Source of the DNA: Micavibrio sp.
GTDB lineage: Bacteria; Pseudomonadota; Alphaproteobacteria; Micavibrionales; UBA2020
Length of the DNA stretch: 64,000 nucleotides
Direction of reading: 5' to 3'
NCBI GenBank assembly: GCA_028283745.1
Contig: JAPWJZ010000008.1
Location: 623,290 to 687,289, forward strand
The translations under genes and the position numbers were made by a program. How positions within the stretch are numbered: the first letter of the stretch is position 1; each line of letters starts with the position of its first letter. Positions 1-64,000 of the stretch are shown in pieces. The notes below the pieces were generated by a model that saw only the letters and a program-made list of their open reading frames with translations, ran no database searches and had not been told where the DNA came from.

Positions 1-1095
1 CGGGTTTACGGCAGCGGCGACTTCCCGCGCGTGCAGCGCCTTGCGAGTGACGCCGTCAGCCTGACCGCCGTTATCATCCTTGTCGCCAGCGTCATCGGGT
101 TTTTTGCGCAGGAGCATATCTTCAAGCTCATGGGCGCAACGCCGGATTTAATGCCGCTGATCCGCAGCTACATGAACATCTGGTACATCGGCATGCCATT
201 CATGGGCGTGATGATGAACGGTAACGCCTGCATCCGCGCCACCGGCGATACGCGGTTTGTGTCGCACATGATGACGCTGCTGTCGGTCACCAATATCCTG
301 CTCGACCCGTGCCTTATCTTCGGTTTCGGCCCGTTCCCGCAAATGGGCATGGCGGGCGCGGCGGCAACGCACGTGGTGGCCGCCTATGTCACCTGCATGG
401 TGTCGCTTTACGTCATCATCTTTAAAAAGAAGATGATAAGAACCGACCTTATCATCCACCCCGGCCTGATGGATTCATGGAAGCGCGTGCTGCATGTGGC
501 CATTCCCTCCGTCATCAGCAACCAGATCGCCCCCATTTCCGCCGCCATTATTACCTGGATGGCCGCGCGCTTCGGCGGGGAAGCGGTGGCGGCGCTGGGC
601 GTGGCCAGCCGCATTGAAGGCCTTGCTATTCTGGTGTTCTATTCCATGGGTGCCAGCGTTTCCATTTTCACCGGGCAAAACTTCGGCGCGGGAAATCTTG
701 GCCGCATCAAGGAAGTGACGGAGACGGCTTCGCGCTACGCGGTCATCTGGGGTTTTTTCACGGCGGCAATTTTATGGCTCTTCGCGCTTGAAATTCCGGC
801 TCTGTTTGACAAAAATCCCCTGGTGATTGCCTATACCGGCCATTACCTGCAGTGGGTGCCCATCAGCTATGGCGCTTTCGGCATGATGGTTGTTTCCAAC
901 GCAGCGCTGAATTCCATGGGCAAGCCTATGCAGGCAACCGTGCTTATCCTGCTGCGCTCCGTCATTATTTATGTGCCGTTTGCCTACCTGTTGCAGCACT
1001 ACATGGGCTTTCAGGGCATTCTGGTGGCCTTGATGGTGACGAACTTCGCCGTCGGGCTTGTCTCCTACCTTTGGAACCGCGAGGTGGCATCGTGA
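1..1095 (+). CDS. MATE family efflux transporter, 5' truncated by window edge
   Basis: Multidrug and toxic compound extrusion (MATE/NorM-like) transporter, an inner-membrane antiporter. About 364 codons are visible. The frame is open to base 1, so the gene starts upstream, and a GTG at 31 is internal. MATE proteins are usually near 450 residues, so roughly the first 90 are missing. Many hydrophobic helices alternate with short loops; the MGA.P tract and the GLxxRIEG-like segment midway (ALGVASRIEGLA) are typical of the two-fold repeat of the family. The stop overlaps the GTG start of the next gene by 4 bp, so it is probably co-transcribed with the amine oxidase. The substrate cannot be inferred. 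Confidence 0.9.
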   Translation, partial: RVYGSGDFPRVQRLASDAVSLTAVIILVASVIGFFAQEHIFKLMGATPDLMPLIRSYMNIWYIGMPFMGVMMNGNACIRATGDTRFVSHMMTLLSVTNILLDPCLIFGFGPFPQMGMAGAAATHVVAAYVTCMVSLYVIIFKKKMIRTDLIIHPGLMDSWKRVLHVAIPSVISNQIAPISAAIITWMAARFGGEAVAALGVASRIEGLAILVFYSMGASVSIFTGQNFGAGNLGRIKEVTETASRYAVIWGFFTAAILWLFALEIPALFDKNPLVIAYTGHYLQWVPISYGAFGMMVVSNAALNSMGKPMQATVLILLRSVIIYVPFAYLLQHYMGFQGILVALMVTNFAVGLVSYLWNREVAS

Positions 1096-2396
1096 CGGAG
1101 CCACGCCTTAAAATCGCCATCATCGGCACCGGCGTTGCGGGCAACGGCGCGGCATGGCTGCTGCACAAGGCGCATGACATTACCGTGTACGAAAAAAACG
1201 ATTATGTCGGCGGCCATTCCAATACCGTGCTTACGCCCAAAGGCACGCCGGTAGATACCGGCTTTATCGTTTACAATACGGCAACCTACCCCAACTTCAT
1301 TGCCATGACCGCGGCGTTGCAGGTGGCAACGAAGGAAAGCAATATGTCCTTCGCCGTCAGCCTGAACGACGGCGCGCTTGAATATTCCGGCGACAGCATC
1401 AACACACTGTTCGTGCAGCGGCGCAACCTGTTCAGCCGCCGCTTTCACCGCATGTGGCTGGATATTGTGCGCTTCTACCGCGAAGCCCCGCGCTTTCTGG
1501 AGGATAACCCCGGCACGGAACTGACGCTGGGCGCGTATTTGACGGAAAATAATTACGGCGCAGGGTTCAGCGAGGAACACCTGCTGCCCATGGGCGCTGC
1601 GATTTGGTCAATGACGAAAGACGGCATGAACGGTTTTCCGCTTGCCAGCTTCATCCGCTTTTTCAAAAACCACGGCCTTATGAAACTTGCCAACCGCCCC
1701 GCATGGCGCACGGTGGAGGGCGGCAGCAGGTCCTATGTCGAAAAGCTGACAACGGGGTTTAAGGACAAAATCCGCACCGGCTGCGGCGTTGAGCGCATCG
1801 AGCGCATGGGTGATAAAGTGTACGTGCGCGATGTGCGCGGCGGTTTGAATATTTTTGACCACGTCATCATCGCCGCCCATGCGGATGAAGCGCTGGGCAT
1901 GCTGGCGGAACCGACGGCAGATGAAAAGCGCATTCTGGGCGCCATACAGTACAGCAAAAACCGCGCCATCCTGCATCAGGACGAAAAGTTGATGCCGCAT
2001 TTGCGCAAGGCCTGGGCCAGCTGGAATTACCTTGGCATTACCGGCGGCGCCAACCCCGCCGTGTCGCTTACCTACTGGATGAACCGGCTGCAGGGCATCC
2101 CTGAAAGCGAGCCGTTGTTTGTGTCGCTTAACCCGCTGACCGTGCCGCAAAATGTGCTGAAGGAAATACGTTATCACCACCCCGTTTTCAACCGCGCAAC
2201 GGTGGAAGCGCAGGGGCAGCTGGGAAAAATTCAGGGTGTTAAAAATACGTGGTTCTGCGGATCTTATGCCGGCTATGGCTTCCATGAAGACGCGCTGGCC
2301 GCAGGGCTGACGGTGGCTGAAAACTTTGGTGTGCGCCGCCCGTGGACGGTGCAGGAATCATCCCCCGCCGCGCGCAATGCGCGCAAAACGGCCTGA
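1092..2396 (+). CDS. FAD-dependent amine oxidase/desaturase-like flavoprotein
   Basis: A 434-residue flavoprotein of the NAD(P)-binding/amine oxidase superfamily, of the type encoded beside DUF1365 and Cfa-like methyltransferases. The FAD-binding motif GTGVAG is at residues 12-17, the ribose-binding Glu is E34 and a GGH follows at 40-42. The C-terminal FAD segment (CGSYAGYGFHEDALAAG) is near 395-412. The GTG start at 1092 overlaps the MATE stop (GTGA) and places the Rossmann motif at the usual distance; an upstream open frame is only a shadow of the MATE gene. In Rhodobacter, relatives in such clusters act in modifying unsaturated membrane acyl chains. A similar lipid role here is inference. 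Confidence 0.88.
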   Translation: MTEPRLKIAIIGTGVAGNGAAWLLHKAHDITVYEKNDYVGGHSNTVLTPKGTPVDTGFIVYNTATYPNFIAMTAALQVATKESNMSFAVSLNDGALEYSGDSINTLFVQRRNLFSRRFHRMWLDIVRFYREAPRFLEDNPGTELTLGAYLTENNYGAGFSEEHLLPMGAAIWSMTKDGMNGFPLASFIRFFKNHGLMKLANRPAWRTVEGGSRSYVEKLTTGFKDKIRTGCGVERIERMGDKVYVRDVRGGLNIFDHVIIAAHADEALGMLAEPTADEKRILGAIQYSKNRAILHQDEKLMPHLRKAWASWNYLGITGGANPAVSLTYWMNRLQGIPESEPLFVSLNPLTVPQNVLKEIRYHHPVFNRATVEAQGQLGKIQGVKNTWFCGSYAGYGFHEDALAAGLTVAENFGVRRPWTVQESSPAARNARKTA

Positions 2397-2407
2397 CGGA
2401 AGCGGGC

Positions 2408-3190
2408 ATGGCCAATTCCTGCATATATTTCGGCCATGTCATGCACCAGCGGCTGCGACCCTTCATGCACCGCTTCCGCTACCGTATTTTTTCGCTGCTG
2501 ATCGACCTTGATGAACTGGAGAGCTTGCAGCGCCACGGCAAAATCATTTCCGGCAACCGCTTTAATATTTTCAGCGTCTATGACCGCGACCATGCGCGGC
2601 GCGACGGTTCATCCGCCAAGGCATGGGTGCTGGAACATGCCGCCGCGCGCGGGCTTGACCTTGCGGGCGGTAAAATATTCATGCTCTGCTTCCCGCGGTT
2701 GTTCGGCTATGTCTTTAACCCGCTCACCATGTATTTCTGCCGTACCGCGAACGGTGATTTAGCCGCCATTCTGTACGAAGTCAAAAATACCTTCGGCGAC
2801 CAGCACGGTTATTTCATGCCCATTGACCGGCAGGCCATGCCCATTGATAGACAGGCGGGGCAGGATATATTCCAGCACGGCCATTTAAAGGAATTTCACG
2901 TTTCGCCGTTTCTGGATGTTGCGGGCGAATATGCCTTTACCGTGCGTGACCCTGCAGAAAAACTTTCAGTCCTTATCCGCCACAAAGATGATAAAGGCGA
3001 CCTGCTGCTGGCGACATGGAACGGCAGGCGCGCGCCCTTGGCCGCGCCGCAATTGCTGAAGGCGCTGCTGCTGTTCCCGTTCCAGGCCATGACGGTGGTC
3101 CTTGCCATTCACTGGCAGGCGCTGCGGTTATGGCTGAAGGGCGCAAAATTTTACAGCCGCCCGCAACCGCCTGAAAACGATATAACATAG
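2408..3190 (+). CDS. DUF1365 family protein
   Basis: A 260-residue DUF1365 protein of unknown biochemistry. The family hallmarks are an N-terminal HVMHQRLRPFMHRFRYRIF-type segment and a central FGYVFNPLTMYFC block. It almost always lies between an amine oxidase and a Cfa-like methyltransferase, as here. ATG 2408 is preferred because it follows a GGAAG-type ribosome site 11 bp after the upstream stop and starts like other family members. An in-frame 21-bp tandem duplication gives MPIDRQA twice (2816-2857). It probably helps modify fatty acyl chains with its neighbours (inference). Confidence 0.87.
   Translation: MANSCIYFGHVMHQRLRPFMHRFRYRIFSLLIDLDELESLQRHGKIISGNRFNIFSVYDRDHARRDGSSAKAWVLEHAAARGLDLAGGKIFMLCFPRLFGYVFNPLTMYFCRTANGDLAAILYEVKNTFGDQHGYFMPIDRQAMPIDRQAGQDIFQHGHLKEFHVSPFLDVAGEYAFTVRDPAEKLSVLIRHKDDKGDLLLATWNGRRAPLAAPQLLKALLLFPFQAMTVVLAIHWQALRLWLKGAKFYSRPQPPENDIT
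2816..2857 (+). repeat. 21-bp in-frame tandem duplication in the DUF1365 gene
   Basis: Two adjacent 21-bp units (2816-2836, 2837-2857) both encode MPIDRQA. They differ at a few wobble or first positions (GACCGGCAGGCC against GATAGACAGGCG), so the duplication is not very recent. Confidence 0.8.
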
Positions 3191-3330
3191 GTTGTTACAA
3201 TATAAGTCATTGAATGAATGGAACAAATTATAACCCTCGGTTATTTGCTCTCTGGCTGTAACCAAACGGCCTGTAAATCCGAATAACGTACTAGCCTTTT
3301 TCTCACCTTTTTTGCCGCGAGTGCAATGCC

Positions 3331-4563
3331 ATGACTCTGGACCATAACGCGGCCCCCGCGACATCACCCCTTCAGGAAATGAAGTACCAGCCATCCCCCG
3401 CGCTGCGCCTGTTGCTGGGGCTTGCGTCCAACTGGCAGATCGGCACGGCGCATGTGCAGCTGCCGAACGGCGAAACATTGTCGTTCAAGGGGCAAAAACA
3501 GGGGCCGGAGGCGACATTGCAGGTGAAGCGCGACCGTTTCGCCCGCCGCTCCATTCTGGGCGGGCAACTTGGCTTTTGCGAAGGTTACCTTGACGGGGAC
3601 TGGGCCAGCCCCGACCCCGCGCGGTGGATGGAGCTGTTTCTGCGCAATGAACACGCCATGCAACAGGCCTTGGTGGGCAAGCCGCTGCAGCGCGGCTTCA
3701 TGAAGGTAGTGCATGCGCTGCGCCCTAATACACGCAAGGGTTCGCGCAAAAACATCAGCCAGCACTATGACCTTGGCAATGATTTTTACGCCCACTGGCT
3801 TGACCCGTCCATGACATATTCATCCGCGTTGTATGGTGACGCGGTCATGACGCTGGAGCAGGCGCAGGAAAATAAAAACCGCGTGCTGGCCGAGCGTTTG
3901 GGCATTACGGCGCAGCACCGCGTGCTTGAAATTGGCTGCGGCTGGGGCGGCTTTTCCGAATACGTCGCAAAAAACATTGGCGCACGCGTGACGGCCATTA
4001 CCATTTCGCAGCAGCAGTTTGAATATGCCCGCGACCGCATTGCCAAGGCCGGGCTTTCAAAACTCGTCGATATTCAATTCAAGGATTACCGCGACGTTAC
4101 CGGCAGCTATGACCGCATTGTGTCGATTGAAATGATCGAGGCGGTGGGGGAATTATACTGGCCGGAATATTTTAAAATTCTTAACAACCGCCTGAACCCC
4201 GGGGGCCGCGCGGGCATCCAGGCCATCACGATTGATGAAGGCTGGTTTAACGATTACCGCAACACGGCGGATTTTATTCAAAAATACATCTTCCCCGGCG
4301 GCATGCTGCCCACCAAAAGCATCATCCGCCAGCAGGCGGAAGCGGCGGGCATGAACCTTGAAAGCATGGACGGCTTCGGGGCAGATTACGCGCGCACCCT
4401 GCGCGAATGGCAGGAAAAATTCCAGCAGCAATGGCCGCAGATCGCCAGCGCCCATTTTGATGACCGCTTCAAGCGCATATGGGAGCTGTATCTTGCTTAT
4501 TGCGAAGCGGGGTTTAACGCCCGTACGATTGATGTGGTGCATGCGGTTATGACGAAGTATTAA
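3331..4563 (+). CDS. Cyclopropane-fatty-acyl-phospholipid synthase family methyltransferase
   Basis: A 410-residue SAM-dependent methyltransferase of the Cfa/mycolic acid family, which transfers a methylene or methyl group to the double bond of phospholipid acyl chains. The family QHYDLGNDFY motif is near residues 144-153 and the SAM motif EIGCGWGG near 199-206; an SIEMIEAVG segment follows, as in Cfa. The 140-bp AT-rich gap upstream suggests it may have its own promoter in addition to read-through from DUF1365. Its stop overlaps the stop of the convergent NTF2-like gene. Clusters of this composition in Rhodobacter also make methylated or furan-type fatty acids, so the exact product (cyclopropane or other) is open. 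Confidence 0.9.
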   Translation: MTLDHNAAPATSPLQEMKYQPSPALRLLLGLASNWQIGTAHVQLPNGETLSFKGQKQGPEATLQVKRDRFARRSILGGQLGFCEGYLDGDWASPDPARWMELFLRNEHAMQQALVGKPLQRGFMKVVHALRPNTRKGSRKNISQHYDLGNDFYAHWLDPSMTYSSALYGDAVMTLEQAQENKNRVLAERLGITAQHRVLEIGCGWGGFSEYVAKNIGARVTAITISQQQFEYARDRIAKAGLSKLVDIQFKDYRDVTGSYDRIVSIEMIEAVGELYWPEYFKILNNRLNPGGRAGIQAITIDEGWFNDYRNTADFIQKYIFPGGMLPTKSIIRQQAEAAGMNLESMDGFGADYARTLREWQEKFQQQWPQIASAHFDDRFKRIWELYLAYCEAGFNARTIDVVHAVMTKY

Positions 4564-4997
4564 GCCTGCACGCGGCGGCGGAGCATGCGCAATACGGCGC
4601 CGATAACGGGCAAATGCTCGTACAACCCCTGCGCGGCATCCCAGAAATCAATGTGGCTTGAAACTTTGCCGTCTGCTGCGAAGGTCACGTCGCTCATGCC
4701 CTCCACCATAATCGTCTCGCCCTTGCCGCCTACGCGGTAGGTGAAGCGCCAGCGCAGGTAGCAGGTGGCATCGCCGTTCCAGCCGCTGCCGGTCACATGG
4801 AAGTCGGGCGTGCCGACTGTTTTGAACATATCGGTAAAAACGCGGTCGATTTTATCAAGCCCGCGCACATCGTTAAACGGGTCCTTGAACCGCGCATCCT
4901 CCGTAAATACGGTATGCGCCTGCGGCAGCGTTTCCGGCGACAGGGTTTCATAGAAGGCGATGTAGCGCTTTAAGGCGTCATCCAGCGGGTGGGTCAT
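4560..4997 (-). CDS. NTF2-like/SnoaL-like family protein
   Basis: A 145-residue NTF2-fold protein (nuclear transport factor 2/SnoaL-like), a cone-shaped fold that binds small hydrophobic ligands or acts as an isomerase-type enzyme. It starts with a helix followed by the typical FTEDARFKDPFNDVRG turn and ends with strands carrying WRFTYRV and FWDAAQGLYEHLP. Its ATG overlaps the stop of the SDR gene (ATGA), so translation is coupled. In many proteobacteria this pair accompanies the amine oxidase/DUF1365/Cfa set, suggesting a shared membrane-lipid or photo-oxidative stress role (inference). No specific substrate is visible. Confidence 0.85.
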   Translation of the reverse strand: MTHPLDDALKRYIAFYETLSPETLPQAHTVFTEDARFKDPFNDVRGLDKIDRVFTDMFKTVGTPDFHVTGSGWNGDATCYLRWRFTYRVGGKGETIMVEGMSDVTFAADGKVSSHIDFWDAAQGLYEHLPVIGAVLRMLRRRVQA

Positions 4998-5791
4998 GCT
5001 TTTGTCGCCTTGCGGGCAATGGCCTGGTACATCCTGTCCGGCAGCAGGCCCAGCAGCTTCAGCAAAAAGGCAAAGCGGCGGGGGAAGGCAATTTCGAAAC
5101 GGTTGGTCTTGAGACCGTCGGTAATGCGCTTTGCGGCTTCACCGGCATCAATCAAAAACGGCATCTTGAACTTGTTTTTCGCGGTTAGCGGCGTGCGCAC
5201 AAAACCGGGGTTGATGATCTGTACTTTAATGCCATAGGCCTTGCCCATGATGGCGAGCGATTCCGCAAAGTTGATAAGGGCGGCCTTCGACGAACCGTAG
5301 CCCAGCGAGTGCGGCAGCCCGCGATAGCCCGCAACCGACGACACAATGGCGATGTGCCCCTTGTGCCGTGAAATAAACCGCGGCAGCAAGGCTTCCACGC
5401 AAAAGACCGTGCCGAACAGGTTGAGGCTGACCTGCGAAATAAAGTCGTCGCTTTTGAACGTATCAAGATTTTCTGAAATGTAGGAACCGGCGTTCAGCAC
5501 CGCCATATCAATGGGGCCGTAACGGGTTTCAATATCCGCCACTAGCGCCTGCATCGCGTCTTTGTCGGTAACGTCGCCCTGCAGCGGAATAATGCGGCCC
5601 TTGAATTCGGACGCAAGCTTGCCCATGTTCGCCAGCTTGTCATGGCTGCGGGCGGTGATGATAACATCCCAGCCCTGCTGCGCCAGCGCAATGGCGGTGG
5701 CAGCGCCAATACCCGTTGACGCGCCCGTCACCCACGCAAGAGGGTTTTTTGCGCTGGCATTATTGGCGGTCTGGGCTGTGTCGCTCATCAT
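4994..5791 (-). CDS. Short-chain dehydrogenase/reductase (SDR)
   Basis: A classical SDR of about 265 residues with the NAD(P)-binding TGASTGIG at 22-29, an NAG motif near 98 and the catalytic Ser...YxxxK (YGSSK near 163-167). The C-terminus is basic and hydrophobic (FAFLLKLLGLLP), which could touch the membrane. Two adjacent ATGs (5791, 5788) lie behind an AAAGG; longer in-frame extensions upstream have no SDR similarity. It is the first gene of a two-gene unit with the NTF2-like gene and converges on the lipid cluster. Reduction of a lipid-derived carbonyl is plausible but not shown. Confidence 0.88.
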   Translation of the reverse strand: MMSDTAQTANNASAKNPLAWVTGASTGIGAATAIALAQQGWDVIITARSHDKLANMGKLASEFKGRIIPLQGDVTDKDAMQALVADIETRYGPIDMAVLNAGSYISENLDTFKSDDFISQVSLNLFGTVFCVEALLPRFISRHKGHIAIVSSVAGYRGLPHSLGYGSSKAALINFAESLAIMGKAYGIKVQIINPGFVRTPLTAKNKFKMPFLIDAGEAAKRITDGLKTNRFEIAFPRRFAFLLKLLGLLPDRMYQAIARKATKA

Positions 5792-5897
5792 GCGGCGGGA
5801 AGACCTTTTGCTTTTCTTTGAATATAAAGCATGCGGAGATTTTGCGCAGCAGGCTCGCGCAAAATATTCATTAGTCATAATATGAAGCGGGTGAAAC

Positions 5898-7154
5898 TCA
5901 GCCAAATTTGCGCTGGCTGTCAAACCCAAGGCCAAGAGCGACGGAGGAGAGCTTGTTTTCCTCCGAAATTTCCGCAGCCGGGAAGCGCGTGCGTACAAGG
6001 TTTTTTAGCAGCGGCGTTTCCGTCGGCCCCCCGGTCAGGATAATGATCTCGATTTTATCCGCCGTCACGTTCGCGCCCGCAAGGCATTCATCCATCGCCT
6101 GGCCGATTTTCTCGACGCTGACTTCGGCCGAGGCATCAAAGGCTTCGCGTGTCAGCGGCAGGTGGAAGTCGCTTTCGACAAAATTCAGGTCGGCATCATG
6201 CGCGGTTGCGGCGGTGAGGGTGATTTTGGCTTCCTCCACGGTGGCCAAAATGCGGTGGCCAATTTCACGCTCCACCGCGTTCACGAAGCGGCCGAATTTT
6301 TTGGGCGAGTGTGATTCTGCCAGAATGTCATCCAGCATCTTGCGGTTGCGCGGGGTGTACAGGAAGTTGACCTTCGACCATTCCGATAGCTCATGGAAGG
6401 GTGATGCCGGCACATGCAGCCGCTTGCCGCCGTAGGTGGATTTGCTGCCGAAGGCGGGCATGAAGCAGGCAAGGCTGAAGCCCTTGTCAAAATCGTTGCC
6501 GCCAACGCGCACGCCCGCGTTGCCTAAAATATCACCGCTGCGGTCATCCTTCGCCGCATAGTCGCGGCAGACGCGAATAACGGTGAAGTCAGACGTGCCG
6601 CCGCCAATGTCGACCACCAGCGCCAGCTTTTCTTTCGCCACGTTTTGTTCGTGCGCGAAAGCGGCGGCGATGGGTTCAAACTGGAACAGCACATCCTTAA
6701 AGCCCTGCGCGCGCGCAATGGCGGCAAGCTCGTCTTCCGCACGGCCGTCGGCACCGGGGTCATGGTCAATGAAATGGACGGGGCGGCCCATGACGACACT
6801 GTCAAGCGTCTGTCCGCCGGATTTTTCCGCCCCTGTTTTCAGGTGGCGGATAAAATCGCCGATAATATCTTCAAATTTCTTGATCTTGCCGTTCACCACC
6901 GTGCCCTGCGCCATCAGCGAGGTGCCAAGAATGCGCTTCAGGCTGCGCATAAAACGGCCTTCTTCGCCTTCAAAGAACAGCTTTTGCGCCTGCCGCCCAT
7001 AGGTGGGCGTGCGCGACGCCGCATAGAAAATGGCGCTGGGCAGCGTTGCGCTGTCACCTTCTACGGGCAGAAGCCGGATGTTGTTATTGTGGGGCGCCGC
7101 AATGGCCGAATTGGAGGTGCCGAAATCAATGCCGCAATAGCTGGTCCTTGTCAT
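5898..7154 (-). CDS. Hsp70 family protein, YegD-like
   Basis: A 418-residue actin-fold ATPase of the Hsp70 superfamily, shorter than DnaK and close in length to E. coli YegD (about 450). Phosphate-1 DFGTSNS is at residues 10-16, phosphate-2 DIGGGTSDFT near 190 and the adenosine motif LTGGPTETP near 375. No DnaK-type substrate-binding domain follows. ATG 7154 is chosen because it lies behind GGAAGGAAC and leaves the phosphate-1 loop at the normal distance from the start. A good sigma-70 promoter lies 33 bp upstream (7187-7215). Its client and function are unknown. Confidence 0.9.
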   Translation of the reverse strand: MTRTSYCGIDFGTSNSAIAAPHNNNIRLLPVEGDSATLPSAIFYAASRTPTYGRQAQKLFFEGEEGRFMRSLKRILGTSLMAQGTVVNGKIKKFEDIIGDFIRHLKTGAEKSGGQTLDSVVMGRPVHFIDHDPGADGRAEDELAAIARAQGFKDVLFQFEPIAAAFAHEQNVAKEKLALVVDIGGGTSDFTVIRVCRDYAAKDDRSGDILGNAGVRVGGNDFDKGFSLACFMPAFGSKSTYGGKRLHVPASPFHELSEWSKVNFLYTPRNRKMLDDILAESHSPKKFGRFVNAVEREIGHRILATVEEAKITLTAATAHDADLNFVESDFHLPLTREAFDASAEVSVEKIGQAMDECLAGANVTADKIEIIILTGGPTETPLLKNLVRTRFPAAEISEENKLSSVALGLGFDSQRKFG

Positions 7155-7186
7155 GGGCCTTGTTCCTTCCACAGCGAAAGGGGGTG

Positions 7187-7215
7187 AATATACTTGAGAG
7201 ATCGTCCGGATGCAA
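7187..7215 (-). promoter_or_regulatory. Sigma-70-type promoter for the YegD-like Hsp70 gene
   Basis: On the minus strand TTGCAT (-35, 7215-7210) and TATATT (-10, 7192-7187) are separated by exactly 17 bp. The site is 33 bp upstream of the ATG at 7154. Confidence 0.6.
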
Positions 7216-7280
7216 GTATTTACCAGAAAGCTTTCAAATTAATTCTGTTCACAGCGTCTTATGTTTACAATTTTGCCGCT

Positions 7281-7295
7281 TTAATTCATGTTTAA
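7281..7295 (+). promoter_or_regulatory. CtrA-type box TTAA-N7-TTAA upstream of the SpeE-like membrane gene
   Basis: TTAA (7281-7284), seven bases, TTAA (7292-7295), matching the alphaproteobacterial CtrA full-site pattern. It lies 27 bp before the ATG at 7323. In an AT-rich intergenic region one chance match is quite possible. Confidence 0.35.
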
Positions 7296-7322
7296 AAAAA
7301 CTGTTTTATAAGGAATTTTTAA

Positions 7323-9744
7323 ATGGCGCAGCCAACGTCCCGGTCGTTTTATGCGGGTGTTTTTATTATCAGCGGCCTATTGATGGCGCTGCAGGTTCTG
7401 CAGGCTCGTATTTTCTCAGTCACGACCTGGTATCACCTGTCCTTCCTGGTCATCAGCATCGCCATGTTCGGCCTCACGCTAGGCGCTCTTTACGCCCACA
7501 AGGAAGATGAAGCAACGCAACGCCAGAATTACGGCACGCTGATGACCGAGGCATCCGCCCGCTTTGGCCTCTTTATTTTGCTGGCATTAATTGCGCAGTT
7601 GCGGCTGCCACTTGCCTTCGCGGAAGCATTGAAGACGGCAATCTTCCTGCCGCTGATCGCAGCATGCACAATCCCTGCTTATTTCTATGCGGGCTATGTC
7701 TTGAGTCTCGCGATGACGCGTGCGCCTTTCCCCTCGGCACGCACCTATGGTTTCGATTTGCTCGGTGCGGCCGCCGGCTGCCTTTTGACGCTTGCCGTTA
7801 TGGAGGCAATTGATGCGCCGTCCGCGGTGCTGCTTGTTTCGGCGGCGGCCCTTCTGGCGGCACGCTGCTTTGGTCCTTATGAAAAAAAAGCGTGTGGTCA
7901 TTTATGCCCTGATCGTCGCTGTGGTGGCTGCAGCTAACGCGGCGGCGCCCAAGCCCTTCGTTTTTCCGCTTTATATCAAGCACGGCACGCTTGATGAATC
8001 TGAACTCTCCTATGACAAGTGGAATTCTATTTCACGCGTGACCGTTAGCAATGAACGGGTTGATTACGCGCCTTTCCTCTGGGGGCCTTCCGCCAAGCTG
8101 CCGGAAGGCCTCAAGGTTTCAAACTACTGGCTAAAAATTGATGGCGATGCAGGCACGCCGCTAAATAAGTTTGCTGGTGACTGCTCCAAACCGCTGAATT
8201 ATCTGGACTATGATGTCACGACTATTGCTTATTCTATGCCGGGCCTTTCAAAGGCGGGCATCGTCGGCCTTGGCGGTGGTCGCGATGTTCTGTCCGCCTG
8301 CCATGCAGGCATCCATGACATCAAAGCCATGGATGTAAACTCAACTCAAGTCTCTCTGCTTACGCGTATCCAGCCCTATAAAGACTATACAAAAGTCTCG
8401 CAAATTCCGGGTGTGGAGCTGATACACAGCGAAGCCCGCAGCTGGTTTACCGCGCACCCAGCTGATAAGTTCGATATCATCCAGATGAGCCTTATCGATA
8501 CTTGGGCATCAACTGGCGCTGGTGCCTTTGCCCTTTCCGAGAATGGGTTGTATACAGTCGAGGCTTGGCGCACGTTCCTGTCGCGTCTGCGCCCCGGCGG
8601 AGCCATGACGGTTAGCCGCTGGTATCTTAGCGACGCGCACAGCGAAATGGAGCGTTTGACGGCTCTTGCCATGGGCACTTTGTTTGATATGGGGGCGGCT
8701 GAGCCTTACAAGCACATTTTCGTCGCCGCGGCCGACAAGATTGCAACGCTTGTGCTCGCGCGCGATCCATTTACGGATGCGCAGTTGAACGCCCTTGAAA
8801 AACGCGCCCATGTTATGAGTTTCAAAATTCTGATTTCTCCACGCCTGAAGCTAACGGAGCAGAATGGTGAATTGCCGAAAATACTCGGTGCGGCTTCAAG
8901 CGATGAGCTGATGCGTGCTGCGGACCAGAGTGTTTTTGATTTGCGTCCGCCGACCGACCAGCGGCCGTTCTTTTTCAACCAGGTGCGCATTACCCACCCC
9001 TGGCATGTCTGGCAGCTGATCGCACAGAACGAGGCAACGGCCATGCTCGGACATGCGCGCGCCATTTTCAACCTCTACATCATCATCCTGTTCTCTACCG
9101 CGATGGTGCTGGTGACGATTGTCTTGCCGTTAAAGCGTGAAATCCGCAATACGTCGGGCAAATTCGTTGCGAGCAACACGGCGTGGTTTGCGCTTATCGG
9201 GCTTGGCTTCATGTTCATTGAGATTTCGCTGCTGCAGCGGCTCAGTGTATATCTCGGGCATCCAGCTTATGGCCTCAGCATCGTGCTCTTTAGTCTTATC
9301 CTGTCAACGGGCATCGGCAGTCTGCTCTGTTCGCGCTTCCCGCTTAAAACCGGTGCCGCACGCACGGGCTGGGCGGTCTTGACGGCGCTTGCGGCGGGTG
9401 CCGGCGTACTGGTCATCAACTATGTGACGGTACATTTTGCGGAGGCGGACCTCGTCACGCGCGCTGCGCTCAGCATTGGCCTTATCGCCCCCTTGGGTTG
9501 CCTGCTTGGTTTTGGCTTCCCGACCGGCATGGATATGGCAAGTGCTGTCAGCGCACGTTCAACGGCATGGCTATGGGGTATCAATGGGGCGGCGGGCGTC
9601 ATGGGCAGCACGCTTGCTATTGCCTTCAACATCACCTTCGGTATCGACTGGACGATGTGGCTTGGCGGCTTGTGCTATCTGGCGCTGGTGGTGCCGGTCG
9701 CTATGGCCAGCAACGGTAATAAAACCGCAGCCGGCCATGCGTAA
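7323..9744 (+). CDS. Membrane-embedded spermidine synthase-like protein, frameshifted in an A8 tract
   Basis: Two overlapping frames together encode a protein of about 806 residues. 7323-7937 gives an N-terminal set of transmembrane helices and the following frame (to 9744) gives a spermidine-synthase-like Rossmann domain (GLGGGRDVLSA motif, acidic DVNS, SEARSW) and then more membrane helices. The frames join exactly at the A8 run 7882-7889: removing one A reads YEKKRVVIYALIVAV and restores one protein. RBS AAGGA precedes ATG 7323. Related proteins join SpeE-like domains to membrane helices, with unproven substrates. The break may be an assembly error, a pseudogene, or slippage. It lies near decarboxylase and DHS-like genes, which fits polyamine chemistry. 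Confidence 0.75.
7882..7889 (+). repeat. A8 homopolymer at the frameshift
   Basis: Eight consecutive A residues where the reading frame changes from that of 7323 to that of the spermidine-synthase-like domain. With seven A the gene would be continuous. Such tracts are hot spots for sequencing indels and for polymerase slippage. Confidence 0.85.
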
Positions 9745-10017
9745 TGATTAAAGTTAACGCGTAAATCAAGCGGCCTTTTGGTTTTCTTCACCGTCTTCTT
9801 CGCGGCGGTCTTCTTTTCGGCGGTTTTGCTGCCGGAAACGCGAAAGGCGTAGTTCATGATTTTATAGGCTAACTGGCGGCAAAAAAGTCGCAGGCGTGCC
9901 GGTAGCTAATGGGGCGGCGTGGGAATAATGCTTCCCACCGGAACCGTCGCGCAGGTTTGCATGCGTATTGAAGTGCAGAAAGGCCGAAGAACGTATCTTA
10001 GGGTTTAATGAAAGCCA
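9745..10017. other. Intergenic region without a convincing gene
   Basis: This stretch separates the convergent SpeE-like and methyltransferase genes. On the minus strand an open frame from ATG 9857 begins with a Lys/Ala-rich tract (AEKKTAAKKTVKKTKRP), resembling histone-H1-like tails, but it runs into the antisense of the neighbouring gene and has no ribosome site. No promoter, RNA gene or repeat was recognised here besides the hairpins that follow. Confidence 0.5.
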
Positions 10018-10080
10018 AGGTGCTCTGCACCTAAAAAATGGTGCTCTGCACCTAAAAAAATGGCGCTCTGCGCCTAAAAA
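10018..10080 (-). terminator. Three tandem covarying terminator hairpins
   Basis: Three copies of a hairpin lie 21-22 bp apart (10018-10032, 10039-10053, 10061-10075). Each has a 5-6 bp stem around a TCT loop; on the minus strand copies 3 and 2 are followed by ATTTTTTT and ATTTTTT. Copy 3 has GGCGC/GCGCC where the others have GGTGC/GCACC, a compensatory change that supports pairing. They start 2 bp after the methyltransferase stop, so serial intrinsic termination of that minus-strand operon is the best reading. Confidence 0.7.
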
Positions 10081-10081
10081 G

Positions 10082-10678
10082 TTATGTGCGCTGTGCCAGC
10101 CATACCGTGCGGCCCCCGCAAGCGTGGTCTTCAACGGTATGGACAATAACCTTGAATCCGGCCGTTTCAAGCAGGGTTTTATATTCTGCGGCGGAAAGGC
10201 TGGCGTGGTGTATGTCATGCCCTTCCATCGTGCCGTAGGCGGTGCCTTCACCTGGTCCGGTATTGAACAGCAGCAGCGCGTTTTGCGCTGCGTGCCGCCC
10301 GAATTTCGGTATCATCGCGCGCTGCTCGTCGCCCGTCAGGTGAAAAAAACTGTCCCACGCTAGCATAACGTCATATTGCCCGCCGAAGTCGGCTGTGCGC
10401 ATGTCGCCAATGCTAAAACGATGCGCAGGGAAGCGACGTTGCGCCATATCAACCATGCGCTGCGAAATATCCATGCCGGTGACAGTGAAACCGTTTGCGA
10501 TAAAGAAGGCCGCCATCGGCTCCCCCGAACCGCAGCCGAGGTCGAGCAGATTTTTGCCCGGCGCTTCTGCCGCGATGCGATCAAGATAGGGCTTTTCAAA
10601 CAGCGTCTTGTTCCGGTTGGCGTCAAACCAGTCGGCAATCGCTTCATACTGCGCCGCAACTTCGGTGCTGCGCGTCAT
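10082..10678 (-). CDS. Class I SAM-dependent methyltransferase
   Basis: A 198-residue class I methyltransferase with SAM motif DLGCGSGEP at residues 46-54, an acidic GMDIS motif II and a Y-D-V-M-L-A-W-D motif IV-like strand. The small size and lack of an added domain suggest a small-molecule substrate, which cannot be named. ATG 10678 starts 1 base after the Nudix stop and has a GAAGAA upstream; a TTG 12 bases earlier is less likely. It is co-transcribed with the Nudix gene and followed directly by three tandem terminators. Confidence 0.87.
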   Translation of the reverse strand: MTRSTEVAAQYEAIADWFDANRNKTLFEKPYLDRIAAEAPGKNLLDLGCGSGEPMAAFFIANGFTVTGMDISQRMVDMAQRRFPAHRFSIGDMRTADFGGQYDVMLAWDSFFHLTGDEQRAMIPKFGRHAAQNALLLFNTGPGEGTAYGTMEGHDIHHASLSAAEYKTLLETAGFKVIVHTVEDHACGGRTVWLAQRT

Positions 10679-10679
10679 G

Positions 10680-11108
10680 TTATTCTTCAATCATGCCGCT
10701 GCCGTGCGAAATGGCAAGGAAGGCGTCACGGTCAAGGTTGTTGTGGCGGCCAAGGTCGTAATCCGCAAGGTCTTCGATGGCAACCCACGCGAATTCCTCA
10801 TGCTCCGCTGTCAGCGCGGCTTTGCCGGAAACGAGGCGGCAGAGGTAGGCAATGTTCAGCAGGGGGGCGGCCTCACGGGTGCCGGTGCGGGCATTGAAAA
10901 TCTGCATCGCTTCGACCCGCAAGCCGGTTTCTTCCTTGTATTCGCGGGCGATGGCCTCTTCGGGCGTTTCGCTATGCTCGATGCCGCCGCCACAGAATTC
11001 CCAGCCGACATGCTCGGGGCTGTTGGGATTGGGCGCGCGCTTCAGCAGCAGAATTTCACCATCGTCATTCATCAGGACGCCAAGGACGCGGACGTTGAAC
11101 TGGGCCAT
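10680..11108 (-). CDS. Nudix hydrolase
   Basis: A 142-residue Nudix pyrophosphohydrolase, which cleaves nucleoside diphosphates linked to another moiety. The complete Nudix box (G-x5-E-x7-REUxEExGU) spans residues 41-63, with R55, E56, E59 and E60 in place for metal binding. Strands on either side carry the usual fold (VLGVLMNDDGEILLLKRA; FAWVAIEDL). The gene is immediately followed by the methyltransferase. The family has members acting on 8-oxo-dGTP, ADP-ribose and dinucleoside polyphosphates; nothing visible selects between them. Confidence 0.9.
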   Translation of the reverse strand: MAQFNVRVLGVLMNDDGEILLLKRAPNPNSPEHVGWEFCGGGIEHSETPEEAIAREYKEETGLRVEAMQIFNARTGTREAAPLLNIAYLCRLVSGKAALTAEHEEFAWVAIEDLADYDLGRHNNLDRDAFLAISHGSGMIEE

Positions 11109-11130
11109 TTTTGTCTTCCTTTGAAACAGT

Positions 11131-11167
11131 TTCCGGCTGGAGCCGTTAAAGGGGCGTCCAGCCGGAA
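11131..11167. repeat. 11-bp perfect inverted repeat
   Basis: Arms TTCCGGCTGGA (11131-11141) and TCCAGCCGGAA (11157-11167) flank a 15-nt loop between the DHS-like stop and the Nudix start. It can form a stable hairpin in either strand. There is no strong T tract after it on the minus strand, so it may be a weak terminator or a processing or attenuation element for the downstream Nudix/methyltransferase genes. Confidence 0.55.
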
Positions 11168-11194
11168 TATTAAGTATGCAGCGATAAACAGTTC

Positions 11195-12271
11195 TTACTT
11201 GAACAGTTTTGCCCAGTTGCGGGCTTTGCGTTTTTTCCAGTGACCGCGATGGTATGCGTCGGAGGCGAGCAGCGGCATGACCGAGCCTGCTTCCGCAAAA
11301 ACCATCTGCTCGAGCGCCACGTCAACCTTGCCCCAGCTGCATGCTTCCTTCAGCGTAGAGGAAGAGCAGGCGCCGTCGCGCACATCGGCCACGGTGATTT
11401 GCACTGCGTATTTGTGCATATCGACATCGTTATGGCCGAGGATTTCAGCGCAGACAACGGTGTCCTGCGTGAAGTTCTTCGGCACGCCGCCGCCAATCAT
11501 GAGGAGGCCGGTGGTGCCGGCTTCGATCTTGACTTCGGTCAGTTCGCGGAAGTCGGCGACGGAATCGATCGTCATGTAGGGCTTGCCGGCCTTGCGGCGC
11601 TTCACCTGGTGCAGCACCAGGCCGAAACCGGCGGAGCTGTCGACGAAGGCGGGGCAGAAGATGGGCACGCCTTTCTCATAGGCGGTCTGGACAAGGGAGC
11701 CTTTTTTCTTGGCGTTCTTCACCAGGTATTTGCCCATTTCGTGGATGAATTCGCGGGACGAGTAGGGGCGCGGTTCCAGTGTTTCGCAGATCTTGAAGAT
11801 GGTGTGGTCAACCGCCTGCAGGTCTTCTTCATCGATGTAGGTGTCATAGATGCGGTCGATGTAGAGGTCGCGAAGGTCGCGGTCGTCAACCTGCGCATCG
11901 GCCTGGTAGTGCTTGAAGCCGAGGGCTTCAAAGAAGTCCATGTCGACGATGGAGGCGCCGGTCGCGACGATCACATCCAGCATGTTCGACTTCACCATTT
12001 CGGTGTAGAGGTCCATGCAACCGCCGGCGGAGGTGGAACCCGCGAGCGTCAGGATGGAAGTTGCGCCCTTGTCCTGCAGCATGGTGTTGAAAATTTCGGT
12101 CGCGCGGCCGAGGTCGCGCGAGGTGAACGACATTTTGCCCATGGCTTTGACAATGGGGCGGGCGTCGAACTTGGTGATGTCGATGTGTTCGACCTCTTTG
12201 CTCAGCAGCACGGCCTTGCGGTTGCTTTTGGGCTGCGGCTTGGTCTTGACCGATTTAAGGTTGGCTTTCAT
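11195..12271 (-). CDS. Deoxyhypusine synthase-like protein (polyamine aminobutyltransferase family)
   Basis: A 358-residue member of the deoxyhypusine synthase (DHS) family. DHS moves the aminobutyl group of spermidine to a lysine of eIF5A through an enzyme lysine. Bacteria lack eIF5A, and bacterial homologues are thought to transfer the group to small amines, giving homospermidine- or guanidino-aza-nonane-type products. The NAD-site segments (TLAGSTSAGG; GGGVPKNF) and the catalytic SWGK motif with K315 are present. The N-terminal 20 residues are basic. It lies 80 bp downstream of a PLP decarboxylase on the same strand, so the two very likely form a polyamine operon; the exact product is unknown. 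Confidence 0.88.
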   Translation of the reverse strand: MKANLKSVKTKPQPKSNRKAVLLSKEVEHIDITKFDARPIVKAMGKMSFTSRDLGRATEIFNTMLQDKGATSILTLAGSTSAGGCMDLYTEMVKSNMLDVIVATGASIVDMDFFEALGFKHYQADAQVDDRDLRDLYIDRIYDTYIDEEDLQAVDHTIFKICETLEPRPYSSREFIHEMGKYLVKNAKKKGSLVQTAYEKGVPIFCPAFVDSSAGFGLVLHQVKRRKAGKPYMTIDSVADFRELTEVKIEAGTTGLLMIGGGVPKNFTQDTVVCAEILGHNDVDMHKYAVQITVADVRDGACSSSTLKEACSWGKVDVALEQMVFAEAGSVMPLLASDAYHRGHWKKRKARNWAKLFK

Positions 12272-12351
12272 GGTTTTGGTTAGTCCTTGTCAATATCGCT
12301 GTTGCGCGGCCTGTTGGCTTTTAAAGGCGTGTACTTGCTGTTGATAGCCCC

Positions 12352-13548
12352 TTAAGCGGCGCAAAGCTCTTTTGAATCCGTCGTTTCCTGGGTGTCATCG
12401 TACATCGTCACCAGCGGCGGGGCTTTGACGCTGACGACTTCATGGGCCGAAAAGCCGTTGAAGTCGGTGCGCATCGTGTTCCCGTAGGCACCGAGCTGGC
12501 CGATCTCGATGTAATCCCCTTCCCGGACGTCTTCCGGAAGAAAGAAGGGGCCTGGCATGTAATCAATGCTGTCGCACGTGGGGCCGTAGAAACGGAAACC
12601 CTTGTGCGGCGCATTGGTGCCCCCCGGCGTCGGACGGATGAGACGAACCGGGTAACGGAAACCGAGGTGGCCTGCGTCAAACAGGCTGCCATAGGTTCCA
12701 TCGTTAATGTAAAGGACATCGTCCTTGCGCAATTCCACCTGCACGACAACGCTGGCGCTTTCAGCGACCATAGCCCTGCCGGGCTCGCACCAGAAATCGT
12801 AGCGGTCGGGGTGGGGCAGCTTGTCAAAGCCGTTTTCAATCGCGGCTTTGTAATCCTGCAGCGCGGGCGGCGCCATGTCAGGGTAAATCGACGGGAAGCC
12901 GCCGCCGATGTCGATGACATCGACCTTCGTGCGGGGGATGGAACGCAGGATGCCGCCCACGATGGACAGGGCCGTGGTATAGGCCTGCGGGTCCATGGTC
13001 TGGGAGCCGACGTGGAAGCAGATGCCGGTTTTGCTGGCGTGCTTGCGGGCGGCCTTCAAAATCTCGGCCGCTTTTTCGGGCATGCAGCCGAATTTGCCGG
13101 TCAGGGGCAGCTCGGACGAGGTATTGGGCACGGCAAGGCGCAGCATCAGGCCCAAATCTTTCGATTTGCCGGTGCAGGCGATGATTTTTTCCATCTCCTC
13201 AACGGAATCGAAGGAGAAATCGCGCACGCCGTAATCGAAATACGCCTGTTCAATGGCATGGCGGCTTTTAACCGGGTGCATAAAGGCAATGTGGGCGCCG
13301 GGCGCAAGTTCATGCACCAGCTGGATTTCGGGGATGGAGGCGGCGTCAAAGTGCGTAATGCCCGCGGTGTGCAGGGCCGACAGCACATAGCGCGCAGGGT
13401 TCGCCTTGACGGCGTAAAGCACCTTGCCGGGGAAATTGTCCAGGAACCAGCGGGCAGCGCTATGGAGCGCCGCAGGACGGTAGCATGTAACGGGGATAGA
13501 TGGGCGGTTTCGTCGAACCACCTCGTCGGGTGTGTCGTACATTTCCAT
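12352..13548 (-). CDS. Type III (alanine racemase-fold) PLP-dependent decarboxylase, ornithine/diamine type
   Basis: A 398-residue fold-III PLP enzyme of the ornithine/lysine/diaminopimelate decarboxylase group, making diamines such as putrescine from ornithine. The PLP lysine is K48 in YAVKANP, HVGSQ and the glycine-rich phosphate loop DIGGGFPS follow, and the active-site Cys is C325 in GPTCDSID. The length fits short bacterial ornithine or lysine/ornithine decarboxylases rather than arginine decarboxylase SpeA. ATG 13548 follows GGAG at 8 bp; a TTG six bases earlier is also in frame. The DHS-like gene directly downstream could use the diamine or a derived polyamine. Confidence 0.9.
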   Translation of the reverse strand: MEMYDTPDEVVRRNRPSIPVTCYRPAALHSAARWFLDNFPGKVLYAVKANPARYVLSALHTAGITHFDAASIPEIQLVHELAPGAHIAFMHPVKSRHAIEQAYFDYGVRDFSFDSVEEMEKIIACTGKSKDLGLMLRLAVPNTSSELPLTGKFGCMPEKAAEILKAARKHASKTGICFHVGSQTMDPQAYTTALSIVGGILRSIPRTKVDVIDIGGGFPSIYPDMAPPALQDYKAAIENGFDKLPHPDRYDFWCEPGRAMVAESASVVVQVELRKDDVLYINDGTYGSLFDAGHLGFRYPVRLIRPTPGGTNAPHKGFRFYGPTCDSIDYMPGPFFLPEDVREGDYIEIGQLGAYGNTMRTDFNGFSAHEVVSVKAPPLVTMYDDTQETTDSKELCAA

Positions 13549-13773
13549 TGGCAAACTCCAAAGAACGTCGAGAAGAGAAAAGTAACTTCGAGATGTCCCG
13601 CACGCGAATCGTCTGCTGCAATGGCCTCATAATTTTAGGTTATAGGGAGATTCGGATTTTTGTAAAGCAGAAATGAAACTCTGAACGCTGTGGAGATAAA
13701 TTTTGCCGTGCATGACGCAGCAGCGTCACACTTTTGCCGCGGGGCACCCCTGTGGGTTTGTACGCGTGCGGCA

Positions 13774-15387
13774 TCAGCCGCGCGGGGCGGCCTTCGGGGT
13801 TTTGTTCTCCACCTGCGGCGCTTTGCCGGCATCTGCGGGCTTGGCAAATGCCGCCAGCGACGGCTCCTGCTTCACAATGTCCACGCCGTGGCGGGCATTG
13901 GCGGCCACGTAGTCCATGCGGGTGATGCCGTAGAGCAGGCTTTGCTGCAGCTTGGTCATCAGCGCGGGCGTGGCCGCATTCTCCGGGTCGGCCTTCAGCT
14001 TGGCCAGCAGGCCCTCCTGCAGCTGCCCGTAGGCGTGGATAAGGCTGGCCGGGGTAATCTTGCCGTCCAGCTCGAAAGCCTTGGCGTCAAGCGCCTGAAA
14101 ACCGTTATAGGCGCGCACCTGCTGGTAGACGGCGTTCTCCGCCGTTGTCAGCGGGGCGGCGGGGTCTGCCTGCGCGGGTTCGGCGCGCATATAAATTTGG
14201 TGGTACTTCAGTGCCTTGTGGAATTCGGGCTCTTTGTCCAGCTTGGCGCGCACGGCCATTTGTTCCCGGCGGGAGGTTGCTTCGTACAACAGCGAGTATT
14301 CAACGCTTTTCGCCGTATGCCCAGCTTCCTCGACCGCGCCGTAGTAGAATTCAGCCGCCACGTTGTCCGGCAGTTTGCGGAAGTTTTCAATGCCATAGGC
14401 GGCCACATGGGCCTTGAAGGCGTCAATCACGGGGCTGGAAATGTGCAGGATATCGTGCGGATTGGCGGCGCGCCACGTGCTGGCAGCGTCCAGCACATCA
14501 AGGCTGGCCCCTTCAAAGCGGATCATGTCACCCAGCGCGCCCACATCCGCCAGCGCTTCCTTCCGGGTCTGGTTGGCGATGGTCTGCATCAGCTCCTTGT
14601 CGGCCAGCACATCGGCTATCGGGCGGCCCTGCAGGCCAATTGATTGCCCAACGGGGGCGGTGGGGTAGCGGTCATCCAGGCAGTGCCAGCCTTCGTGGCG
14701 GTTGATGAAGGACAGACGCTGGTTATAGGTAAAGCCCGGCACAAGGTAGGGGCTGTGGTCGGAACTGGGCACAATTACGCAGGCGCCGTTTTTGTCTGTG
14801 CTGGCATCCGGAATGGTCAGGGGGTCCTGTGTGTACATTTGAATGCCGTAGCGGTAGGGCTGCTGGCTGGCCATGTGCGCCGTCATGGCGATCAGGTCCG
14901 GCCCCGACGCCTCGATGCCTTTTTCGCCCAGCAGGTCGCGCACCAGCAGAACGGGCGAAACGCCAAGGGCAACGCCCGCGTCAAACCGGTTCGGGTCCAG
15001 CACGGTCACAGTTTTGGCCTTCGCCTGCGGGTCGGCGGCAAGGCGGCCTTCCAGCTGCTTGCCCTGTTTCACCAGATCTTTCGAATAGCTGGTTTCCGCC
15101 TGCTGGGACAGGGTAACGAATTTTTTCTGCGCGTCCGTCACCAGCGTGGTGGTAATGCGCACGCGCCGCGTCAGCTCGGCGGCCTGCGCGGGGGTCATGC
15201 TCGGCAATTTGGCGGTATCTGCCGCCTGCGGCAGCATCATGACGGTGCCCTGCGGCGCGTTATCCGGCGCGGTGGTGGTCTTGCTTTGCGCCATCGCCGT
15301 GCCGCCGGCCAGCAGGGAGGTGGATAGCGCCGTTGTCAGCACAAGCTTGCGCCAGACGGTCTTCAGGGTATTGGGCTGCTGTTGCAT
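13774..15387 (-). CDS. Secreted protein with HEGWH/ExxxD putative zinc-peptidase signature (paralogue A)
   Basis: A 537-residue exported protein with an N-terminal signal peptide ending near GTAMAQ. No named family is recognised. It carries HEGWH at residues 231-235, matching HExxH, and EALAD (E277, D281), matching the ExxxD third-ligand motif of gluzincin peptidases, 41 residues later. The paralogue just upstream has both motifs with identical spacing, within shared blocks ACVxVPSSD and NRHEGWHCLD. The C-terminus is Ala/Pro-rich. It starts 18 bp after the stop of paralogue B, so they form an operon. Periplasmic metallopeptidase activity is an inference from these motifs. Confidence 0.8.
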   Translation of the reverse strand: MQQQPNTLKTVWRKLVLTTALSTSLLAGGTAMAQSKTTTAPDNAPQGTVMMLPQAADTAKLPSMTPAQAAELTRRVRITTTLVTDAQKKFVTLSQQAETSYSKDLVKQGKQLEGRLAADPQAKAKTVTVLDPNRFDAGVALGVSPVLLVRDLLGEKGIEASGPDLIAMTAHMASQQPYRYGIQMYTQDPLTIPDASTDKNGACVIVPSSDHSPYLVPGFTYNQRLSFINRHEGWHCLDDRYPTAPVGQSIGLQGRPIADVLADKELMQTIANQTRKEALADVGALGDMIRFEGASLDVLDAASTWRAANPHDILHISSPVIDAFKAHVAAYGIENFRKLPDNVAAEFYYGAVEEAGHTAKSVEYSLLYEATSRREQMAVRAKLDKEPEFHKALKYHQIYMRAEPAQADPAAPLTTAENAVYQQVRAYNGFQALDAKAFELDGKITPASLIHAYGQLQEGLLAKLKADPENAATPALMTKLQQSLLYGITRMDYVAANARHGVDIVKQEPSLAAFAKPADAGKAPQVENKTPKAAPRG

Positions 15388-15405
15388 GGCGGGTCCGGCC
15401 TTTTT

Positions 15406-17067
15406 TCAGGGTTTGGGCGTTGACGTGTTATTGCGGTTGTGGCGCGCGGCTTGCGGCTCCCCCGGCTTGTAGGGCGTGCGGAAGGCGGCAAGCGACGGTT
15501 CGACGTTGACAAGGTTTACGCCGCGCTTCGCATTGGTGGCAAGGTAATCGATATGCGTCAGGTCCTGCACAAAAACGCCCTGTAGCTTGCCCATCAGCGC
15601 GGGCGTGGTGGTATTGTCGGGGTTGCGGGCAAGTTCTTCCTGAAAGCGGCCCTGCATGCGGCCGTAGGCGGCAATCAGCGTTGCGGGGGTAATTTTACCG
15701 TTGGCCTTGAAGGCTTCATCTTCCAGCTTCTTGCGGGCATCGAAGGCGGTGACGGTGCGCAGGGTCGCCTGTTCCTGCGGCGTCAGCTTGTCGGTGAAGG
15801 CGGGGCCAGCCGCCTGCGGCTGGGTATAAAGGGCGCGGAAGGCAACGGCCTTGTCAAATTCCTGCGTGCCGCCAAAGGCGCGGGTCAGGCTGCCGCGCAT
15901 CGACTCGCTCGCGGCATCAAGGCGCAGGGCGTATTCATAGGCTTTCGGCTGCATGCCGTAGCGCTCGTTGATGGCGAAGTAAAAGTCTTCCATCTTCTTT
16001 TCATCCATGGCGCGGAAGGCCTCAACCCCGCCCATGCCGGTAATCGCATCACGCAGGCCCTGCAGCACCAGCACGGACATGTGGGACACATCGCGCGCCT
16101 GCCCGCGCCGCCAGTCGCGGATGGCATCGAGGAATTCAAGCCCCTTGCCCTCCTGCCGGATCATGTCGCCCACCGCACCGACATCCGCGAGGGATTCTTT
16201 GCGGGTCGTCAGCGACATGCCTTTCAGCAGGTCGGGGCTGGCAAGAACTTCGGCGGTGGTGATATTCTCGGTCGCGCCTTTCAAGTTGAGGCCCTGCAGC
16301 AAATAGCGCGTATCCAGGCAGTGCCAGCCTTCGTGGCGGTTGGTAAAATCCACCCGCTCCGCCGCGGTAATGCCGGGGATGACGATGGGCATGTAATCCG
16401 ACGACGGCACGACGACGCAGGCCTGTGCGGTCATTTTTTCGGAGTTGTAAATGGCGGCGGGGTCTTGCGTGGTGGTGGCAAGGTCATAGCGCAGGTCATA
16501 GCGGCCGGTGGACATATGATCTGCCAGCGCATCTACCTGCGCATCATCGGCGGTGGCCTTGGCAAGCGCCAGCAGCGCACGCACGGCGTTTTGCGGCTCC
16601 ATGCCAAGGGCGCGGGCGGTGTCGAACTGCACGGGGTCCAGGAAGACAACGCGGTCGTGCACGTTGGGGTTGCCGCCCTGCGACAGCAGCGTGCCTGTCA
16701 GGCGGCTTTGCAGGCTGAGAAGGCCGCGCGAATAATCATTCTGCGCCAGCGGGGCGACGTAATCAAAATTCTTCTGTGCTTGGATGATCAGCGTTTCGGA
16801 TATCGCAATGCGGCGCATTTCTTCGCGCTGCGCCCGTACATCGACCATCAGCTCATCCGGCAGCTGGATCTGCGGTTCAGGCCCGCCGCCAAGGCTCTGG
16901 GTTTGCGGGGAAGGTGGCGGGGCATCTGCCGCTTCCGCCTGCAAGGGCACGGAGCCGATGAAGAGCGAACCGGATAATGCCGTGGAAAAGGCCATTTTGC
17001 GCCAGAAACGGCCTGTTACGGCTGCCGAAGCGTCAAAAAAACGGCTCTCTTTAGGGTCTTGTGCCAA
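15406..17067 (-). CDS. Secreted protein with HEGWH/ExxxD putative zinc-peptidase signature (paralogue B)
   Basis: A 553-residue exported paralogue of the next gene. HEGWH lies at residues 245-249 and ESLAD at 291-295, again 41 residues apart. The signal peptide follows a longer cytosolic N-terminus (MAQDPKESRFF...) and ends near LQAEA. A TTG at 17067 is the preferred start: GGGGGG lies 6 bp upstream and the preceding small ORF stops only 2 bp before it, implying coupled translation. Other starts are ATG 16995, which would cut the signal region, and TTG 17112. Function is unknown; a zinc peptidase of the periplasm is the working inference. Confidence 0.75.
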   Translation of the reverse strand: MAQDPKESRFFDASAAVTGRFWRKMAFSTALSGSLFIGSVPLQAEAADAPPPSPQTQSLGGGPEPQIQLPDELMVDVRAQREEMRRIAISETLIIQAQKNFDYVAPLAQNDYSRGLLSLQSRLTGTLLSQGGNPNVHDRVVFLDPVQFDTARALGMEPQNAVRALLALAKATADDAQVDALADHMSTGRYDLRYDLATTTQDPAAIYNSEKMTAQACVVVPSSDYMPIVIPGITAAERVDFTNRHEGWHCLDTRYLLQGLNLKGATENITTAEVLASPDLLKGMSLTTRKESLADVGAVGDMIRQEGKGLEFLDAIRDWRRGQARDVSHMSVLVLQGLRDAITGMGGVEAFRAMDEKKMEDFYFAINERYGMQPKAYEYALRLDAASESMRGSLTRAFGGTQEFDKAVAFRALYTQPQAAGPAFTDKLTPQEQATLRTVTAFDARKKLEDEAFKANGKITPATLIAAYGRMQGRFQEELARNPDNTTTPALMGKLQGVFVQDLTHIDYLATNAKRGVNLVNVEPSLAAFRTPYKPGEPQAARHNRNNTSTPKP

Positions 17068-17069
17068 AT

Positions 17070-17276
17070 TCAGCCCCCCGCACGTGCAGAGGCATGCACC
17101 ACAATCGCGCAATCATTCGGGACAGTATATATGGTGGGGGTAGTGCCGCGCATGTTCATCTGCCCATAATACATGGCGCGGCTCATCTTTTCGATGATTC
17201 TCTGCCCCTCAAAAGCCATGCGAAGCCACGAAATAACACGGCGCAGGCTAAAAAAGGCAGTGACATCATCGGTCAT
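17070..17276 (-). CDS. Small hypothetical protein leading the HEGWH operon
   Basis: A 68-codon frame (MTDDVTAFFSLRRVISWLRM...) without recognised relatives. The N-terminal 35 residues could form an amphipathic helix with alternating aromatic and basic residues. A GGTG lies upstream of ATG 17276, and its TGA ends 2 bp before the TTG start of paralogue B, inside that gene's ribosome site, an arrangement typical of a leader or coupled gene. Codon content is less GC-rich than its neighbours. It could be real or a chance ORF; the coupling is the main support. Confidence 0.45.
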   Translation of the reverse strand: MTDDVTAFFSLRRVISWLRMAFEGQRIIEKMSRAMYYGQMNMRGTTPTIYTVPNDCAIVVHASARAGG

Positions 17277-17383
17277 CTAAGCACCTGAAATGGCTGTATA
17301 TGGATCTGGCCAGTGTATATTATACTATACATAATTAATATTTCGTGTATTATGTCGCGCGACTGACCAAAAAGAGCCGAAAA

Positions 17384-17413
17384 CATATTGAAAAATAAAG
17401 ATTTTTCAATATG
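17384..17413. repeat. 12-bp perfect inverted repeat upstream of typA
   Basis: Arms CATATTGAAAAA (17384-17395) and TTTTTCAATATG (17402-17413) flank a 6-nt loop TAAAGA, 58 bp before the typA ATG. It could be an operator in the divergent typA/small-ORF region or a structured 5' leader for typA. No long T tract follows outside the stem, so it is not a normal terminator. Confidence 0.7.
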
Positions 17414-17471
17414 GTAGCGCGGCAAACGGTTACAAAAACAATCTGATTCACCTTTCGGCGGTAAAAAACAC

Positions 17472-19301
17472 ATGACAACCAAGCTTCGCAACATTGCTAT
17501 CATTGCCCACGTCGACCATGGCAAAACCACTCTCGTCGACGTTCTCCTGCGCCAGTCCGGCCAGTTCCGCGAAAACCAGCATGTTGCTGAACGCGTGATG
17601 GATTCCAACGATCTTGAAAAAGAACGCGGCATCACCATTCTTGCCAAAGTCACCTCGCTGATGTGGAAAGACACCCGCATTAACATCGTCGATACCCCCG
17701 GCCACGCGGACTTCGGCGGCGAAGTCGAGCGCATCCTGTCCATGGTTGACGGCGTGGTTATCCTCGTCGACGCAGCCGAAGGCGCGCTGCCCCAGACCAA
17801 ATTCGTTTCCGGCAAAGCCCTGAAAATGGGCCTGAAGCCGATCGTCGTCATCAACAAGGTTGACCGCCCCGACGCGCGCCCCGACGAAGTGCATGAAGAA
17901 GTCTTCGACCTTTTCGTCGCCCTCGAAGCGACTGACCAGCAGCTTGACTTCCCCATTCTCTACGCCTCCGGCCGTCAGGGCTGGGCGTCGAAAACCCTCG
18001 GCGGCGAGCAAAAAGACCTCGCGCCGCTGTTCGACCTGATCTGCGAATACGTGCCCGAGCCGAAAGTGGAGGAAAACAAGCCCTTCTCCATGCTCGTCAC
18101 CATGATCGAGAGCAACCCCTATCTTGGCCGCGTCTGCACGGGCCGCATCACCTCCGGCTCGGTGAAAATGAACATGCCGCTGAAGTCCCTCGGGACCGAC
18201 AGCAGCGCGGTTGAAAACTTCCGTGCCACCAAAATCCTCGCCTTCCGCGGCATTGACCGCGAACCGCTGGATGAAGCTTTTGCCGGTGACATCATCTCCC
18301 TCGCGGGCATGACCGAAACCACCGTCACCAACACCATTTGCGACGTGGCTGTTTCCGAAGCGCTCTATTCCGTGCCGATCGACCCGCCCACCATCTCCAT
18401 GTCCTTCGCCGTGAACAACGGCCCCTTCGCCGGGACCGAAGGCACCAAGGTGACCTCCCGCATGATCCGCGACCGCTTGTTCAAGGAAGCGGAAAGCAAC
18501 GTCGCCATGAAGGTGAAAGACGGCCAGACCTCCGATACGTTTGAAGTCTTCGGCCGCGGCGAATTGCAGATGTCCGTGTTGATTGAAACCATGCGCCGCG
18601 AAGGCTTCGAGCTGCTGATCGGCCGCCCGCGCGTGCTGTACAAAACCGACGAAGTGTCGGGCGAACGTCTCGAGCCGTTTGAAGAAGTCGTGATCGACGT
18701 CGACCAGGAACATTCTGGTACCGTCGTTCAGAAAATGGCCATCCGCAAAGGCGAAATGATGTCCATGGCTCCCTCGGGCGCTGGCAAGGTCAAAATGACA
18801 TTCATCGCGCCGACCCGCGGCCTTATCGGCTATCACGGTGAATTCCTGACCGACACGCGCGGTACGGGCATCATCAACCGCCTGTTCCATGGCTACGGCC
18901 CCTTCAAGGGCAACGTCGAAGGCCGCCGTGTTGGCGTGCTGCTTGCCATGGGCACCGGCGAAGCGACCGAGTACGACCTTTGGAAGCTGGAAGAACGCGG
19001 CATCATCATGGTGCTGCCGGGCACGAAAGTTTACGAAGGCATGATCGTCGGCGAACATAACCGCGACAACGACCTGCCCGTAAACATCCTGCGCGGTAAG
19101 AAACTCACCAACGTCCGCGCTTCGGGTTCCGATGAATCGACCAAGCTTATTCCGCCGCGCATTCTGACGCTTGAACAGTCCATCACCTTCATCAACGACG
19201 ATGAACTGGTGGAAGTCACGCCGAAAACCCTGCGCCTGCGTAAAGCGATCCTCGATCCCAACGCCCGCAAGCGCACCGAGAAAATGGCAGAAGCCGGCTA
19301 A
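17472..19301 (+). CDS. typA: Ribosome-associated GTPase TypA/BipA
   Basis: A 609-residue translational GTPase of the TypA/BipA family, which binds the 70S ribosome and aids large-subunit assembly and stress adaptation, notably in the cold. The G1 motif AHVDHGKTT is at 12-20, G3 DTPGHADF at 74-81 and G4 NKVD at 128-131; EF-G-like domains III and V and the BipA-specific C-terminus follow. Full length for the family. It has a long AT-rich leader with the 12-bp inverted repeat. The following small membrane-protein gene begins 29 bp later and may be co-transcribed. Confidence 0.97.
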   Translation: MTTKLRNIAIIAHVDHGKTTLVDVLLRQSGQFRENQHVAERVMDSNDLEKERGITILAKVTSLMWKDTRINIVDTPGHADFGGEVERILSMVDGVVILVDAAEGALPQTKFVSGKALKMGLKPIVVINKVDRPDARPDEVHEEVFDLFVALEATDQQLDFPILYASGRQGWASKTLGGEQKDLAPLFDLICEYVPEPKVEENKPFSMLVTMIESNPYLGRVCTGRITSGSVKMNMPLKSLGTDSSAVENFRATKILAFRGIDREPLDEAFAGDIISLAGMTETTVTNTICDVAVSEALYSVPIDPPTISMSFAVNNGPFAGTEGTKVTSRMIRDRLFKEAESNVAMKVKDGQTSDTFEVFGRGELQMSVLIETMRREGFELLIGRPRVLYKTDEVSGERLEPFEEVVIDVDQEHSGTVVQKMAIRKGEMMSMAPSGAGKVKMTFIAPTRGLIGYHGEFLTDTRGTGIINRLFHGYGPFKGNVEGRRVGVLLAMGTGEATEYDLWKLEERGIIMVLPGTKVYEGMIVGEHNRDNDLPVNILRGKKLTNVRASGSDESTKLIPPRILTLEQSITFINDDELVEVTPKTLRLRKAILDPNARKRTEKMAEAG

Positions 19302-19330
19302 AAACGACCCGAAAGGCGGAGCAGTAGGAC

Positions 19331-19753
19331 ATGGATATCAAGTCGTACCTCCGCAGTTTCGGGATTGGCCTCTTTTATGCGCTCTACATTTATACCATTG
19401 ACCGCGTCGTCCACATCGGTGGCGTGGTCAATGGTATTTTTGCGTTGTTGTTCTCTTTAGCTGCAACCATGATCGCCGTCGGCACCTTCAAGGTACACCG
19501 TGAAAGCAAATATTACCTGCCAATGAAATACTCCGCGCTTTTTGTCGGGGTCGTTGTTGGTGTTCTGCTTGTTTACGCGTTCTTCGGAACCATGAAGGGG
19601 CGTGATAATTTCATACAAACCATCGCGGCCATCCCCGCGCTGCCCGCGCCGGTGCACAAGGTCCTCGACAGCTACGTTGCATTTGGCAAAGCCCATTGCG
19701 TGCCGTGGCCGCCGCAACCCAAACCGCTGCCTGCGCCTGCCACTACGCCCTGA
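19331..19753 (+). CDS. Hypothetical small membrane protein
   Basis: A 140-residue protein with three predicted membrane helices (about residues 8-28, 33-52 and 65-84) followed by a soluble tail rich in Pro and Ala at its end. No family is recognised. GGCGGAGCAG precedes the ATG at good distance, and the gene follows typA by 29 bp on the same strand. The sequence beyond the stop shows no terminator before the convergent alarmone hydrolase gene. Confidence 0.75.
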   Translation: MDIKSYLRSFGIGLFYALYIYTIDRVVHIGGVVNGIFALLFSLAATMIAVGTFKVHRESKYYLPMKYSALFVGVVVGVLLVYAFFGTMKGRDNFIQTIAAIPALPAPVHKVLDSYVAFGKAHCVPWPPQPKPLPAPATTP

Positions 19754-19871
19754 ATATTGATTATCCGGAGCCTGTCAAAGAATGCCCCTTGCTTGCCAAG
19801 GTGGCAACCGCACCGCTTGAAACGGCGCGATGCCGCGCGGCGTTCAGGGTGACTGGAAACAAGCGCGGCGC

Positions 19872-20420
19872 TTACGCCGCCATGCCGAATTGCTTTACGC
19901 CTTTTTTAAAGACCGTGTCGAATTCTGCTTCGAGGCCCTTGTTCACGCCGCGGCAGCCATCTACGACCTGTTTTGCCCAAGCGAAGTATTCCTGCTTGCG
20001 GTCTTCCGTCCAGTCGGGCGGCGGGGAGGTAAGGATGGTTTTAAGGTTGGAGATTTTATCGGCCATTTTTACCATTTTAGCCGCATCGGATTTGTGCGGC
20101 GCGTTGACGATTTGCAGGCGCTTGCGCTCGGCCTTCGGCAGGCTCTTGTCGTCGGTGCATTCCATGACGATGTCGGCGACGTTCTCGCCAAATTCGCGCA
20201 CCAGTTCTTCGCGCGTTGTTTTGGTATCCTCGACCGTGTCGTGCAGCATGCCTGCGCACAGAAGATCAATGTCGGCGCCGCCGGTGTGCTGTACCAGCAA
20301 GTCGACGACTTCGATTAGGTGATTGACGTAGGGTTCGGCACGCTCGCCCTTGCGGCGCTGGTCGGTGTGTTTTTGCGCGGCGAAGGTCATGGCGCGCGTC
20401 AGTTTTTTCAGGTCAGTCAT
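19872..20420 (-). CDS. Small alarmone hydrolase, Mesh1-like HD protein
   Basis: A 182-residue stand-alone HD-domain hydrolase resembling the SpoT hydrolase domain and metazoan Mesh1, which remove pyrophosphate from (p)ppGpp. The motifs are RRKG (22-25), H34, H60-D61 in LHDTVEDT with E64-D65, the TDDKSLPKAERK block (89-100) and D121/N125 in KMADKISNL, matching the Mn-binding HD set. No synthetase or regulatory domain is present. ATG 20420 follows AAAGGGAAAAAC; upstream in-frame ATGs lack this. Mesh1 is also reported to dephosphorylate NADPH, so that activity is an alternative. Confidence 0.9.
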   Translation of the reverse strand: MTDLKKLTRAMTFAAQKHTDQRRKGERAEPYVNHLIEVVDLLVQHTGGADIDLLCAGMLHDTVEDTKTTREELVREFGENVADIVMECTDDKSLPKAERKRLQIVNAPHKSDAAKMVKMADKISNLKTILTSPPPDWTEDRKQEYFAWAKQVVDGCRGVNKGLEAEFDTVFKKGVKQFGMAA

Positions 20421-20552
20421 GTTTTTCCCTTTCATGGAAAATCGGGCACCCCCGGTGGGCACCCTCTTGCTTGCTTTTTTAAGATGCGACCATCATAGGC
20501 GAAAAAACGTAAGCGCGGCAATAGCCCCTGCTAACCAGCTGTTGCGTAACGC

Positions 20553-20583
20553 AAAAAGGCCGGGTATAAAACCCGGCCTTTCT
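20553..20583 (-). terminator. Intrinsic terminator after the coiled-coil protein gene
   Basis: GGCCGGGT and ACCCGGCC form an 8-bp GC-rich stem around ATAAA, flanked by A5 on the left and TTTC on the right. On the minus strand the stem is followed by TTTTTGC. It lies about 80 bp beyond the stop of the small coiled-coil gene (20663). Confidence 0.75.
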
Positions 20584-20611
20584 GATCGTTGTCCTGTCAG
20601 GTGAGATCAAC

Positions 20612-20690
20612 GATTTAATTAATCGTATCTATCGGTGTTAATTTACGGCGTCTACCGACGCGTCAATTTATAGCGTCTATCGACGCGTCG
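20612..20690 (-). repeat. Tandem ~25-bp repeats duplicating the 3' end of the coiled-coil gene
   Basis: Two close copies of a unit of about 25 bp (ATTTAYRGCGTCTAYCGACGCGTC) at about 20641-20690 and a degenerate third copy at about 20622-20640. Read on the minus strand, the first encodes DASIDAIN-stop; the second encodes DASVDAVN-stop in another frame, and the third ends in IDTIN-stop. The end of the gene, including its stop codon, seems to have been copied tandemly. Confidence 0.65.
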
Positions 20691-20854
20691 GTCAGGCCGC
20701 TTTTCTTCAGCTCTTCCGTGCGGATTTGCGCCTGGCGAAGGTCTTCCTGCGCTTGCAGGTCGGCCTTCATTTGCTCCTGCTTCAGTTGTTCCTGACGCAG
20801 CTGGTCCTGGCGAATTTGTTCCTGTTGTGCCATGTCTTCCATGTTGTCTGCCAT
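20663..20854 (-). CDS. Small Gln/Glu-rich coiled-coil protein
   Basis: A 63-residue charged protein made mainly of short repeats of the type (R/K)Q(E/D/A)Q(I/L/M), from about residue 10 to 48, ending in KKSGLTDASIDAIN. This predicts one long helix or coiled coil. No family is recognised. A very good ribosome site (AAAGGAGCAGATC) precedes ATG 20854; longer extensions upstream lack one. A terminator lies downstream. Its 3' end is tandemly duplicated beyond the stop. Oligomeric scaffold or stress roles are guesses only. Confidence 0.75.
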   Translation of the reverse strand: MADNMEDMAQQEQIRQDQLRQEQLKQEQMKADLQAQEDLRQAQIRTEELKKSGLTDASIDAIN

Positions 20855-20983
20855 GATCTGCTCCTTTTTACTTTTTTCTTGCGCGCTGCATATGCATGGG
20901 GCGGCTAAATGGTTCCAAAAAGACATAATACGGCGCGTTTAACGTTCTAGGCGCCCCCATTTTGCCCCTGCAGGAGCAAAAAT

Positions 20984-21952
20984 ATGTGGCATAATCTTTC
21001 CTATCGTCCTTTCCAGTCAGCAGGTTCCGGCATGTCTCAGCGTTTTTACCTTGTTTTCGCCACTTTCATTTTCGGCATCGCGCTGCTGGCAACGCCCGCG
21101 CCGGCGGCCGATACTGCTGTTAACCAGAGCATGCAAAAACAGGAAGTGCAGCGCATCAGTGAGCCGGATGTACGCCCCGCGCATTTGCAGGAACCCGCAA
21201 GCCCCTCCGAGCATGAAGCGGAAGAAGCGCCGCATACCGACCTTATAGCCACCATCACGCCCGACGCGAAGCTGCAAAAAGGCAAGCCCGCAAAACTGGT
21301 GCTGCACCTGAAAGATGCGGAGGGCAAGCCCGTTGCCAGCGACCAGCTGGAACTGCGCCACACGCAGCGCATTCACCTGCTTGTCGTTGACCAGTCGCTG
21401 AAGGATTACCACCACCTGCACCCGAAGGCCGGCAAGGTGGCGGGTGATTACGAATTTTCCTTTACGCCGGCAACCGCGCATAACTACCGCGTTTTCGCCG
21501 ATGTGCAAAAAACCGGCGGCAATGCCGAAATGGTGCCCGCGCTGTTGAATGGCGCCGCGCCCTGCAAGAAAAAATGCATCCCGCAGGATATTGCGGCAGA
21601 TGCAACGGAAGCCGGCATTACAGCGCATATCACCTTTGACCAGCCCGCCTACAAGGTCGGCACACCCGTGCATGGCGAAGTGACGTTGCAGGATAAAAAC
21701 GGCGCGCCGCTGAAAGACCTTGAACCCGTCATGGGCGCCTACGGCCACATCGTCGGCTTCTATGATGATTTCAACACCACCGCCCATATGCACCCCCTGG
21801 GTGCGGAGCCGAAAAAGGCGGATGACCGCGGTGCGTCGCCGCTTACCTTCATGCTGCACCCGGCGCGTGCGGGTTACCTCAAGTATTACGTGCAGGTACG
21901 CCGCGGCGACAAAGACGTCTTCCTGCCCTTCGGCCTGATGGTGGGTGAGTAA
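20984..21952 (+). CDS. Exported His-rich immunoglobulin-like protein, possible metal-binding
   Basis: A 322-residue protein with an N-terminal extension and signal peptide (hydrophobic core near 22-40, APAADTA cleavage). Two beta-rich domains each carry a His motif: YHHLHPKAG near 140 and TAHMHPLG near 263, the pattern seen in YtkA/FixH-like and secreted copper-type proteins. A Cys pair (CKKKC) lies between them. AGGAG 7 bp before ATG 20984 decides the start; an internal ATG at 21032 would still give a signal peptide. Metal binding is inferred from the His clusters and not proven. It abuts the orphan GspF-like gene. Confidence 0.75.
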   Translation: MWHNLSYRPFQSAGSGMSQRFYLVFATFIFGIALLATPAPAADTAVNQSMQKQEVQRISEPDVRPAHLQEPASPSEHEAEEAPHTDLIATITPDAKLQKGKPAKLVLHLKDAEGKPVASDQLELRHTQRIHLLVVDQSLKDYHHLHPKAGKVAGDYEFSFTPATAHNYRVFADVQKTGGNAEMVPALLNGAAPCKKKCIPQDIAADATEAGITAHITFDQPAYKVGTPVHGEVTLQDKNGAPLKDLEPVMGAYGHIVGFYDDFNTTAHMHPLGAEPKKADDRGASPLTFMLHPARAGYLKYYVQVRRGDKDVFLPFGLMVGE

Positions 21953-22851
21953 TTAACAAGAAAATTTCCAGAGCGCTGATCGAGTTTTTTCTTCGCCTTG
22001 AGCACATGGAAAAGGCGGGCATGCCGCTGCGTGACGCACTGGAAGCCGCGCGTGATGATGCGCCGCCCATGCTGCGCAACGTGACCGCCAATTTATACGA
22101 AAGTGTAAAGGCCGGCCTGCCGCTGCACGATGCGCTGGCCATGTACCCGCAATACTTCACCCCCACAATACAGGGGCTGGTTGCCGCGGGTGAACGCACC
22201 GGTAAATTCTCCCGCGTGTTCGAACGCTGCCGGGAGCTGCTGCGCCGTCAGGCGGAGCATGACAGCCGCATGCGCCGCATTACGCGCTACCCCAAGATTT
22301 CCTTTGTCATTTATATGGGGCTTGCCCTGCTGCAAAAGCACACGGCCCTGCCGTACAGCGCGGCAGCCTTGGCGGTGACTGTTGTTTGCGTGGGTATTCT
22401 GCGCCGCTATGTCTGGGCGTTTCGTGCGCTGTCGGACAGGTGCATGCTGTTCATTCCCGTCGTCGGCAACCTTATCCGGCAAGACTCGCTCGCGGTCTTT
22501 GCGGATAGTCTGGCGCTGGCTTATTCCGCAGGCATCAATCTTCGGCAGGGGCTGCAGATCGCCTGCGATACTATTCCCAACCTTGCCATCCGCGGTGATG
22601 TGGAAGCCGCCATTCCCGGCCTCGCGCAAGGCAAAACCCTGCGCGATACATTTAAAGACTGCAAGCATTTCGATGCGCTGTCGCTGGGTATGCTGCGTGC
22701 GGGTGAAGCTTCCGGCAACCTTGATGCGTGTCTGAACCAGCTGGCGGAATACTATAATAAAAAAACGGATGCCGCGCTGACGGCAGCCCAGCAATTCACC
22801 GGCCCCGCGCTGACCATTGTCATGGGTGCCGTCGTGTTCTGGGGGATATAG
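21952..22851 (+). CDS. Orphan type II secretion F (GspF/PilC)-like membrane protein, start uncertain
   Basis: T2SS-F domain protein: two copies of the helical F domain (…MEKAGMPLRDALEAA…; …SAGINLRQGLQIA…) with a membrane helix between and a shortened one at the end. GspF/PilC is the inner-membrane platform of type II secretion and type IV pili, yet no other such gene is in the window. Domain similarity runs upstream of the only normal start, ATG 22006, to codon ATT 21952 directly at the previous stop. No ATG, GTG or TTG lies between. The start is thus either a rare ATT (behind GGGTGAG), a CTG at 21976, or the truncated ATG. Confidence 0.75.
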   Translation: MNKKISRALIEFFLRLEHMEKAGMPLRDALEAARDDAPPMLRNVTANLYESVKAGLPLHDALAMYPQYFTPTIQGLVAAGERTGKFSRVFERCRELLRRQAEHDSRMRRITRYPKISFVIYMGLALLQKHTALPYSAAALAVTVVCVGILRRYVWAFRALSDRCMLFIPVVGNLIRQDSLAVFADSLALAYSAGINLRQGLQIACDTIPNLAIRGDVEAAIPGLAQGKTLRDTFKDCKHFDALSLGMLRAGEASGNLDACLNQLAEYYNKKTDAALTAAQQFTGPALTIVMGAVVFWGI

Positions 22852-22859
22852 GTGAATAC

Positions 22860-23975
22860 ATGACGGATACGCCGGAGACAAAAAAAGCACCTGCGCACTT
22901 CTTCAAGCCGGCATGGCAGGCACACCGCGAAATTCTTGTTTTCGGCGTGGTCTTTTCGGCTTTGTCGATGGTGTATACGCTGCTGCTCGGCACGCCGCTG
23001 GCGGAATGCATTGTGCTTGTTTATGGCCTTATGGGTATTTTTGCGGCGGTCTATGCTTTCCTTGGCGCGGCTTACGGCATTATTTACCTGCGTGAATTTG
23101 CAAGATGCCTCCATGCCCAGAAAAACCTTATCCGTGCCTTTCTTGATGCGGGGGACATAACGGGTAAGCGCGCGGGCGCTTACGTTTCCGGTCCCGTTTT
23201 TGCCTATGGCATGATGGGGCTGGTGGCTATTTTGCCGGTTATTTTTCTGCTGGCCTACAAATCGCTGGTGCCGTTTGTGCATCCCTACGCATGGGACCAG
23301 GTTTTTTCAAGCTGGGATTACGCGCTGCATTTTGGCCATTACCCCAGCGAAATTATTGGCAGCTTCATCGACAGCATGAACGCGGGCAAGGTCATGGATT
23401 TGACCTACGGCAGCTGGTTCGTCGCCATGTTCGGCACCTGCGGCTTTGTGCTGTTCATCGACCGGCAGGTGCATCGCCGCATGCGCTTTGTCTGGAGCTT
23501 TTTGCTGGCATGGATCATCGGCGGCTGCTTAATGGCGGAATGGCTTTCCTGCGTCGGCCCGCTGTTTTACCACCAGTTCTACCCCGATATGGCGGATATT
23601 TATAAACCGCTGGTTGACCGCTTGACGCGCGTCGATGCCGAACAGGGCCTTGCCGTTTTCAGCCACCGCCAGCTGATTGTGGACTGGACGCTGAACGACA
23701 GGCATATCGACCCCAATACCCTTGCCGCCATGCCCAGCATCCACGTATGGATTGCGTGGCTGATGATGCTGTACTGGCGCGAGGTTTCCCCGCGATTGTT
23801 CGTACTGTCGCTCATTTTCTGCACCATGATTTTTATGAGCACCGTTTACCTTGGCATCCATTACGCCGTCGATGGTTATGCTTCAATCGCCCTCATGACG
23901 CCCATGTGGTGGATTATTGGCAGGCTGCTTGACCGGCGCTATAGCCGTATTGAACGTCTGGCAGATGCGCCTTAA
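22860..23975 (+). CDS. PAP2/Aur1-like phosphatase or phosphotransferase, membrane
   Basis: A 371-residue polytopic inner-membrane protein with about seven helices. Near the C-terminus it carries the PAP2 signature: PSIHVWIAWL (residues about 294-303) and YLGIHYAVDGY about 30 residues on, supplying the two His and the Asp of the catalytic triad, in the arrangement of the Aur1/Ipt1-type subgroup. Such enzymes dephosphorylate lipids or transfer lipid head groups. It starts 8 bp after the GspF-like stop and ends 3 bp before the convergent kdpE. Its lipid substrate is not identifiable. Confidence 0.85.
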   Translation: MTDTPETKKAPAHFFKPAWQAHREILVFGVVFSALSMVYTLLLGTPLAECIVLVYGLMGIFAAVYAFLGAAYGIIYLREFARCLHAQKNLIRAFLDAGDITGKRAGAYVSGPVFAYGMMGLVAILPVIFLLAYKSLVPFVHPYAWDQVFSSWDYALHFGHYPSEIIGSFIDSMNAGKVMDLTYGSWFVAMFGTCGFVLFIDRQVHRRMRFVWSFLLAWIIGGCLMAEWLSCVGPLFYHQFYPDMADIYKPLVDRLTRVDAEQGLAVFSHRQLIVDWTLNDRHIDPNTLAAMPSIHVWIAWLMMLYWREVSPRLFVLSLIFCTMIFMSTVYLGIHYAVDGYASIALMTPMWWIIGRLLDRRYSRIERLADAP

Positions 23976-23978
23976 CGC

Positions 23979-24674
23979 TTATTTATCTTCCACCAGCCGG
24001 TAACCAATGCCGGGTTCGGTAAAAATATAGGTGGGGTTCAGCGGGTTATCGCCCAGCTTCTGGCGCAGGCGCTGAATATAAATGCGCAGGTAATGGTCGT
24101 TCTCTTCCGAATTGCGGCCCCAGACATCGCGCAGCATTTCGCTGTGCGTCACAACCTGCCCCGCCTTGCGCGCCAGCAGCGACAGCAGGTCGTATTCCGT
24201 TGGCGTCAGGCGAATTTCCGTCCCCTTCATGCTGGCTTTGCGGCGCGAAAGGTCGAGGGATAAATCCTTGTGGTTATAAACATTCTCCAGCATCTGTTCC
24301 CGCCGGCTGTGGTGGCGCAGCGCAACCTTGATGCGGGCGACAAGCTCCTGAATGCCAAAGGGCTTGGTTAAATAATCATCCGCGCCGGTTTCAAGCGCTT
24401 CCACCTTTTCCGCTTCCTGGTCGCGGGCGGAAAGGACGATGATGGGCATGCGGCTCCATTCCCGCATGCGGCGGATGACTTCCTTGCCGTCCATGTCGGG
24501 AAGGCCAAGGTCCAGCACCAGCACGTCCGGCGGGTGGGCGGTGCTTATTTTAAGCGCGTCAAGCCCGCTGCGGGCAACATCCACGCGGTAATCAAGGCCG
24601 GTTAATGACGCTTCAAGGAAGCGGCTGATTTCCGGCTCATCCTCGACAATAAGAATATGCGGTTTATCGGGCAT
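23979..24674 (-). CDS. kdpE: Response regulator KdpE (OmpR family)
   Basis: A 231-residue OmpR-type regulator: receiver domain with the acidic pair in VEDE, the phospho-acceptor Asp in LVLDLGLPDMDG and the Lys of LTKPFG, then a winged-helix domain with LTPTEYDLLSLLARKAG and the YIQRLRQKLG recognition segment typical of KdpE. ATG 24674 lies 2 bp after the kinase stop, behind GGAAGC. It is the last gene of the kup-kdpD-kdpE unit. In most bacteria KdpE controls kdpFABC; no kdp pump genes are in the window, so kup may be the local target. Confidence 0.92.
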   Translation of the reverse strand: MPDKPHILIVEDEPEISRFLEASLTGLDYRVDVARSGLDALKISTAHPPDVLVLDLGLPDMDGKEVIRRMREWSRMPIIVLSARDQEAEKVEALETGADDYLTKPFGIQELVARIKVALRHHSRREQMLENVYNHKDLSLDLSRRKASMKGTEIRLTPTEYDLLSLLARKAGQVVTHSEMLRDVWGRNSEENDHYLRIYIQRLRQKLGDNPLNPTYIFTEPGIGYRLVEDK

Positions 24675-24676
24675 GG

Positions 24677-26125
24677 TTATGCTTCCGTTTCTGGCGGCAG
24701 GGTCAGGGCAGGGGGCAGCTCCACCACAAAGCGCGCGCCGCCTTCCTTGCGGTTGGCGGCGTAAATAATGCCGTGGTGGGCGGTGACAATGGCATGGCAA
24801 ATCGCAAGGCCCAGCCCCGCGCCCTTGCCCGCGCCCTGCGACAGGGTGACGAACTTGTTGAAAATATCGCGCTCCCGCCCTGCGGGAATGCCGGCGCCGC
24901 CATCTGCCACCGTCAGGCACAGGCTGCCTTCACGCATGTAGGCGCCAAGCTCTATCTGCGTGCCGGGGGCTGTGTGGCGGGCGGCGTTTTCCAGCAGGTT
25001 TTGCAGCAGCTGGCTAATCAGCAGGCCATCCATGCGCACGAAGGGCAGGTGGCCTTCCACCCGCAGCGATAGCGTATGGCTGGCAAGGGCGCTGGCGGCG
25101 GCGGTAACCGCGCTGCCGATAATTTCGGCAGGTTCATAGGCGCGCATGTTGAGGCGGATATTTTCGCCCTCCATGCGCGTTACATCCAGCAGGTTCGATA
25201 CCATGCGGGTCAGACGTGCCGATTCCTGATGGATGGATTTTAACAGCGGCTCGCTGCCCGACTTCTGCATCAGTGTTTCTGCCGCGCCGGAAATGGCGGC
25301 AAGCGGGCTGCGCAGGTCATGCGAGACGGAGCTGAGCAGAACGCTTCGTGCCTTTTCCTTCTCTGCAATAATTTTGGCATTTTCAGCCGCGCTGGCGGTT
25401 TCGATGCGCTCAAGCGCCGCGCCCAGCAGCCCCGCGCAGGTCTCAAGCAGGCGCGTTTTTTCGGGCGGCGGTTCTTTGCCGGTAATAGCAAGGTGGCCAA
25501 AGTTATGCTGCGCGCCCGCGACCGCGTAATGGGGGCGTGCGGCGGGCGTATCTTGCCGCACGGTTGCGGCAATGCCCAGCTTTTCCGACAGGTGGCGCAG
25601 CAGGCACGCCGTCATGGCATCGTGCGATGTTGCGGCGGCAAGGTCGCGGGTCAGTTCATACAAGACCAGTGCATATTCTTCGCGTTGCTGCGAAATAAGC
25701 ACCTGCTCCCGCAGCCGCGCCGCCAGCGTTGAAATAACGATGCAGGCAAGGAACATAACCGTAAACGTCAGCCAGTAGGATGAATTATAAAAGTTGAAGC
25801 TGTACAGCGGCTCGACAAAAAAATAGTTGAAGGCGCTGACCGCCAGTGCGGAATAGAAAACCGCCGCCCCGCGGCCCAGCCCGGCCGCAATCGCCACTGC
25901 GCCGACCAGATAGACCATGATGATGTCCATGGGCGTGAACATGGGCCGCAGCGCGTGGCAGCTGACGGTCAGCATCGCCACCAGCGCGGCGGAAAGGGCA
26001 TAGCCCTGCCAGCGGTTTTGCAGCCCTGTTATTGTGGCGTTGGTCTTCATGGGGAGGACTGTATACCCCGCAAGCGCCCTGCGGCAAGGTGGTGAATAAG
26101 GGGCTGGAAACACATGGTTATTCAT
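24677..26125 (-). CDS. Short KdpD-like sensor histidine kinase
   Basis: A 482-residue kinase equal to the C-terminal half of KdpD: a DUF4118 block with four membrane helices (about 43-135), a GAF-like region, the H box with H269 in SSVSHDLRSPL, the N box QNLLENAARHT, and ATP motifs DGGAGIP and GAGLGLAI. The N-terminal KdpD sensor and Usp domains of the standard protein of about 900 residues are absent. The ATG at 26125 overlaps the kup stop (ATGA), pointing to coupled translation; ATG 26050 is an alternative start. Genetic linkage to kup suggests control of potassium uptake. Confidence 0.88.
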   Translation of the reverse strand: MNNHVFPAPYSPPCRRALAGYTVLPMKTNATITGLQNRWQGYALSAALVAMLTVSCHALRPMFTPMDIIMVYLVGAVAIAAGLGRGAAVFYSALAVSAFNYFFVEPLYSFNFYNSSYWLTFTVMFLACIVISTLAARLREQVLISQQREEYALVLYELTRDLAAATSHDAMTACLLRHLSEKLGIAATVRQDTPAARPHYAVAGAQHNFGHLAITGKEPPPEKTRLLETCAGLLGAALERIETASAAENAKIIAEKEKARSVLLSSVSHDLRSPLAAISGAAETLMQKSGSEPLLKSIHQESARLTRMVSNLLDVTRMEGENIRLNMRAYEPAEIIGSAVTAAASALASHTLSLRVEGHLPFVRMDGLLISQLLQNLLENAARHTAPGTQIELGAYMREGSLCLTVADGGAGIPAGRERDIFNKFVTLSQGAGKGAGLGLAICHAIVTAHHGIIYAANRKEGGARFVVELPPALTLPPETEA

Positions 26126-28059
26126 ATCAGCACATGGCGTCCGATCTCAATCACGCGGCCGACGGGCAGTTTATAAAAATCAGTCGGTTCCGCCGCGTGC
26201 TTGCTGAGCCAGATGTAAATTACATCCTGCCATGCGGGCAGGCCGTATTTTGAGTTCGCCTTTAAGGACCGGCGGGACAGGAACAAAGACGTTTCCGACC
26301 ATGTGAAGTGAATGCCGGTGGCGGCGGCATCGCGGTTCAGGTTCATCAGCTCCGTCTGCACATCCGGCGTTTCCTGAAAGCCGAAGCGCAGCAGCACGGT
26401 ACTGAAGTTGGCGGCAGGGTGGGCGATGATGGCGCGGTCGCCATGCCCCACATACGGTATCGGTTCAATCTTTACGGTCAGAATAATGTTTTTGTCGTGC
26501 AGCACGTTGTTGTGGCGCATGTTCTGCAGCAATGCGGCCGGTGTGCGGTCGGCATCCGCCGCGAAAAATATGGCGGTGCCGTGCGTGGCGCGGAGCCGCG
26601 GGTAGGTGGTTGCGTATTCGGCAATAAACCTTTCCAGCTTCATTTCACGTTTGCGCGCGCGGCTGTTGATGATGAAAGAGCCTTTAATCCATGTCCACAT
26701 CACCAGCATCAGCGTCGCTGCCATGGCAAGGGGCAGCCAGCCGCCTTCCAGCACCTTCAGCATGTTGGAGGCGAGAAACACAAGGTCAATGACAAGGAAC
26801 GGCCCCACCAGCAGCGCTGCCGCCCACACCGGCCAGCCCCACAGTTCCCACACAATAAAGAACGTCATGATCGCCGTCAGCACCATGGTGCCGGTGACGC
26901 TGATGCCATAGGCCGCCGCCATGGCGCTTGAGGACTTGAACAGCAGCACGAGGATGATAACGCCGGTCATCAAAAGCCAGTTCACCTGCGGCAGGTAAAT
27001 CTGGCCCGAATGTTCCGCCGACGTATGGCGAATGGCCATGCGCGGCAGCAGCCCGAGGTTGATGGCCTGACGGGTAAGGGAATATGCGCCGGTAATCACC
27101 GCCTGGCTGGCAATGATGGTGGCAAAGGTTGAAATAATCACCAGCGGCAGCATCCAGAAACCGGAAACCATTTTGAAGAACGGGTTATCTGCCGTTGTCG
27201 GGTCCGCCATCACCAGTGCGCCCTGACCCAGATAGTTGAGCGCAAGGCAGGGGAAGACGAACCACAGCCATGCCGCCTGAATGGGCTTGCGACCAAAGTG
27301 TCCGAGGTCTGCATACAAGGCCTCAGCGCCTGTCACGGCAAGGAAGATGGAGCCCAGCACGAAGAACGACGCGTCGCCATGGCTGAACAGAAAGGATAAG
27401 GCGTAATAGGGGTTCAGCGCCTTCAGCATGGGCGGGTAATCTGCAATGTGCTGCAGGCCCGTTGCGGCCAGCACGCCAAACCAGACAAGGGTGATAGGGC
27501 CGAACAGGGTGGATACTTTATCCGTCCCCTTTGACTGGAAATAGAACAGCGCCAGAATAATGCCAATGGTAATGGGCACGACATAGGGCGTGAAGGCGGG
27601 CGTTGCAATCTCCAGCCCCTCGACGGCGGAAAGGACGGAGAGGGCGGGGGTTAAAATGCCATCGCCATAAAACAGCGCCGCACCCGCAAGGCCGATGAAC
27701 AGGAAGGCCGTGGTGTTGCGGTAAAGAATGGTGCGCACCAGCGCCATAAGGGCGAGGGTGCCGCCTTCACCATGGTTATCCACCTTCAGCAAAATGCTTA
27801 CGTACTTCACCGTCACAATCAACGTGAGCGACCAGAGGATGAGGGAGACGATGCCCAGCACATCGCCCAGCAGCGCAACTGCGCCGGCCGGTGTAATGGC
27901 ATGCAGCGATTCACGGAAGGCATAAATGGGGCTGGTGCCAATGTCGCCATAGACAACGCCAATCGCCCCCATCGTCAGCTTCCACATATGTGAATTTTCG
28001 TGCGGCGGCGCCGCGAGCGGGGCAATAAGGGTTTCGGGTTTGGCGGTGGCGGTTTGCAT
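26122..28059 (-). CDS. kup: Potassium uptake protein Kup (KUP/HAK/KT family)
   Basis: A 645-residue proton-coupled potassium importer. The diagnostic start GAIGVVYGDIGTSPIYAFRE (residues 32-51) is followed by twelve predicted membrane helices and a cytosolic C-terminal domain of about 170 residues. Full length for the family (E. coli 622). RBS AAAGG precedes ATG 28059. It is the first gene of an operon with the short KdpD kinase and KdpE, an arrangement that couples this transporter, rather than KdpFABC, to a Kdp-type sensor. Confidence 0.96.
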   Translation of the reverse strand: MQTATAKPETLIAPLAAPPHENSHMWKLTMGAIGVVYGDIGTSPIYAFRESLHAITPAGAVALLGDVLGIVSLILWSLTLIVTVKYVSILLKVDNHGEGGTLALMALVRTILYRNTTAFLFIGLAGAALFYGDGILTPALSVLSAVEGLEIATPAFTPYVVPITIGIILALFYFQSKGTDKVSTLFGPITLVWFGVLAATGLQHIADYPPMLKALNPYYALSFLFSHGDASFFVLGSIFLAVTGAEALYADLGHFGRKPIQAAWLWFVFPCLALNYLGQGALVMADPTTADNPFFKMVSGFWMLPLVIISTFATIIASQAVITGAYSLTRQAINLGLLPRMAIRHTSAEHSGQIYLPQVNWLLMTGVIILVLLFKSSSAMAAAYGISVTGTMVLTAIMTFFIVWELWGWPVWAAALLVGPFLVIDLVFLASNMLKVLEGGWLPLAMAATLMLVMWTWIKGSFIINSRARKREMKLERFIAEYATTYPRLRATHGTAIFFAADADRTPAALLQNMRHNNVLHDKNIILTVKIEPIPYVGHGDRAIIAHPAANFSTVLLRFGFQETPDVQTELMNLNRDAAATGIHFTWSETSLFLSRRSLKANSKYGLPAWQDVIYIWLSKHAAEPTDFYKLPVGRVIEIGRHVLI

Positions 28060-28183
28060 GGATTTGGCCTTTCAGGGGGGTATAACCCTATTATCGGCCG
28101 CAGGCTCCGCGCGGGGGTGTAAAAAGGCTGTAAAAAATCAATTTATGCTGCAAATTCAGGCGGGTTGTTAGGGCCGCGGGTAT

Positions 28184-28219
28184 AAAAAAACGGCGCCGTT
28201 TAACGGGCGCCGTTTTTTT
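28184..28219 (-). terminator. Bidirectional intrinsic terminator
   Basis: AAAAAAACGGCGCC (28184-28197) pairs fully with GGCGCCGTTTTTTT (28206-28219) around an 8-nt loop. It lies 18 bp after the stop of the minus-strand lipoprotein gene (28238) and can also stop plus-strand transcription before kup. Confidence 0.9.
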
Positions 28220-28237
28220 GTAGCAGGTATAAAACGC

Positions 28238-28861
28238 TTACTGCGCTTTGGGCGCGGCGGGTTTTGCCGGCTTGTATTTCGGTGCGTCAAGGTTGGTAAC
28301 GCCGACGACATAATAATCGGTGCGTGATTTGCATTCGTCATGGTGGACGACCTGGTTGTATTGCAGGCTTACCTTATAACCATCGCGCATGGCGTTCTGA
28401 ACTTTTTTCACGATGTCCTTGCGGCCTTTGCCGACGGAGAAGGCAAAGGCGTTGGAAGCGGTGCTTTTGCCATCCACGCCGACGGAGTTGTTGGCGACGG
28501 TGTTATCCATCGACATCTCGCCTTCCCAGTTTTTGCAGGCTTCAAGGTCATCACCCTGCAGGCGCAGCGGGCTGCTCTTGAACGAGAATTTCGTGACATG
28601 GCCGACGCGCTCGCCGTTGGAGAAGGTGCGCTCATCAACTGCGGGCTCGGTGGGCTTGTCTTCTTTTGCAGGGGCGACAACCGCAGGTGCTGCAATGGTG
28701 GTGGTGGTGGCAGGCTGGGTGGCGGCGGGCGCGGCAGCGGTTTGTGTTGCGGCGGCGGGCGCTTTTTGCGGCGTGTTGTCCTGGTGCTTCTGGTCACAGC
28801 CAGCGGTAAAAAGTGCGAAGGTGGTGCAAAGCAAAACGGCTTTAAGATTGTTGCGGCTCAT
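28238..28861 (-). CDS. Putative lipoprotein with Ala/Pro/Thr-rich linker
   Basis: A 207-residue protein with a lipobox (FTAGC, lipidated Cys 22) after a short hydrophobic signal. Residues about 30-75 are an Ala/Thr/Pro-rich, probably flexible linker, followed by a C-terminal domain of about 120 residues of unknown family with two cysteines (ACKNW; DECKS), and a Pro/Ala/Lys tail. It has a near-consensus promoter upstream and a terminator right after it, so it is transcribed alone. Sorting to the inner or outer membrane is not clear; Asp follows the Cys (CDQK), which in enterobacteria favours inner-membrane retention. Confidence 0.8.
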   Translation of the reverse strand: MSRNNLKAVLLCTTFALFTAGCDQKHQDNTPQKAPAAATQTAAAPAATQPATTTTIAAPAVVAPAKEDKPTEPAVDERTFSNGERVGHVTKFSFKSSPLRLQGDDLEACKNWEGEMSMDNTVANNSVGVDGKSTASNAFAFSVGKGRKDIVKKVQNAMRDGYKVSLQYNQVVHHDECKSRTDYYVVGVTNLDAPKYKPAKPAAPKAQ

Positions 28862-28915
28862 TGTTTAATACCCTCTGTGCGGTCATGTGTTATGAATTCT
28901 TATGTATTGCCTGCC

Positions 28916-28944
28916 TTTATATCCGGACCTTTTGTATATGTCAA
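28916..28944 (-). promoter_or_regulatory. Consensus sigma-70 promoter for the lipoprotein gene
   Basis: Minus strand TTGACA (28944-28939), 17 bp, TATAAA (28921-28916). Predicted transcript start near 28909, giving a leader of about 48 nt to ATG 28861. Confidence 0.75.
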
Positions 28945-29030
28945 ATTGATGTTTAATTATTGTTTATTATCAATTAATTGATGGCCATACGGCGGCGCAA
29001 TAAAGAATCGTTTTTATATCCCCTAATAAT

Positions 29031-29060
29031 TTGACATAAATAAAAATCGCGTGATATAAC
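29031..29060 (+). promoter_or_regulatory. Sigma-70 promoter for the 29105 gene
   Basis: TTGACA (29031-29036), 18 bp, TATAAC (29055-29060), 44 bp upstream of the ATG at 29105. It diverges from the lipoprotein promoter about 90 bp away. Confidence 0.7.
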
Positions 29061-29104
29061 CATATGGCTCATGGCAGCTTTTCCTTGTGGAGTTTACCTC
29101 GTAA

Positions 29105-29962
29105 ATGACAACGCAATATTTCAAGAAACTCGGACGCACCACCGCGCTGGCCGTGGCCTTCGCCCTTAGCGCCGCTGCAGGTCAGCAGGCCTTCGCGCAA
29201 AATGCGACGCCCGCCTATAGCGATGTTGCCCACCGCATGGATGCGCTGGCCGACATCAGCAAACAAATTCAAATGACCAAGCACACGCAAGACGTGCTGG
29301 GCCTGCCGCAGAACACTGCCGAAATTAACGACCTGAAGCAGTCGCTGAAAAAAGCGGCCGACATTACCGCGCCGCGCATTTTGCTTACGCCCGGCCTGAC
29401 CGCGCAGGAAACGCAGACCCTGATCGACCAATACGCCGATAAAGTCGGCCCGCTGCCCGAGTACCTTGCGAAAGTGAACCACAAGACCAAGCTTGTGAAT
29501 GTCTGCACCGAAGAACTTATCCCGCCGGATGATACTTATACTGTCGCCCTTGCAAGCTCGATTGCCAATTGCGTTGCCGGTAAAAAACTGGCGGATACGC
29601 CCGCGACGGCGCCGGCCACCGCACCCCTGGAAAAACCCGTTCAAAAAGTTGAAGCGCCGGCACCGGTTGTGCCTGCCGCACCTGTGACATCGGCTTCGAC
29701 ACCCGCAAACATTCCCGCAGCCATTCCGGCGCCCAAAACGCCTGCATCCGCCACCAAAACATCCGATATTTCCAAGCTGGCCACGCCGGTAAACCTCGGC
29801 ATCGCGTTTGGTGCGGCGGTATTGCTGCTGGGCGGCGGCGCCTTCGGCATCAGCCGCATGCGCAAAAAACCGGCAGCCGCCGCGAATGATGCAGCGCCCG
29901 CCAATATTGGCGCGGTGCAGAACGACACGCCGCCCAAGCCCATCAGAAAATTTGATCTTTAA
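29105..29962 (+). CDS. Hypothetical exported protein with C-terminal membrane anchor
   Basis: A 285-residue protein with a signal peptide (cleavage near QQAFAQ, residue 31), a helical domain (about 35-160) with two Cys (VCTEE and NCVAGK) that may form a disulfide, an Ala/Pro/Thr-rich stretch (about 165-220), one membrane helix (about 232-252) and a short basic tail with a Pro-rich end. This is a type I topology: domain outside, tail inside. No family recognised. It has its own strong promoter and is followed 32 bp later by another unknown gene on the same strand. Confidence 0.78.
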   Translation: MTTQYFKKLGRTTALAVAFALSAAAGQQAFAQNATPAYSDVAHRMDALADISKQIQMTKHTQDVLGLPQNTAEINDLKQSLKKAADITAPRILLTPGLTAQETQTLIDQYADKVGPLPEYLAKVNHKTKLVNVCTEELIPPDDTYTVALASSIANCVAGKKLADTPATAPATAPLEKPVQKVEAPAPVVPAAPVTSASTPANIPAAIPAPKTPASATKTSDISKLATPVNLGIAFGAAVLLLGGGAFGISRMRKKPAAAANDAAPANIGAVQNDTPPKPIRKFDL

Positions 29963-29994
29963 TTTTTCAACCTTTTTTATATTCCGGATAAATC

Positions 29995-30756
29995 ATGCCC
30001 GCACAAAAACCCGAAGTTAAATTTGCCCTGCAATTCCCGCAAGGCGACATCCTCTGCATGAAAAGCGACAGCATCGGCAGCAACAATAACAGCATTGGCG
30101 GCGTGTACTTCCAGCCCAAAGACAGCGCCGAAGCTTTTATGGTCTGGGGCGAGCGCAAGGAACTGTTCGGCAAAAATGCCATCACTGTAGGCCTTGACCG
30201 CGAAACCGGTGCGGGCGGCTATAGCGTCGTCTACGAATTCAACGATACCGGCGCGCTGACGGATGCACGCCTTGTGTCAAAAACCGAAACCCTGCGCGGC
30301 ACGCTGGCGGATGATAAAACCGTCGCGTCCCTAAACGCCGCGCTACAGCAGGATGCCATCAAGCTTTACAAGCGCGAAGATACCGCGCTGACCAAGGTCT
30401 TCAACGTCGCCAGCTTCCCGGATGGTAAATTGCTCATCCAGCTGTTCAACCGCAACGAGCTTTATATCGGGACCCCCGGCAATTACGCCAAGGTGGATGC
30501 AAGTCTTGCGGTGCAGGGCGGCAACAGCATGTACTACAGAACGCCGGATGGCGGCAGCATTGACCTGCCCTACAGCTACGGCGGCCCCGGCCGCAACGAC
30601 GTCCCCACCTTCAAAGGCGAAGAACTGAAGTACCTGAACGTGGAAAGCGGCGCAGACCCGGCAAAGTTCGGCCTGCAGCTTGACGGGGGCGTAAAGCATC
30701 TCGACCCGTTCTCCCCGCAGCTGAAAAGCTCAGCGCCGAAACCGCCGAAGCTCTAA
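29995..30756 (+). CDS. Hypothetical protein, no signal peptide
   Basis: A 253-residue soluble-looking protein starting MPAQKPEVKFALQFPQGD, with many predicted strands and a Pro/Lys-rich end. No motif or family is recognised. A GGATAAATC lies before the ATG. It probably shares a transcript with the membrane-anchored protein upstream. Its codon use matches the surrounding genes, so it is likely real. Confidence 0.7.
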   Translation: MPAQKPEVKFALQFPQGDILCMKSDSIGSNNNSIGGVYFQPKDSAEAFMVWGERKELFGKNAITVGLDRETGAGGYSVVYEFNDTGALTDARLVSKTETLRGTLADDKTVASLNAALQQDAIKLYKREDTALTKVFNVASFPDGKLLIQLFNRNELYIGTPGNYAKVDASLAVQGGNSMYYRTPDGGSIDLPYSYGGPGRNDVPTFKGEELKYLNVESGADPAKFGLQLDGGVKHLDPFSPQLKSSAPKPPKL

Positions 30757-30763
30757 GCATTGT

Positions 30764-31492
30764 TTAGCTGATCAGCAATAACCGCGGCAGCCGGCCTTCA
30801 ACGGTGGCTGGCGCCCGGTGAATGCACGGTGGCACGGGGCAATTCGGGTATTCAATCGCAATGCGCCACAAGTTGCCAAAGCCGAATGATATCGGCGTTG
30901 CGCCCGCCGCTGCGGCATAATGCAGGTCATAGCAGTTTTCCGCCAGATATTCCTCAAAACTTCCGCCCATTCCTTCGCGCTCGAATTCCTGCAGCAGTGC
31001 TGCGCGCGTGGCGGGAATATCCACGTGGCGTGTCGCTTCTTCATTGCGCACAAGTTCGCTTGCGGCCTGGTTATAGCTGCACAGGTACGTATCCGCCACA
31101 ATCGGCGCGCGGTCGGCATGGTAGGAATATACGTCGGTCGGCACAATCTGGGCTGCATCATCGCGCTGGTAGCGCGGCACGCATTCAAGGCTTGGCTGCA
31201 GGTTTTGCCCGCGCATCAGCTGCAAATCCGCCGCCAGCGTATCTGCCGCCAGCAGGCCCGCCGCGCCTAGACGCGGGCGCAGGCCGGCGACAGATTCTTC
31301 ATCAAGCGAGGTCACATCATCCTCCCCCGCAAAGCACGCCGCAATCTCGTCAAAATCCCCTGCCAATTGCCGCGGCCAGCACAGCGCATTGACGGTGGGG
31401 CCAAAGCGATAGGCGACAAGCTCCTCAAAGCTGCGGACAACTTTAATGCGCGGGTAGTCTGCGGGCAGGGCAGGGGGAAGGGGCTGTGGCAC
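30764..31492 (-). CDS. Hypothetical protein with HxD and distal His
   Basis: A 242-residue protein. The middle holds YSYHADRAPIVADTYLCSYNQ, with an HxD, and about 100 residues later PPCIHRAP. This layout recalls the facial triad (HxD...H) of 2-oxoglutarate/iron dioxygenases and of DUF1826-like proteins, but strands around it are not clear enough for a firm call. The N-terminus is Pro-rich. It is 5 bp downstream of the cupin stop on the same strand, so they are probably an operon. Confidence 0.65.
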   Translation of the reverse strand: MPQPLPPALPADYPRIKVVRSFEELVAYRFGPTVNALCWPRQLAGDFDEIAACFAGEDDVTSLDEESVAGLRPRLGAAGLLAADTLAADLQLMRGQNLQPSLECVPRYQRDDAAQIVPTDVYSYHADRAPIVADTYLCSYNQAASELVRNEEATRHVDIPATRAALLQEFEREGMGGSFEEYLAENCYDLHYAAAAGATPISFGFGNLWRIAIEYPNCPVPPCIHRAPATVEGRLPRLLLIS

Positions 31493-31497
31493 CTAGC

Positions 31498-31941
31498 TTA
31501 CACGGGCCAGGATACGGCTTTTTCGGGGATGATGGCATCGCCCATGTTGCACTGGTTCAATGATCCTTCGCGCACCTGCATGACAAGATAGGTCATGACT
31601 TCCGCACCATTATTGCGCCAGATGCGGTCGACGCCGGTGGCCACGCGCACAACGTCGCCTTCGGCAACATCAAAGGTTTCACCATCAATCTGCATCTGCC
31701 CCTTGCCGGACAGGAAAATATAAACTTCCTCGTTTTCCTTGTGGCTGTGGTGGATGGGCATGCTTTCACCCGGTGCGTAGCTGTTAATGGAAATCTGGCA
31801 GCCGGTCAGCTGCAGCTGGTCCTGCAAAAACATCTTGCCCATGATGGTGCCATGCCCCGGCGCCTCGAAGGACTTTTCCGACCAGCCCGAAAGTTTGCCG
31901 GTGCTGAGTTTTGAGTAGGCTTTGGATGCGGCTTTGGACAT
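31498..31941 (-). CDS. Cupin domain protein
   Basis: A 147-residue single-domain cupin. Motif 1 is IHHSHKENEEVYIFLSGKG with H65, H67 and E71 as metal ligands; motif 2 (EGDVVRVATGVDRIW) lacks the usual His at the expected place, so the metal site may be incomplete. Cupins of this size are often small-molecule binding proteins or isomerases. It lies upstream of the HxD protein and near puuAB; in enterobacteria the puu regulator has a cupin domain, but this protein has no HTH. Confidence 0.85.
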   Translation of the reverse strand: MSKAASKAYSKLSTGKLSGWSEKSFEAPGHGTIMGKMFLQDQLQLTGCQISINSYAPGESMPIHHSHKENEEVYIFLSGKGQMQIDGETFDVAEGDVVRVATGVDRIWRNNGAEVMTYLVMQVREGSLNQCNMGDAIIPEKAVSWPV

Positions 31942-32007
31942 GCGAATACCTTCCTTGAAATGAACGTCTCAACGTTTTTGAATAGCTGCTGGTAATTTTT
32001 AGAAAAA

Positions 32008-32082
32008 TGGTGCCGTCGATGGGATTTGAACCCGCGACCTCCCGCTTACGAAGCGGATGCTCTACCACTGAGCTACGACGGC
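32008..32082 (-). tRNA. tRNA-Thr (anticodon CGU)
   Basis: A cloverleaf on the minus strand: acceptor GCCGTCG/CGACGGC, D-arm GCTC...GAGC, anticodon stem TCCGC/GCGGG with loop TTCGTAA (anticodon CGT, reading ACG), T-loop TTCAAAT, discriminator A and an encoded CCA at 32010-32008. The T-stem is imperfect at its outer pairs. A T-rich run directly after CCA could end transcription. Confidence 0.93.
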
Positions 32083-32202
32083 ATTATGTCTGAACGACAG
32101 GGCTGCACAATAAGTGAAATTGGACGGGTTTTCAAGGACTGAATCAAGCGGGTGCATGCGGTGCGCGGCTAAATTATCTATATAAATCAATGGCTATGCG
32201 AC

Positions 32203-32214
32203 ATGTTTAAACAT
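32203..32214. promoter_or_regulatory. 12-bp perfect palindrome upstream of puuA
   Basis: ATGTTTAAACAT, 26 bp before the GTG start of the puuA-like gene, in an otherwise AT-rich leader. Its symmetry and place suit a dimeric regulator's operator. No regulator gene is adjacent. Confidence 0.4.
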
Positions 32215-32240
32215 AATCTTCTTGCCTTTCGGCGGCGGGC

Positions 32241-33635
32241 GTGTCAAATTCTGCCACCTTTCAACAACCAACAAGTGTAATCATGCATGACGCAAAAGCC
32301 TTCTTTGAACAAAATACCCACATAGACGCCCTCGAAGCCTTCATCGTTGATATCAACGGGGCCCTGCGAGGCAAGAAGATCCCCCGCGCTGGCGCGGACG
32401 ACTTGTTCAAATCCGGCGTGCGCATGCCGCTCTCCACCTTCGCATTTGATATTTTTGGCCAGGTCGTTATGTCGGCCGGCATGATCTCCGAAACCGGCGA
32501 CAATGACGGCGTGTGCCGCCCTGCCGCCAATACCCTGAAGCCCGCCCCGTGGCTGGAGCGCCCGACCGCACAGGTCATCATGAGCATGTTCGACAGCCGC
32601 GGCAAAGCCTGCTTCGCCGACCCGCGCCAGACGCTGCAAAACGTGCTGAACCTTTTTGCCAAAAAAGGCTGGACGCCGGTGGTGGCGGTGGAACTTGAAT
32701 TTTACATCATCGACGGCGGCCTTGATGAACGCGGCAACCCGCAGCCGCCGCGCTACCCCCGCACCGGCAAGCGCGTGCGCGATACGCAGGCGCTGTCAAT
32801 CGCCGAGGTCGAGGAATTTGAAAAGCTGCTGGCCGATATGGGCGATGCCTGCAAGGCGCAGGACATTCCCGCCGATGCGACAATTTCGGAGAACGGCCCC
32901 GGCCAGTACGAAATCAACCTGCTGCACCACAGCGATGCGCTGCTGGCGGCAGATCAGGCGCTGATGATGAAGCGCGCGGTGCGCGGCGTTGCCCGCCGCC
33001 ACGGCATGGATGCGACGTTTATGGCCAAGCCCTACGGCAATTTGTCGGGCAGCGGCATGCACGTGCATTTCAGCATTCTTGATAAAAAGGGCAATAACAT
33101 TTTCGCCGGCAAAGACCGCAAGGGCACACCCGCGCTAAGGCACGCGATTGCGGGCTTGATGCAATCCATGCCGGATTTCACGGCTATTTTTGCGCCGAAC
33201 TATAATTCGTACCGCCGCTTCGCGCCGAATTCGCACGCGCCCACAACCGTGTCGTGGGGCTATGATAACCGCATGGCGGCCATTCGCGTGCCGGAAAGCG
33301 GCATTGCGGCAACCCGTATTGAACACCGTGTCGGCGGGGCGGATGCAAACCCCTACCTTATCCTTGCGGCTATTCTGGCGGGGGCCTATGACGGCCTGAC
33401 CCGCCAGCTGGACCCCGGCAAGCCGTTTAGCGGAGATGTGTACAGTTCAAAGGCCAAGCGCCTGCCGGATACGTGGCAGGATTCGCTGGCGGCGTTTGAA
33501 AAGTCGAAGGTTGTTGCCAAATACTTCGGCGCGAATTTCAAAAACATGTACCTTGCCTGCAAACGGCAGGAAAAACAGCATATCGAGGCGCAGGTCAGCA
33601 GCCTTGAATACGACGCTTACCTCAGGGAAGTATGA
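32241..33635 (+). CDS. puuA: Gamma-glutamylputrescine synthetase-like (glutamine synthetase family)
   Basis: A 464-residue type I glutamine-synthetase-fold ligase of the PuuA group, which joins glutamate to putrescine using ATP as the first step of putrescine breakdown. The beta-grasp start (FIVDINGALRGKKIP), the Glu metal site in VELEFYI, ENGPGQYEINL and GSGMHVHFS (ATP/metal), and the RIEHRVGGADANPYL end are all present. GTG 32241 follows CGGCGGCGGG; ATG 32283 is an alternative. Its stop overlaps the start of the PuuB-like oxidase (ATGA), the usual puu pairing. Other amine substrates are possible. Confidence 0.88.
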   Translation: MSNSATFQQPTSVIMHDAKAFFEQNTHIDALEAFIVDINGALRGKKIPRAGADDLFKSGVRMPLSTFAFDIFGQVVMSAGMISETGDNDGVCRPAANTLKPAPWLERPTAQVIMSMFDSRGKACFADPRQTLQNVLNLFAKKGWTPVVAVELEFYIIDGGLDERGNPQPPRYPRTGKRVRDTQALSIAEVEEFEKLLADMGDACKAQDIPADATISENGPGQYEINLLHHSDALLAADQALMMKRAVRGVARRHGMDATFMAKPYGNLSGSGMHVHFSILDKKGNNIFAGKDRKGTPALRHAIAGLMQSMPDFTAIFAPNYNSYRRFAPNSHAPTTVSWGYDNRMAAIRVPESGIAATRIEHRVGGADANPYLILAAILAGAYDGLTRQLDPGKPFSGDVYSSKAKRLPDTWQDSLAAFEKSKVVAKYFGANFKNMYLACKRQEKQHIEAQVSSLEYDAYLREV

Positions 33636-34945
33636 TGACAGCACAACAAAAAGCAGCGCCTGCCCAAATGCAGGCGCATACGAACTCGTATTACGCCCAT
33701 AGCGCCAACCCGCAACCCGCGCGCCCGGCGCTGCAGGGCGAGGTAACGGCGGATGTCTGCGTGGTGGGCGGCGGCTTTGCCGGCATTTCAACCGCGCTGC
33801 ATCTGGCGGAAAAAGGCCTGAAGGTTGTTGTGCTGGAGGGTGTGAAGGTTGGCTTTGGCGCATCGGGCCGCAACGGCGGGCAGATTGTGAACGGCTACAG
33901 CCGTGATTACGACACCATCCTCAGCCGCTACGGGCAGGATACAGCGCGCGCGCTGCTGAACATGAGCTTCGAGGGCGGGGATATTATCCGCGAGCGCGCC
34001 GCCAAATACGACATTAAATGCGACCTTAAAAAAGGCGGCTTCTTTGCGGCCTTTACCGACAGGCAGATGAAGTTTCTGGAACGCCGCCGCGAAGTATGGG
34101 CCATGGCGGGCCATACCGATACCGCGATGTTCGACAAGGCGCAGACCAAAACCGTTTCCGATACCGATATTTATACCGGCGGCCTGCTGGATAATAAAGG
34201 CGGCCATATTCACCCCTTGAACCTTGTGCAGGGGCAGGCGGTGGCGCTTGAATCCCTCGGCGGTAAAATATACGAACAATCGCGGGTTACGCATATTGAT
34301 GACGGCGCAAAGCCCGTGGCCTATACGGCGCAGGGCTGCGTGCGGGCGGATAAACTGGTCGTTTGCGGCAATGCCTATATCGGCACAGCCGTGCCGGAAC
34401 TGGCGCCGCGCTTTATGTCGGTAAGCAGCCAGATTGTGGTGACGGAAGTGCTGGGCAAGGACCTGACCGACCGCATGATGCCGGCGGATTACTGCCTTGA
34501 AGACTGCAATTACCTGCTGGATTATTACCGCATTACCGGCGACCACCGCCTGCTGTTTGGCGGCGGCGTGGTGTATTCGGGCGCGGAGCCTTCGGATATT
34601 AAAAACCGCCTTGTGCCGCATATCGAAAAAACCTTCCCCTACCTGAAGGGCAAGAAAATCGACTTCGCGTGGAGCGGCAACTTCGCGCTCACCCTCACGC
34701 GCATGCCGCACATCGGGCGGTTGTCGGATACGGTTTACTTTATTCACGGCGACAGCGGGCACGGCGTGACCACAACGCACCTGCTCGGCCGCCTGACGGC
34801 GGAAGCCATGCACCAGCAAATGACGCGCTATGATGTATTCGGCAATATGCGCAACTACCCGTTCCCCGGCGGCCGCACGTTCCGCGTGCCGCTCACGGCT
34901 ATGGGTGCATGGTATTACGCCATGAAAGAAAAGCTGGGGATGTAA
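33632..34945 (+). CDS. puuB: Gamma-glutamylputrescine oxidase-like FAD oxidoreductase
   Basis: A 437-residue DAO-family flavoenzyme. PuuB oxidises gamma-glutamylputrescine to the aldehyde, releasing ammonia and peroxide. The FAD motif VVGGGFAGISTALHLAE begins near residue 46, followed by GFGASGRNGGQIVNG as in PuuB, and the C-terminal GDSGHGVTTTHLLG. It is translationally coupled to puuA. A paralogue lies at 57235-58527. A G9 run (34948-34956) lies just after the stop. Confidence 0.88.
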   Translation: MMTAQQKAAPAQMQAHTNSYYAHSANPQPARPALQGEVTADVCVVGGGFAGISTALHLAEKGLKVVVLEGVKVGFGASGRNGGQIVNGYSRDYDTILSRYGQDTARALLNMSFEGGDIIRERAAKYDIKCDLKKGGFFAAFTDRQMKFLERRREVWAMAGHTDTAMFDKAQTKTVSDTDIYTGGLLDNKGGHIHPLNLVQGQAVALESLGGKIYEQSRVTHIDDGAKPVAYTAQGCVRADKLVVCGNAYIGTAVPELAPRFMSVSSQIVVTEVLGKDLTDRMMPADYCLEDCNYLLDYYRITGDHRLLFGGGVVYSGAEPSDIKNRLVPHIEKTFPYLKGKKIDFAWSGNFALTLTRMPHIGRLSDTVYFIHGDSGHGVTTTHLLGRLTAEAMHQQMTRYDVFGNMRNYPFPGGRTFRVPLTAMGAWYYAMKEKLGM

Positions 34946-34957
34946 CCGGGGGGGGGC

Positions 34958-35335
34958 CTAGATTTTGGTCATCACCAGTTTGGTGGCAACATCACCATGG
35001 TGTATGCGGCCTTCCAGTATCAGGCGGCCATCAAGGCGGCGCACCTTCAGGAAGGTTTTGTAGGTCATCATCGCCTTTGTCGGGTTGCCTTTTTCATCGT
35101 AGATGAATTTGCTGGTGTCCTGCGCGTGGCTGGGGTCGATGGTGGATTTCATCCACACGCCGTCGTTCTCTGCGATCGTAAACTGGCTTTCCCAGATAAA
35201 GCCGTTTTTGTCCTTGCGGAAGGTAAAGCCGTTTTTGATTTCGGTGCGGCCATCGCCATCAACGCGCGCGCCGTTGTCGGTCGTTTCGGTGTGAATCTCG
35301 TAAATACCGTCAAGTTCTTCGATCGAGAGGGACAA
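34958..35335 (-). CDS. Hypothetical protein
   Basis: A protein of about 125 residues, mainly beta strands (GIYEIHTETTDNGARVDGDGRTEI..., RRLDGRLILEGRIHHGD), looking like a small lipocalin- or beta-barrel-type sensor domain, with no named family. A TTG at 35335 is preferred: GGAG lies 8 bp upstream and the protein then starts MSLSIEELDG. An ATG at 35389 would add a stretch with no ribosome site. It converges on puuB with only a short GC run between. Confidence 0.6.
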   Translation of the reverse strand: MSLSIEELDGIYEIHTETTDNGARVDGDGRTEIKNGFTFRKDKNGFIWESQFTIAENDGVWMKSTIDPSHAQDTSKFIYDEKGNPTKAMMTYKTFLKVRRLDGRLILEGRIHHGDVATKLVMTKI

Positions 35336-35498
35336 AGGCGATGCTCCGGAATATCCAAGGAATATAATAGTATGCGGCCGCATACCCATTCAAGTATAAC
35401 TACGTATTTTCAATAAAGTTCCAAGTGTTTGAAAATTTATACTGAATCCTATATTGTTCGTTATTCCCGCCTTCCAAGGATAACCCAAAGGACAATCA

Positions 35499-37193
35499 GT
35501 GGCCAAAGCTTCCGACACTTCCGCTGCCGACAGCAAACATGACGCCGCCTACCGCGTTCTTGCCCGCAAATACCGCCCGCAGAATTTTGCGCAGCTGAAG
35601 GGGCAGGATGCGCTGGTGCGCACGCTGTCAAACGCCATTGAAACGGGTCGCATTGCCCATGCCTTTATGCTGACCGGCGTACGCGGCGTTGGCAAAACCA
35701 CCACCGCCCGCATCATCGCCCGCGCGCTCAACTGCGAGCAGGGCCCCACCGTCAACCCCTGCGGCACCTGCGAGCAATGCAAGGCCATTGCCGAAGACCG
35801 CCACGTTGACGTGCTGGAGATGGACGCTGCATCCCATACCGGCGTCGATAACATTCGCGACCTGATTGATACCGTGCAATACGCGCCCGTTTCCGGCCGC
35901 TACAAAGTCTTTATCATCGACGAGGTGCATATGCTCTCGAAGGGCGCGTTCAACGCGCTGCTGAAGACGCTGGAAGAACCGCCGCTGCACGTGAAGTTCG
36001 TTTTTGCCACCACCGAAATCCGCAAAGTGCCGGTCACCGTCCTGTCGCGCTGCCAGCGCTTTGACCTGCGCCGCATTGATGCCGGCCTGCTGGAAAGCTA
36101 TTTTGGCGAATTGCTGGTGAAGGAAAACGTAAAGGCGGAGCAGGGCGCGCTTGCCCTCGTCGCCCGTGCGGCAGATGGTTCCGCCCGCGACGGCCTGAGC
36201 CTGCTCGACCAGGCCATTTCCCGCGAACCGCAGGGCCTGACCGAAACCGCCGTGCGCGAAATGCTGGGCCTTGTCGACCGTTCCGTCACCCATGACCTGT
36301 ACGAAGCCCTGATGAAGGGTGACACCACCGCCATGCTGGCGCTGCTGGACACCTTCTATAAAAGCGGCGCAGACCCCATTCAAATTCTGCAGGACCTGCT
36401 GGAGCTGACGCATTACCTGACCAAGGTAAAGGTAAGTCCCGATGCCGCCCGCGACCAGGCATTGCCGGAAGCGGAGCGCGTGCGCGGCGCCGGCATTGCG
36501 CAGGTGCTGTCCATACCCGTCCTCACGCGCAACTGGCAAATGCTGCTGAAGGGCGTTTCTGAAGTGCAGCATGCCCTGCGCCCGCAGCAGGCGCTGGAAA
36601 TGGTGTTGATCCGCCTTGTCTATGCCTCGGACCAGCCGACGCCGGGCGATGTACTGAAGCAATTAAAGGATGGTTCCACCGTTAGCGCAGGCGGCGGCGC
36701 CATGCCCTCCGGCGGCGGCGCGCCCCGCGGCAATACAATTATGCGCGCCGTTGGCGGCAGCCAAAATAGTTCGCAGGCGGCTGCCGTATCATCCGCTGTT
36801 ATTGCAACCGATGCCGATACCGGCCTTCGCATTGCCCTTAACAGCTTTGCCGATGTTGCGGCGCTGTTCGCGGAAAAGCGCGATGCGCTGACCCATGCGA
36901 ATATCGTCAACTACGTGCATCCCGTGAAGTTTGAACGCGGCCACATCGCCATCCGCCTGAAGGATGGCGCGCCGCAAACGCTTATTGGTACCTTGTCTGA
37001 AAAGCTGGGGCTTTGGACCGGCGAACGCTGGATTATTTCGACCAGCCGCGAAGCGGGCGCGCCCACCATGGCAGAACAGCGCGATGTCGCCATCAAGGAC
37101 GAACGCGCCGAAGTTACCGCGAGCCCGATTGTATCGGAGGTGCTGAAGGTGTTTCCGGGTGCTAAAATCGTGGAAATTCGCAAGAAGCCTTAA
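35499..37193 (+). CDS. dnaX: DNA polymerase III subunit gamma/tau
   Basis: A 564-residue clamp-loader ATPase. Walker A GVRGVGKTT is at 60-68, the zinc knuckle uses C79, C88, C91 and C94, and Walker B DEVH is at 141-144; an AAA+ lid and collar follow, then a Gly/Ala linker (about 400-440) and a C-terminal tau-type domain binding the polymerase. The GTG start follows AAAGGACAATCA. The 3' end overlaps the convergent ankyrin gene by 4 bp. The usual dnaX-ybaB-recR order is interrupted here. Confidence 0.97.
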   Translation: MAKASDTSAADSKHDAAYRVLARKYRPQNFAQLKGQDALVRTLSNAIETGRIAHAFMLTGVRGVGKTTTARIIARALNCEQGPTVNPCGTCEQCKAIAEDRHVDVLEMDAASHTGVDNIRDLIDTVQYAPVSGRYKVFIIDEVHMLSKGAFNALLKTLEEPPLHVKFVFATTEIRKVPVTVLSRCQRFDLRRIDAGLLESYFGELLVKENVKAEQGALALVARAADGSARDGLSLLDQAISREPQGLTETAVREMLGLVDRSVTHDLYEALMKGDTTAMLALLDTFYKSGADPIQILQDLLELTHYLTKVKVSPDAARDQALPEAERVRGAGIAQVLSIPVLTRNWQMLLKGVSEVQHALRPQQALEMVLIRLVYASDQPTPGDVLKQLKDGSTVSAGGGAMPSGGGAPRGNTIMRAVGGSQNSSQAAAVSSAVIATDADTGLRIALNSFADVAALFAEKRDALTHANIVNYVHPVKFERGHIAIRLKDGAPQTLIGTLSEKLGLWTGERWIISTSREAGAPTMAEQRDVAIKDERAEVTASPIVSEVLKVFPGAKIVEIRKKP

Positions 37194-37882
37194 ACCAGCT
37201 TTGCCTTGAGAAGGTTTTTCTCAAGCTGGCGGAGCCTCTCTGTATTGTCATCGTTGGTCGGCTTCAGCATCGCGCCGGGCACTTCGGCTTCGGCGGCGGC
37301 CTTCTTGGCAGCTTCAGCGGCAGAAAGTTTATCTTCCGCCTGCTTAATTCCCGCATCAACCAGCGGCTGCAGAATATCAGTATAGCCGTTTTCACGCACG
37401 TAATCGAGCGCGGTCAGCCCGTCGCCATCCTTCGGCGTCACATCCGCGCCAAAGCGCAGCAGCAGCGTAACGGTATTTTTAAAATCATGCGCGGCCGCCG
37501 ACATAAGCGCGGTATGGCCGTTGGTGTTGATGTGGTTGATATCCGCGCCGGCCTTCAACAGCAATTCTGCAATCACGGCCTTGCCCGTGAAAGCCGCGAA
37601 CATAAGGGCGGTTGAACCGTTGGGGTTAACTTCATCCACCGGGTGGCCGGATTTAATGATGATCCATGCGGCTTCGCGCGCGCCTTCACGCGCCGCATAC
37701 ATCAGGCCGGTCATGCCTTCCGCGCTTTTCCATTTCGGCGCATCCGGGTTTTCCATGATGAATCTTAGTACGGTCGGCATATCGTTGCGCTGCGCGGCTT
37801 CAAAGAATTGCTTTGCCTCGGGCGGGGTGATGACCGGCTTGCTTTCGGCGTTGAACGTATTTGTAATCGGTTCAGCGGGCAT
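37190..37882 (-). CDS. Ankyrin repeat protein
   Basis: A 230-residue protein with about four ankyrin repeats between residues 25 and 180 (GMTGLMYAAREGA, GSTALMFAAFTGK, GHTALMSAAAHDF, GLTALDYVRENGY) and a charged Ala/Lys-rich helical tail. Ankyrins bind proteins; there is no signal peptide, so it should stay in the cytosol unless exported by another route. It sits between dnaX and ybaB on the opposite strand, overlapping the dnaX stop by 4 bp, which suggests a later insertion into a conserved gene pair. Confidence 0.88.
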   Translation of the reverse strand: MPAEPITNTFNAESKPVITPPEAKQFFEAAQRNDMPTVLRFIMENPDAPKWKSAEGMTGLMYAAREGAREAAWIIIKSGHPVDEVNPNGSTALMFAAFTGKAVIAELLLKAGADINHINTNGHTALMSAAAHDFKNTVTLLLRFGADVTPKDGDGLTALDYVRENGYTDILQPLVDAGIKQAEDKLSAAEAAKKAAAEAEVPGAMLKPTNDDNTERLRQLEKNLLKAKLV

Positions 37883-38062
37883 ATCTTCTGGTACAACCTC
37901 GGGGCTTGGCGCGGTGTTTTATATGGACGGCTTTTCGCAGCATTTTAAAATCTGCGTGCAGTTTACCATAAGAAATAAGATAAACTCAACTGTTCTCTTT
38001 TGATAGCCAATTTATCTTTTAATAACAATATCTTATTAACAAAATTCGGTGCGCGAAAGCGG

Positions 38063-38091
38063 TTGACTTGAGGGGCGCAGGGCTATATTTT
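38063..38091 (+). promoter_or_regulatory. Sigma-70-type promoter for ybaB
   Basis: TTGACT (38063-38068), 17 bp, TATTTT (38086-38091); a TATATT is also there at 15 bp. About 60 bp before the ybaB GTG. It would give ybaB its own transcription, since dnaX is cut off by the antisense ankyrin gene. Confidence 0.55.
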
Positions 38092-38150
38092 CTGGAATAT
38101 CCAGACAACCTCGTTTTAGACCCGCCAAGACGGCAGGAAGGCTTAATCCC

Positions 38151-38474
38151 GTGACCAATATCGTGCAGATGATGCAGAAGGCCAAGAAGTTCAAGCAGGA
38201 AATGCAGGACCTGCAGGAACGCGTGCAGCGCATGGATGTAGACGGCGCAGCCGGCAACGGCCTTGTTACCTGCCGCATGAACGGCCGTCACGAACTGAAA
38301 AGCCTGAAGGTCGACCCCAGCCTTATCAAGCCCGACGATGCGGAGATGATGGAAGACCTTATCGTGGCCGCCATCAACGATGCGCGCGCGAAGGCGGAAA
38401 AATTTATGTCCGAGCAGACACAAAAGCTTATGAGCGACATGGGCCTGCCCCCCAACATGGAACTGCCCTTCTAA
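38151..38474 (+). CDS. ybaB: YbaB/EbfC family nucleoid-associated protein
   Basis: A 107-residue small basic/acidic dimeric DNA-binding protein of the YbaB/EbfC family, affecting nucleoid organisation. It shows the N-terminal helix (MTNIVQMMQKAKKFKQEMQ) and the central VDGAAGNGLVTCRMNGRHELKSLKVDP strands of the family; length is typical. GTG start behind AGGAAGG. recR, its usual partner, does not follow; instead there is an unknown gene and xth. Confidence 0.93.
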   Translation: MTNIVQMMQKAKKFKQEMQDLQERVQRMDVDGAAGNGLVTCRMNGRHELKSLKVDPSLIKPDDAEMMEDLIVAAINDARAKAEKFMSEQTQKLMSDMGLPPNMELPF

Positions 38475-38505
38475 ATTTTCAGCGCTTTTTTTCAGGAGCA
38501 TTTTT

Positions 38506-39120
38506 ATGGCCTTTGAATATTCCACTTCCGGCATGCCCGCCAACGACCGCTGGCAGATCGCGACCGAAATTTGCAACCAGTGGCTGAACCAGAATATGTC
38601 GATGTTCGGACCGGAGCGCATCGCGAGCTTCATGCATAACCAGCCCGTCGCCGCCGCCCGCCGCATTCTTGATAATTGCGCGGATGCTTCGGAAGAGTCC
38701 GTGACGCTGGCGCTGCTGGGCCCCGCGAAATCGACATTGATTGCCAACCCCGAAACCGAGCGCACGGCGCGCGGCATTTTCGGCGACCGGGCCATTGATA
38801 TGCTGCACGCGATGATCGAGCCGTCGAAGGCGGATGCCGAGATGCTGCGCGACATCAACCGCATTTTCGTCGTCGAAGGCGTTTCCACCATGAACGACCA
38901 GATGGTGGGCCGCGCCAAAATCGACCGCTTCCACGAAACACGCTGGCAGATTTTGAACCAGCTGGAGCGTGACTTCGCCACCATCAAGGGCCAAGATCCG
39001 GCGCTGGACGTGATTTTTGAAGATGCCGCGAAAAAATCGCACGAGGCGCTGACCGCTCTCGATAAAGCCGCGCGGGCCGACGGAAAAAAGGGCTTTAAGC
39101 CCCCCGTGAACCCGCATTAA
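38506..39120 (+). CDS. Hypothetical helical protein
   Basis: A 204-residue, largely helical soluble protein. A central block (IFGDRAIDMLHAMIEPSKADAEMLRDINRIFVVEGVSTMNDQM) is reminiscent of the HD-fold of RelA/SpoT proteins, but the catalytic HD pair is missing, so the resemblance is weak. CAGGAGCATTTTT before the ATG is a good ribosome site. It lies between ybaB and xth, 31 and 17 bp from them, suggesting one transcript. Confidence 0.75.
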   Translation: MAFEYSTSGMPANDRWQIATEICNQWLNQNMSMFGPERIASFMHNQPVAAARRILDNCADASEESVTLALLGPAKSTLIANPETERTARGIFGDRAIDMLHAMIEPSKADAEMLRDINRIFVVEGVSTMNDQMVGRAKIDRFHETRWQILNQLERDFATIKGQDPALDVIFEDAAKKSHEALTALDKAARADGKKGFKPPVNPH

Positions 39121-39137
39121 AGGGAAGGTTTGCCTCT

Positions 39138-39944
39138 ATGCGTCTCGTCACCTGGAACATCAACTCCGTCCGCCTGCGTATCGACCTTCTCATGAAGGTT
39201 GTGGAACGGCTGAACCCGGATGTTTTGTGCCTGCAGGAAACCAAGACGCCGGATGAGTTTTTCCCCGTCGACGCGATTGTGTCAAAAGGGTTTGCGCACC
39301 ACCACTTCAGCGGCATGAAAGGTTATAACGGCGTTGCCATTTTCTCCCGCCTGCCGCTGGAAGACGGGCAGGTGCACAAGCGCGTTGGTAAAAATGACTG
39401 CCGGCATATCTCCGCCAAAGTAAAACGCAAGGGCGGCGCTTTCGAGCTGCATAACATTTACATTCCCGCCGGTGGCTATGAACCCGACCCCGTCACAAAT
39501 GATAAATTCCAGCACAAGCTCGACTTCGTCGACGAGCTGGCAAAGTGGTTCCCCAAGGAACGCTCCGCCAAAGATGCGATGATTGCGGTGGGTGACTTCA
39601 ACATTGCCCCGCTGGAAAATGATGTATGGGACCATAAAAAAATGGTCGGCGTCGTATCGCATACGCCCGTTGAAATTGAAAAATTTGCCAAGTTCCAGAA
39701 ATCTGTCGACTTCTATGATGCCGTGCGCCATTTCGTGCCGGACGATAAAAAACTGTTTTCATGGTGGAGCTACCGCGCCGCCGACTGGGACACCGCCGAC
39801 AAAGGCCGCCGCCTTGACCATATCTGGGTCACGCAAAAACTCAAAAGCGCCCTTAAAAGCCACGAAGTTTTGCGTGATGTGCGCGGCTGGGAACGCCCGT
39901 CGGACCACGTGCCTGTCGTCCTCGACCTGAAGGATGCTGCCTGA
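39138..39944 (+). CDS. xth: Exodeoxyribonuclease III
   Basis: A 268-residue AP endonuclease/3'-exonuclease of base-excision repair (ExoIII family). Catalytic residues are visible: N7, E34 in LQETK, Y108, D153 and N155 in GDFN, D227, and D256-H257 in SDH. Length is normal. Its stop overlaps the start of the following ankyrin gene (TGATG), so the two are coupled. Confidence 0.96.
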   Translation: MRLVTWNINSVRLRIDLLMKVVERLNPDVLCLQETKTPDEFFPVDAIVSKGFAHHHFSGMKGYNGVAIFSRLPLEDGQVHKRVGKNDCRHISAKVKRKGGAFELHNIYIPAGGYEPDPVTNDKFQHKLDFVDELAKWFPKERSAKDAMIAVGDFNIAPLENDVWDHKKMVGVVSHTPVEIEKFAKFQKSVDFYDAVRHFVPDDKKLFSWWSYRAADWDTADKGRRLDHIWVTQKLKSALKSHEVLRDVRGWERPSDHVPVVLDLKDAA

Positions 39945-40978
39945 TGGGGTTCGAACTGGATATGGATGATTACTGGGACGGCAACCGCCAGCCCGCACAA
40001 TCGCCTAAAACAACGGTCACGACCGAATTGCCGGATTTTGCCGCGCGCGGCGACCTTGATGCCGTCAAAGCCGCCGTCAGCCTTGGCGCGGATGTAACGC
40101 ATGACCGCAGCCGCGCCCTGCGCCGCGCCGCCGCCGAAGGCCATGCGGATATTTGCGAGTTTTTAATCGGCAAGGGCGCAGATGTTCACGCCCTTGGCGA
40201 TGAAGCCCTGCGCTTTGCGGTCACGAATAACCGTGATCTTGCCGTCATCCGGCTGCTGCGCCTTGGTGCCGGCGCCGATGCCATGGAAGGCGAAGCGCTT
40301 ATCAAGGCTGCAACCTCCGGCAATGCCAATATCGTTCAGGCGTTGCTGGCGGCGGGCGCAGACCCCAACGGCAGCGATGCGCAGGCCCTGCGCAAAGCGT
40401 CTTTCAACGGGCATGACCTTGTAGTGCGCCACCTGCTGCGCGCGGGCGCAGATGCTTTTGCCATGGGTGGCCATGCCTTGAGCCTTGCCGACCAGGACAA
40501 GCACGAACTGGTCGTCCAGCTGCTGGCTGAAGCCATGCACGAACAACGCGCCGCTTTTTTTGAGGCGCTAAAGAATGCGCCGGACGTAAAAACCTTCCTC
40601 CGCACGCCCTACGCAGGCGACATGGCCTCCGGCGGGGAATGCGGTTTGATGCGCGCTGCCAAAATGAACTGCCTGCAAAAGGTGGTGGAGCGCATGAAGG
40701 AGACGGGCGACCGTTTAACCTATGACGACCTGCACGGCTTCAAGGACCGCAGTGGCCGCAGCCTTGCGACCGTTGCGGCTGACCATTATCATTTGAAGGA
40801 CCTGTTCGATGTCACGCTCTGGCGCGGAGACATTGACGGCTTGAAATCCGCGTGGGACAAAATCGCGAAACCCGTGCAGGCCAACAGCGGCATCACCGCC
40901 GACGACTTCGCCACCATGGTTGCCGAACACCACCAGCGAACCCTGAAAGACAAAGCCGGCAAGTTCAAGCTGAAGTAA
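39944..40978 (+). CDS. Ankyrin repeat protein coupled to xth
   Basis: A 344-residue protein with about six ankyrin-type repeats from residue 25 to 215 (RRAAAEGHADICEFLIGKGADV, ALIKAATSGNANIVQALLAAGADP and similar), then a C-terminal alpha-helical region of about 130 residues without a known family. No signal peptide. The start overlaps the xth stop. It is the second of three ankyrin proteins in the window; partners are unknown. Confidence 0.9.
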   Translation: MGFELDMDDYWDGNRQPAQSPKTTVTTELPDFAARGDLDAVKAAVSLGADVTHDRSRALRRAAAEGHADICEFLIGKGADVHALGDEALRFAVTNNRDLAVIRLLRLGAGADAMEGEALIKAATSGNANIVQALLAAGADPNGSDAQALRKASFNGHDLVVRHLLRAGADAFAMGGHALSLADQDKHELVVQLLAEAMHEQRAAFFEALKNAPDVKTFLRTPYAGDMASGGECGLMRAAKMNCLQKVVERMKETGDRLTYDDLHGFKDRSGRSLATVAADHYHLKDLFDVTLWRGDIDGLKSAWDKIAKPVQANSGITADDFATMVAEHHQRTLKDKAGKFKLK

Positions 40979-41002
40979 GGCTACATTGACGTCATCGAGG
41001 GT

Positions 41003-41929
41003 TCAGTCAAAAACGCTCTCGACGATCCTGTCTTGCCACTGCTGGTAGGTTTCGCTGCTGCCTTGCACTTTCCACTCATAGCGACCGTTTGAAGCTCTGC
41101 CGAGGACAATGGCAGCCGCCCCGCTGGGGCTCGTGAAGTAAATATCTTCTCGCACAATCCCCTTATTGTGCGCTTCATCGGTAACAATTTTACCTTCGGT
41201 GACGAGCTGTTGGTGAATTTTGCTGTAAGAGTGATCGCCGGTGCCAATCCATTTCGGCTGCGTTTCGGAGCCTGCCAGCAAAATAAAGTCGCCGTCTACT
41301 TCGCGCGCGTGCGCTGTAAGGTCATGCTTCTTTGCATGAATTTCAAAAATAGGACTTTCTGTTGCCACATCGTCCTTTGTTGACGCGGGGTTGCCTGCAA
41401 GTTTTACCGTTACCTGCGGCTTGTCGCGCAAAATATCCAATCCAAGAACCGGGAAAACAAGCCTGATTTGCTGGATAAAATATTCCATGTCTGAAATGTC
41501 AGACTCCGGCAACCGGTCGATAGTGGGGGATGTGCTGTTATGCAGCTTCGCGATTTCTGCGTCTTCCGCTATCGAGATAAGGCGGCTCTCAATGTAGCGC
41601 GCATGCGCTTTTGTCAAATTTTGGTCGGTGCTTGTAATGAAGTAGCCACGCTCCCAGAAATCTATTTCTTTATTGTGCTGTGCAATGCGGCGCGCCATGT
41701 TGTCTGTTTCGCCGATGTAAACCAGGGGCTTGCCGCTGTCTTGATCAATGCCGGATAAAATATAAACACCTGTGCGCTGCATCTCGGGACGCTGCACCAG
41801 TTCCGCAATTTTAGCGCGTGGCCCTGAAAGTACATGGCCTGTCCAGTTCGGAACCTCAAGGGTGATGAGGCCCTGTGGCGAGCCATCTACCAGAAATAGA
41901 CGAATTGATTTTCCGAGTATGTTTTTCAT
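41003..41929 (-). CDS. GIY-YIG nuclease domain protein with DUF4357
   Basis: A 308-residue protein. The GIY-YIG core has GVY (54-56), YIG (71-73), R80 and a downstream Glu in ARYIESRL. The last 60-70 residues (ASNGRYEWKVQGSSETYQQW) fit DUF4357, which often follows GIY-YIG domains in proteins linked to defence or mobile DNA. The gene is less GC-rich than its neighbours. It is next to a thermonuclease-like gene on the same strand, both with their own spacing. A role in DNA processing or defence is inference. Confidence 0.85.
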   Translation of the reverse strand: MKNILGKSIRLFLVDGSPQGLITLEVPNWTGHVLSGPRAKIAELVQRPEMQRTGVYILSGIDQDSGKPLVYIGETDNMARRIAQHNKEIDFWERGYFITSTDQNLTKAHARYIESRLISIAEDAEIAKLHNSTSPTIDRLPESDISDMEYFIQQIRLVFPVLGLDILRDKPQVTVKLAGNPASTKDDVATESPIFEIHAKKHDLTAHAREVDGDFILLAGSETQPKWIGTGDHSYSKIHQQLVTEGKIVTDEAHNKGIVREDIYFTSPSGAAAIVLGRASNGRYEWKVQGSSETYQQWQDRIVESVFD

Positions 41930-41954
41930 CTGAAACTCTTACAGGTTAGACCGA

Positions 41955-42809
41955 TTACCGGCACCACGACTGCTTCGTGCCGCCGTCGTAGGGTTTGGCG
42001 AGGTTTTTGGCGGTGAGGTTGCCTGCGACGCTGGTGCCATCTAATGTTTTGGCATCGCCCAGCACGCGGCCGCCGTATTTTTCGTACTGCACGTTATACA
42101 ACAGCACATCTTTGTCGTTAATCAGGTCGCGGGTGGCGGCGCTGGCTTTTTCGGCAAGGGCCGCTTCGGACTCGCACTTTGCGCGGCCTTTTTTCTCGGG
42201 CGTGTCGATGCCATTGACGCGAATGTCGGTCAGCACATAAGTGCCCTTCCAGATTTCGGCCATGACCTGAAACGTATCGCCATCCACCGTTTTTACCACG
42301 TGCGCGCGCACGGGGCCGGGCACCACATCGCTGCGGGGGCGAATATTCGGGATATCCATGCTGATGGCGGCGGGCGTATTGCTGGCGCCGGTTTCATCAA
42401 GCCCATGCAGGTAAACCGTTTGGCCGCGGGCGACGTTCCGCAAGGGTGTGCCAGCAGCATCGGTGATATTGGCATTGTAATGGCAAAGGTGCTGCGCGCC
42501 GGCAGCCTCTTTGGCGCAAACGCTGGCGATGGTGAACTGGCCGACCCAGGTATGGGCGCGGACGGCAATCACGTCGCCGTCTGTCTTCAGCACCAGCGCT
42601 TCAACGCCGGCATCGTTGCTGGCGGCTACGCGGATGGTATGCCCGCTTTTGCCGGCATCTGCCTTGCCATGCACTTTCGATGTTGTTTCGATCTGAGCGG
42701 GTGTATCGCCGCTGTTGTGAATAAGCGTGCCGACACCGATAATGCCGCCGGCGGTAATGCCGGCGGATAGTGCAAAGACGGTGGACAATTTGCGGATGGA
42801 AATATCCAT
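41955..42809 (-). CDS. Membrane-anchored or exported thermonuclease (SNase)-like protein
   Basis: A 284-residue protein: an N-terminal hydrophobic segment (about 9-30) acting as signal or anchor, a region of about 120 residues of unknown type with two Cys, and a C-terminal staphylococcal-nuclease domain (about 165-284). The latter has VKTVDGDTFQV with the metal-binding Asp, DIRVNGIDTPE with the catalytic Arg, and KYGGRVLGD. ATG 42809 follows AGAGG; the longer frame has no ribosome site. A consensus promoter lies just upstream. It could degrade nucleic acids outside the cytosol. Confidence 0.87.
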   Translation of the reverse strand: MDISIRKLSTVFALSAGITAGGIIGVGTLIHNSGDTPAQIETTSKVHGKADAGKSGHTIRVAASNDAGVEALVLKTDGDVIAVRAHTWVGQFTIASVCAKEAAGAQHLCHYNANITDAAGTPLRNVARGQTVYLHGLDETGASNTPAAISMDIPNIRPRSDVVPGPVRAHVVKTVDGDTFQVMAEIWKGTYVLTDIRVNGIDTPEKKGRAKCESEAALAEKASAATRDLINDKDVLLYNVQYEKYGGRVLGDAKTLDGTSVAGNLTAKNLAKPYDGGTKQSWCR

Positions 42810-42836
42810 GTAAAACCTCTTTAAAACAGAGGCCAT

Positions 42837-42865
42837 TTTATAGAACGTCCTTATAATTATGTCAA
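42837..42865 (-). promoter_or_regulatory. Consensus sigma-70 promoter for the SNase gene
   Basis: Minus strand TTGACA (42865-42860), 17 bp, TATAAA (42842-42837). Transcription should start near 42830, leaving a leader of only about 20 nt. Confidence 0.75.
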
Positions 42866-42981
42866 TATTGTCGAAGCAGGCGTTGAATTTATTGCCGTTT
42901 ATCTGCGCTGCCTGCTTCATAAGGCATACGATAGCAATACAACTAAAAATTGTAAATGTAATTATTCGCGTTTAAGTTGTA

Positions 42982-43929
42982 TTACGTTTTCGCGCGGGGG
43001 TGGGCGTTCATGTATATCGCCATCAGCTGCGCGTTGTCGAAATCGGTGTAGCGCTGTGTTGTGCTGACGGAGGCATGGCCGAGAAGTTCTTGAATGGTAC
43101 GCAGGTCACCGCCGCCCACCAGAATATGCGTGGCGAAGCTGTGGCGCAGGGCGTGGGGTGTTAGGCTTTCCGGCAGGCCAAAGGCCTTACGCAGCAGGCG
43201 CAGCTGCCGCTGCGCCACGCCCTGGTTCAACCGCCCCCCGCGGGAGCCGATGAACAGCGGACTGTCTTTTTCAAACGCCGACGGCGCAACGGCAATATAT
43301 TGATCCATCATTTTCTGTACGATGGGCAGCACGGGCACAATGCGCTCCTTGCGGCCTTTACCCAGCACGCGCACATCGCCACGCTGCGGGCGGTTGCCGT
43401 AGTTGAGCTGCAGGGCTTCATCAATGCGCAGGCCGCAGCCGTACAATAGCGTGAACAGCGCCTTGTCGCGCGCGCCAATCCATTCTTCGGCCGGCAGCTC
43501 ATCCGCATGTTCCAGCACTTCGCGAGCCTGCTTCGGCGGCAGTGCGCGGGGCAGGCGGCGCGGCTGCTTCGGCGTGCGGATGCTGGCAATGGCGGCGTTG
43601 TGCAGGTGGCCGTTTTTATCCAGCCACTTTAAAAAATTGCGTAAGGATGACAGCGAGCGCGCACGTGTGGCAGCGCCGGAGCCTTCCATCGTTTTCTTCG
43701 ACAGCCAGCTGCGAAAATCGCGGATGGATGTTTCGCCAAGGTCCGCCATGGATGGCGGGCGGCCCATATGGTTGGCGAGGAAGTTAAAGAAATATTCAAG
43801 ATCGGCCGTATAGGCGCGCAGCGTGTGGCGGGAAAAATGCTTTTCCAGCGTCAGGTACGTCACCCACTCGGCGTATTTCGCGCCAAGGTCGGGTGCGGTA
43901 ACGGCGGCTTTTGCAATGTCGTTATCCAC
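42982..43929 (-). CDS. xerC: Tyrosine recombinase XerC
   Basis: A 315-residue site-specific recombinase that resolves chromosome dimers at dif with XerD. The N-terminal SAM-like core-binding domain (about 18-110) is followed by the catalytic domain with R168, K191, H259, R262, H285 and Tyr294. Length is typical of XerC. It sits on the strand of HIT, DUF484 and fsa, a neighbourhood common in alphaproteobacteria and, for DUF484-xerC, in E. coli. A phage-type integrase is less likely given this context. Confidence 0.93.
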   Translation of the reverse strand: MDNDIAKAAVTAPDLGAKYAEWVTYLTLEKHFSRHTLRAYTADLEYFFNFLANHMGRPPSMADLGETSIRDFRSWLSKKTMEGSGAATRARSLSSLRNFLKWLDKNGHLHNAAIASIRTPKQPRRLPRALPPKQAREVLEHADELPAEEWIGARDKALFTLLYGCGLRIDEALQLNYGNRPQRGDVRVLGKGRKERIVPVLPIVQKMMDQYIAVAPSAFEKDSPLFIGSRGGRLNQGVAQRQLRLLRKAFGLPESLTPHALRHSFATHILVGGGDLRTIQELLGHASVSTTQRYTDFDNAQLMAIYMNAHPRAKT

Positions 43930-43991
43930 GTTTCATCTCCCCGTCACCAGTATAGCGGGGGTTTGGAATCTTGTCATCTATGGCGGGGGGC

Positions 43992-44414
43992 TTAAAGCGC
44001 GATGCGGATGCGTGCGGCGATGGCGCGGTATTCGTCATCTGCCAGTTTCTTTTGCGCCCGCGCGGGCCACGGCGGGCCGCCGGCGTTGTGGTCGCCGTCG
44101 TGGCGGGGAATAAGATGCTCATGCACGTGCGGCACGGCGTTGCCAAGGTTGGCGTAGTTCATGCGCGTGGTGGCGGGAAAAGCCTTGAACAGTGCGGCGG
44201 CAAGGTGCGTGCGTTCCTCGATAAACGCGTGCAGCAGCTTTTGCGGCACCTTATGCACGTGGTCGTAATGTTTTTTCAGCAGCAGCAGCGCATAGCCCGG
44301 GTAATCCCGCTGCTCGAAATTCACCAGCGCGGTTGAATGCTCGAACTCAAAAATAAACGTGGGCTCATCGCGGTCGGTGGTCAGGCGGCAGAAGATGCAG
44401 CTGCTGCCGGGCAT
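43992..44414 (-). CDS. HIT family protein
   Basis: A 140-residue histidine-triad nucleotide hydrolase/transferase. The triad HVHEH is at residues 96-100, followed by LIPRHDGD, as in the HIT branch with HVHxHxxPR. The N-terminal CIFC could bind zinc. It starts 1 bp after the DUF484 stop and lies before xerC on the same strand. Substrates of this type are often AMP-lysine or dinucleoside polyphosphates; the exact one is unknown. Confidence 0.92.
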   Translation of the reverse strand: MPGSSCIFCRLTTDRDEPTFIFEFEHSTALVNFEQRDYPGYALLLLKKHYDHVHKVPQKLLHAFIEERTHLAAALFKAFPATTRMNYANLGNAVPHVHEHLIPRHDGDHNAGGPPWPARAQKKLADDEYRAIAARIRIAL

Positions 44415-44415
44415 A

Positions 44416-45117
44416 TTAAACCGTCACATCCAGCCAGATGCGGAAGCAGCGCTCCACCACCTGCGCCAAAAAGCCGATCTGGTCGATGGCCTGGTCGGGC
44501 TGGAAGGCTTCCGGGTTGCGGGAACCGAAGGCGATGATGCCGGCGGGCGTGTTCTGGCTGATTTCAAGGCGCAGCAGCGCGTGGCTTTTCACCAAACCGG
44601 CGCCGGGGCCAAAAATATCTTCATGGCCGTTGATGTTGCTTTGAAGCAGCGCATCGCCCGTGTTCAGCCATTGCTTCACGAAGCCCTGACGCGCAAAGCG
44701 GATGCCCGACTGGTTGATGAAGGGGACTTCCTTCGAGGTCGCTTCAATGACGACGTTGACGGTATCCACATCCAGCAGCACGGGGAAGTCCTGCGTGATG
44801 GTTTCAATGAATTCCTCGAACGTTTCCGCTTCAAGCACCACCAGCACCGCGGTCTGGATGCGGTTCTGGTTGTTCATGTTGGCGCGGAAAGTCTCGATAA
44901 GTTCTTTCTGGATGCGGTGGGCGGTGGATTTATCCGCTTTCAGCCGCTCCACCAAGGCCTGCTGGAAATCGACAACGCCGCGGCCCTGCTTTTGCCCCGG
45001 CGCGCTCAAGGTATCGAGCAGCTCGGGGTGGTCATGGAAAAAGTCTTTCTTCGCCTTCAGGAAAGCGATGACGTCTTCTTCGGTAATGTCCTGCACGGCG
45101 GCGGTTGTCATCTGCAT
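44416..45117 (-). CDS. DUF484 family protein
   Basis: A 233-residue DUF484 protein: an N-terminal helical part (EEDVIAFLKAKKDFFHDHPELLDTL, diagnostic for the family) and a C-terminal GAF-like domain (AVLVVLEAETFEEFIETI...; GIIAFGSRNPEAFQPDQ). It is almost always encoded next to xerC and its function is unknown. ATG 45117 overlaps the fsa stop (TGATG), so it is coupled to fsa. Confidence 0.93.
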   Translation of the reverse strand: MQMTTAAVQDITEEDVIAFLKAKKDFFHDHPELLDTLSAPGQKQGRGVVDFQQALVERLKADKSTAHRIQKELIETFRANMNNQNRIQTAVLVVLEAETFEEFIETITQDFPVLLDVDTVNVVIEATSKEVPFINQSGIRFARQGFVKQWLNTGDALLQSNINGHEDIFGPGAGLVKSHALLRLEISQNTPAGIIAFGSRNPEAFQPDQAIDQIGFLAQVVERCFRIWLDVTV

Positions 45118-45785
45118 CAGGCAGCGTCGAGGATGGACAGGCCGGTTTTCTTCCAGTCCGCAACGAAGGTGGCAAGGCCTTTGTCGGTGAGCGGGTGGCT
45201 GTACAGCTGGCGAATGACTTTGGGCGGAATGGTCGCCACATGCGCGCCGACTTTCGCCGCCTCGATCAGGTGGATGGGATGGCGCACGGAGGCGACCAGC
45301 ACCTCGGTTTTAATGGCGGGATAGGCTTTGTAGATCTGCACGATCTCGCGGATCAGCACCATGCCGTCCTGCCCGATGTCATCAAGGCGGCCGACGAAGG
45401 GGGAAATGAAGGTCGCGCCGGCTTTTGCCGCCAGCAGTGCCTGCGCAGCCGAGAAACAGAGCGTCACATTGACCATCGTGCCGGCATCCGACAGGTGTTT
45501 GCAGACTTTAAGGCCGTCGGGCGTCAGCGGCACTTTTACCGCGACGTTTTTCGCGATTTTGGCAAGGCGCTGGCCTTCCTTCAGCATGGTTTCGAAATCT
45601 GTCGCGGCGACTTCCGCGGAAACGGGGCCTTCGACCACGTCGCAGATCGACTTGATGAGGTCGATAAAGTTTTTCTGGCCCGACTGTGCGACGAGCGAGG
45701 GATTGGTGGTGACACCATCCAGCAGACCGGTCGATGCCAGGTCTTTGATTTCATTGATGTCTGCGGTGTCTACGAAGAATTTCAT
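45117..45785 (-). CDS. fsa: Fructose-6-phosphate aldolase/transaldolase-like
   Basis: A 222-residue small transaldolase (TalC/FSA type), forming a Schiff base through K84 in VAVKVPLT. D6 in FVDTADI and TTNPSL are the family start. Short proteins of this group act as transaldolase in the pentose phosphate pathway or as fructose-6-phosphate aldolase, and residues visible here do not decide. It is the first gene of the fsa-DUF484-HIT-xerC run and diverges from priA. Confidence 0.93.
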
Positions 45786-45831
45786 GGCTAAATACCTTCC
45801 TTTTGAAGCTGCAGTATAGTACTCAAGGAAT

Positions 45832-48039
45832 ATGTCCCAATCTAGCCTTTTGTCGGATGAAATTGCAGACCCCGCCGCACGCCGCGCGCAGGTTCTGGTG
45901 CCTTATCCGCTTTCCAAGGCTTACGACTACCTCATCCCCCATAATATGGATTTACGCGCCGGTGATTATGTAAGGGTGCCGCTTGGCAAGCGCGATACCG
46001 TCGGCGTCGTCTGGACACTGGATGGAAAGGATGATGTGGACCCTGCACGCCTTAAAGCCGTGCAGCAGAATTTCCAGTTCGAGCCAATGCCGCAAACGCA
46101 CCGCCAGTTCCTTGAATGGGTGGCGCGCTATACCATGTCCGACCTTGGCTCGGTCTTGAAAATGTCGCTCTCCGCGCCCGAGGCTTTGCAGCCGCCGAAA
46201 GCGGTGCAGGCCTATACCCTGCCGCCAAGCGTGCCGGAGCAACTGCCCGCCGCCCGCCGCAAAATTATCACCCTGCTGGAAGATGGCCTGCCGCGCCGTG
46301 CGGTGGATATTGCGCGCGCCATCGGCTGCAGCGCCACCATGATCCGCTCGATGGCGGATGCAGGGCAGCTCAAGACCGTGCCGATGTCGCCACCCGCGCC
46401 CTGCCAGCTGGATCATTTGCGGCCCGTGCCGCTGACGCTGGTGGAACACCAGGCCACAGCGGCGGAGGCGTTGCGCACCCTGTGCGCCGCACACCAATAT
46501 TCCGCCGTGCTGCTGGACGGCGTGACGGGTTCCGGCAAAACGGAAGTCTATTTTGAAGCCGTGGCCGAAACGCTGCGGCAGGGCAAGCAGGCGCTTATTC
46601 TGCTGCCGGAAATTTCCCTTTCTGCCCAGTTCCTGCAACGGTTCGAGCGGCGGTTTGGCGTTGCGCCCGCGCTGTGGCATTCGGAAGTGCCGGCGGCGCA
46701 GCGGCGCATTGCCTGGACGGGCGTGGCGGAAGGGCGCACGAAAGTCGTCGTCGGCGCACGCTCCGCCCTGTTCCTGCCGTATCAGGATTTGGGCCTTGTG
46801 ATTGTCGATGAAGAACATGACAGTTCCTATAAACAGGAAGAAGGCGTGCTGTATAACGCGCGCGACATGGCGATTGTGCGGGCGCGCCTGGGCAGCTTCC
46901 CTGTCGTGCTGGTCTCGGCAACGCCGTCGCTTGAAACCATGGTGAACGCGCAACAGGGCAAATACCACTACCTGCACCTGCCGTCGCGCCACGCGGGCGC
47001 AAAAATGCCGGATGTGCATGTGATTAACCTAAAGGCAACGCCGCCGGAGCGCGGGCGGTTTATTTCCCCGCCGCTGCAGCAGGCGCTGGCGGAAACTTTT
47101 GCGGCCGGGGAGCAGTCATTGCTGTTCCTCAACCGCCGCGGCTATTCACCGCTGACACTGTGCCGCACCTGCGGTTACCGTTTTCAATGCCCGTCGTGTT
47201 CCGCATGGCTGGTGGAACACAGGCGTTTTTCGCGTCTGCAATGCCACCACTGCGGCTTCATGCAGAACGTGCCGAAGGCCTGCCCCGGCTGCAACGATGA
47301 AAACAGTTTTGCCGCCTGCGGCCCGGGCGTGGAGCGCATTCAGGAAGAAGTGCAGGCGCTGTTCCCCGAAGCGCGCACGTTTATTCTGGCGAGCGACGTG
47401 ATCACCAGCCCCAACATGATCCGCGCTGCCGTGCGCGACATTGAAGAAATGCGGCACGATATTATTGTGGGTACGCAGATTATCGCGAAGGGCCACCACT
47501 TCCCCAACCTGACATTGGTGGGCGTGGTGGATGCCGACCTTGGCCTTGCGGGCGGTGACTTAAGGGCAGGGGAGCGGACCTTCCAGCTGCTGCATCAGGT
47601 TTCCGGCCGCGCGGGCCGCGCCGAAAAACCGGGCCGCGTCTACATGCAGACGTATATGCCGGAGCAGGGGGTCATCCGCGCCCTTGCCAAAAATGACCGT
47701 GATGATTTTCTGGCCGTTGAAAGCCGTGAGCGTGAAAAGGCGGGCATGCCGCCGTTTGGCCGCCTGGCCTCCCTTATTATATCTGGGCCGGATGAAATCA
47801 AACTCGACCAGTTCTGCCGCGCCCTTGCGCAGCGCGCGCCGCGCTATGACGATATTCGCGTGCTGGGTCCGGCCGCCGCGCCCATGGCTTACTTGCGCGG
47901 CCGCCACCGCCGCCGCTTCCTGATAAAAGCGGGCAAAAACATACCGTTGCAAAAATACCTTGCGGAATGGCTTGGCACCGTTAAAGTACCCTCTGCCCTG
48001 CAAATGAAGACGGATATTGACCCGCAAAGCTTCTTTTAA
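45832..48039 (+). CDS. priA: Primosomal protein N' (replication restart helicase PriA)
   Basis: A 735-residue 3'-5' helicase that reloads the replisome at stalled forks. It has an N-terminal DNA-binding region, Walker [12 protein letters not shown] near 230, DEEH near 326, a zinc-binding insert of eight Cys starting at about residue 444 ([23 protein letters not shown]), and helicase motifs V-VI ([10 protein letters not shown]). Full length. It diverges from fsa, with 46 bp between. Confidence 0.96.
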
Positions 48040-48177
48040 GGGGTGACGAATCAAAGCCGGTTCGGAAAAGCCTTGATAAACAATGGGCCGGAATTATTGA
48101 TTTGACAGAATACGCCAATTCCGTCATTGTATTGCTACCACGGCGTAACGATTTGTTAACTTTTGAGGGGAAACAAG

Positions 48178-48480
48178 ATGATCGCAAGCCTGAAACTTCA
48201 GATCCTGTTCAGCATCTTCATCACCCTCGGCTGCATCGTTTCGACCGTATTCGCCAGCGCCGTTCTGGCAGGCGCGCTTGCCGCGGCCATCGGTTGCTTC
48301 TACGCCATCTCCAAAATCGGCGGCCATGACCATCCGCTCAACCGCGTTAACCGCCGGTTCATGGCCTTTGTCACAGAAACCGCCATTCCCGCCGTTATCA
48401 ACGCTTTCCAGCAAGTCCGCGCTTTCAGCCGTCAGCTGCGCGACAAGTTTGAAGAATACCAGCTGAACAAAGCGGCTTAA
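48178..48480 (+). CDS. Hypothetical small membrane protein
   Basis: A 100-residue protein with one long or two closely spaced hydrophobic helices (about 7-47) and a basic, amphipathic C-terminal half (FQQVRAFSRQLRDKFEEYQ). ATG 48178 follows AGGGGAAACAAG; a TTG 15 bases earlier is in frame but within the ribosome site. A TTGACA at 48102 could be part of its promoter. No family recognised. Confidence 0.75.
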   Translation: MIASLKLQILFSIFITLGCIVSTVFASAVLAGALAAAIGCFYAISKIGGHDHPLNRVNRRFMAFVTETAIPAVINAFQQVRAFSRQLRDKFEEYQLNKAA

Positions 48481-48514
48481 AAAAAACTCTGCCGGAATTT
48501 TCGTGATGCCTTGA

Positions 48515-48538
48515 ATGCCCTGATGATCGTCAGGGCAT
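48515..48538. repeat. 9-bp inverted repeat over the sixA stop
   Basis: ATGCCCTGA (48515-48523) and TCAGGGCAT (48530-48538) around a 6-nt loop. One arm is the end of sixA with its TGA. No T tract follows on either strand, so termination would have to be rho-assisted or the hairpin protects the transcript end. Confidence 0.45.
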
Positions 48539-49030
48539 AAAAACTGTTTTCAGCTTCGCTTTACGCGGGTTGAAGTTGTGCCACGCGTCAATATCCAGCG
48601 TGAAGGCGGCAAGCGTGCAGGGCGGAAAGCCGCCAATTTCCTGCCCGCCCGCACGGGCCAGCAGTTCCGCCATGTCTTCAAGGCCGGGGTTGTGGCCCAC
48701 GACCAGCAGCGTGTTATAGCGGTTATCCGCCGTTTCAATTTCTTCAATAATGCTTTCGGGCGCGGCAAGATAAAAAAGGCGGTCAAAGCGCGTTGCCACC
48801 GGCGCGCGGTCCCCGAACAGCTGGCGGAAGGCGATGCGTGCCGTTTCCCGCGTGCGGGTGGAGGTGGAGCAGAACATTGCGTCCGGCACCAGCTTCTGGT
48901 CCTTCATGAAGGCGCCAAGGTTTTCCGCCTCCCGTTCGCCGCGGGCGGACAGAGTGCGGTCATGGTCGTCCGTCGCCGCATTGGGTGCGGGGTCGGCATG
49001 GGCATGGCGGAGCAAATAAATCGTCTTCAT
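48530..49030 (-). CDS. sixA: SixA-like phosphohistidine phosphatase
   Basis: A 166-residue histidine phosphatase. The RHG-type motif LLRHAHAD has the catalytic His9; the second His is in VVGHNPGLEDM. SixA removes phosphate from histidine residues of phosphotransfer proteins, originally described for ArcB. The visible RTLSARGEREAE and TRTRETA blocks fit the group. It diverges from the ppx/gppA gene. The phosphorelay target in this organism is unknown. Confidence 0.9.
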   Translation of the reverse strand: MKTIYLLRHAHADPAPNAATDDHDRTLSARGEREAENLGAFMKDQKLVPDAMFCSTSTRTRETARIAFRQLFGDRAPVATRFDRLFYLAAPESIIEEIETADNRYNTLLVVGHNPGLEDMAELLARAGGQEIGGFPPCTLAAFTLDIDAWHNFNPRKAKLKTVFMP

Positions 49031-49118
49031 TTATCTTCTTCAATAATGCTGTTAAGCAGAATATAACAGGCCATACAGAATAACAGCCCCCACCGCCAGC
49101 CAGCAAGGACAGGTTGCC

Positions 49119-50594
49119 ATGCCCAAATCCAACGGTTATGTCGCGATTATCGATATCGGCTCCAACGCCGTCCGGCTGGTGGTCTATGACGGGCTCAACC
49201 GCGCCCCCTTTAAAATCCATAATGAACGCACCCAGTGCCATCTTGGCAAGGACCTTGGCAAAACCGGCCGCCTGAACCCCGATGGTATTGAACTGGCGCT
49301 GGATGCCATCAGCCGTTTTTCCGGCCTCATCAAGGCCATGAAAATTGTGGAAGTGCGCGCGGTCGCCACCGCCGCCATGCGCGATGCCGCCGACGGCCCC
49401 GACTTCATCAAAAAAGTGCGCGACGAATTCGGCCTGAAGATTGACGTGATCGAGGGCGAGGAAGAGGCCCACCTAGCCGCCCACGGCGTTCTCATGAACG
49501 GGCTTGGCAAGCGCGGCATCATCGGCGATTACGGCGGCGGCTCGCTCGAGCTGATCGTCATTGAAGACGAAGAAGTAAAGCAAAAGGCCAGCCTGCCCAT
49601 CGGCGGTCACCGCCTGCACGCGATTGAAGATGCGGCGGAACGTTTGACGGCGGTGGATGATTTCCTCGCTTCCGTCAAGTTCCTGCCGGATTATACGGGG
49701 CAGGATTTTTATGCCATGGGCGGCGCGTGGCGCTCCATGGGCCGCGCCCACATGTATGCGGCCAAGCACCCGCTGCTGGTGCTCGACCATTATGCCATTG
49801 ACGGCGCGGTTGCGACCGAATTTGCCGAGAACCTTTCGGGTCAGAGCATTGATGAGCTGAAGGGCACGCTCGGCATCATGGAAAAACGCGTGCATGACAT
49901 GAGCGTTGCGGCGCTCACCATGCACCGCCTGTTTAAAATCATCAAGCCTGCGCGCCTTATCTTCTCCGGCACGGGCCTGCGTGAAGGCATGCTGTATGAC
50001 CGCCTTGCCCCCGCCGTGCAAAAAGAAGACGCGCTGCTGACGTCATGCGAAAAAATTGCGCAGAACGTGTCGCGCTTTGATGACATGCGCGGGTTTGAAC
50101 GCCTCACCGCATGGTCGCTGCCGCTGTTCAAGGACCAGAGCGACAAGTTTCAACGCCTGCTGAAAGCCAGCTGCCTGCTGTCCGACATGGGCTGGTTTGA
50201 AACGGAAGATTACCAGGCGGAGCTGGCCTACCAGCGCATCCTCGTTGCGCCGTTCTACGGCATTGACCACTATGACCGCGCCTTCCTCGCCTATGCCGCC
50301 TACGTGCGCTATAACGGGGATGATGTGGCAACCGCGCGCAAAAAACTCGGCGACCAGCTGAACGATGAAATGGCAACGAAGGCCGAGCTCGCAGGCCTCG
50401 CGCAGCGCCTCGGTTATATGCTGACGGGCGGCGCGCTGATTTTGCTGAAGGACAGCGAGCTTGAGGTCGCCGACGGCATGGTGACCATGAAACTGAAACC
50501 CGCCGCCAAAAAACTCCGCGCCGAATACTCCGTCAAAGCCCTCGAAAAGCTCAGCGCCGCCATGGGCAAGGGCATGCAGATCGAAGAAGTTTAA
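49119..50594 (+). CDS. Exopolyphosphatase/pppGpp phosphohydrolase (Ppx/GppA family)
   Basis: A 491-residue ASKHA phosphatase. Phosphate-1 IDIGSNAVRLVVYD (about 10-23) and phosphate-2 DYGGGSLELI near 137-146 are clear, and a C-terminal HD-like helical part completes the length of the family. It releases phosphate from polyphosphate or from pppGpp; sequence alone does not separate these. It links to other alarmone-related genes in the window (Mesh1-like hydrolase). Confidence 0.92.
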   Translation: MPKSNGYVAIIDIGSNAVRLVVYDGLNRAPFKIHNERTQCHLGKDLGKTGRLNPDGIELALDAISRFSGLIKAMKIVEVRAVATAAMRDAADGPDFIKKVRDEFGLKIDVIEGEEEAHLAAHGVLMNGLGKRGIIGDYGGGSLELIVIEDEEVKQKASLPIGGHRLHAIEDAAERLTAVDDFLASVKFLPDYTGQDFYAMGGAWRSMGRAHMYAAKHPLLVLDHYAIDGAVATEFAENLSGQSIDELKGTLGIMEKRVHDMSVAALTMHRLFKIIKPARLIFSGTGLREGMLYDRLAPAVQKEDALLTSCEKIAQNVSRFDDMRGFERLTAWSLPLFKDQSDKFQRLLKASCLLSDMGWFETEDYQAELAYQRILVAPFYGIDHYDRAFLAYAAYVRYNGDDVATARKKLGDQLNDEMATKAELAGLAQRLGYMLTGGALILLKDSELEVADGMVTMKLKPAAKKLRAEYSVKALEKLSAAMGKGMQIEEV

Positions 50595-50676
50595 TTGGGT
50601 TAAATTAAATTCTTTTCGTAGCGGAAATATTGTTCTGAAACCGTAAACTGATTTTAAATCTCCCGAGACGACAAAA

Positions 50677-51417
50677 ATGCAAAATGAAAACAATTGGACA
50701 AAATTTATAGCTTCGGCTGGAGAAATTGAAAAAAGCTTGCTCGATAGATTCAGGAGAGGGGATAATACTGCTGATAAATTTCACGATTTGATTGTCACTG
50801 CTGCGTTGCGAAAGTGTCTTCCAGATAAAGACATTCAATTTCTTCATTTCGTAAGAGAAATTAGAAATATTTGCTCTCACAGAAACAATATTCAGCTTCT
50901 AAAACAGTTTCTTTCAGTAAAACAAGAAACATTAGACAAAATGGCGCATATAGTAAATCGCTTAAAAGAAAAAACTACCGCGAAGCAAATATTGATTAAA
51001 GATATTTACTCTCGCGGCTTAAATGACTCTCTTTCTGAAACGATTGAGAAAATGAGAGCTTGTAATTATAGTCACGTTCCGATTTTGAATAAAGATAACA
51101 AAGTAATCGGCATTTTTGGTGAGGATACAATTCTTAATAAAATTGTAATCGAAGGCGCAGCTAGGCTTAGTGAAAGCACCGAGATAAAAGAATGCGAAGA
51201 TTATATTGGAATGGATAGTACCAGATCAGAAGCCTTCAAATTTATATCAGAACACACAAGTATTCTTGAAATAGATAAAATTTTTTTTAATTCTCTTTCG
51301 AATAATCGAAGGCTTTCTTTGTTGCTTGTCACAAAAAAAGGTTTAGCGAGTGAGAAATTAGTCGGCATCATAACGGTATGGGATATGCAAAAAAATCTTG
51401 GGTATCTTCCATTTTAA
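50677..51417 (+). CDS. HEPN-like domain fused to a CBS domain pair
   Basis: A 246-residue protein of strikingly AT-rich codon use. The N-terminal half (1-95) is helical and has VREIRNICSHRNN, containing the RxxxxH of HEPN domains, whose active members are RNases in toxin and defence systems. Two CBS motifs follow (about 105-165, with HVPILNKDNKVIGIFGEDTI; about 185-245, ending KLVGIITVWDM), which usually bind adenosine nucleotides. The pair suggests a nucleotide-gated HEPN effector (inference). No antitoxin-type partner is adjacent. Base composition argues for recent transfer. Confidence 0.78.
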   Translation: MQNENNWTKFIASAGEIEKSLLDRFRRGDNTADKFHDLIVTAALRKCLPDKDIQFLHFVREIRNICSHRNNIQLLKQFLSVKQETLDKMAHIVNRLKEKTTAKQILIKDIYSRGLNDSLSETIEKMRACNYSHVPILNKDNKVIGIFGEDTILNKIVIEGAARLSESTEIKECEDYIGMDSTRSEAFKFISEHTSILEIDKIFFNSLSNNRRLSLLLVTKKGLASEKLVGIITVWDMQKNLGYLPF

Positions 51418-51663
51418 TGACCATTCCTTGAACGTAGCAGAGAGCAAAAAGTCGCATTCAGGCAAAAGGTTCTTTTTTTATTTAATCATATAATGCGCCT
51501 AAGCTTGAGTCTTCTGCACTGCTTTTATTTAAGTTAGCGTTGCGACTTCGAGCTCGGTGGGGACCATTTTTGAATTTTCTAACAAGTGATTCGAGATATT
51601 TTTGTGGAAATTTTAAACACCTCTATTGGCAAGAGCGTACAGATTGAAAAAGTGTAATCTTCC
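51418..51663. other. AT-rich intergenic region, right flank of the HEPN-CBS island
   Basis: No gene recognised. It is as AT-rich as the HEPN-CBS gene, with T runs near 51471-51479. At about 51548-51573 a GC-rich string ending in GGTGGGGACCA resembles a tRNA 3' end but has no T-stem pairing, so no tRNA can be drawn. It may be the border of an acquired segment. Confidence 0.5.
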
Positions 51664-52119
51664 TTACATGCCGCGTAGTTTTTGCTCGGCTTCTTCCGGC
51701 GTCAGTCCGTTCATCGCACCGGGGGCGAGATACAGCATGCGCCTTGCGCCGGCGGCTTGGCACAATTCCTCAAGCGCGCGCAGTTCAATCGCGCCAATGC
51801 CGCCTTCCAGCGGGCGCGTGACTTCGACGATAAAATCGGGCGCAAACAGGCTGAGGCTTGGCGTCAAGCGGCGCACAGCGTATTTAAGCAGGGCTTCCGC
51901 CGCCGTGAAATCTGACAGCAGCAAGCGCGGGTGTTCCCTAAACGGCCAGACATAGACGGCATCTGCCCGTGCCGAAGCATCGCTGATGGCAATTGCGGTT
52001 TTCTTTGTGCTGTCCGCGAAGGCCACCATGGCGGCTTCATCGAATACCTGCCCGTTTTGCAGGTTCTTCGCGTAAAGCCTGTCAGCTGAAATGCGGATTA
52101 AAAATTTGGCAGACGGCAT
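51664..52119 (-). CDS. Short MreB/actin-like domain protein
   Basis: A 151-residue protein. HPRLLLSDFTAAEALLKYAVRRL followed by GGIGAIELRALEELCQAAGARRMLYL matches the order in MreB of NPRVVIADF-type and GITEVEKRAVRDAALSAGAREVYL-type segments, that is, the part of subdomain I before the second phosphate loop. The nucleotide-binding loops of full MreB (about 345 residues) are not present, so it should not polymerise as MreB does. It is 20 bp before rnd's stop on the same strand order. It may be a conserved MreB-derived mini-protein rather than a broken gene, as the frame is clean. Confidence 0.65.
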   Translation of the reverse strand: MPSAKFLIRISADRLYAKNLQNGQVFDEAAMVAFADSTKKTAIAISDASARADAVYVWPFREHPRLLLSDFTAAEALLKYAVRRLTPSLSLFAPDFIVEVTRPLEGGIGAIELRALEELCQAAGARRMLYLAPGAMNGLTPEEAEQKLRGM

Positions 52120-52139
52120 GCGGGGACCTTTCGGTTTTA

Positions 52140-53369
52140 TCAGCCGCGCGCCTTCGCTTCGGTTTTGGGCTCGGCTTTCGCCTCGGCCTTTGCTTCAGCT
52201 TTTGGGTCGGCTTCGGCGCGGACCATTTTGAGCTTGCCGTTTTCAACGGCGATGGCGAGCTTGCCGTCGCGCAGTTCAAGCGCTTCCTTGCCGAAAATCT
52301 TAAATCTCCAGCCGGACATGGCGGCGACTTTGGCTTCCTTGCCGAAAGCCGCAATCTGCTCGAGGTCGGCAGCGGAGCAAAGCAATTTGGGCGCAACGTC
52401 ACCTTCTTCGCATTTCAGCTTCAGCAGCACGCGCAAAAGGTCGATGGTGGGGGCAAGGCCGGGCGGGAAGTGGGGGCGCGGTTCCCACACGGGGCCGTCC
52501 TTTTCTTCCATTTCCATGCCGCGCTTCACGGCATCCAGCAGTTCCTGCCCACGCGCGCTGTCGGCAAAGCCCTGGTTGACGTTGCGCATTTTGCCAAGGG
52601 CTTCCTTGGTTGTCGGCGGGTGGGTGCAGATTTCGGCAATCGCCTCATCCTTCAAAATCCGCCCGCGCGGCACGTCCACCTGCTGCGCCAGTTTTTCGCG
52701 CCAGGCGGCGACTTCCTTCAAAATGCAAAGCGTACGCTGCTTGTGGCTTGGCACTTTAATGCGCTCCCAGGCGTCTTCGGGGCGGTTGATGTAGTTTTCC
52801 TTGTTGGCGAGATTTTTCATCTCGTCCTTGATCCACGCCGTGCGTTCCAGCTTTTCGATGCGGTCGGCAAGCTTCAGGAAAATTTTGCGCAGGTGCGTCA
52901 CGTCCGCCAGCGCATACTTCAGCTGCTTGGAGGTCAGCGGGCGCTGCGCCCAGTCGGTGAAGCGGCTTGATTTATCCAGCTGCTTTTTGAGGATGGAATT
53001 GACCAGCACCTCGTAGCTCACCTGTTCGCCATATCCGCAGACCATCGCAGCCACCTGCGTGTCGAATAGCGGCGTCGGCAGCTTGCCGGTGTGGTTGAAG
53101 AAAATTTCAAGGTCCTGACGGCAGGCGTGAAAGACCTTCAGGACTTCCTTGTTCTGCATCAGCTCGTAAAACGGCTCGAGGTCCATGCCTTCGGCCAGCG
53201 GATCAATCGCGAAAGCGTCGTCATCTTCCGAGCCTGCGACCTGAATAAGGCAGAGGCGCGGGAAATACGTCTTCTCGCGGATGAATTCCGTATCGACGGT
53301 GATGAAATCCGCCTTTTTGAGGCGCGTGCAGAGGGATTTCAGCTCTTTTGCTGTTGTTATCAATGACAT
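52140..53369 (-). CDS. rnd: Ribonuclease D
   Basis: A 409-residue 3'-5' exoribonuclease for tRNA 3' maturation. The DEDD residues are visible: D26 and E28 in TVDTEF, an Asp in CRQDLEIF, and Tyr/Asp in the LKYALADV motif; HRDC-type helices follow. The last 25 residues are an unusual Ala/Lys/Glu repeat (KAEAKAEAKAEPKTEAKA) not needed for catalysis and likely disordered or helical. Normal size is about 375-390, so the tail accounts for the excess. Confidence 0.94.
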   Translation of the reverse strand: MSLITTAKELKSLCTRLKKADFITVDTEFIREKTYFPRLCLIQVAGSEDDDAFAIDPLAEGMDLEPFYELMQNKEVLKVFHACRQDLEIFFNHTGKLPTPLFDTQVAAMVCGYGEQVSYEVLVNSILKKQLDKSSRFTDWAQRPLTSKQLKYALADVTHLRKIFLKLADRIEKLERTAWIKDEMKNLANKENYINRPEDAWERIKVPSHKQRTLCILKEVAAWREKLAQQVDVPRGRILKDEAIAEICTHPPTTKEALGKMRNVNQGFADSARGQELLDAVKRGMEMEEKDGPVWEPRPHFPPGLAPTIDLLRVLLKLKCEEGDVAPKLLCSAADLEQIAAFGKEAKVAAMSGWRFKIFGKEALELRDGKLAIAVENGKLKMVRAEADPKAEAKAEAKAEPKTEAKARG

Positions 53370-53475
53370 AAACGTTATTTACACCAAAACCGGCGGCGGC
53401 ACCATAACATTTTGACCATAAGGCGGCGAATTTTGGCGGGCCGTGGCAGGGGCGTTACATGAGGGTTATTGGGTG

Positions 53476-54381
53476 TTACAGCGCTTTTGGCATCTTGCCG
53501 GTGCGAAGGGCGCGGTCGATGGCCTTTGTGGCGGCATGGGGGCGGGCATCGGCAAAGCCCCGCATCTCGGCCACCATGCGGCCCTCGCTGGTGTAGCGGC
53601 GATAGGCGGGGGCATCGGCAGAGACGCCGGCTTTCAGGATATTTTCCAGTCCCGCAAGGTCTGTCCCCGCGAATTTGTTGAAGACGGCGGACAGGGCTTT
53701 TTTACGCGCGTCGCGGTTTGCCGCGCCGGCTTTGAAAATCTTCTTCGCGCCCGCCAGCAGCCGCGCATATTGCTCCGCCTTTTCGCGGTCGTACTGGGTG
53801 CTGATGGCGCAGGTTTGAAAACGCTGGAAGGCGGCGTTCCAGTCAAAAGCTGCTGTTGCCGCGCCGCTTTTTGTTTCAGCCAAGCGCTGCGTGAAATAAT
53901 CCTGAAAGGCGAAGGCGTCACCTTCCACCATGCGCGTATAGGCAATCTGCAAACCGGCAGACAGGCCAAAGGCACGCTGGGGCGGGAAGGTTTGATATTG
54001 CCACAAATGCCGCAGTTCATGCGCCAGCGCCACGGCCAGCTGTGCATTATCCACCCGCGGGTTCAGGTCAATGCGGTAGCGCGGCCTGCCACGCAGCGTG
54101 ACGCCGCCGGTGCCGCTCCATTCCGTCTTGCCGTTCATGAGACGGATGATGCCGGCTTTGTTGCGGTCAATGCCGCTGTTGAAGGTGATGGGGCATTTAA
54201 GCGCGCGTGCCAGCTTCAGCAACGCCTTGCCCTCCGGCACCAGCGACACTTCCGCCAGCACAGCCTTCAGCTGCGCAGCATCATCGTCCGGCCGCAGCCA
54301 GTTGAACAGGGTACGAAGCAGGATTATGCCCCTTTGTTTATTGCGATAGTGGCAGGGTAGCGGAAGGTGGCGATGAGTCAA
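53476..54381 (-). CDS. Putative HExxH metallopeptidase (DUF6782-like)
   Basis: A protein of up to 301 residues with HELRH at 121-125 in a helix (VALAHELRHLWQ) and a likely third ligand, E153, in MVEGDAFAF about 28 residues later. This is the pattern of predicted bacterial zinc peptidases now grouped under DUF6782; activity is unproven. There is no signal peptide. The start is uncertain: TTG 54381 opens the frame, but a better ribosome site (AAAGGGG) lies before a CTG at about 54321. It is upstream of rnd on the same strand. Confidence 0.75.
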   Translation of the reverse strand: MTHRHLPLPCHYRNKQRGIILLRTLFNWLRPDDDAAQLKAVLAEVSLVPEGKALLKLARALKCPITFNSGIDRNKAGIIRLMNGKTEWSGTGGVTLRGRPRYRIDLNPRVDNAQLAVALAHELRHLWQYQTFPPQRAFGLSAGLQIAYTRMVEGDAFAFQDYFTQRLAETKSGAATAAFDWNAAFQRFQTCAISTQYDREKAEQYARLLAGAKKIFKAGAANRDARKKALSAVFNKFAGTDLAGLENILKAGVSADAPAYRRYTSEGRMVAEMRGFADARPHAATKAIDRALRTGKMPKAL

Positions 54382-54523
54382 GGCGGCGGGGCTGGTTATT
54401 TAACATAAATATCAAGCTTGAATAAACTTCCACCTGCTGCAATGCGCAAAGTTTTATTGCTGGCTTGCGGTTTTATGCTAAAAAAGAAAGTCGTTTTTAT
54501 GATGAAACAAAGGGCTTTTGAAC

Positions 54524-56350
54524 ATGCATACCTACCGCACCCATACCTGTGGCCAGCTTCGCCTTTCCAACAAGGGCGAAACCGTGAAAATTTCCGGCTG
54601 GATCCACCGCAAGCGTGACCACGGCGGGCTCATGTTCCTCGACCTGCGCGACCATTACGGTCTGACCCAGTGCGTCATCAACAAAAGCGACGCCGCCGTG
54701 GCCGAGCTGGACCGCCTGCGCCTTGAAAACGTCGTCTGCATCGAAGGCGAGGTGCTGGCGCGCCTTGATGGCACCGCCAACAAGCAACTGCCGACCGGCG
54801 AAATTGAAGTGAAGGCGAAATCCTTCCAGCTCCTCTCCGCGCCCGTGAACGATATGCTGCCGCTGCAGGTCAACTCGGACGAGCCTTACGGCGAAGACGT
54901 GCGCCTGCGCTACCGCTTCCTTGACCTGCGCCGCGATGAAGTTCACCGCAACATCATGCTGCGCTGCGATTTCGTCTCGAGCCTGCGCCGCCGCATGAAC
55001 GAACAAAGCTTCCGCGAATTCCAGACGCCTATTTTGACGGCATCCAGCCCGGAAGGCGCACGCGACTTCCTCGTCCCCTCCCGCCTGCACCCCGGCAAGT
55101 TCTACGCGCTGCCGCAGGCACCCCAGCAGTTCAAGCAGCTGTTGATGATGTCGGGCTTCGACCGCTACTTCCAGATCGCGCCGTGCTTCCGCGACGAAGA
55201 CGCGCGCGCTGACCGCACGGCGGGCGAGTTCTACCAGCTCGACGTTGAAATGTCCTTCGTCACGCAGGACGATATTTTCAACACCATGGAGCCCGTGATT
55301 TACGGCGTGTTCGAGGAATTCAAGTCCTTCACCGGCACGACCTACGAGATTTCCAAGCCGCCCTTCGTGCGCATCCCCTTCGATGAATCGATGCTGAAAT
55401 ACGGCAACGACAAGCCGGACCTGCGCAACCCGCTCGTCATCACCGACGTAACCTCCGTGTTCGCGCGGGCGGATGTGGAGTTCAAGGCATTCAAAGAGGC
55501 GCTGGCGAAGGGCGCGGTCGTGCGTGCCATTCGCGCGCCCAAAGTCATCGACAAGCCGCGCAGCTTCTTCGACAAGCTGAACGACTGGGCGCGCGGCGAA
55601 GGCGCCCCCGGCCTTGGCTACGTGACGTTCGACGGCGCGGAAGGCAAGGGCCCGATTGCGAAATTCCTGCCCGCACCCGCGCAGGAGGAACTGAAAAAAA
55701 TCACCGGCGCCGAAGCCGGCGATGCCGTGTTCTTTGTTTGCGACCAGCCCGCGAAAGCAGCCCCGCTGGCCGGCAAGGCCCGCACGCGCCTTGGCGAGGA
55801 ACTCGACCTCATTGAAAAGAACACCTTCAAGTTCTGCTGGATCGTCGATTTCCCGATGTACGAAATCAACGACAAGACCGGCAAGGTGGATTTCTCCCAC
55901 AACCCGTTCTCCATGCCCGCCGGCGGCCTTGCAGCGCTCAACGGGCCCGACCCGCTTGCCATCAAGGCTTATCAGTACGACTGCGTGCTGAACGGCATCG
56001 AGCTTGCGTCCGGCGGCATCCGCAACCACATTCCGGAAGTGATGGAGCGCGCCTTTGAAATCGCGGGCTATCCGAAGGGCACTGTCGAAACCAAGTTCGG
56101 CGGCATGTACAATGCCTTCAAGCTCGGCGCACCGCCGCACGGCGGCTGCGCGTTCGGCATCGACCGCATGGTCATGTTCCTCGCCAACCAGAAAAACGTG
56201 CGCGAAGTCATCGCCTTCCCCATGAACCAGCAGGCGGAAGATTTGCTCATGAACGCGCCGACGCAAGTCGACAACCAGTTGCTGCGCGACGTGCACATCA
56301 AGCTCGACGTCGCCAAACCGGCAGCGAAACCGGCGGAAAAAGTCGCGTAA
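54524..56350 (+). CDS. aspS: Aspartyl-tRNA synthetase
   Basis: A class II synthetase of 608 residues charging tRNA-Asp (and possibly tRNA-Asn in organisms without AsnRS). It has an N-terminal OB fold (residues 15-100), motif 2 [19 protein letters not shown], the bacterial GAD insert, and motif 3 [14 protein letters not shown] six bases upstream is in frame; ATG 54524 is the normal family start. The C-terminal [12 protein letters not shown] tail is an addition. A strong terminator follows. Confidence 0.97.
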
Positions 56351-56375
56351 AACTTTGTCCGCGTTGTTTTAATAG

Positions 56376-56408
56376 AACCCCGCCCTATTTGTGGCGGGGT
56401 TTTATTTT
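56376..56408 (+). terminator. Intrinsic terminator after aspS
   Basis: AACCCCGCC (56376-56384) pairs with GGCGGGGTT (56393-56401), followed by TTTATTTT. It abuts the stop of the convergent minus-strand gene (56402), so it may serve both. Confidence 0.88.
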
Positions 56409-57055
56409 GGCGCGGAGATTGCGTTATTTTTCTTTCGCCGAAGTTTTTTCAATTCCCTGATAAAATCCGGCAGGCGGTTGAGCGACATAACCATATAATG
56501 CGCACTTTCATCCGGCATATTATCGGGGATGCTCGGTTGGAGGTGCATGGAGTGGCTATAGGCAATAGCAACAACCTCTTGCGGATTGTGCGCTAGATAG
56601 AAAGGGTCGTGACGGTCGCGCGGTTGCTTTGGCGCGGGCGGCGGGGGAATTGTTATCGCCGTCACGCTCGATCCTGCATCCCGATAAGTGTGCGCGTACC
56701 ACGGCCTTGGCGTTGCCTTGGCGGCGAGGGACAGCAGCCGCGCAAATGTTTTCGATTCAGCCCGTCGCGGGTTGCGCTGTTTGATTTCGTCGATAATCGC
56801 CGGAATGTGCGTGCAGCACGCAATCAGGTATTTAAGGCTGGATTGAAGCTCCGGCGGGTGAAATTCCTTCATTGTCTCAAGGCGGGTCGCCACGAAAATA
56901 TGCTCCAACGGCGAATCTTTGCGCCACAACTTTTTGTCGTGAAGATAGAACACGCCGGTAATAGATTTACTCTTGAAAAAACGCCAAGTGCGGCCCTGTT
57001 GCTTTTGCGACAAGGCGAGGAGTTCGTCCAATTCGTCATCTGTCATGCGTTGCAT
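56402..57055 (-). CDS. Hypothetical protein
   Basis: A 217-residue soluble protein, basic at its end (LKKLRRKKNN). The N-terminal TDDELDELLALSQKQQ helix is followed by mixed helices and strands and a Pro-rich loop (TIPPPPAPKQPRDRHDP). No family recognised. ATG 57055 or 57046 may be the start; neither has a clear ribosome site. It lies alone between aspS and the PuuB paralogue. Confidence 0.7.
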   Translation of the reverse strand: MQRMTDDELDELLALSQKQQGRTWRFFKSKSITGVFYLHDKKLWRKDSPLEHIFVATRLETMKEFHPPELQSSLKYLIACCTHIPAIIDEIKQRNPRRAESKTFARLLSLAAKATPRPWYAHTYRDAGSSVTAITIPPPPAPKQPRDRHDPFYLAHNPQEVVAIAYSHSMHLQPSIPDNMPDESAHYMVMSLNRLPDFIRELKKLRRKKNNAISAPK

Positions 57056-57234
57056 TAATGGGCTCTGTTGTCAGGCACTTCTCTATTATTGCGCTGCCGC
57101 AAGTTAAATAACGGTGAATGCCAGCCTGCATTCGTTTTCGCGCTGCAGCAAAAGATACGCTTGTACCTGATTTGACGTTTCAAGCGGTTTCCACCATATT
57201 AAGCGCAAGCTTAAAAAGAAGGATGCAAAACATC

Positions 57235-58527
57235 ATGGCCGATTACGCCGAAGGCTATATCAAGCACAACTACTATGCCGCGACGCTGGGGGAAGATACG
57301 CATTACCCCGCGCTGACAGCGGGCACGGAAGTGGATGTATGCATCGTCGGCGGCGGTCTTGCGGGTTTGAACACGGCGCTGGGTCTTGTCGAGCGCGGCA
57401 AGACGGCGGTGGTGCTGGAAGCAAAGCGCATCGGCTGGGGCGCATCGGGCCGGAATGCGGGGTTTGTGGCGAAGGGTTACGCGGCGGATGATACATCTAT
57501 TCTCAACCGCCTTGGGCCGGATCATGCGAAAACGCTTGTGTCGCTGACGCAGAATGCGCGCAAGCTTATCCGCAGCCGCATCGAAAAATTCGGCATTGAT
57601 TGCGGCACCATCATCGACGGCGTGCTGACCGTTTCATGGCGCGACAACCCGGATGATTTGAAAAAATACATCGACAAAAGCAACGGCCTGTTCGACCAGG
57701 GTTTTGTTTTTTGGCCCAAGGAACAGGTGCGCGCGCATTGCAAGACGGATAAATATTACGGCGGCATTTATTCCCCGCGCGATTACCAGTTCCACCCGCT
57801 GCGCTACGTGCATGGCATCGCCAAAGCCATTACCAGCATGGGCGGGCGCATTTTTGAAAATTCCCCGGCGACAGAAATTGTGAAGGACGGCGCGCGCTGG
57901 CGCATTAAAACCGCAAATGGCGACGTGCTGGCGCAGCATGTGGTGGTAAGCTGCGCGACCTATGTGGGCGCGCTCAACCAGCGCCTGTCGCATGCGCATT
58001 TCCCCGTGCAAACCTACATCATGGTGACGAAGCCGATGGATGATGCGCTGCTGCAGCAATCCATCAACACGCGCCATGCGGTTTCCGACATGCGCTTTTG
58101 CAGCGATTATTACCGCCGCCTCGATGGCGGGCGCGTGCTGTGGGGCGGCCGCGTCGCCCTTGGCAGCAAGCCGCGCGACGTGGCGCAGATGATGATGCAG
58201 GATATGTTCCGCGTCTACCCGCAACTGACGGGCAAGGTGGAATCCGAATTCGCCTGGGCGGGGGAGCTGGCCTACGCGCCGCACAAAATGCCGCAGCTGG
58301 GTGAAATTGAGCCGGGATACTGGTACAACACCGGCTTTGGCGGGCACGGGCTTGCGCCCACAACCGTCGGCGGTGAAATGGTGGCATCTGCCATTGCGGA
58401 AGGCAGCGATGCGTACAAAGCCTTCGCCCCCTACGGCATCGGCTTTGCGGGCGGCAAGATGGGCAAATACGTGGCGCAGCTGGTTTACTACTGGTGGCGC
58501 GCGCGGGATTACATTAGCGTTGCGTGA
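57235..58527 (+). CDS. FAD-dependent oxidoreductase, PuuB paralogue
   Basis: A 430-residue DAO-family flavoenzyme, similar along its length to the PuuB-like protein at 33632: VCIVGGGLAGLNTALGLVE near residue 34, GWGASGRNAGFVAKGY, and GFGGHGLAPTTVGG near the end. It oxidises an amine, probably a gamma-glutamylated polyamine or a related compound. ATG 57235 starts at the family position; ATG 57223 is just behind GAAGG and is possible. It stands alone, with no ligase beside it. Confidence 0.87.
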   Translation: MADYAEGYIKHNYYAATLGEDTHYPALTAGTEVDVCIVGGGLAGLNTALGLVERGKTAVVLEAKRIGWGASGRNAGFVAKGYAADDTSILNRLGPDHAKTLVSLTQNARKLIRSRIEKFGIDCGTIIDGVLTVSWRDNPDDLKKYIDKSNGLFDQGFVFWPKEQVRAHCKTDKYYGGIYSPRDYQFHPLRYVHGIAKAITSMGGRIFENSPATEIVKDGARWRIKTANGDVLAQHVVVSCATYVGALNQRLSHAHFPVQTYIMVTKPMDDALLQQSINTRHAVSDMRFCSDYYRRLDGGRVLWGGRVALGSKPRDVAQMMMQDMFRVYPQLTGKVESEFAWAGELAYAPHKMPQLGEIEPGYWYNTGFGGHGLAPTTVGGEMVASAIAEGSDAYKAFAPYGIGFAGGKMGKYVAQLVYYWWRARDYISVA

Positions 58528-58646
58528 AGCGGCTGATATTGCTGTGTATTTTATTGGCAAAATGAATTGACATAAAGGTCTTTGAGTCTTTAAAGTGCGG
58601 GGGTATTCATAAATCCCCACGCTTTTTAAAAGGTCGCTCATTCGCC

Positions 58647-59540
58647 ATGAACATCAAAGCCCAATTCGATGCTGTCGCCGCTTTCTCCCGCAAATATCTC
58701 GTCGCGCAGGAATCGAAAGACCTGAATTTGTATCAGGCCGTGCAGGCAGATGACGCGGCGAAAGTGGAGCGCCTGATTGGGGAGGGCGCGAATGTCAACA
58801 ACACGCGCCAGAACCCGCTTGCCGCTGCGATTGACGCCGGCAATACCGGCATGATTGCCCGCCTGCTGTCGCACGGCGCGAATGCGAATGAAAAGATTGA
58901 TTACTGGTCGACCACGCCCTTCATCGTCGCGGCGCGCAAGGGCGATGTTGGCGTTATCACGCAACTGCTGGATGCCGGCGCAGATATCAACGCCGCCGGT
59001 GATCGCGGCAATACGGCGCTGGCGCTTGCTGTGGCCGCCCGCAACGCCCCGCTGACGACACTGCTGCTGGACCGCGGCGCGAACGTGAACACGCAGAACC
59101 GCGATGGCTGGTCGCCGCTGTTCTATGCCGCCGCGCTGAATGATGTGGATGCCGCCAAAGCGCTGCTGGCCAAGGGCGCGCGCACCGACCGCGCTGATTG
59201 CGACGGCGCCAGCGTGCTGCACGTCGCAAAGTCGCGCGACAAGCTTGCCGTGCGGGATGTTATTCAGGCGCATATTGATGCCGCCGTGCCGGCATGGCAG
59301 AAGCTGGCGGATGATAAAATCGCCCACGTCAGCATCATGCGCGGCCTTGGCTATAAGCTGACGGAGATTTTCAACCTCGGCACCCAGCAATACACCGCCA
59401 TTTCGCACAACTTCAAGACGGGCGCGGATAGCGTCTCGACCCGCGGTTTTGAGGCGGCGGATAAAGCCGTCATCACCACCGCAACTGAAAAACTGGCGGC
59501 CTTGAAGCCCGCAGCGCCTGCCGCGAAACCGCAGGCGTAA
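58647..59540 (+). CDS. Ankyrin repeat protein
   Basis: A 297-residue protein with five to six ankyrin repeats (residues 28-205: NPLAAAIDAGNTGMIARLLSHGAN, TPFIVAARKGDVGVITQLLDAGAD, TALALAVAARNAPLTTLLLDRGAN and others), then a C-terminal domain with NLGTQQYTAISHNFKTG of unknown type and an Ala/Pro tail. It is followed 10 bp later by the tandem HAD protein on the same strand, so they may act together. No export signal. Confidence 0.9.
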   Translation: MNIKAQFDAVAAFSRKYLVAQESKDLNLYQAVQADDAAKVERLIGEGANVNNTRQNPLAAAIDAGNTGMIARLLSHGANANEKIDYWSTTPFIVAARKGDVGVITQLLDAGADINAAGDRGNTALALAVAARNAPLTTLLLDRGANVNTQNRDGWSPLFYAAALNDVDAAKALLAKGARTDRADCDGASVLHVAKSRDKLAVRDVIQAHIDAAVPAWQKLADDKIAHVSIMRGLGYKLTEIFNLGTQQYTAISHNFKTGADSVSTRGFEAADKAVITTATEKLAALKPAAPAAKPQA

Positions 59541-59550
59541 CGCACATCCA

Positions 59551-60615
59551 ATGAAAAAGCGCTTCACCCGCATGGCCCAGAAACCGGCTGCTGAGTTTGA
59601 GTTCTTCCTCGATATGGATGGCGTGCTGTCCGACTTTGATGCGCATGCGAAGGCAGAAGGCAAATATACGGCAGACGGCAAAACGCTGTTTGATGCGTTG
59701 GACTTGAAATGGTGGAGCAGCATGCCCGTGTGTAACGGCGCGCGCGCCTTTTTCGACGGCCTTGCAAAAATTGGCCCCGTGCGCCAATTGACTGCGCCGA
59801 TTTTAAACAGTGACTGTTTCCGCGGCAAGGCGGAATGGACGGTGAATTTCCGGCCGGAGCAGGGGCGTTTTGCGCTGCTCGACCTCATCATTTGCCGTGC
59901 GGATGATAAAAACCTGCTCGCCCGCCCGAACCACATTCTGGTCGATGACCGCAAGAAAAACGTCGATGCGTGGGTTGCTGCCGGCGGTATCGGCATTTTG
60001 CATGAAGGCGATTTTTCCGAGACGCAAAAGCGCGTCGATGCCGCGATGGCGGAATACCGCGCCCGTCCCAAAACCGCGCCTGCGCCCGTTGTCGCAACAT
60101 CCGGCAAGCCCGAAATTTTTATTGGCCCCAACGGCGTGCTGGCGGATTTTCAGGGCCATGCGCAAGCGCACGGCAAGTTCACCGATGACGGCAAAACCAA
60201 ATGGGCGGAACTGGACACCAAATGGTGGGAAACCATACCCGCCTACAAGGGAGCCCGCGCCTTTTTTGATAGCGTGCGGCAGCTTGGGCAAACCCGCTTT
60301 CTTACCGGCCCCGTGCCGCTGATTGACAGCTTTGAAGGCGATGCCAAATGGTCCATGGCCTTCCGCCCTGAATCCGGCAAGTATGCGCTGCTGGATCTTA
60401 TCGTCTGCCGTTCGTCCGACAAAAACCTGCTGGCCCGCCCCAACCATATTCTGATTGATGACCGTCAAAAGAATATTGATGAATGGATGAAGGCGGGCGG
60501 GATTGGTATTTTGCACAAGGGCGACTTTGCCGAAACGCTGCAGGCATTGAAAGATGCAATTGCTGCACTGCCCGCAGCGCCCGTGCCTGCAAAACCACAA
60601 AAGCCGCAGCCGTAA
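59551..60615 (+). CDS. Tandem HAD-like (deoxyribonucleotidase-type) protein with an inactive second copy
   Basis: A 354-residue protein made of two copies of a 5'(3')-deoxyribonucleotidase-like HAD domain. Copy 1 (about 16-165) has FFLDMDGVLSDFD with nucleophile D21 and acid D23, and ILVDDRKKN for the metal site. Copy 2 (about 186-345) matches it closely (KWWETIPAYKGARAFFD; LLDLIVCRSSDKNLLARPNHILIDDRQKN) but has GPNGVLADF, so both catalytic Asp are replaced by Gly and Asn. It may dimerise internally or regulate copy 1. RBS is not clear; it follows the ankyrin gene closely. Confidence 0.85.
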   Translation: MKKRFTRMAQKPAAEFEFFLDMDGVLSDFDAHAKAEGKYTADGKTLFDALDLKWWSSMPVCNGARAFFDGLAKIGPVRQLTAPILNSDCFRGKAEWTVNFRPEQGRFALLDLIICRADDKNLLARPNHILVDDRKKNVDAWVAAGGIGILHEGDFSETQKRVDAAMAEYRARPKTAPAPVVATSGKPEIFIGPNGVLADFQGHAQAHGKFTDDGKTKWAELDTKWWETIPAYKGARAFFDSVRQLGQTRFLTGPVPLIDSFEGDAKWSMAFRPESGKYALLDLIVCRSSDKNLLARPNHILIDDRQKNIDEWMKAGGIGILHKGDFAETLQALKDAIAALPAAPVPAKPQKPQP

Positions 60616-60705
60616 GCCGTTAAATTTCCTGATTTTTATAAGGCGGAACTTTGCCGCCTACCACCTGTTTTTGTTACAAGGGCAAATTCACGAGGAGGGA
60701 TAGCC

Positions 60706-61098
60706 ATGACCACATTTAAAGCAGCAACACTTGCCGTCAGCGCATTCATCATGCTGGCCTCGCCGGCCTTTGCCGCCAGCGATACAGCCGTAAAACCACA
60801 TGCCGGCAGCGTGCTGGAAAGTAGCAACAGCGTGCCGTCCACCACTGGCACTAAGGTTGAAGGCGCGCTGAAAGCCGGCACCCGCGACCCCGTGCTGACC
60901 ACGGCGGATACGCTGGCGCTTGAAGGCATGAATTTTCATGCCAGTGACGTTAACGGCGACGGCAAGCTCAGTACCTCGGAATTCACCAAGGCCGGGCTTT
61001 CCAGCAGCATCTTCGGTTCCGTCGATGCGAACCACGACGGCGTGGTGACAGCGGATGAACTGAATACCGCCGCAAAATCCGGCGTCGGCAGCAAGTAG
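60706..61098 (+). CDS. Exported EF-hand calcium-binding protein
   Basis: A 130-residue protein with a signal peptide (cleavage after SPAFA, residue 23), a Ser/Thr-rich linker, and two canonical EF-hand loops: DVNGDGKLSTSE (81-92) and DANHDGVVTADE (107-118), with all six liganding positions suitable for calcium. A periplasmic or secreted calcium sensor or buffer is likely. GAGGAGG-like RBS (ACGAGGAGGGATAGCC) and a strong terminator follow; it is transcribed as a single gene. Confidence 0.9.
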   Translation: MTTFKAATLAVSAFIMLASPAFAASDTAVKPHAGSVLESSNSVPSTTGTKVEGALKAGTRDPVLTTADTLALEGMNFHASDVNGDGKLSTSEFTKAGLSSSIFGSVDANHDGVVTADELNTAAKSGVGSK

Positions 61099-61111
61099 CG
61101 CCGCAACCAGG

Positions 61112-61151
61112 CAATAAAAAAGCCGCGAGCATGATCGCGGCTTTTTTATTG
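61112..61151. terminator. Bidirectional terminator between EF-hand and GGDEF genes
   Basis: A 17-bp perfect stem, CAATAAAAAAGCCGCGA with TCGCGGCTTTTTTATTG, around GCATGA. It ends in T6 on both strands and lies 13 bp after the EF-hand stop and 16 bp after the GGDEF stop. Confidence 0.95.
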
Positions 61152-61167
61152 CGTCAGGCAAAACAGG

Positions 61168-61842
61168 TTAATCCTGCGCGCGCAGTTTTTTCTCGTCGTA
61201 GAGGGCCTTGTCGGCGGCTTGGTAGGCGCTGGCGTATTCGGTGGTTTCAGTGACGGGGGCGACGCCGAAGCTGGCGCCGATGTGCAGCTTGGCCGTGTTC
61301 CAGTCAAGCCGCAGGTCGTTCAGCATGCGGCGCAGTTCATGCACGCGCACCATGGCGCGCTCCGGCTCCGTCTGGGTCAGCAGAATGGCGAACTCATCCC
61401 CGCCGAGGCGCGCTGCGCCATCCACAATGCGGATGGATTTGACGAGGTTATCGGCAATAAACTTCAGGCAGGCATCACCGGCCTGATGGCCGTGGCAGTC
61501 ATTCAGGGGCTTGAAGCGGTCAAGGTCGATAATGACGAACAGCGCACCCGGCGAATTGCCGCGGCGGATGCGGGCAAGTTCATGTTCGTAGAATTTTTCA
61601 AAGCCGCGGCGGTTCATCAGGCCCGTCAACGGGTCGGTGGCGGCAAGGTCTTCCAGCTGGCGGATTTGTTTTTCCTGGTCTGCAACCATGCGCTCGAAAG
61701 ATTCAAGCTTGTTATAAGCATCCTTCAGCATCGCGACGGTGGCCGACTGCGCGCGCCATGCGCGGTCTTGGGGCGACAGGTTGCCCTGCAGGTTTTCAAG
61801 GGTAAGGGCTTTGGACGGGCGAAGGGGTTGTTCTTTGGACAT
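61168..61842 (-). CDS. Diguanylate cyclase (GGDEF domain)
   Basis: A 224-residue soluble cyclase making c-di-GMP. A helical N-terminus (about 35-68, coiled-coil-like) is followed by the GGDEF domain with TDPLTGLMNRRGF, the metal site DLDRFK, the intact GGDEF at 147-151, and an inhibitory I-site R138-xx-D141 five residues before it, so product inhibition is expected. No sensor domain is present. ATG 61842 follows AAAGGAACTGCG; a longer frame upstream is not supported. Confidence 0.92.
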   Translation of the reverse strand: MSKEQPLRPSKALTLENLQGNLSPQDRAWRAQSATVAMLKDAYNKLESFERMVADQEKQIRQLEDLAATDPLTGLMNRRGFEKFYEHELARIRRGNSPGALFVIIDLDRFKPLNDCHGHQAGDACLKFIADNLVKSIRIVDGAARLGGDEFAILLTQTEPERAMVRVHELRRMLNDLRLDWNTAKLHIGASFGVAPVTETTEYASAYQAADKALYDEKKLRAQD

Positions 61843-62048
61843 CGCAGTTCCTTTATGAGGCGCGGTTCCTGGTAGGGTCCGGATGAGCGGGCAACGCGCA
61901 AAGGCGAAGCGGCAGTGCTTGCCTAATTTATAACATAAAACCGGAATATGCGGAATCAATGGATATTATTCCCATAAATATATGTTTTAGTTGTTTTTAA
62001 ACCTACATTGTTTACAGTGAAAGCTCGTTGGAAGGATTGAAAACTCAT

Positions 62049-62948
62049 ATGATGAAGCGCCGTGCCCTGACCGCCATTTCCGCCCTTGCCGTTATCGCCG
62101 GGCTTGCGGGTGCCATGCAATTCTCCAGGGCTGCCGTGCCGGTTCCGTCAGTGGCGTCCGCTGTCATCACGGCGGCAAATTCGGGGCAGGGCGTGACGGT
62201 GGCGCTGCACAAGGCGTTATATGATTTTCGCATGACCTCGGTTGAATCGGGCGCGGGCATTACCGGCATTCAGGGCAAAATGTATTACGAGCAGGATGAT
62301 AACTGCGACGCCTGGACGACCGATCACCGCTTCAACATCCAGTACCAGTACCCCGAGCGCGCGCCGGTTGAAAACACCAGCCACTACGTCGCCTTTGAGG
62401 CAAAAGACGGCAAGCAGTTTTACTATACCTCCGAACGCGAGGAAAACGGCGCCACCACCGAACAACTGCGCGGCACCGTCAACCCGGCAACCGACGGCAG
62501 CGGCAAGGCCGATTATTCGCGGCCGGAAGACCTGTCGTTCAAGCTGCCGAAGGGCTATTACCTGCCGACGCAGCATACCAACGCCATCATCCGCCATGCG
62601 AAGCTGGGCGATAAGTTTTTCAATGCCGTGATGTTCGACGGCACGGATGCCGACGGACCCGTTGAAATCAACACCTTCATCGGCGCGAAGCTGACACCGG
62701 CGGAAATTGCCGCCCTGTCCGCCGGCAACAAGAAGATCGACGCGAGCCTGCTCAGCCCCACTGCGTGGCATGTGCGCATGGCGGTCTTTCCGCTGACAGA
62801 CGACAAGGAAATGTCGCCGTCCTATGAAATGGACGTTATTTTGCACGACAACGGCGTGGTCAGCTATTCGCTGGTCGATTACAAAAGCTTCAAGGTGCAG
62901 CAACGCCTGCTGGCGCTCGACAAGCTGCCGGGCAAAAAATGCAATTGA
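62049..62948 (+). CDS. Cell envelope integrity protein EipB-like (DUF1849)
   Basis: A 299-residue periplasmic protein with a signal peptide (to about residue 29). LYDFRMTSVESGAGITGIQGKMYY and DDNCDAWTTDHRF are hallmarks of DUF1849/EipB, a beta-spiral protein needed for envelope integrity in Brucella. The Cys in DNCDAW and the last Cys (KKCN) match the disulfide described for that family. Two ATGs (62049, 62052) open the gene behind GGAAGG. It lies between the GGDEF gene and divK, in the polarity/cell-cycle region. Confidence 0.88.
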   Translation: MMKRRALTAISALAVIAGLAGAMQFSRAAVPVPSVASAVITAANSGQGVTVALHKALYDFRMTSVESGAGITGIQGKMYYEQDDNCDAWTTDHRFNIQYQYPERAPVENTSHYVAFEAKDGKQFYYTSEREENGATTEQLRGTVNPATDGSGKADYSRPEDLSFKLPKGYYLPTQHTNAIIRHAKLGDKFFNAVMFDGTDADGPVEINTFIGAKLTPAEIAALSAGNKKIDASLLSPTAWHVRMAVFPLTDDKEMSPSYEMDVILHDNGVVSYSLVDYKSFKVQQRLLALDKLPGKKCN

Positions 62949-62993
62949 TCTAGCCGCTGCTTTCAGTCGCGCGGCCTGTAGCGGGGCTGTGCG

Positions 62994-63008
62994 TTAATAT
63001 ATTTTTAA
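62994..63008 (+). promoter_or_regulatory. CtrA full site (TTAA-N7-TTAA) upstream of divK
   Basis: TTAA (62994-62997), 7 bp, TTAA (63005-63008), 46 bp before the divK ATG. In Caulobacter and relatives this is the binding site of the cell-cycle regulator CtrA, and divK is a known CtrA-linked gene, so the context supports function. Confidence 0.65.
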
Positions 63009-63053
63009 TCTTTACGCGCCTATAGTGCTTATTGTCCGATTTGGGAAATTGAT

Positions 63054-63422
63054 ATGAAAAAGAAAGTTATGATCGTCGAAGACAACGAGCTGAATATGAA
63101 GCTCTTCGATGATTTGCTCGGCGCGCATGGTTATGACACCATCAAAACGCGCGACGGCACCAAGGTGCTGGATCTTGCCCGTGAACACCAGCCAGACCTT
63201 ATCGTCATGGATATTCAATTGCCCGAAGTTTCAGGCCTTGATGTCACCAAATGGCTGAAAAGCGATGCAGAACTGCGCGGCATTCCCGTTATCGCCGTCA
63301 CCGCCTTCGCCATGAAAGGGGACGAGGAAAAAATCCGCCAGGGCGGCTGCGAGGATTATGTCTCGAAGCCCATTTCCATTCTCGATTTCATGAAAGTGGT
63401 CGAGAAGCACCTGAAAAAATAA
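63054..63422 (+). CDS. divK: Single-domain response regulator DivK
   Basis: A 122-residue receiver without output domain. Acidic site VEDN with D10, phospho-acceptor D53 in [13 protein letters not shown], and the Lys of VSKPIS. DivK controls polar kinases DivJ, PleC and DivL and so CtrA activity and asymmetric division. The [17 protein letters not shown] block is typical of DivK. It is followed by pleD, the conserved alphaproteobacterial order, and preceded by a CtrA-type box. Confidence 0.94.
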
Positions 63423-63575
63423 CCAGGCCATTTTTACTCTCAAACGCATTACCGGCAGTGCTATCATAACTCGTTGGGCTTTAAAGCTTTTCTTAAGTTA
63501 AGTCTTCCTTTAATATTTAACTTTAGGGTAGTAGAGAAGCATTCGCGCTTCTCCAGCAGGGACACTGTATACAGC

Positions 63576-64000
63576 ATGACCGCCAGAGTACTCGTCGTCG
63601 ATGATATTTTGCCAAACGTCAAACTGCTCGAAGCCAAGCTGAGCGGCGAGTATTTTGACGTGATCACCGCGACCAGCGGTGCCGAAGGCATCCAGAAGGC
63701 GGAAACCCTTTCGCCGGATATTATCCTGCTCGACGTCATGATGCCCGGCATGGACGGGTTTGAAACCTGCCAGCGTTTGAAGGCGAACCCGCAAACCGCC
63801 CATATTCCCGTCGTCATGGTCACCGCGCTGACCGACGCGACCGACCGCGTGCGCGGCCTTGAAGCCGGCGCCGATGATTTTCTCTCCAAGCCCGTCAACG
63901 ATATTGCGCTGATGGCGCGCGTGCGCTCGCTTGTGCGCCTGAAAATGACGGTCGACGAATGGCGCATCCGCGAAAACACCGCCAACCAGTTCGGTTTTGC
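63576..64000 (+). CDS. pleD: Response regulator/diguanylate cyclase PleD, N-terminal part, cut by window end
   Basis: The first 141 codons of a gene running past the window: MTARVLVVDD with the acidic pair D9/D10, phospho-acceptor D53 in IILLDVMMPGMDG, and the Lys in GADDFLSKPVND, then RVRSLVRLKM, as at the start of PleD. Only the first receiver is seen; a second receiver and GGDEF domain should follow outside. The 5' region is rich in TTAA half-sites (63481-63520), with N8 spacing in two cases, close to CtrA sites but not exact. AGCAGGGA precedes the ATG. Confidence 0.9.
   Translation, partial: MTARVLVVDDILPNVKLLEAKLSGEYFDVITATSGAEGIQKAETLSPDIILLDVMMPGMDGFETCQRLKANPQTAHIPVVMVTALTDATDRVRGLEAGADDFLSKPVNDIALMARVRSLVRLKMTVDEWRIRENTANQFGF

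Follow-up and report, generated by a model that had tools for sequence, protein, structure and literature searches.

Gluzincins are zinc peptidases in which the HExxH motif of the zincins lies on a helix and the third ligand is a downstream glutamate, usually found within ExxxD, on a second helix. In thermolysin, 19 residues separate HExxH from this glutamate. M1 aminopeptidases have a fixed spacer of 18 residues together with a GxMEN motif, and the motif of the M49 family is HExxxH. Either a histidine or a tyrosine can stabilize the transition state in known gluzincins. Micavibrio is a predator of other bacteria, and the enzymes with which it digests its prey are of interest. A 39 kDa prey-lysing proteinase has been reported from Micavibrio admirandus, and in the genome of Micavibrio aeruginosavorus, with its 49 proteases and peptidases, an M23 peptidase has been proposed as the sole size match for this proteinase (PMC3189940). 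The genome studied here belongs to the order that includes this bacterial predator, and the family that we describe supplies exported candidate peptidases.

The window, by which we mean the whole stretch of 64,000 nucleotides that was analyzed, comes from a Micavibrio sp. genome (GCA_028283745.1, contig JAPWJZ010000008.1; G000:C5:623290-687289). Two adjacent genes in it encode proteins that are very probably exported members of an undescribed zinc metallopeptidase family with the gluzincin active-site pattern, absent from Pfam and NCBIfam. The family has most likely been expanded in tandem in relatives of Micavibrio. The two genes point the same way, gene 2 being the upstream one, with 18 bp between them (Table 1). 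The open frame of gene 2 offers an alternative start at TTG 17112 (568 aa). The original prediction had described the products as adjacent exported paralogs with HEGWH and, 41 residues on, ExLAD. This is what both reading frames contain: the proteins share 36.7% identity across 539 aligned residues, and the gap between the two motifs is exactly 41 intervening residues in each. By chance, HExxH appears in 1.2% (gene 1) and 0.45% (gene 2) of shuffled sequences. Judged by sequence and hydropathy, each N-terminus runs from a short basic part through hydrophobic residues to an AxA-type end, and both products likely bear an export signal.

Table 1. Features of the gene pair, in window coordinates
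Feature	Position	Strand	Basis
Gene 1 (P0001), exported HEGWH...EALAD protein, 537 aa	13774..15387	-	ORF
Gene 1 signal peptide, likely Sec, residues 1-33, WRKLVLTTALSTSLLAGGTAMA followed by Q	15289..15387	-	sequence and hydropathy; inferred
Gene 1 catalytic domain, residues 66-405	14173..15192	-	AF2 pLDDT 93.5, pTM 0.91
Gene 1 HEGWH (H231, E232, H235), residues 231-235	14683..14697	-	predicted helix 221-237
Gene 1 EALAD: E277 (proposed third zinc ligand), D281	14545..14559	-	predicted helix 264-292
Gene 1 R306	14470..14472	-	invariant across 51 motif-bearing homologs
Gene 1 H315, candidate oxyanion-stabilizing residue	14443..14445	-	alignment of 24 core homologs
Gene 1 C-terminal helical domain, residues 408-515, family-specific, includes GKITPASLIHAYG	13843..14166	-	alignment and AF2
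Gene 2 (P0002), exported HEGWH...ESLAD paralog, 553 aa	15406..17067	-	ORF, TTG 17067
Gene 2 HEGWH (H245, E246, H249), residues 245-249	16321..16335	-	sequence
Gene 2 ESLAD: E291, D295	16183..16197	-	sequence

Within the taxonomic family, a profile built from the core members detects the protein in 11 of 18 genomes. With the widened profile (A3), it is found in 47 of the 142 genomes of the order and in 14 of the 385 genomes sampled from the class, the genome of origin included (13 without it), and a sample of 235 genomes from the phylum yielded none besides that genome. When genome contigs were searched, a single-protein query gave 0 loci and an alignment query gave 11, all on contigs already found. 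Two more members are encoded in the genome of origin (G000), at G000:C5:830951-831661 and at G000:C5:407324-408061, and one member in this genome (L160, 427 aa) is without an export signal. One of the other genomes (G056) was identified as Micavibrio aeruginosavorus ARL-13 and encodes two full motif-bearing members: a lipoprotein-like protein of 434 aa with HEGFH...ETFAD (L073:946-2247, + strand) and a protein of 466 aa with HEVWH...EMFAD (L119:1419-2816, - strand). Some relatives look like lipoproteins; in L009, L010 and L011, a lipobox-like LISGC lies close to the N-terminus, and the C-terminal tail contains a CGCP motif. Four paralogs of the exported group (L015, L020, L022 and L023), two of them inside arrays, have no recognizable signal peptide. 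Larger relatives with HELGH...ECxAD and no Pfam match occur in other alphaproteobacterial orders (L148-L156), several of them 780-835 aa long with no obvious export signal. The member of genome G008 (L013:1420-3095, + strand) is split over two frames (389 + 267 aa), by a frameshift or an assembly error.

Three genomes share one gene order, typA, peptidase genes, ornithine/arginine-type decarboxylase and deoxyhypusine synthase, with two peptidase copies at the locus in the window genome, three in G005 and one in G002. An array of five copies is present in G001, and one genome has about 10 family members. The array copies are old and divergent, with orthologous copies common to G001 and G005. 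In the window, the deoxyhypusine synthase-type and decarboxylase genes occupy positions 11195-13554 and adjoin the pair, as they do in the three genomes inspected; an agmatinase-like gene is next in G002 and G005. Given these neighbors, the cluster looks like one of polyamine genes. Two further window proteins have no Pfam match at E 0.001: one of 650 aa that resembles a membrane-fused spermidine synthase (7792-9744), and an exported protein of 322 aa (20984-21952).

What such enzymes would cut may be considered from their export and expansion. Because the core group is exported and tandem-expanded in relatives of a bacterial predator, the breakdown of prey or environmental protein would be a plausible and the most natural role, which we offer as a guess with a chance near, or somewhat short of, even. 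A serious competing view of the substrate, itself held at a little under an even chance, is that the same peptidases act on the cell's own envelope, in protein quality control or the processing of surface proteins. Members without export signals, both in the genome of origin and in other alphaproteobacterial orders, fit this view, whereas a core group that is exported and, in one lineage, strongly expanded in tandem would be more usual for proteins of nutrient acquisition or interaction.

The original prediction recognized no named family, and the searches agree with it: Pfam and NCBIfam gave no useful match for either protein or for the other family members scanned, none of which scores above the curated cut-off of any family in these collections, and PDB sequence searches with a single protein and three profiles returned nothing useful. 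There was no match in PHROGs or PADLOC, no family member in the viral contigs and plasmids searched, and no match for the string HEGWH in a literature search. No biochemical test of any family member was found in the literature searched.

Structure prediction with AF2 gave a model of the full-length gene 1 protein (pLDDT 85, pTM 0.84, from 24 homologs) and one of its catalytic domain (from 40 homologs; Table 1). HEGWH is placed on a long helix, as in zincins, and this helix follows a set of short strands; EALAD is on the next long helix. The downstream glutamate of the gluzincin pattern is thus present and in position within ExxxD on a second helix, where it may serve as a ligand. In a VIA-align 2 comparison of the domain, zinc peptidases fill ranks 1-18 of the 50 matches listed, with moderate Z values. 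The best matches are to dipeptidyl peptidase III (DPP III, M49), with Z of 8.7 (238 aligned, a high rmsd of 9.8), 7.0 and 6.9, followed by M36 with 6.6 (188 aligned, rmsd 5.0) and 6.2, then M32 (5.4), M9 (5.0), M1 (5.0) and M61 (4.5), values within a range that possibly reflects a shared arrangement only; a family missing from these matches is not excluded by its absence. DPP III, M1 and M36 also lead the matches of the full-length model. Foldseek searches of the PDB with the full-length and domain models found no significant match (all E > 0.1), and a fold search against viral models found no match. Each Z is modest, and it is the uniformity of the match list that speaks for a zinc-peptidase fold; the modeled fold appears nearest to zinc peptidases, mostly gluzincins.

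The pair could instead belong, as a highly divergent branch, to a known gluzincin family such as DPP III/M49, M36 or another, which we consider improbable. In favor of this, DPP III comes first in both VIA-align lists, with M36, M9 and M1 next. Against this, no member scanned has a Pfam or NCBIfam match at a useful E-value, and the named families fail on the features tested, so we have not filed the pair under any of them. For M49, the HExxxH feature is replaced by HExxH in all motif-bearing members, and a search for M49 family proteins in the genome of origin and 40 class genomes found none. For M4/M36, there is no Pfam match, the spacer is 41 residues and the likeness is one of fold only. 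For M1, the spacer is 41 rather than 18, GxMEN is in neither protein, there is no PF01433 match, and a profile-profile (HH) comparison with the M1 aminopeptidases of the same genomes showed no similarity. True M1 enzymes are encoded separately in the same genome.

For the pair as members of a family of its own, conservation of the active-site pattern was assessed with 55 homologs gathered by profile search, many pairs of which are less than 25% identical; the counts exclude L083 (poorly aligned, without HExxH) and L013:2295-3095 (the second half of the split gene). Among 24 core homologs, the mean column identity is 31% and 11 columns are invariant, including H231, E232, H235, E277, D281, R306 and H315. 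The widened profile A3 deliberately omits the pseudoenzymes L049, L050, L081b and L082b, which makes the invariance of HExxH in A3 one of construction, and the unbiased counts are those over all 55 homologs. Free variation of H231, H235 and E277, which would have spoken against the original prediction, is not seen in these: the residues are kept in 51, 51 and 54 of the 55, respectively. Asp or Glu at position 281 and Arg or Lys at position 306 are found in all 55, and E277 and R306 are invariant in the 51 that bear the motif. Position 315 is His in 36 homologs and Tyr in 13, and is not invariant in distant members. The spacer from HExxH to the glutamate ranges from 26 to 46 residues within the core family.

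The four homologs without both motif histidines form one well-supported clade (L049:502-2118, +; L050:1381-2931, -; L081:2435-3892, -; L082:2457-3926, -), which indicates that the two residues were lost together, and such a joint loss has the look of a lost metal site. In G001 and G005, the histidine-less copy adjoins an active-type paralog. A dN/dS of 0.22 between two of the histidine-less proteins indicates that they are kept. This clade lends something to the notion that the proteins of the pair, once exported, have a structural or binding role on a retained peptidase fold, with activity lost or irrelevant. We rate that as very unlikely, since 51 of the 55 homologs, both window proteins included, retain the whole set of residues at low overall identity. 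As to selection, the original prediction had argued from tandem duplication that both copies are selected for function. Duplication alone is a weak argument, and better backing comes from near orthologs among family members elsewhere, with a dN/dS of 0.08-0.18, from which we conclude that the family proteins are held by purifying selection.

Taken as a zinc peptidase pair, as first proposed, the proteins have motif conservation and a predicted fold that looks closest to zinc peptidases in their favor, from which we infer zinc binding and catalysis. H231, H235 and, past the 41-residue insert, E277 would bind one zinc ion, and E232 would activate the attacking water in peptide-bond cleavage. D281 may orient a histidine ligand, and H315, which is His or Tyr in relatives, may stabilize the transition state. 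The enzymes would be exported to the periplasm or beyond, where they probably cut proteins or peptides. That HExxH serves some other chemistry, as in a ChlB-like 2-oxoglutarate-dependent oxygenase, is hardly credible, because the single entry for the ChlB HExxH domain (8s5f, Z 2.9) in the list for the full-length model is far below the peptidases and ChlB is absent from the 50 domain matches listed, every motif-bearing member has the ExxAD glutamate, as expected of the third ligand in a gluzincin, and no oxygenase family was matched.

Pfam and NCBIfam searches miss these candidate peptidases, two of which are in the cultured strain ARL-13 (434 and 466 aa). Little-studied bacteria related to predators thereby gain an enzyme set that is directly testable, and the natural inactive-type relatives should help to trace how an active site is built and lost. 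A wider view is possible, if doubtful: an undescribed, broad alphaproteobacterial gluzincin family with a long loop between HExxH and the glutamate, an invariant arginine and an extra helical domain, whose exported, tandem-expanded members in Micavibrio relatives would belong to a prey-digesting set, and which keeps a zinc-less pseudoenzyme branch beside active copies.

Several known systems can be set beside the new family. M9 collagenases, M61 and M32 are zinc peptidases among the first structural matches (Z 4.5-5.4), with no sequence relation to the new family and a different domain make-up. M1 aminopeptidases (Z 5.0) also have HExxH and a downstream glutamate. Fungalysin (M36) and thermolysin (M4) have HExxH and ExxxD, like the new family, and a downstream catalytic histidine, for which H315 is the candidate here, but the spacer of thermolysin is 19 residues in contrast to 41 here (26-46 in the core family), and there is no Pfam match to either. 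The best structural neighbor is DPP III (M49; Corallococcus, 5zum), a zinc peptidase whose catalytic region is mainly helical and whose glutamate ligand lies far downstream, on another helix, as is also predicted for the new family. It differs in having HExxxH where the new family has HExxH, no sequence relation between the two was found, and the C-terminal helical domain is extra to the new family. The result amounts to a well-founded annotation of an enzyme family that had lacked one, whose mechanism is not of a new kind.
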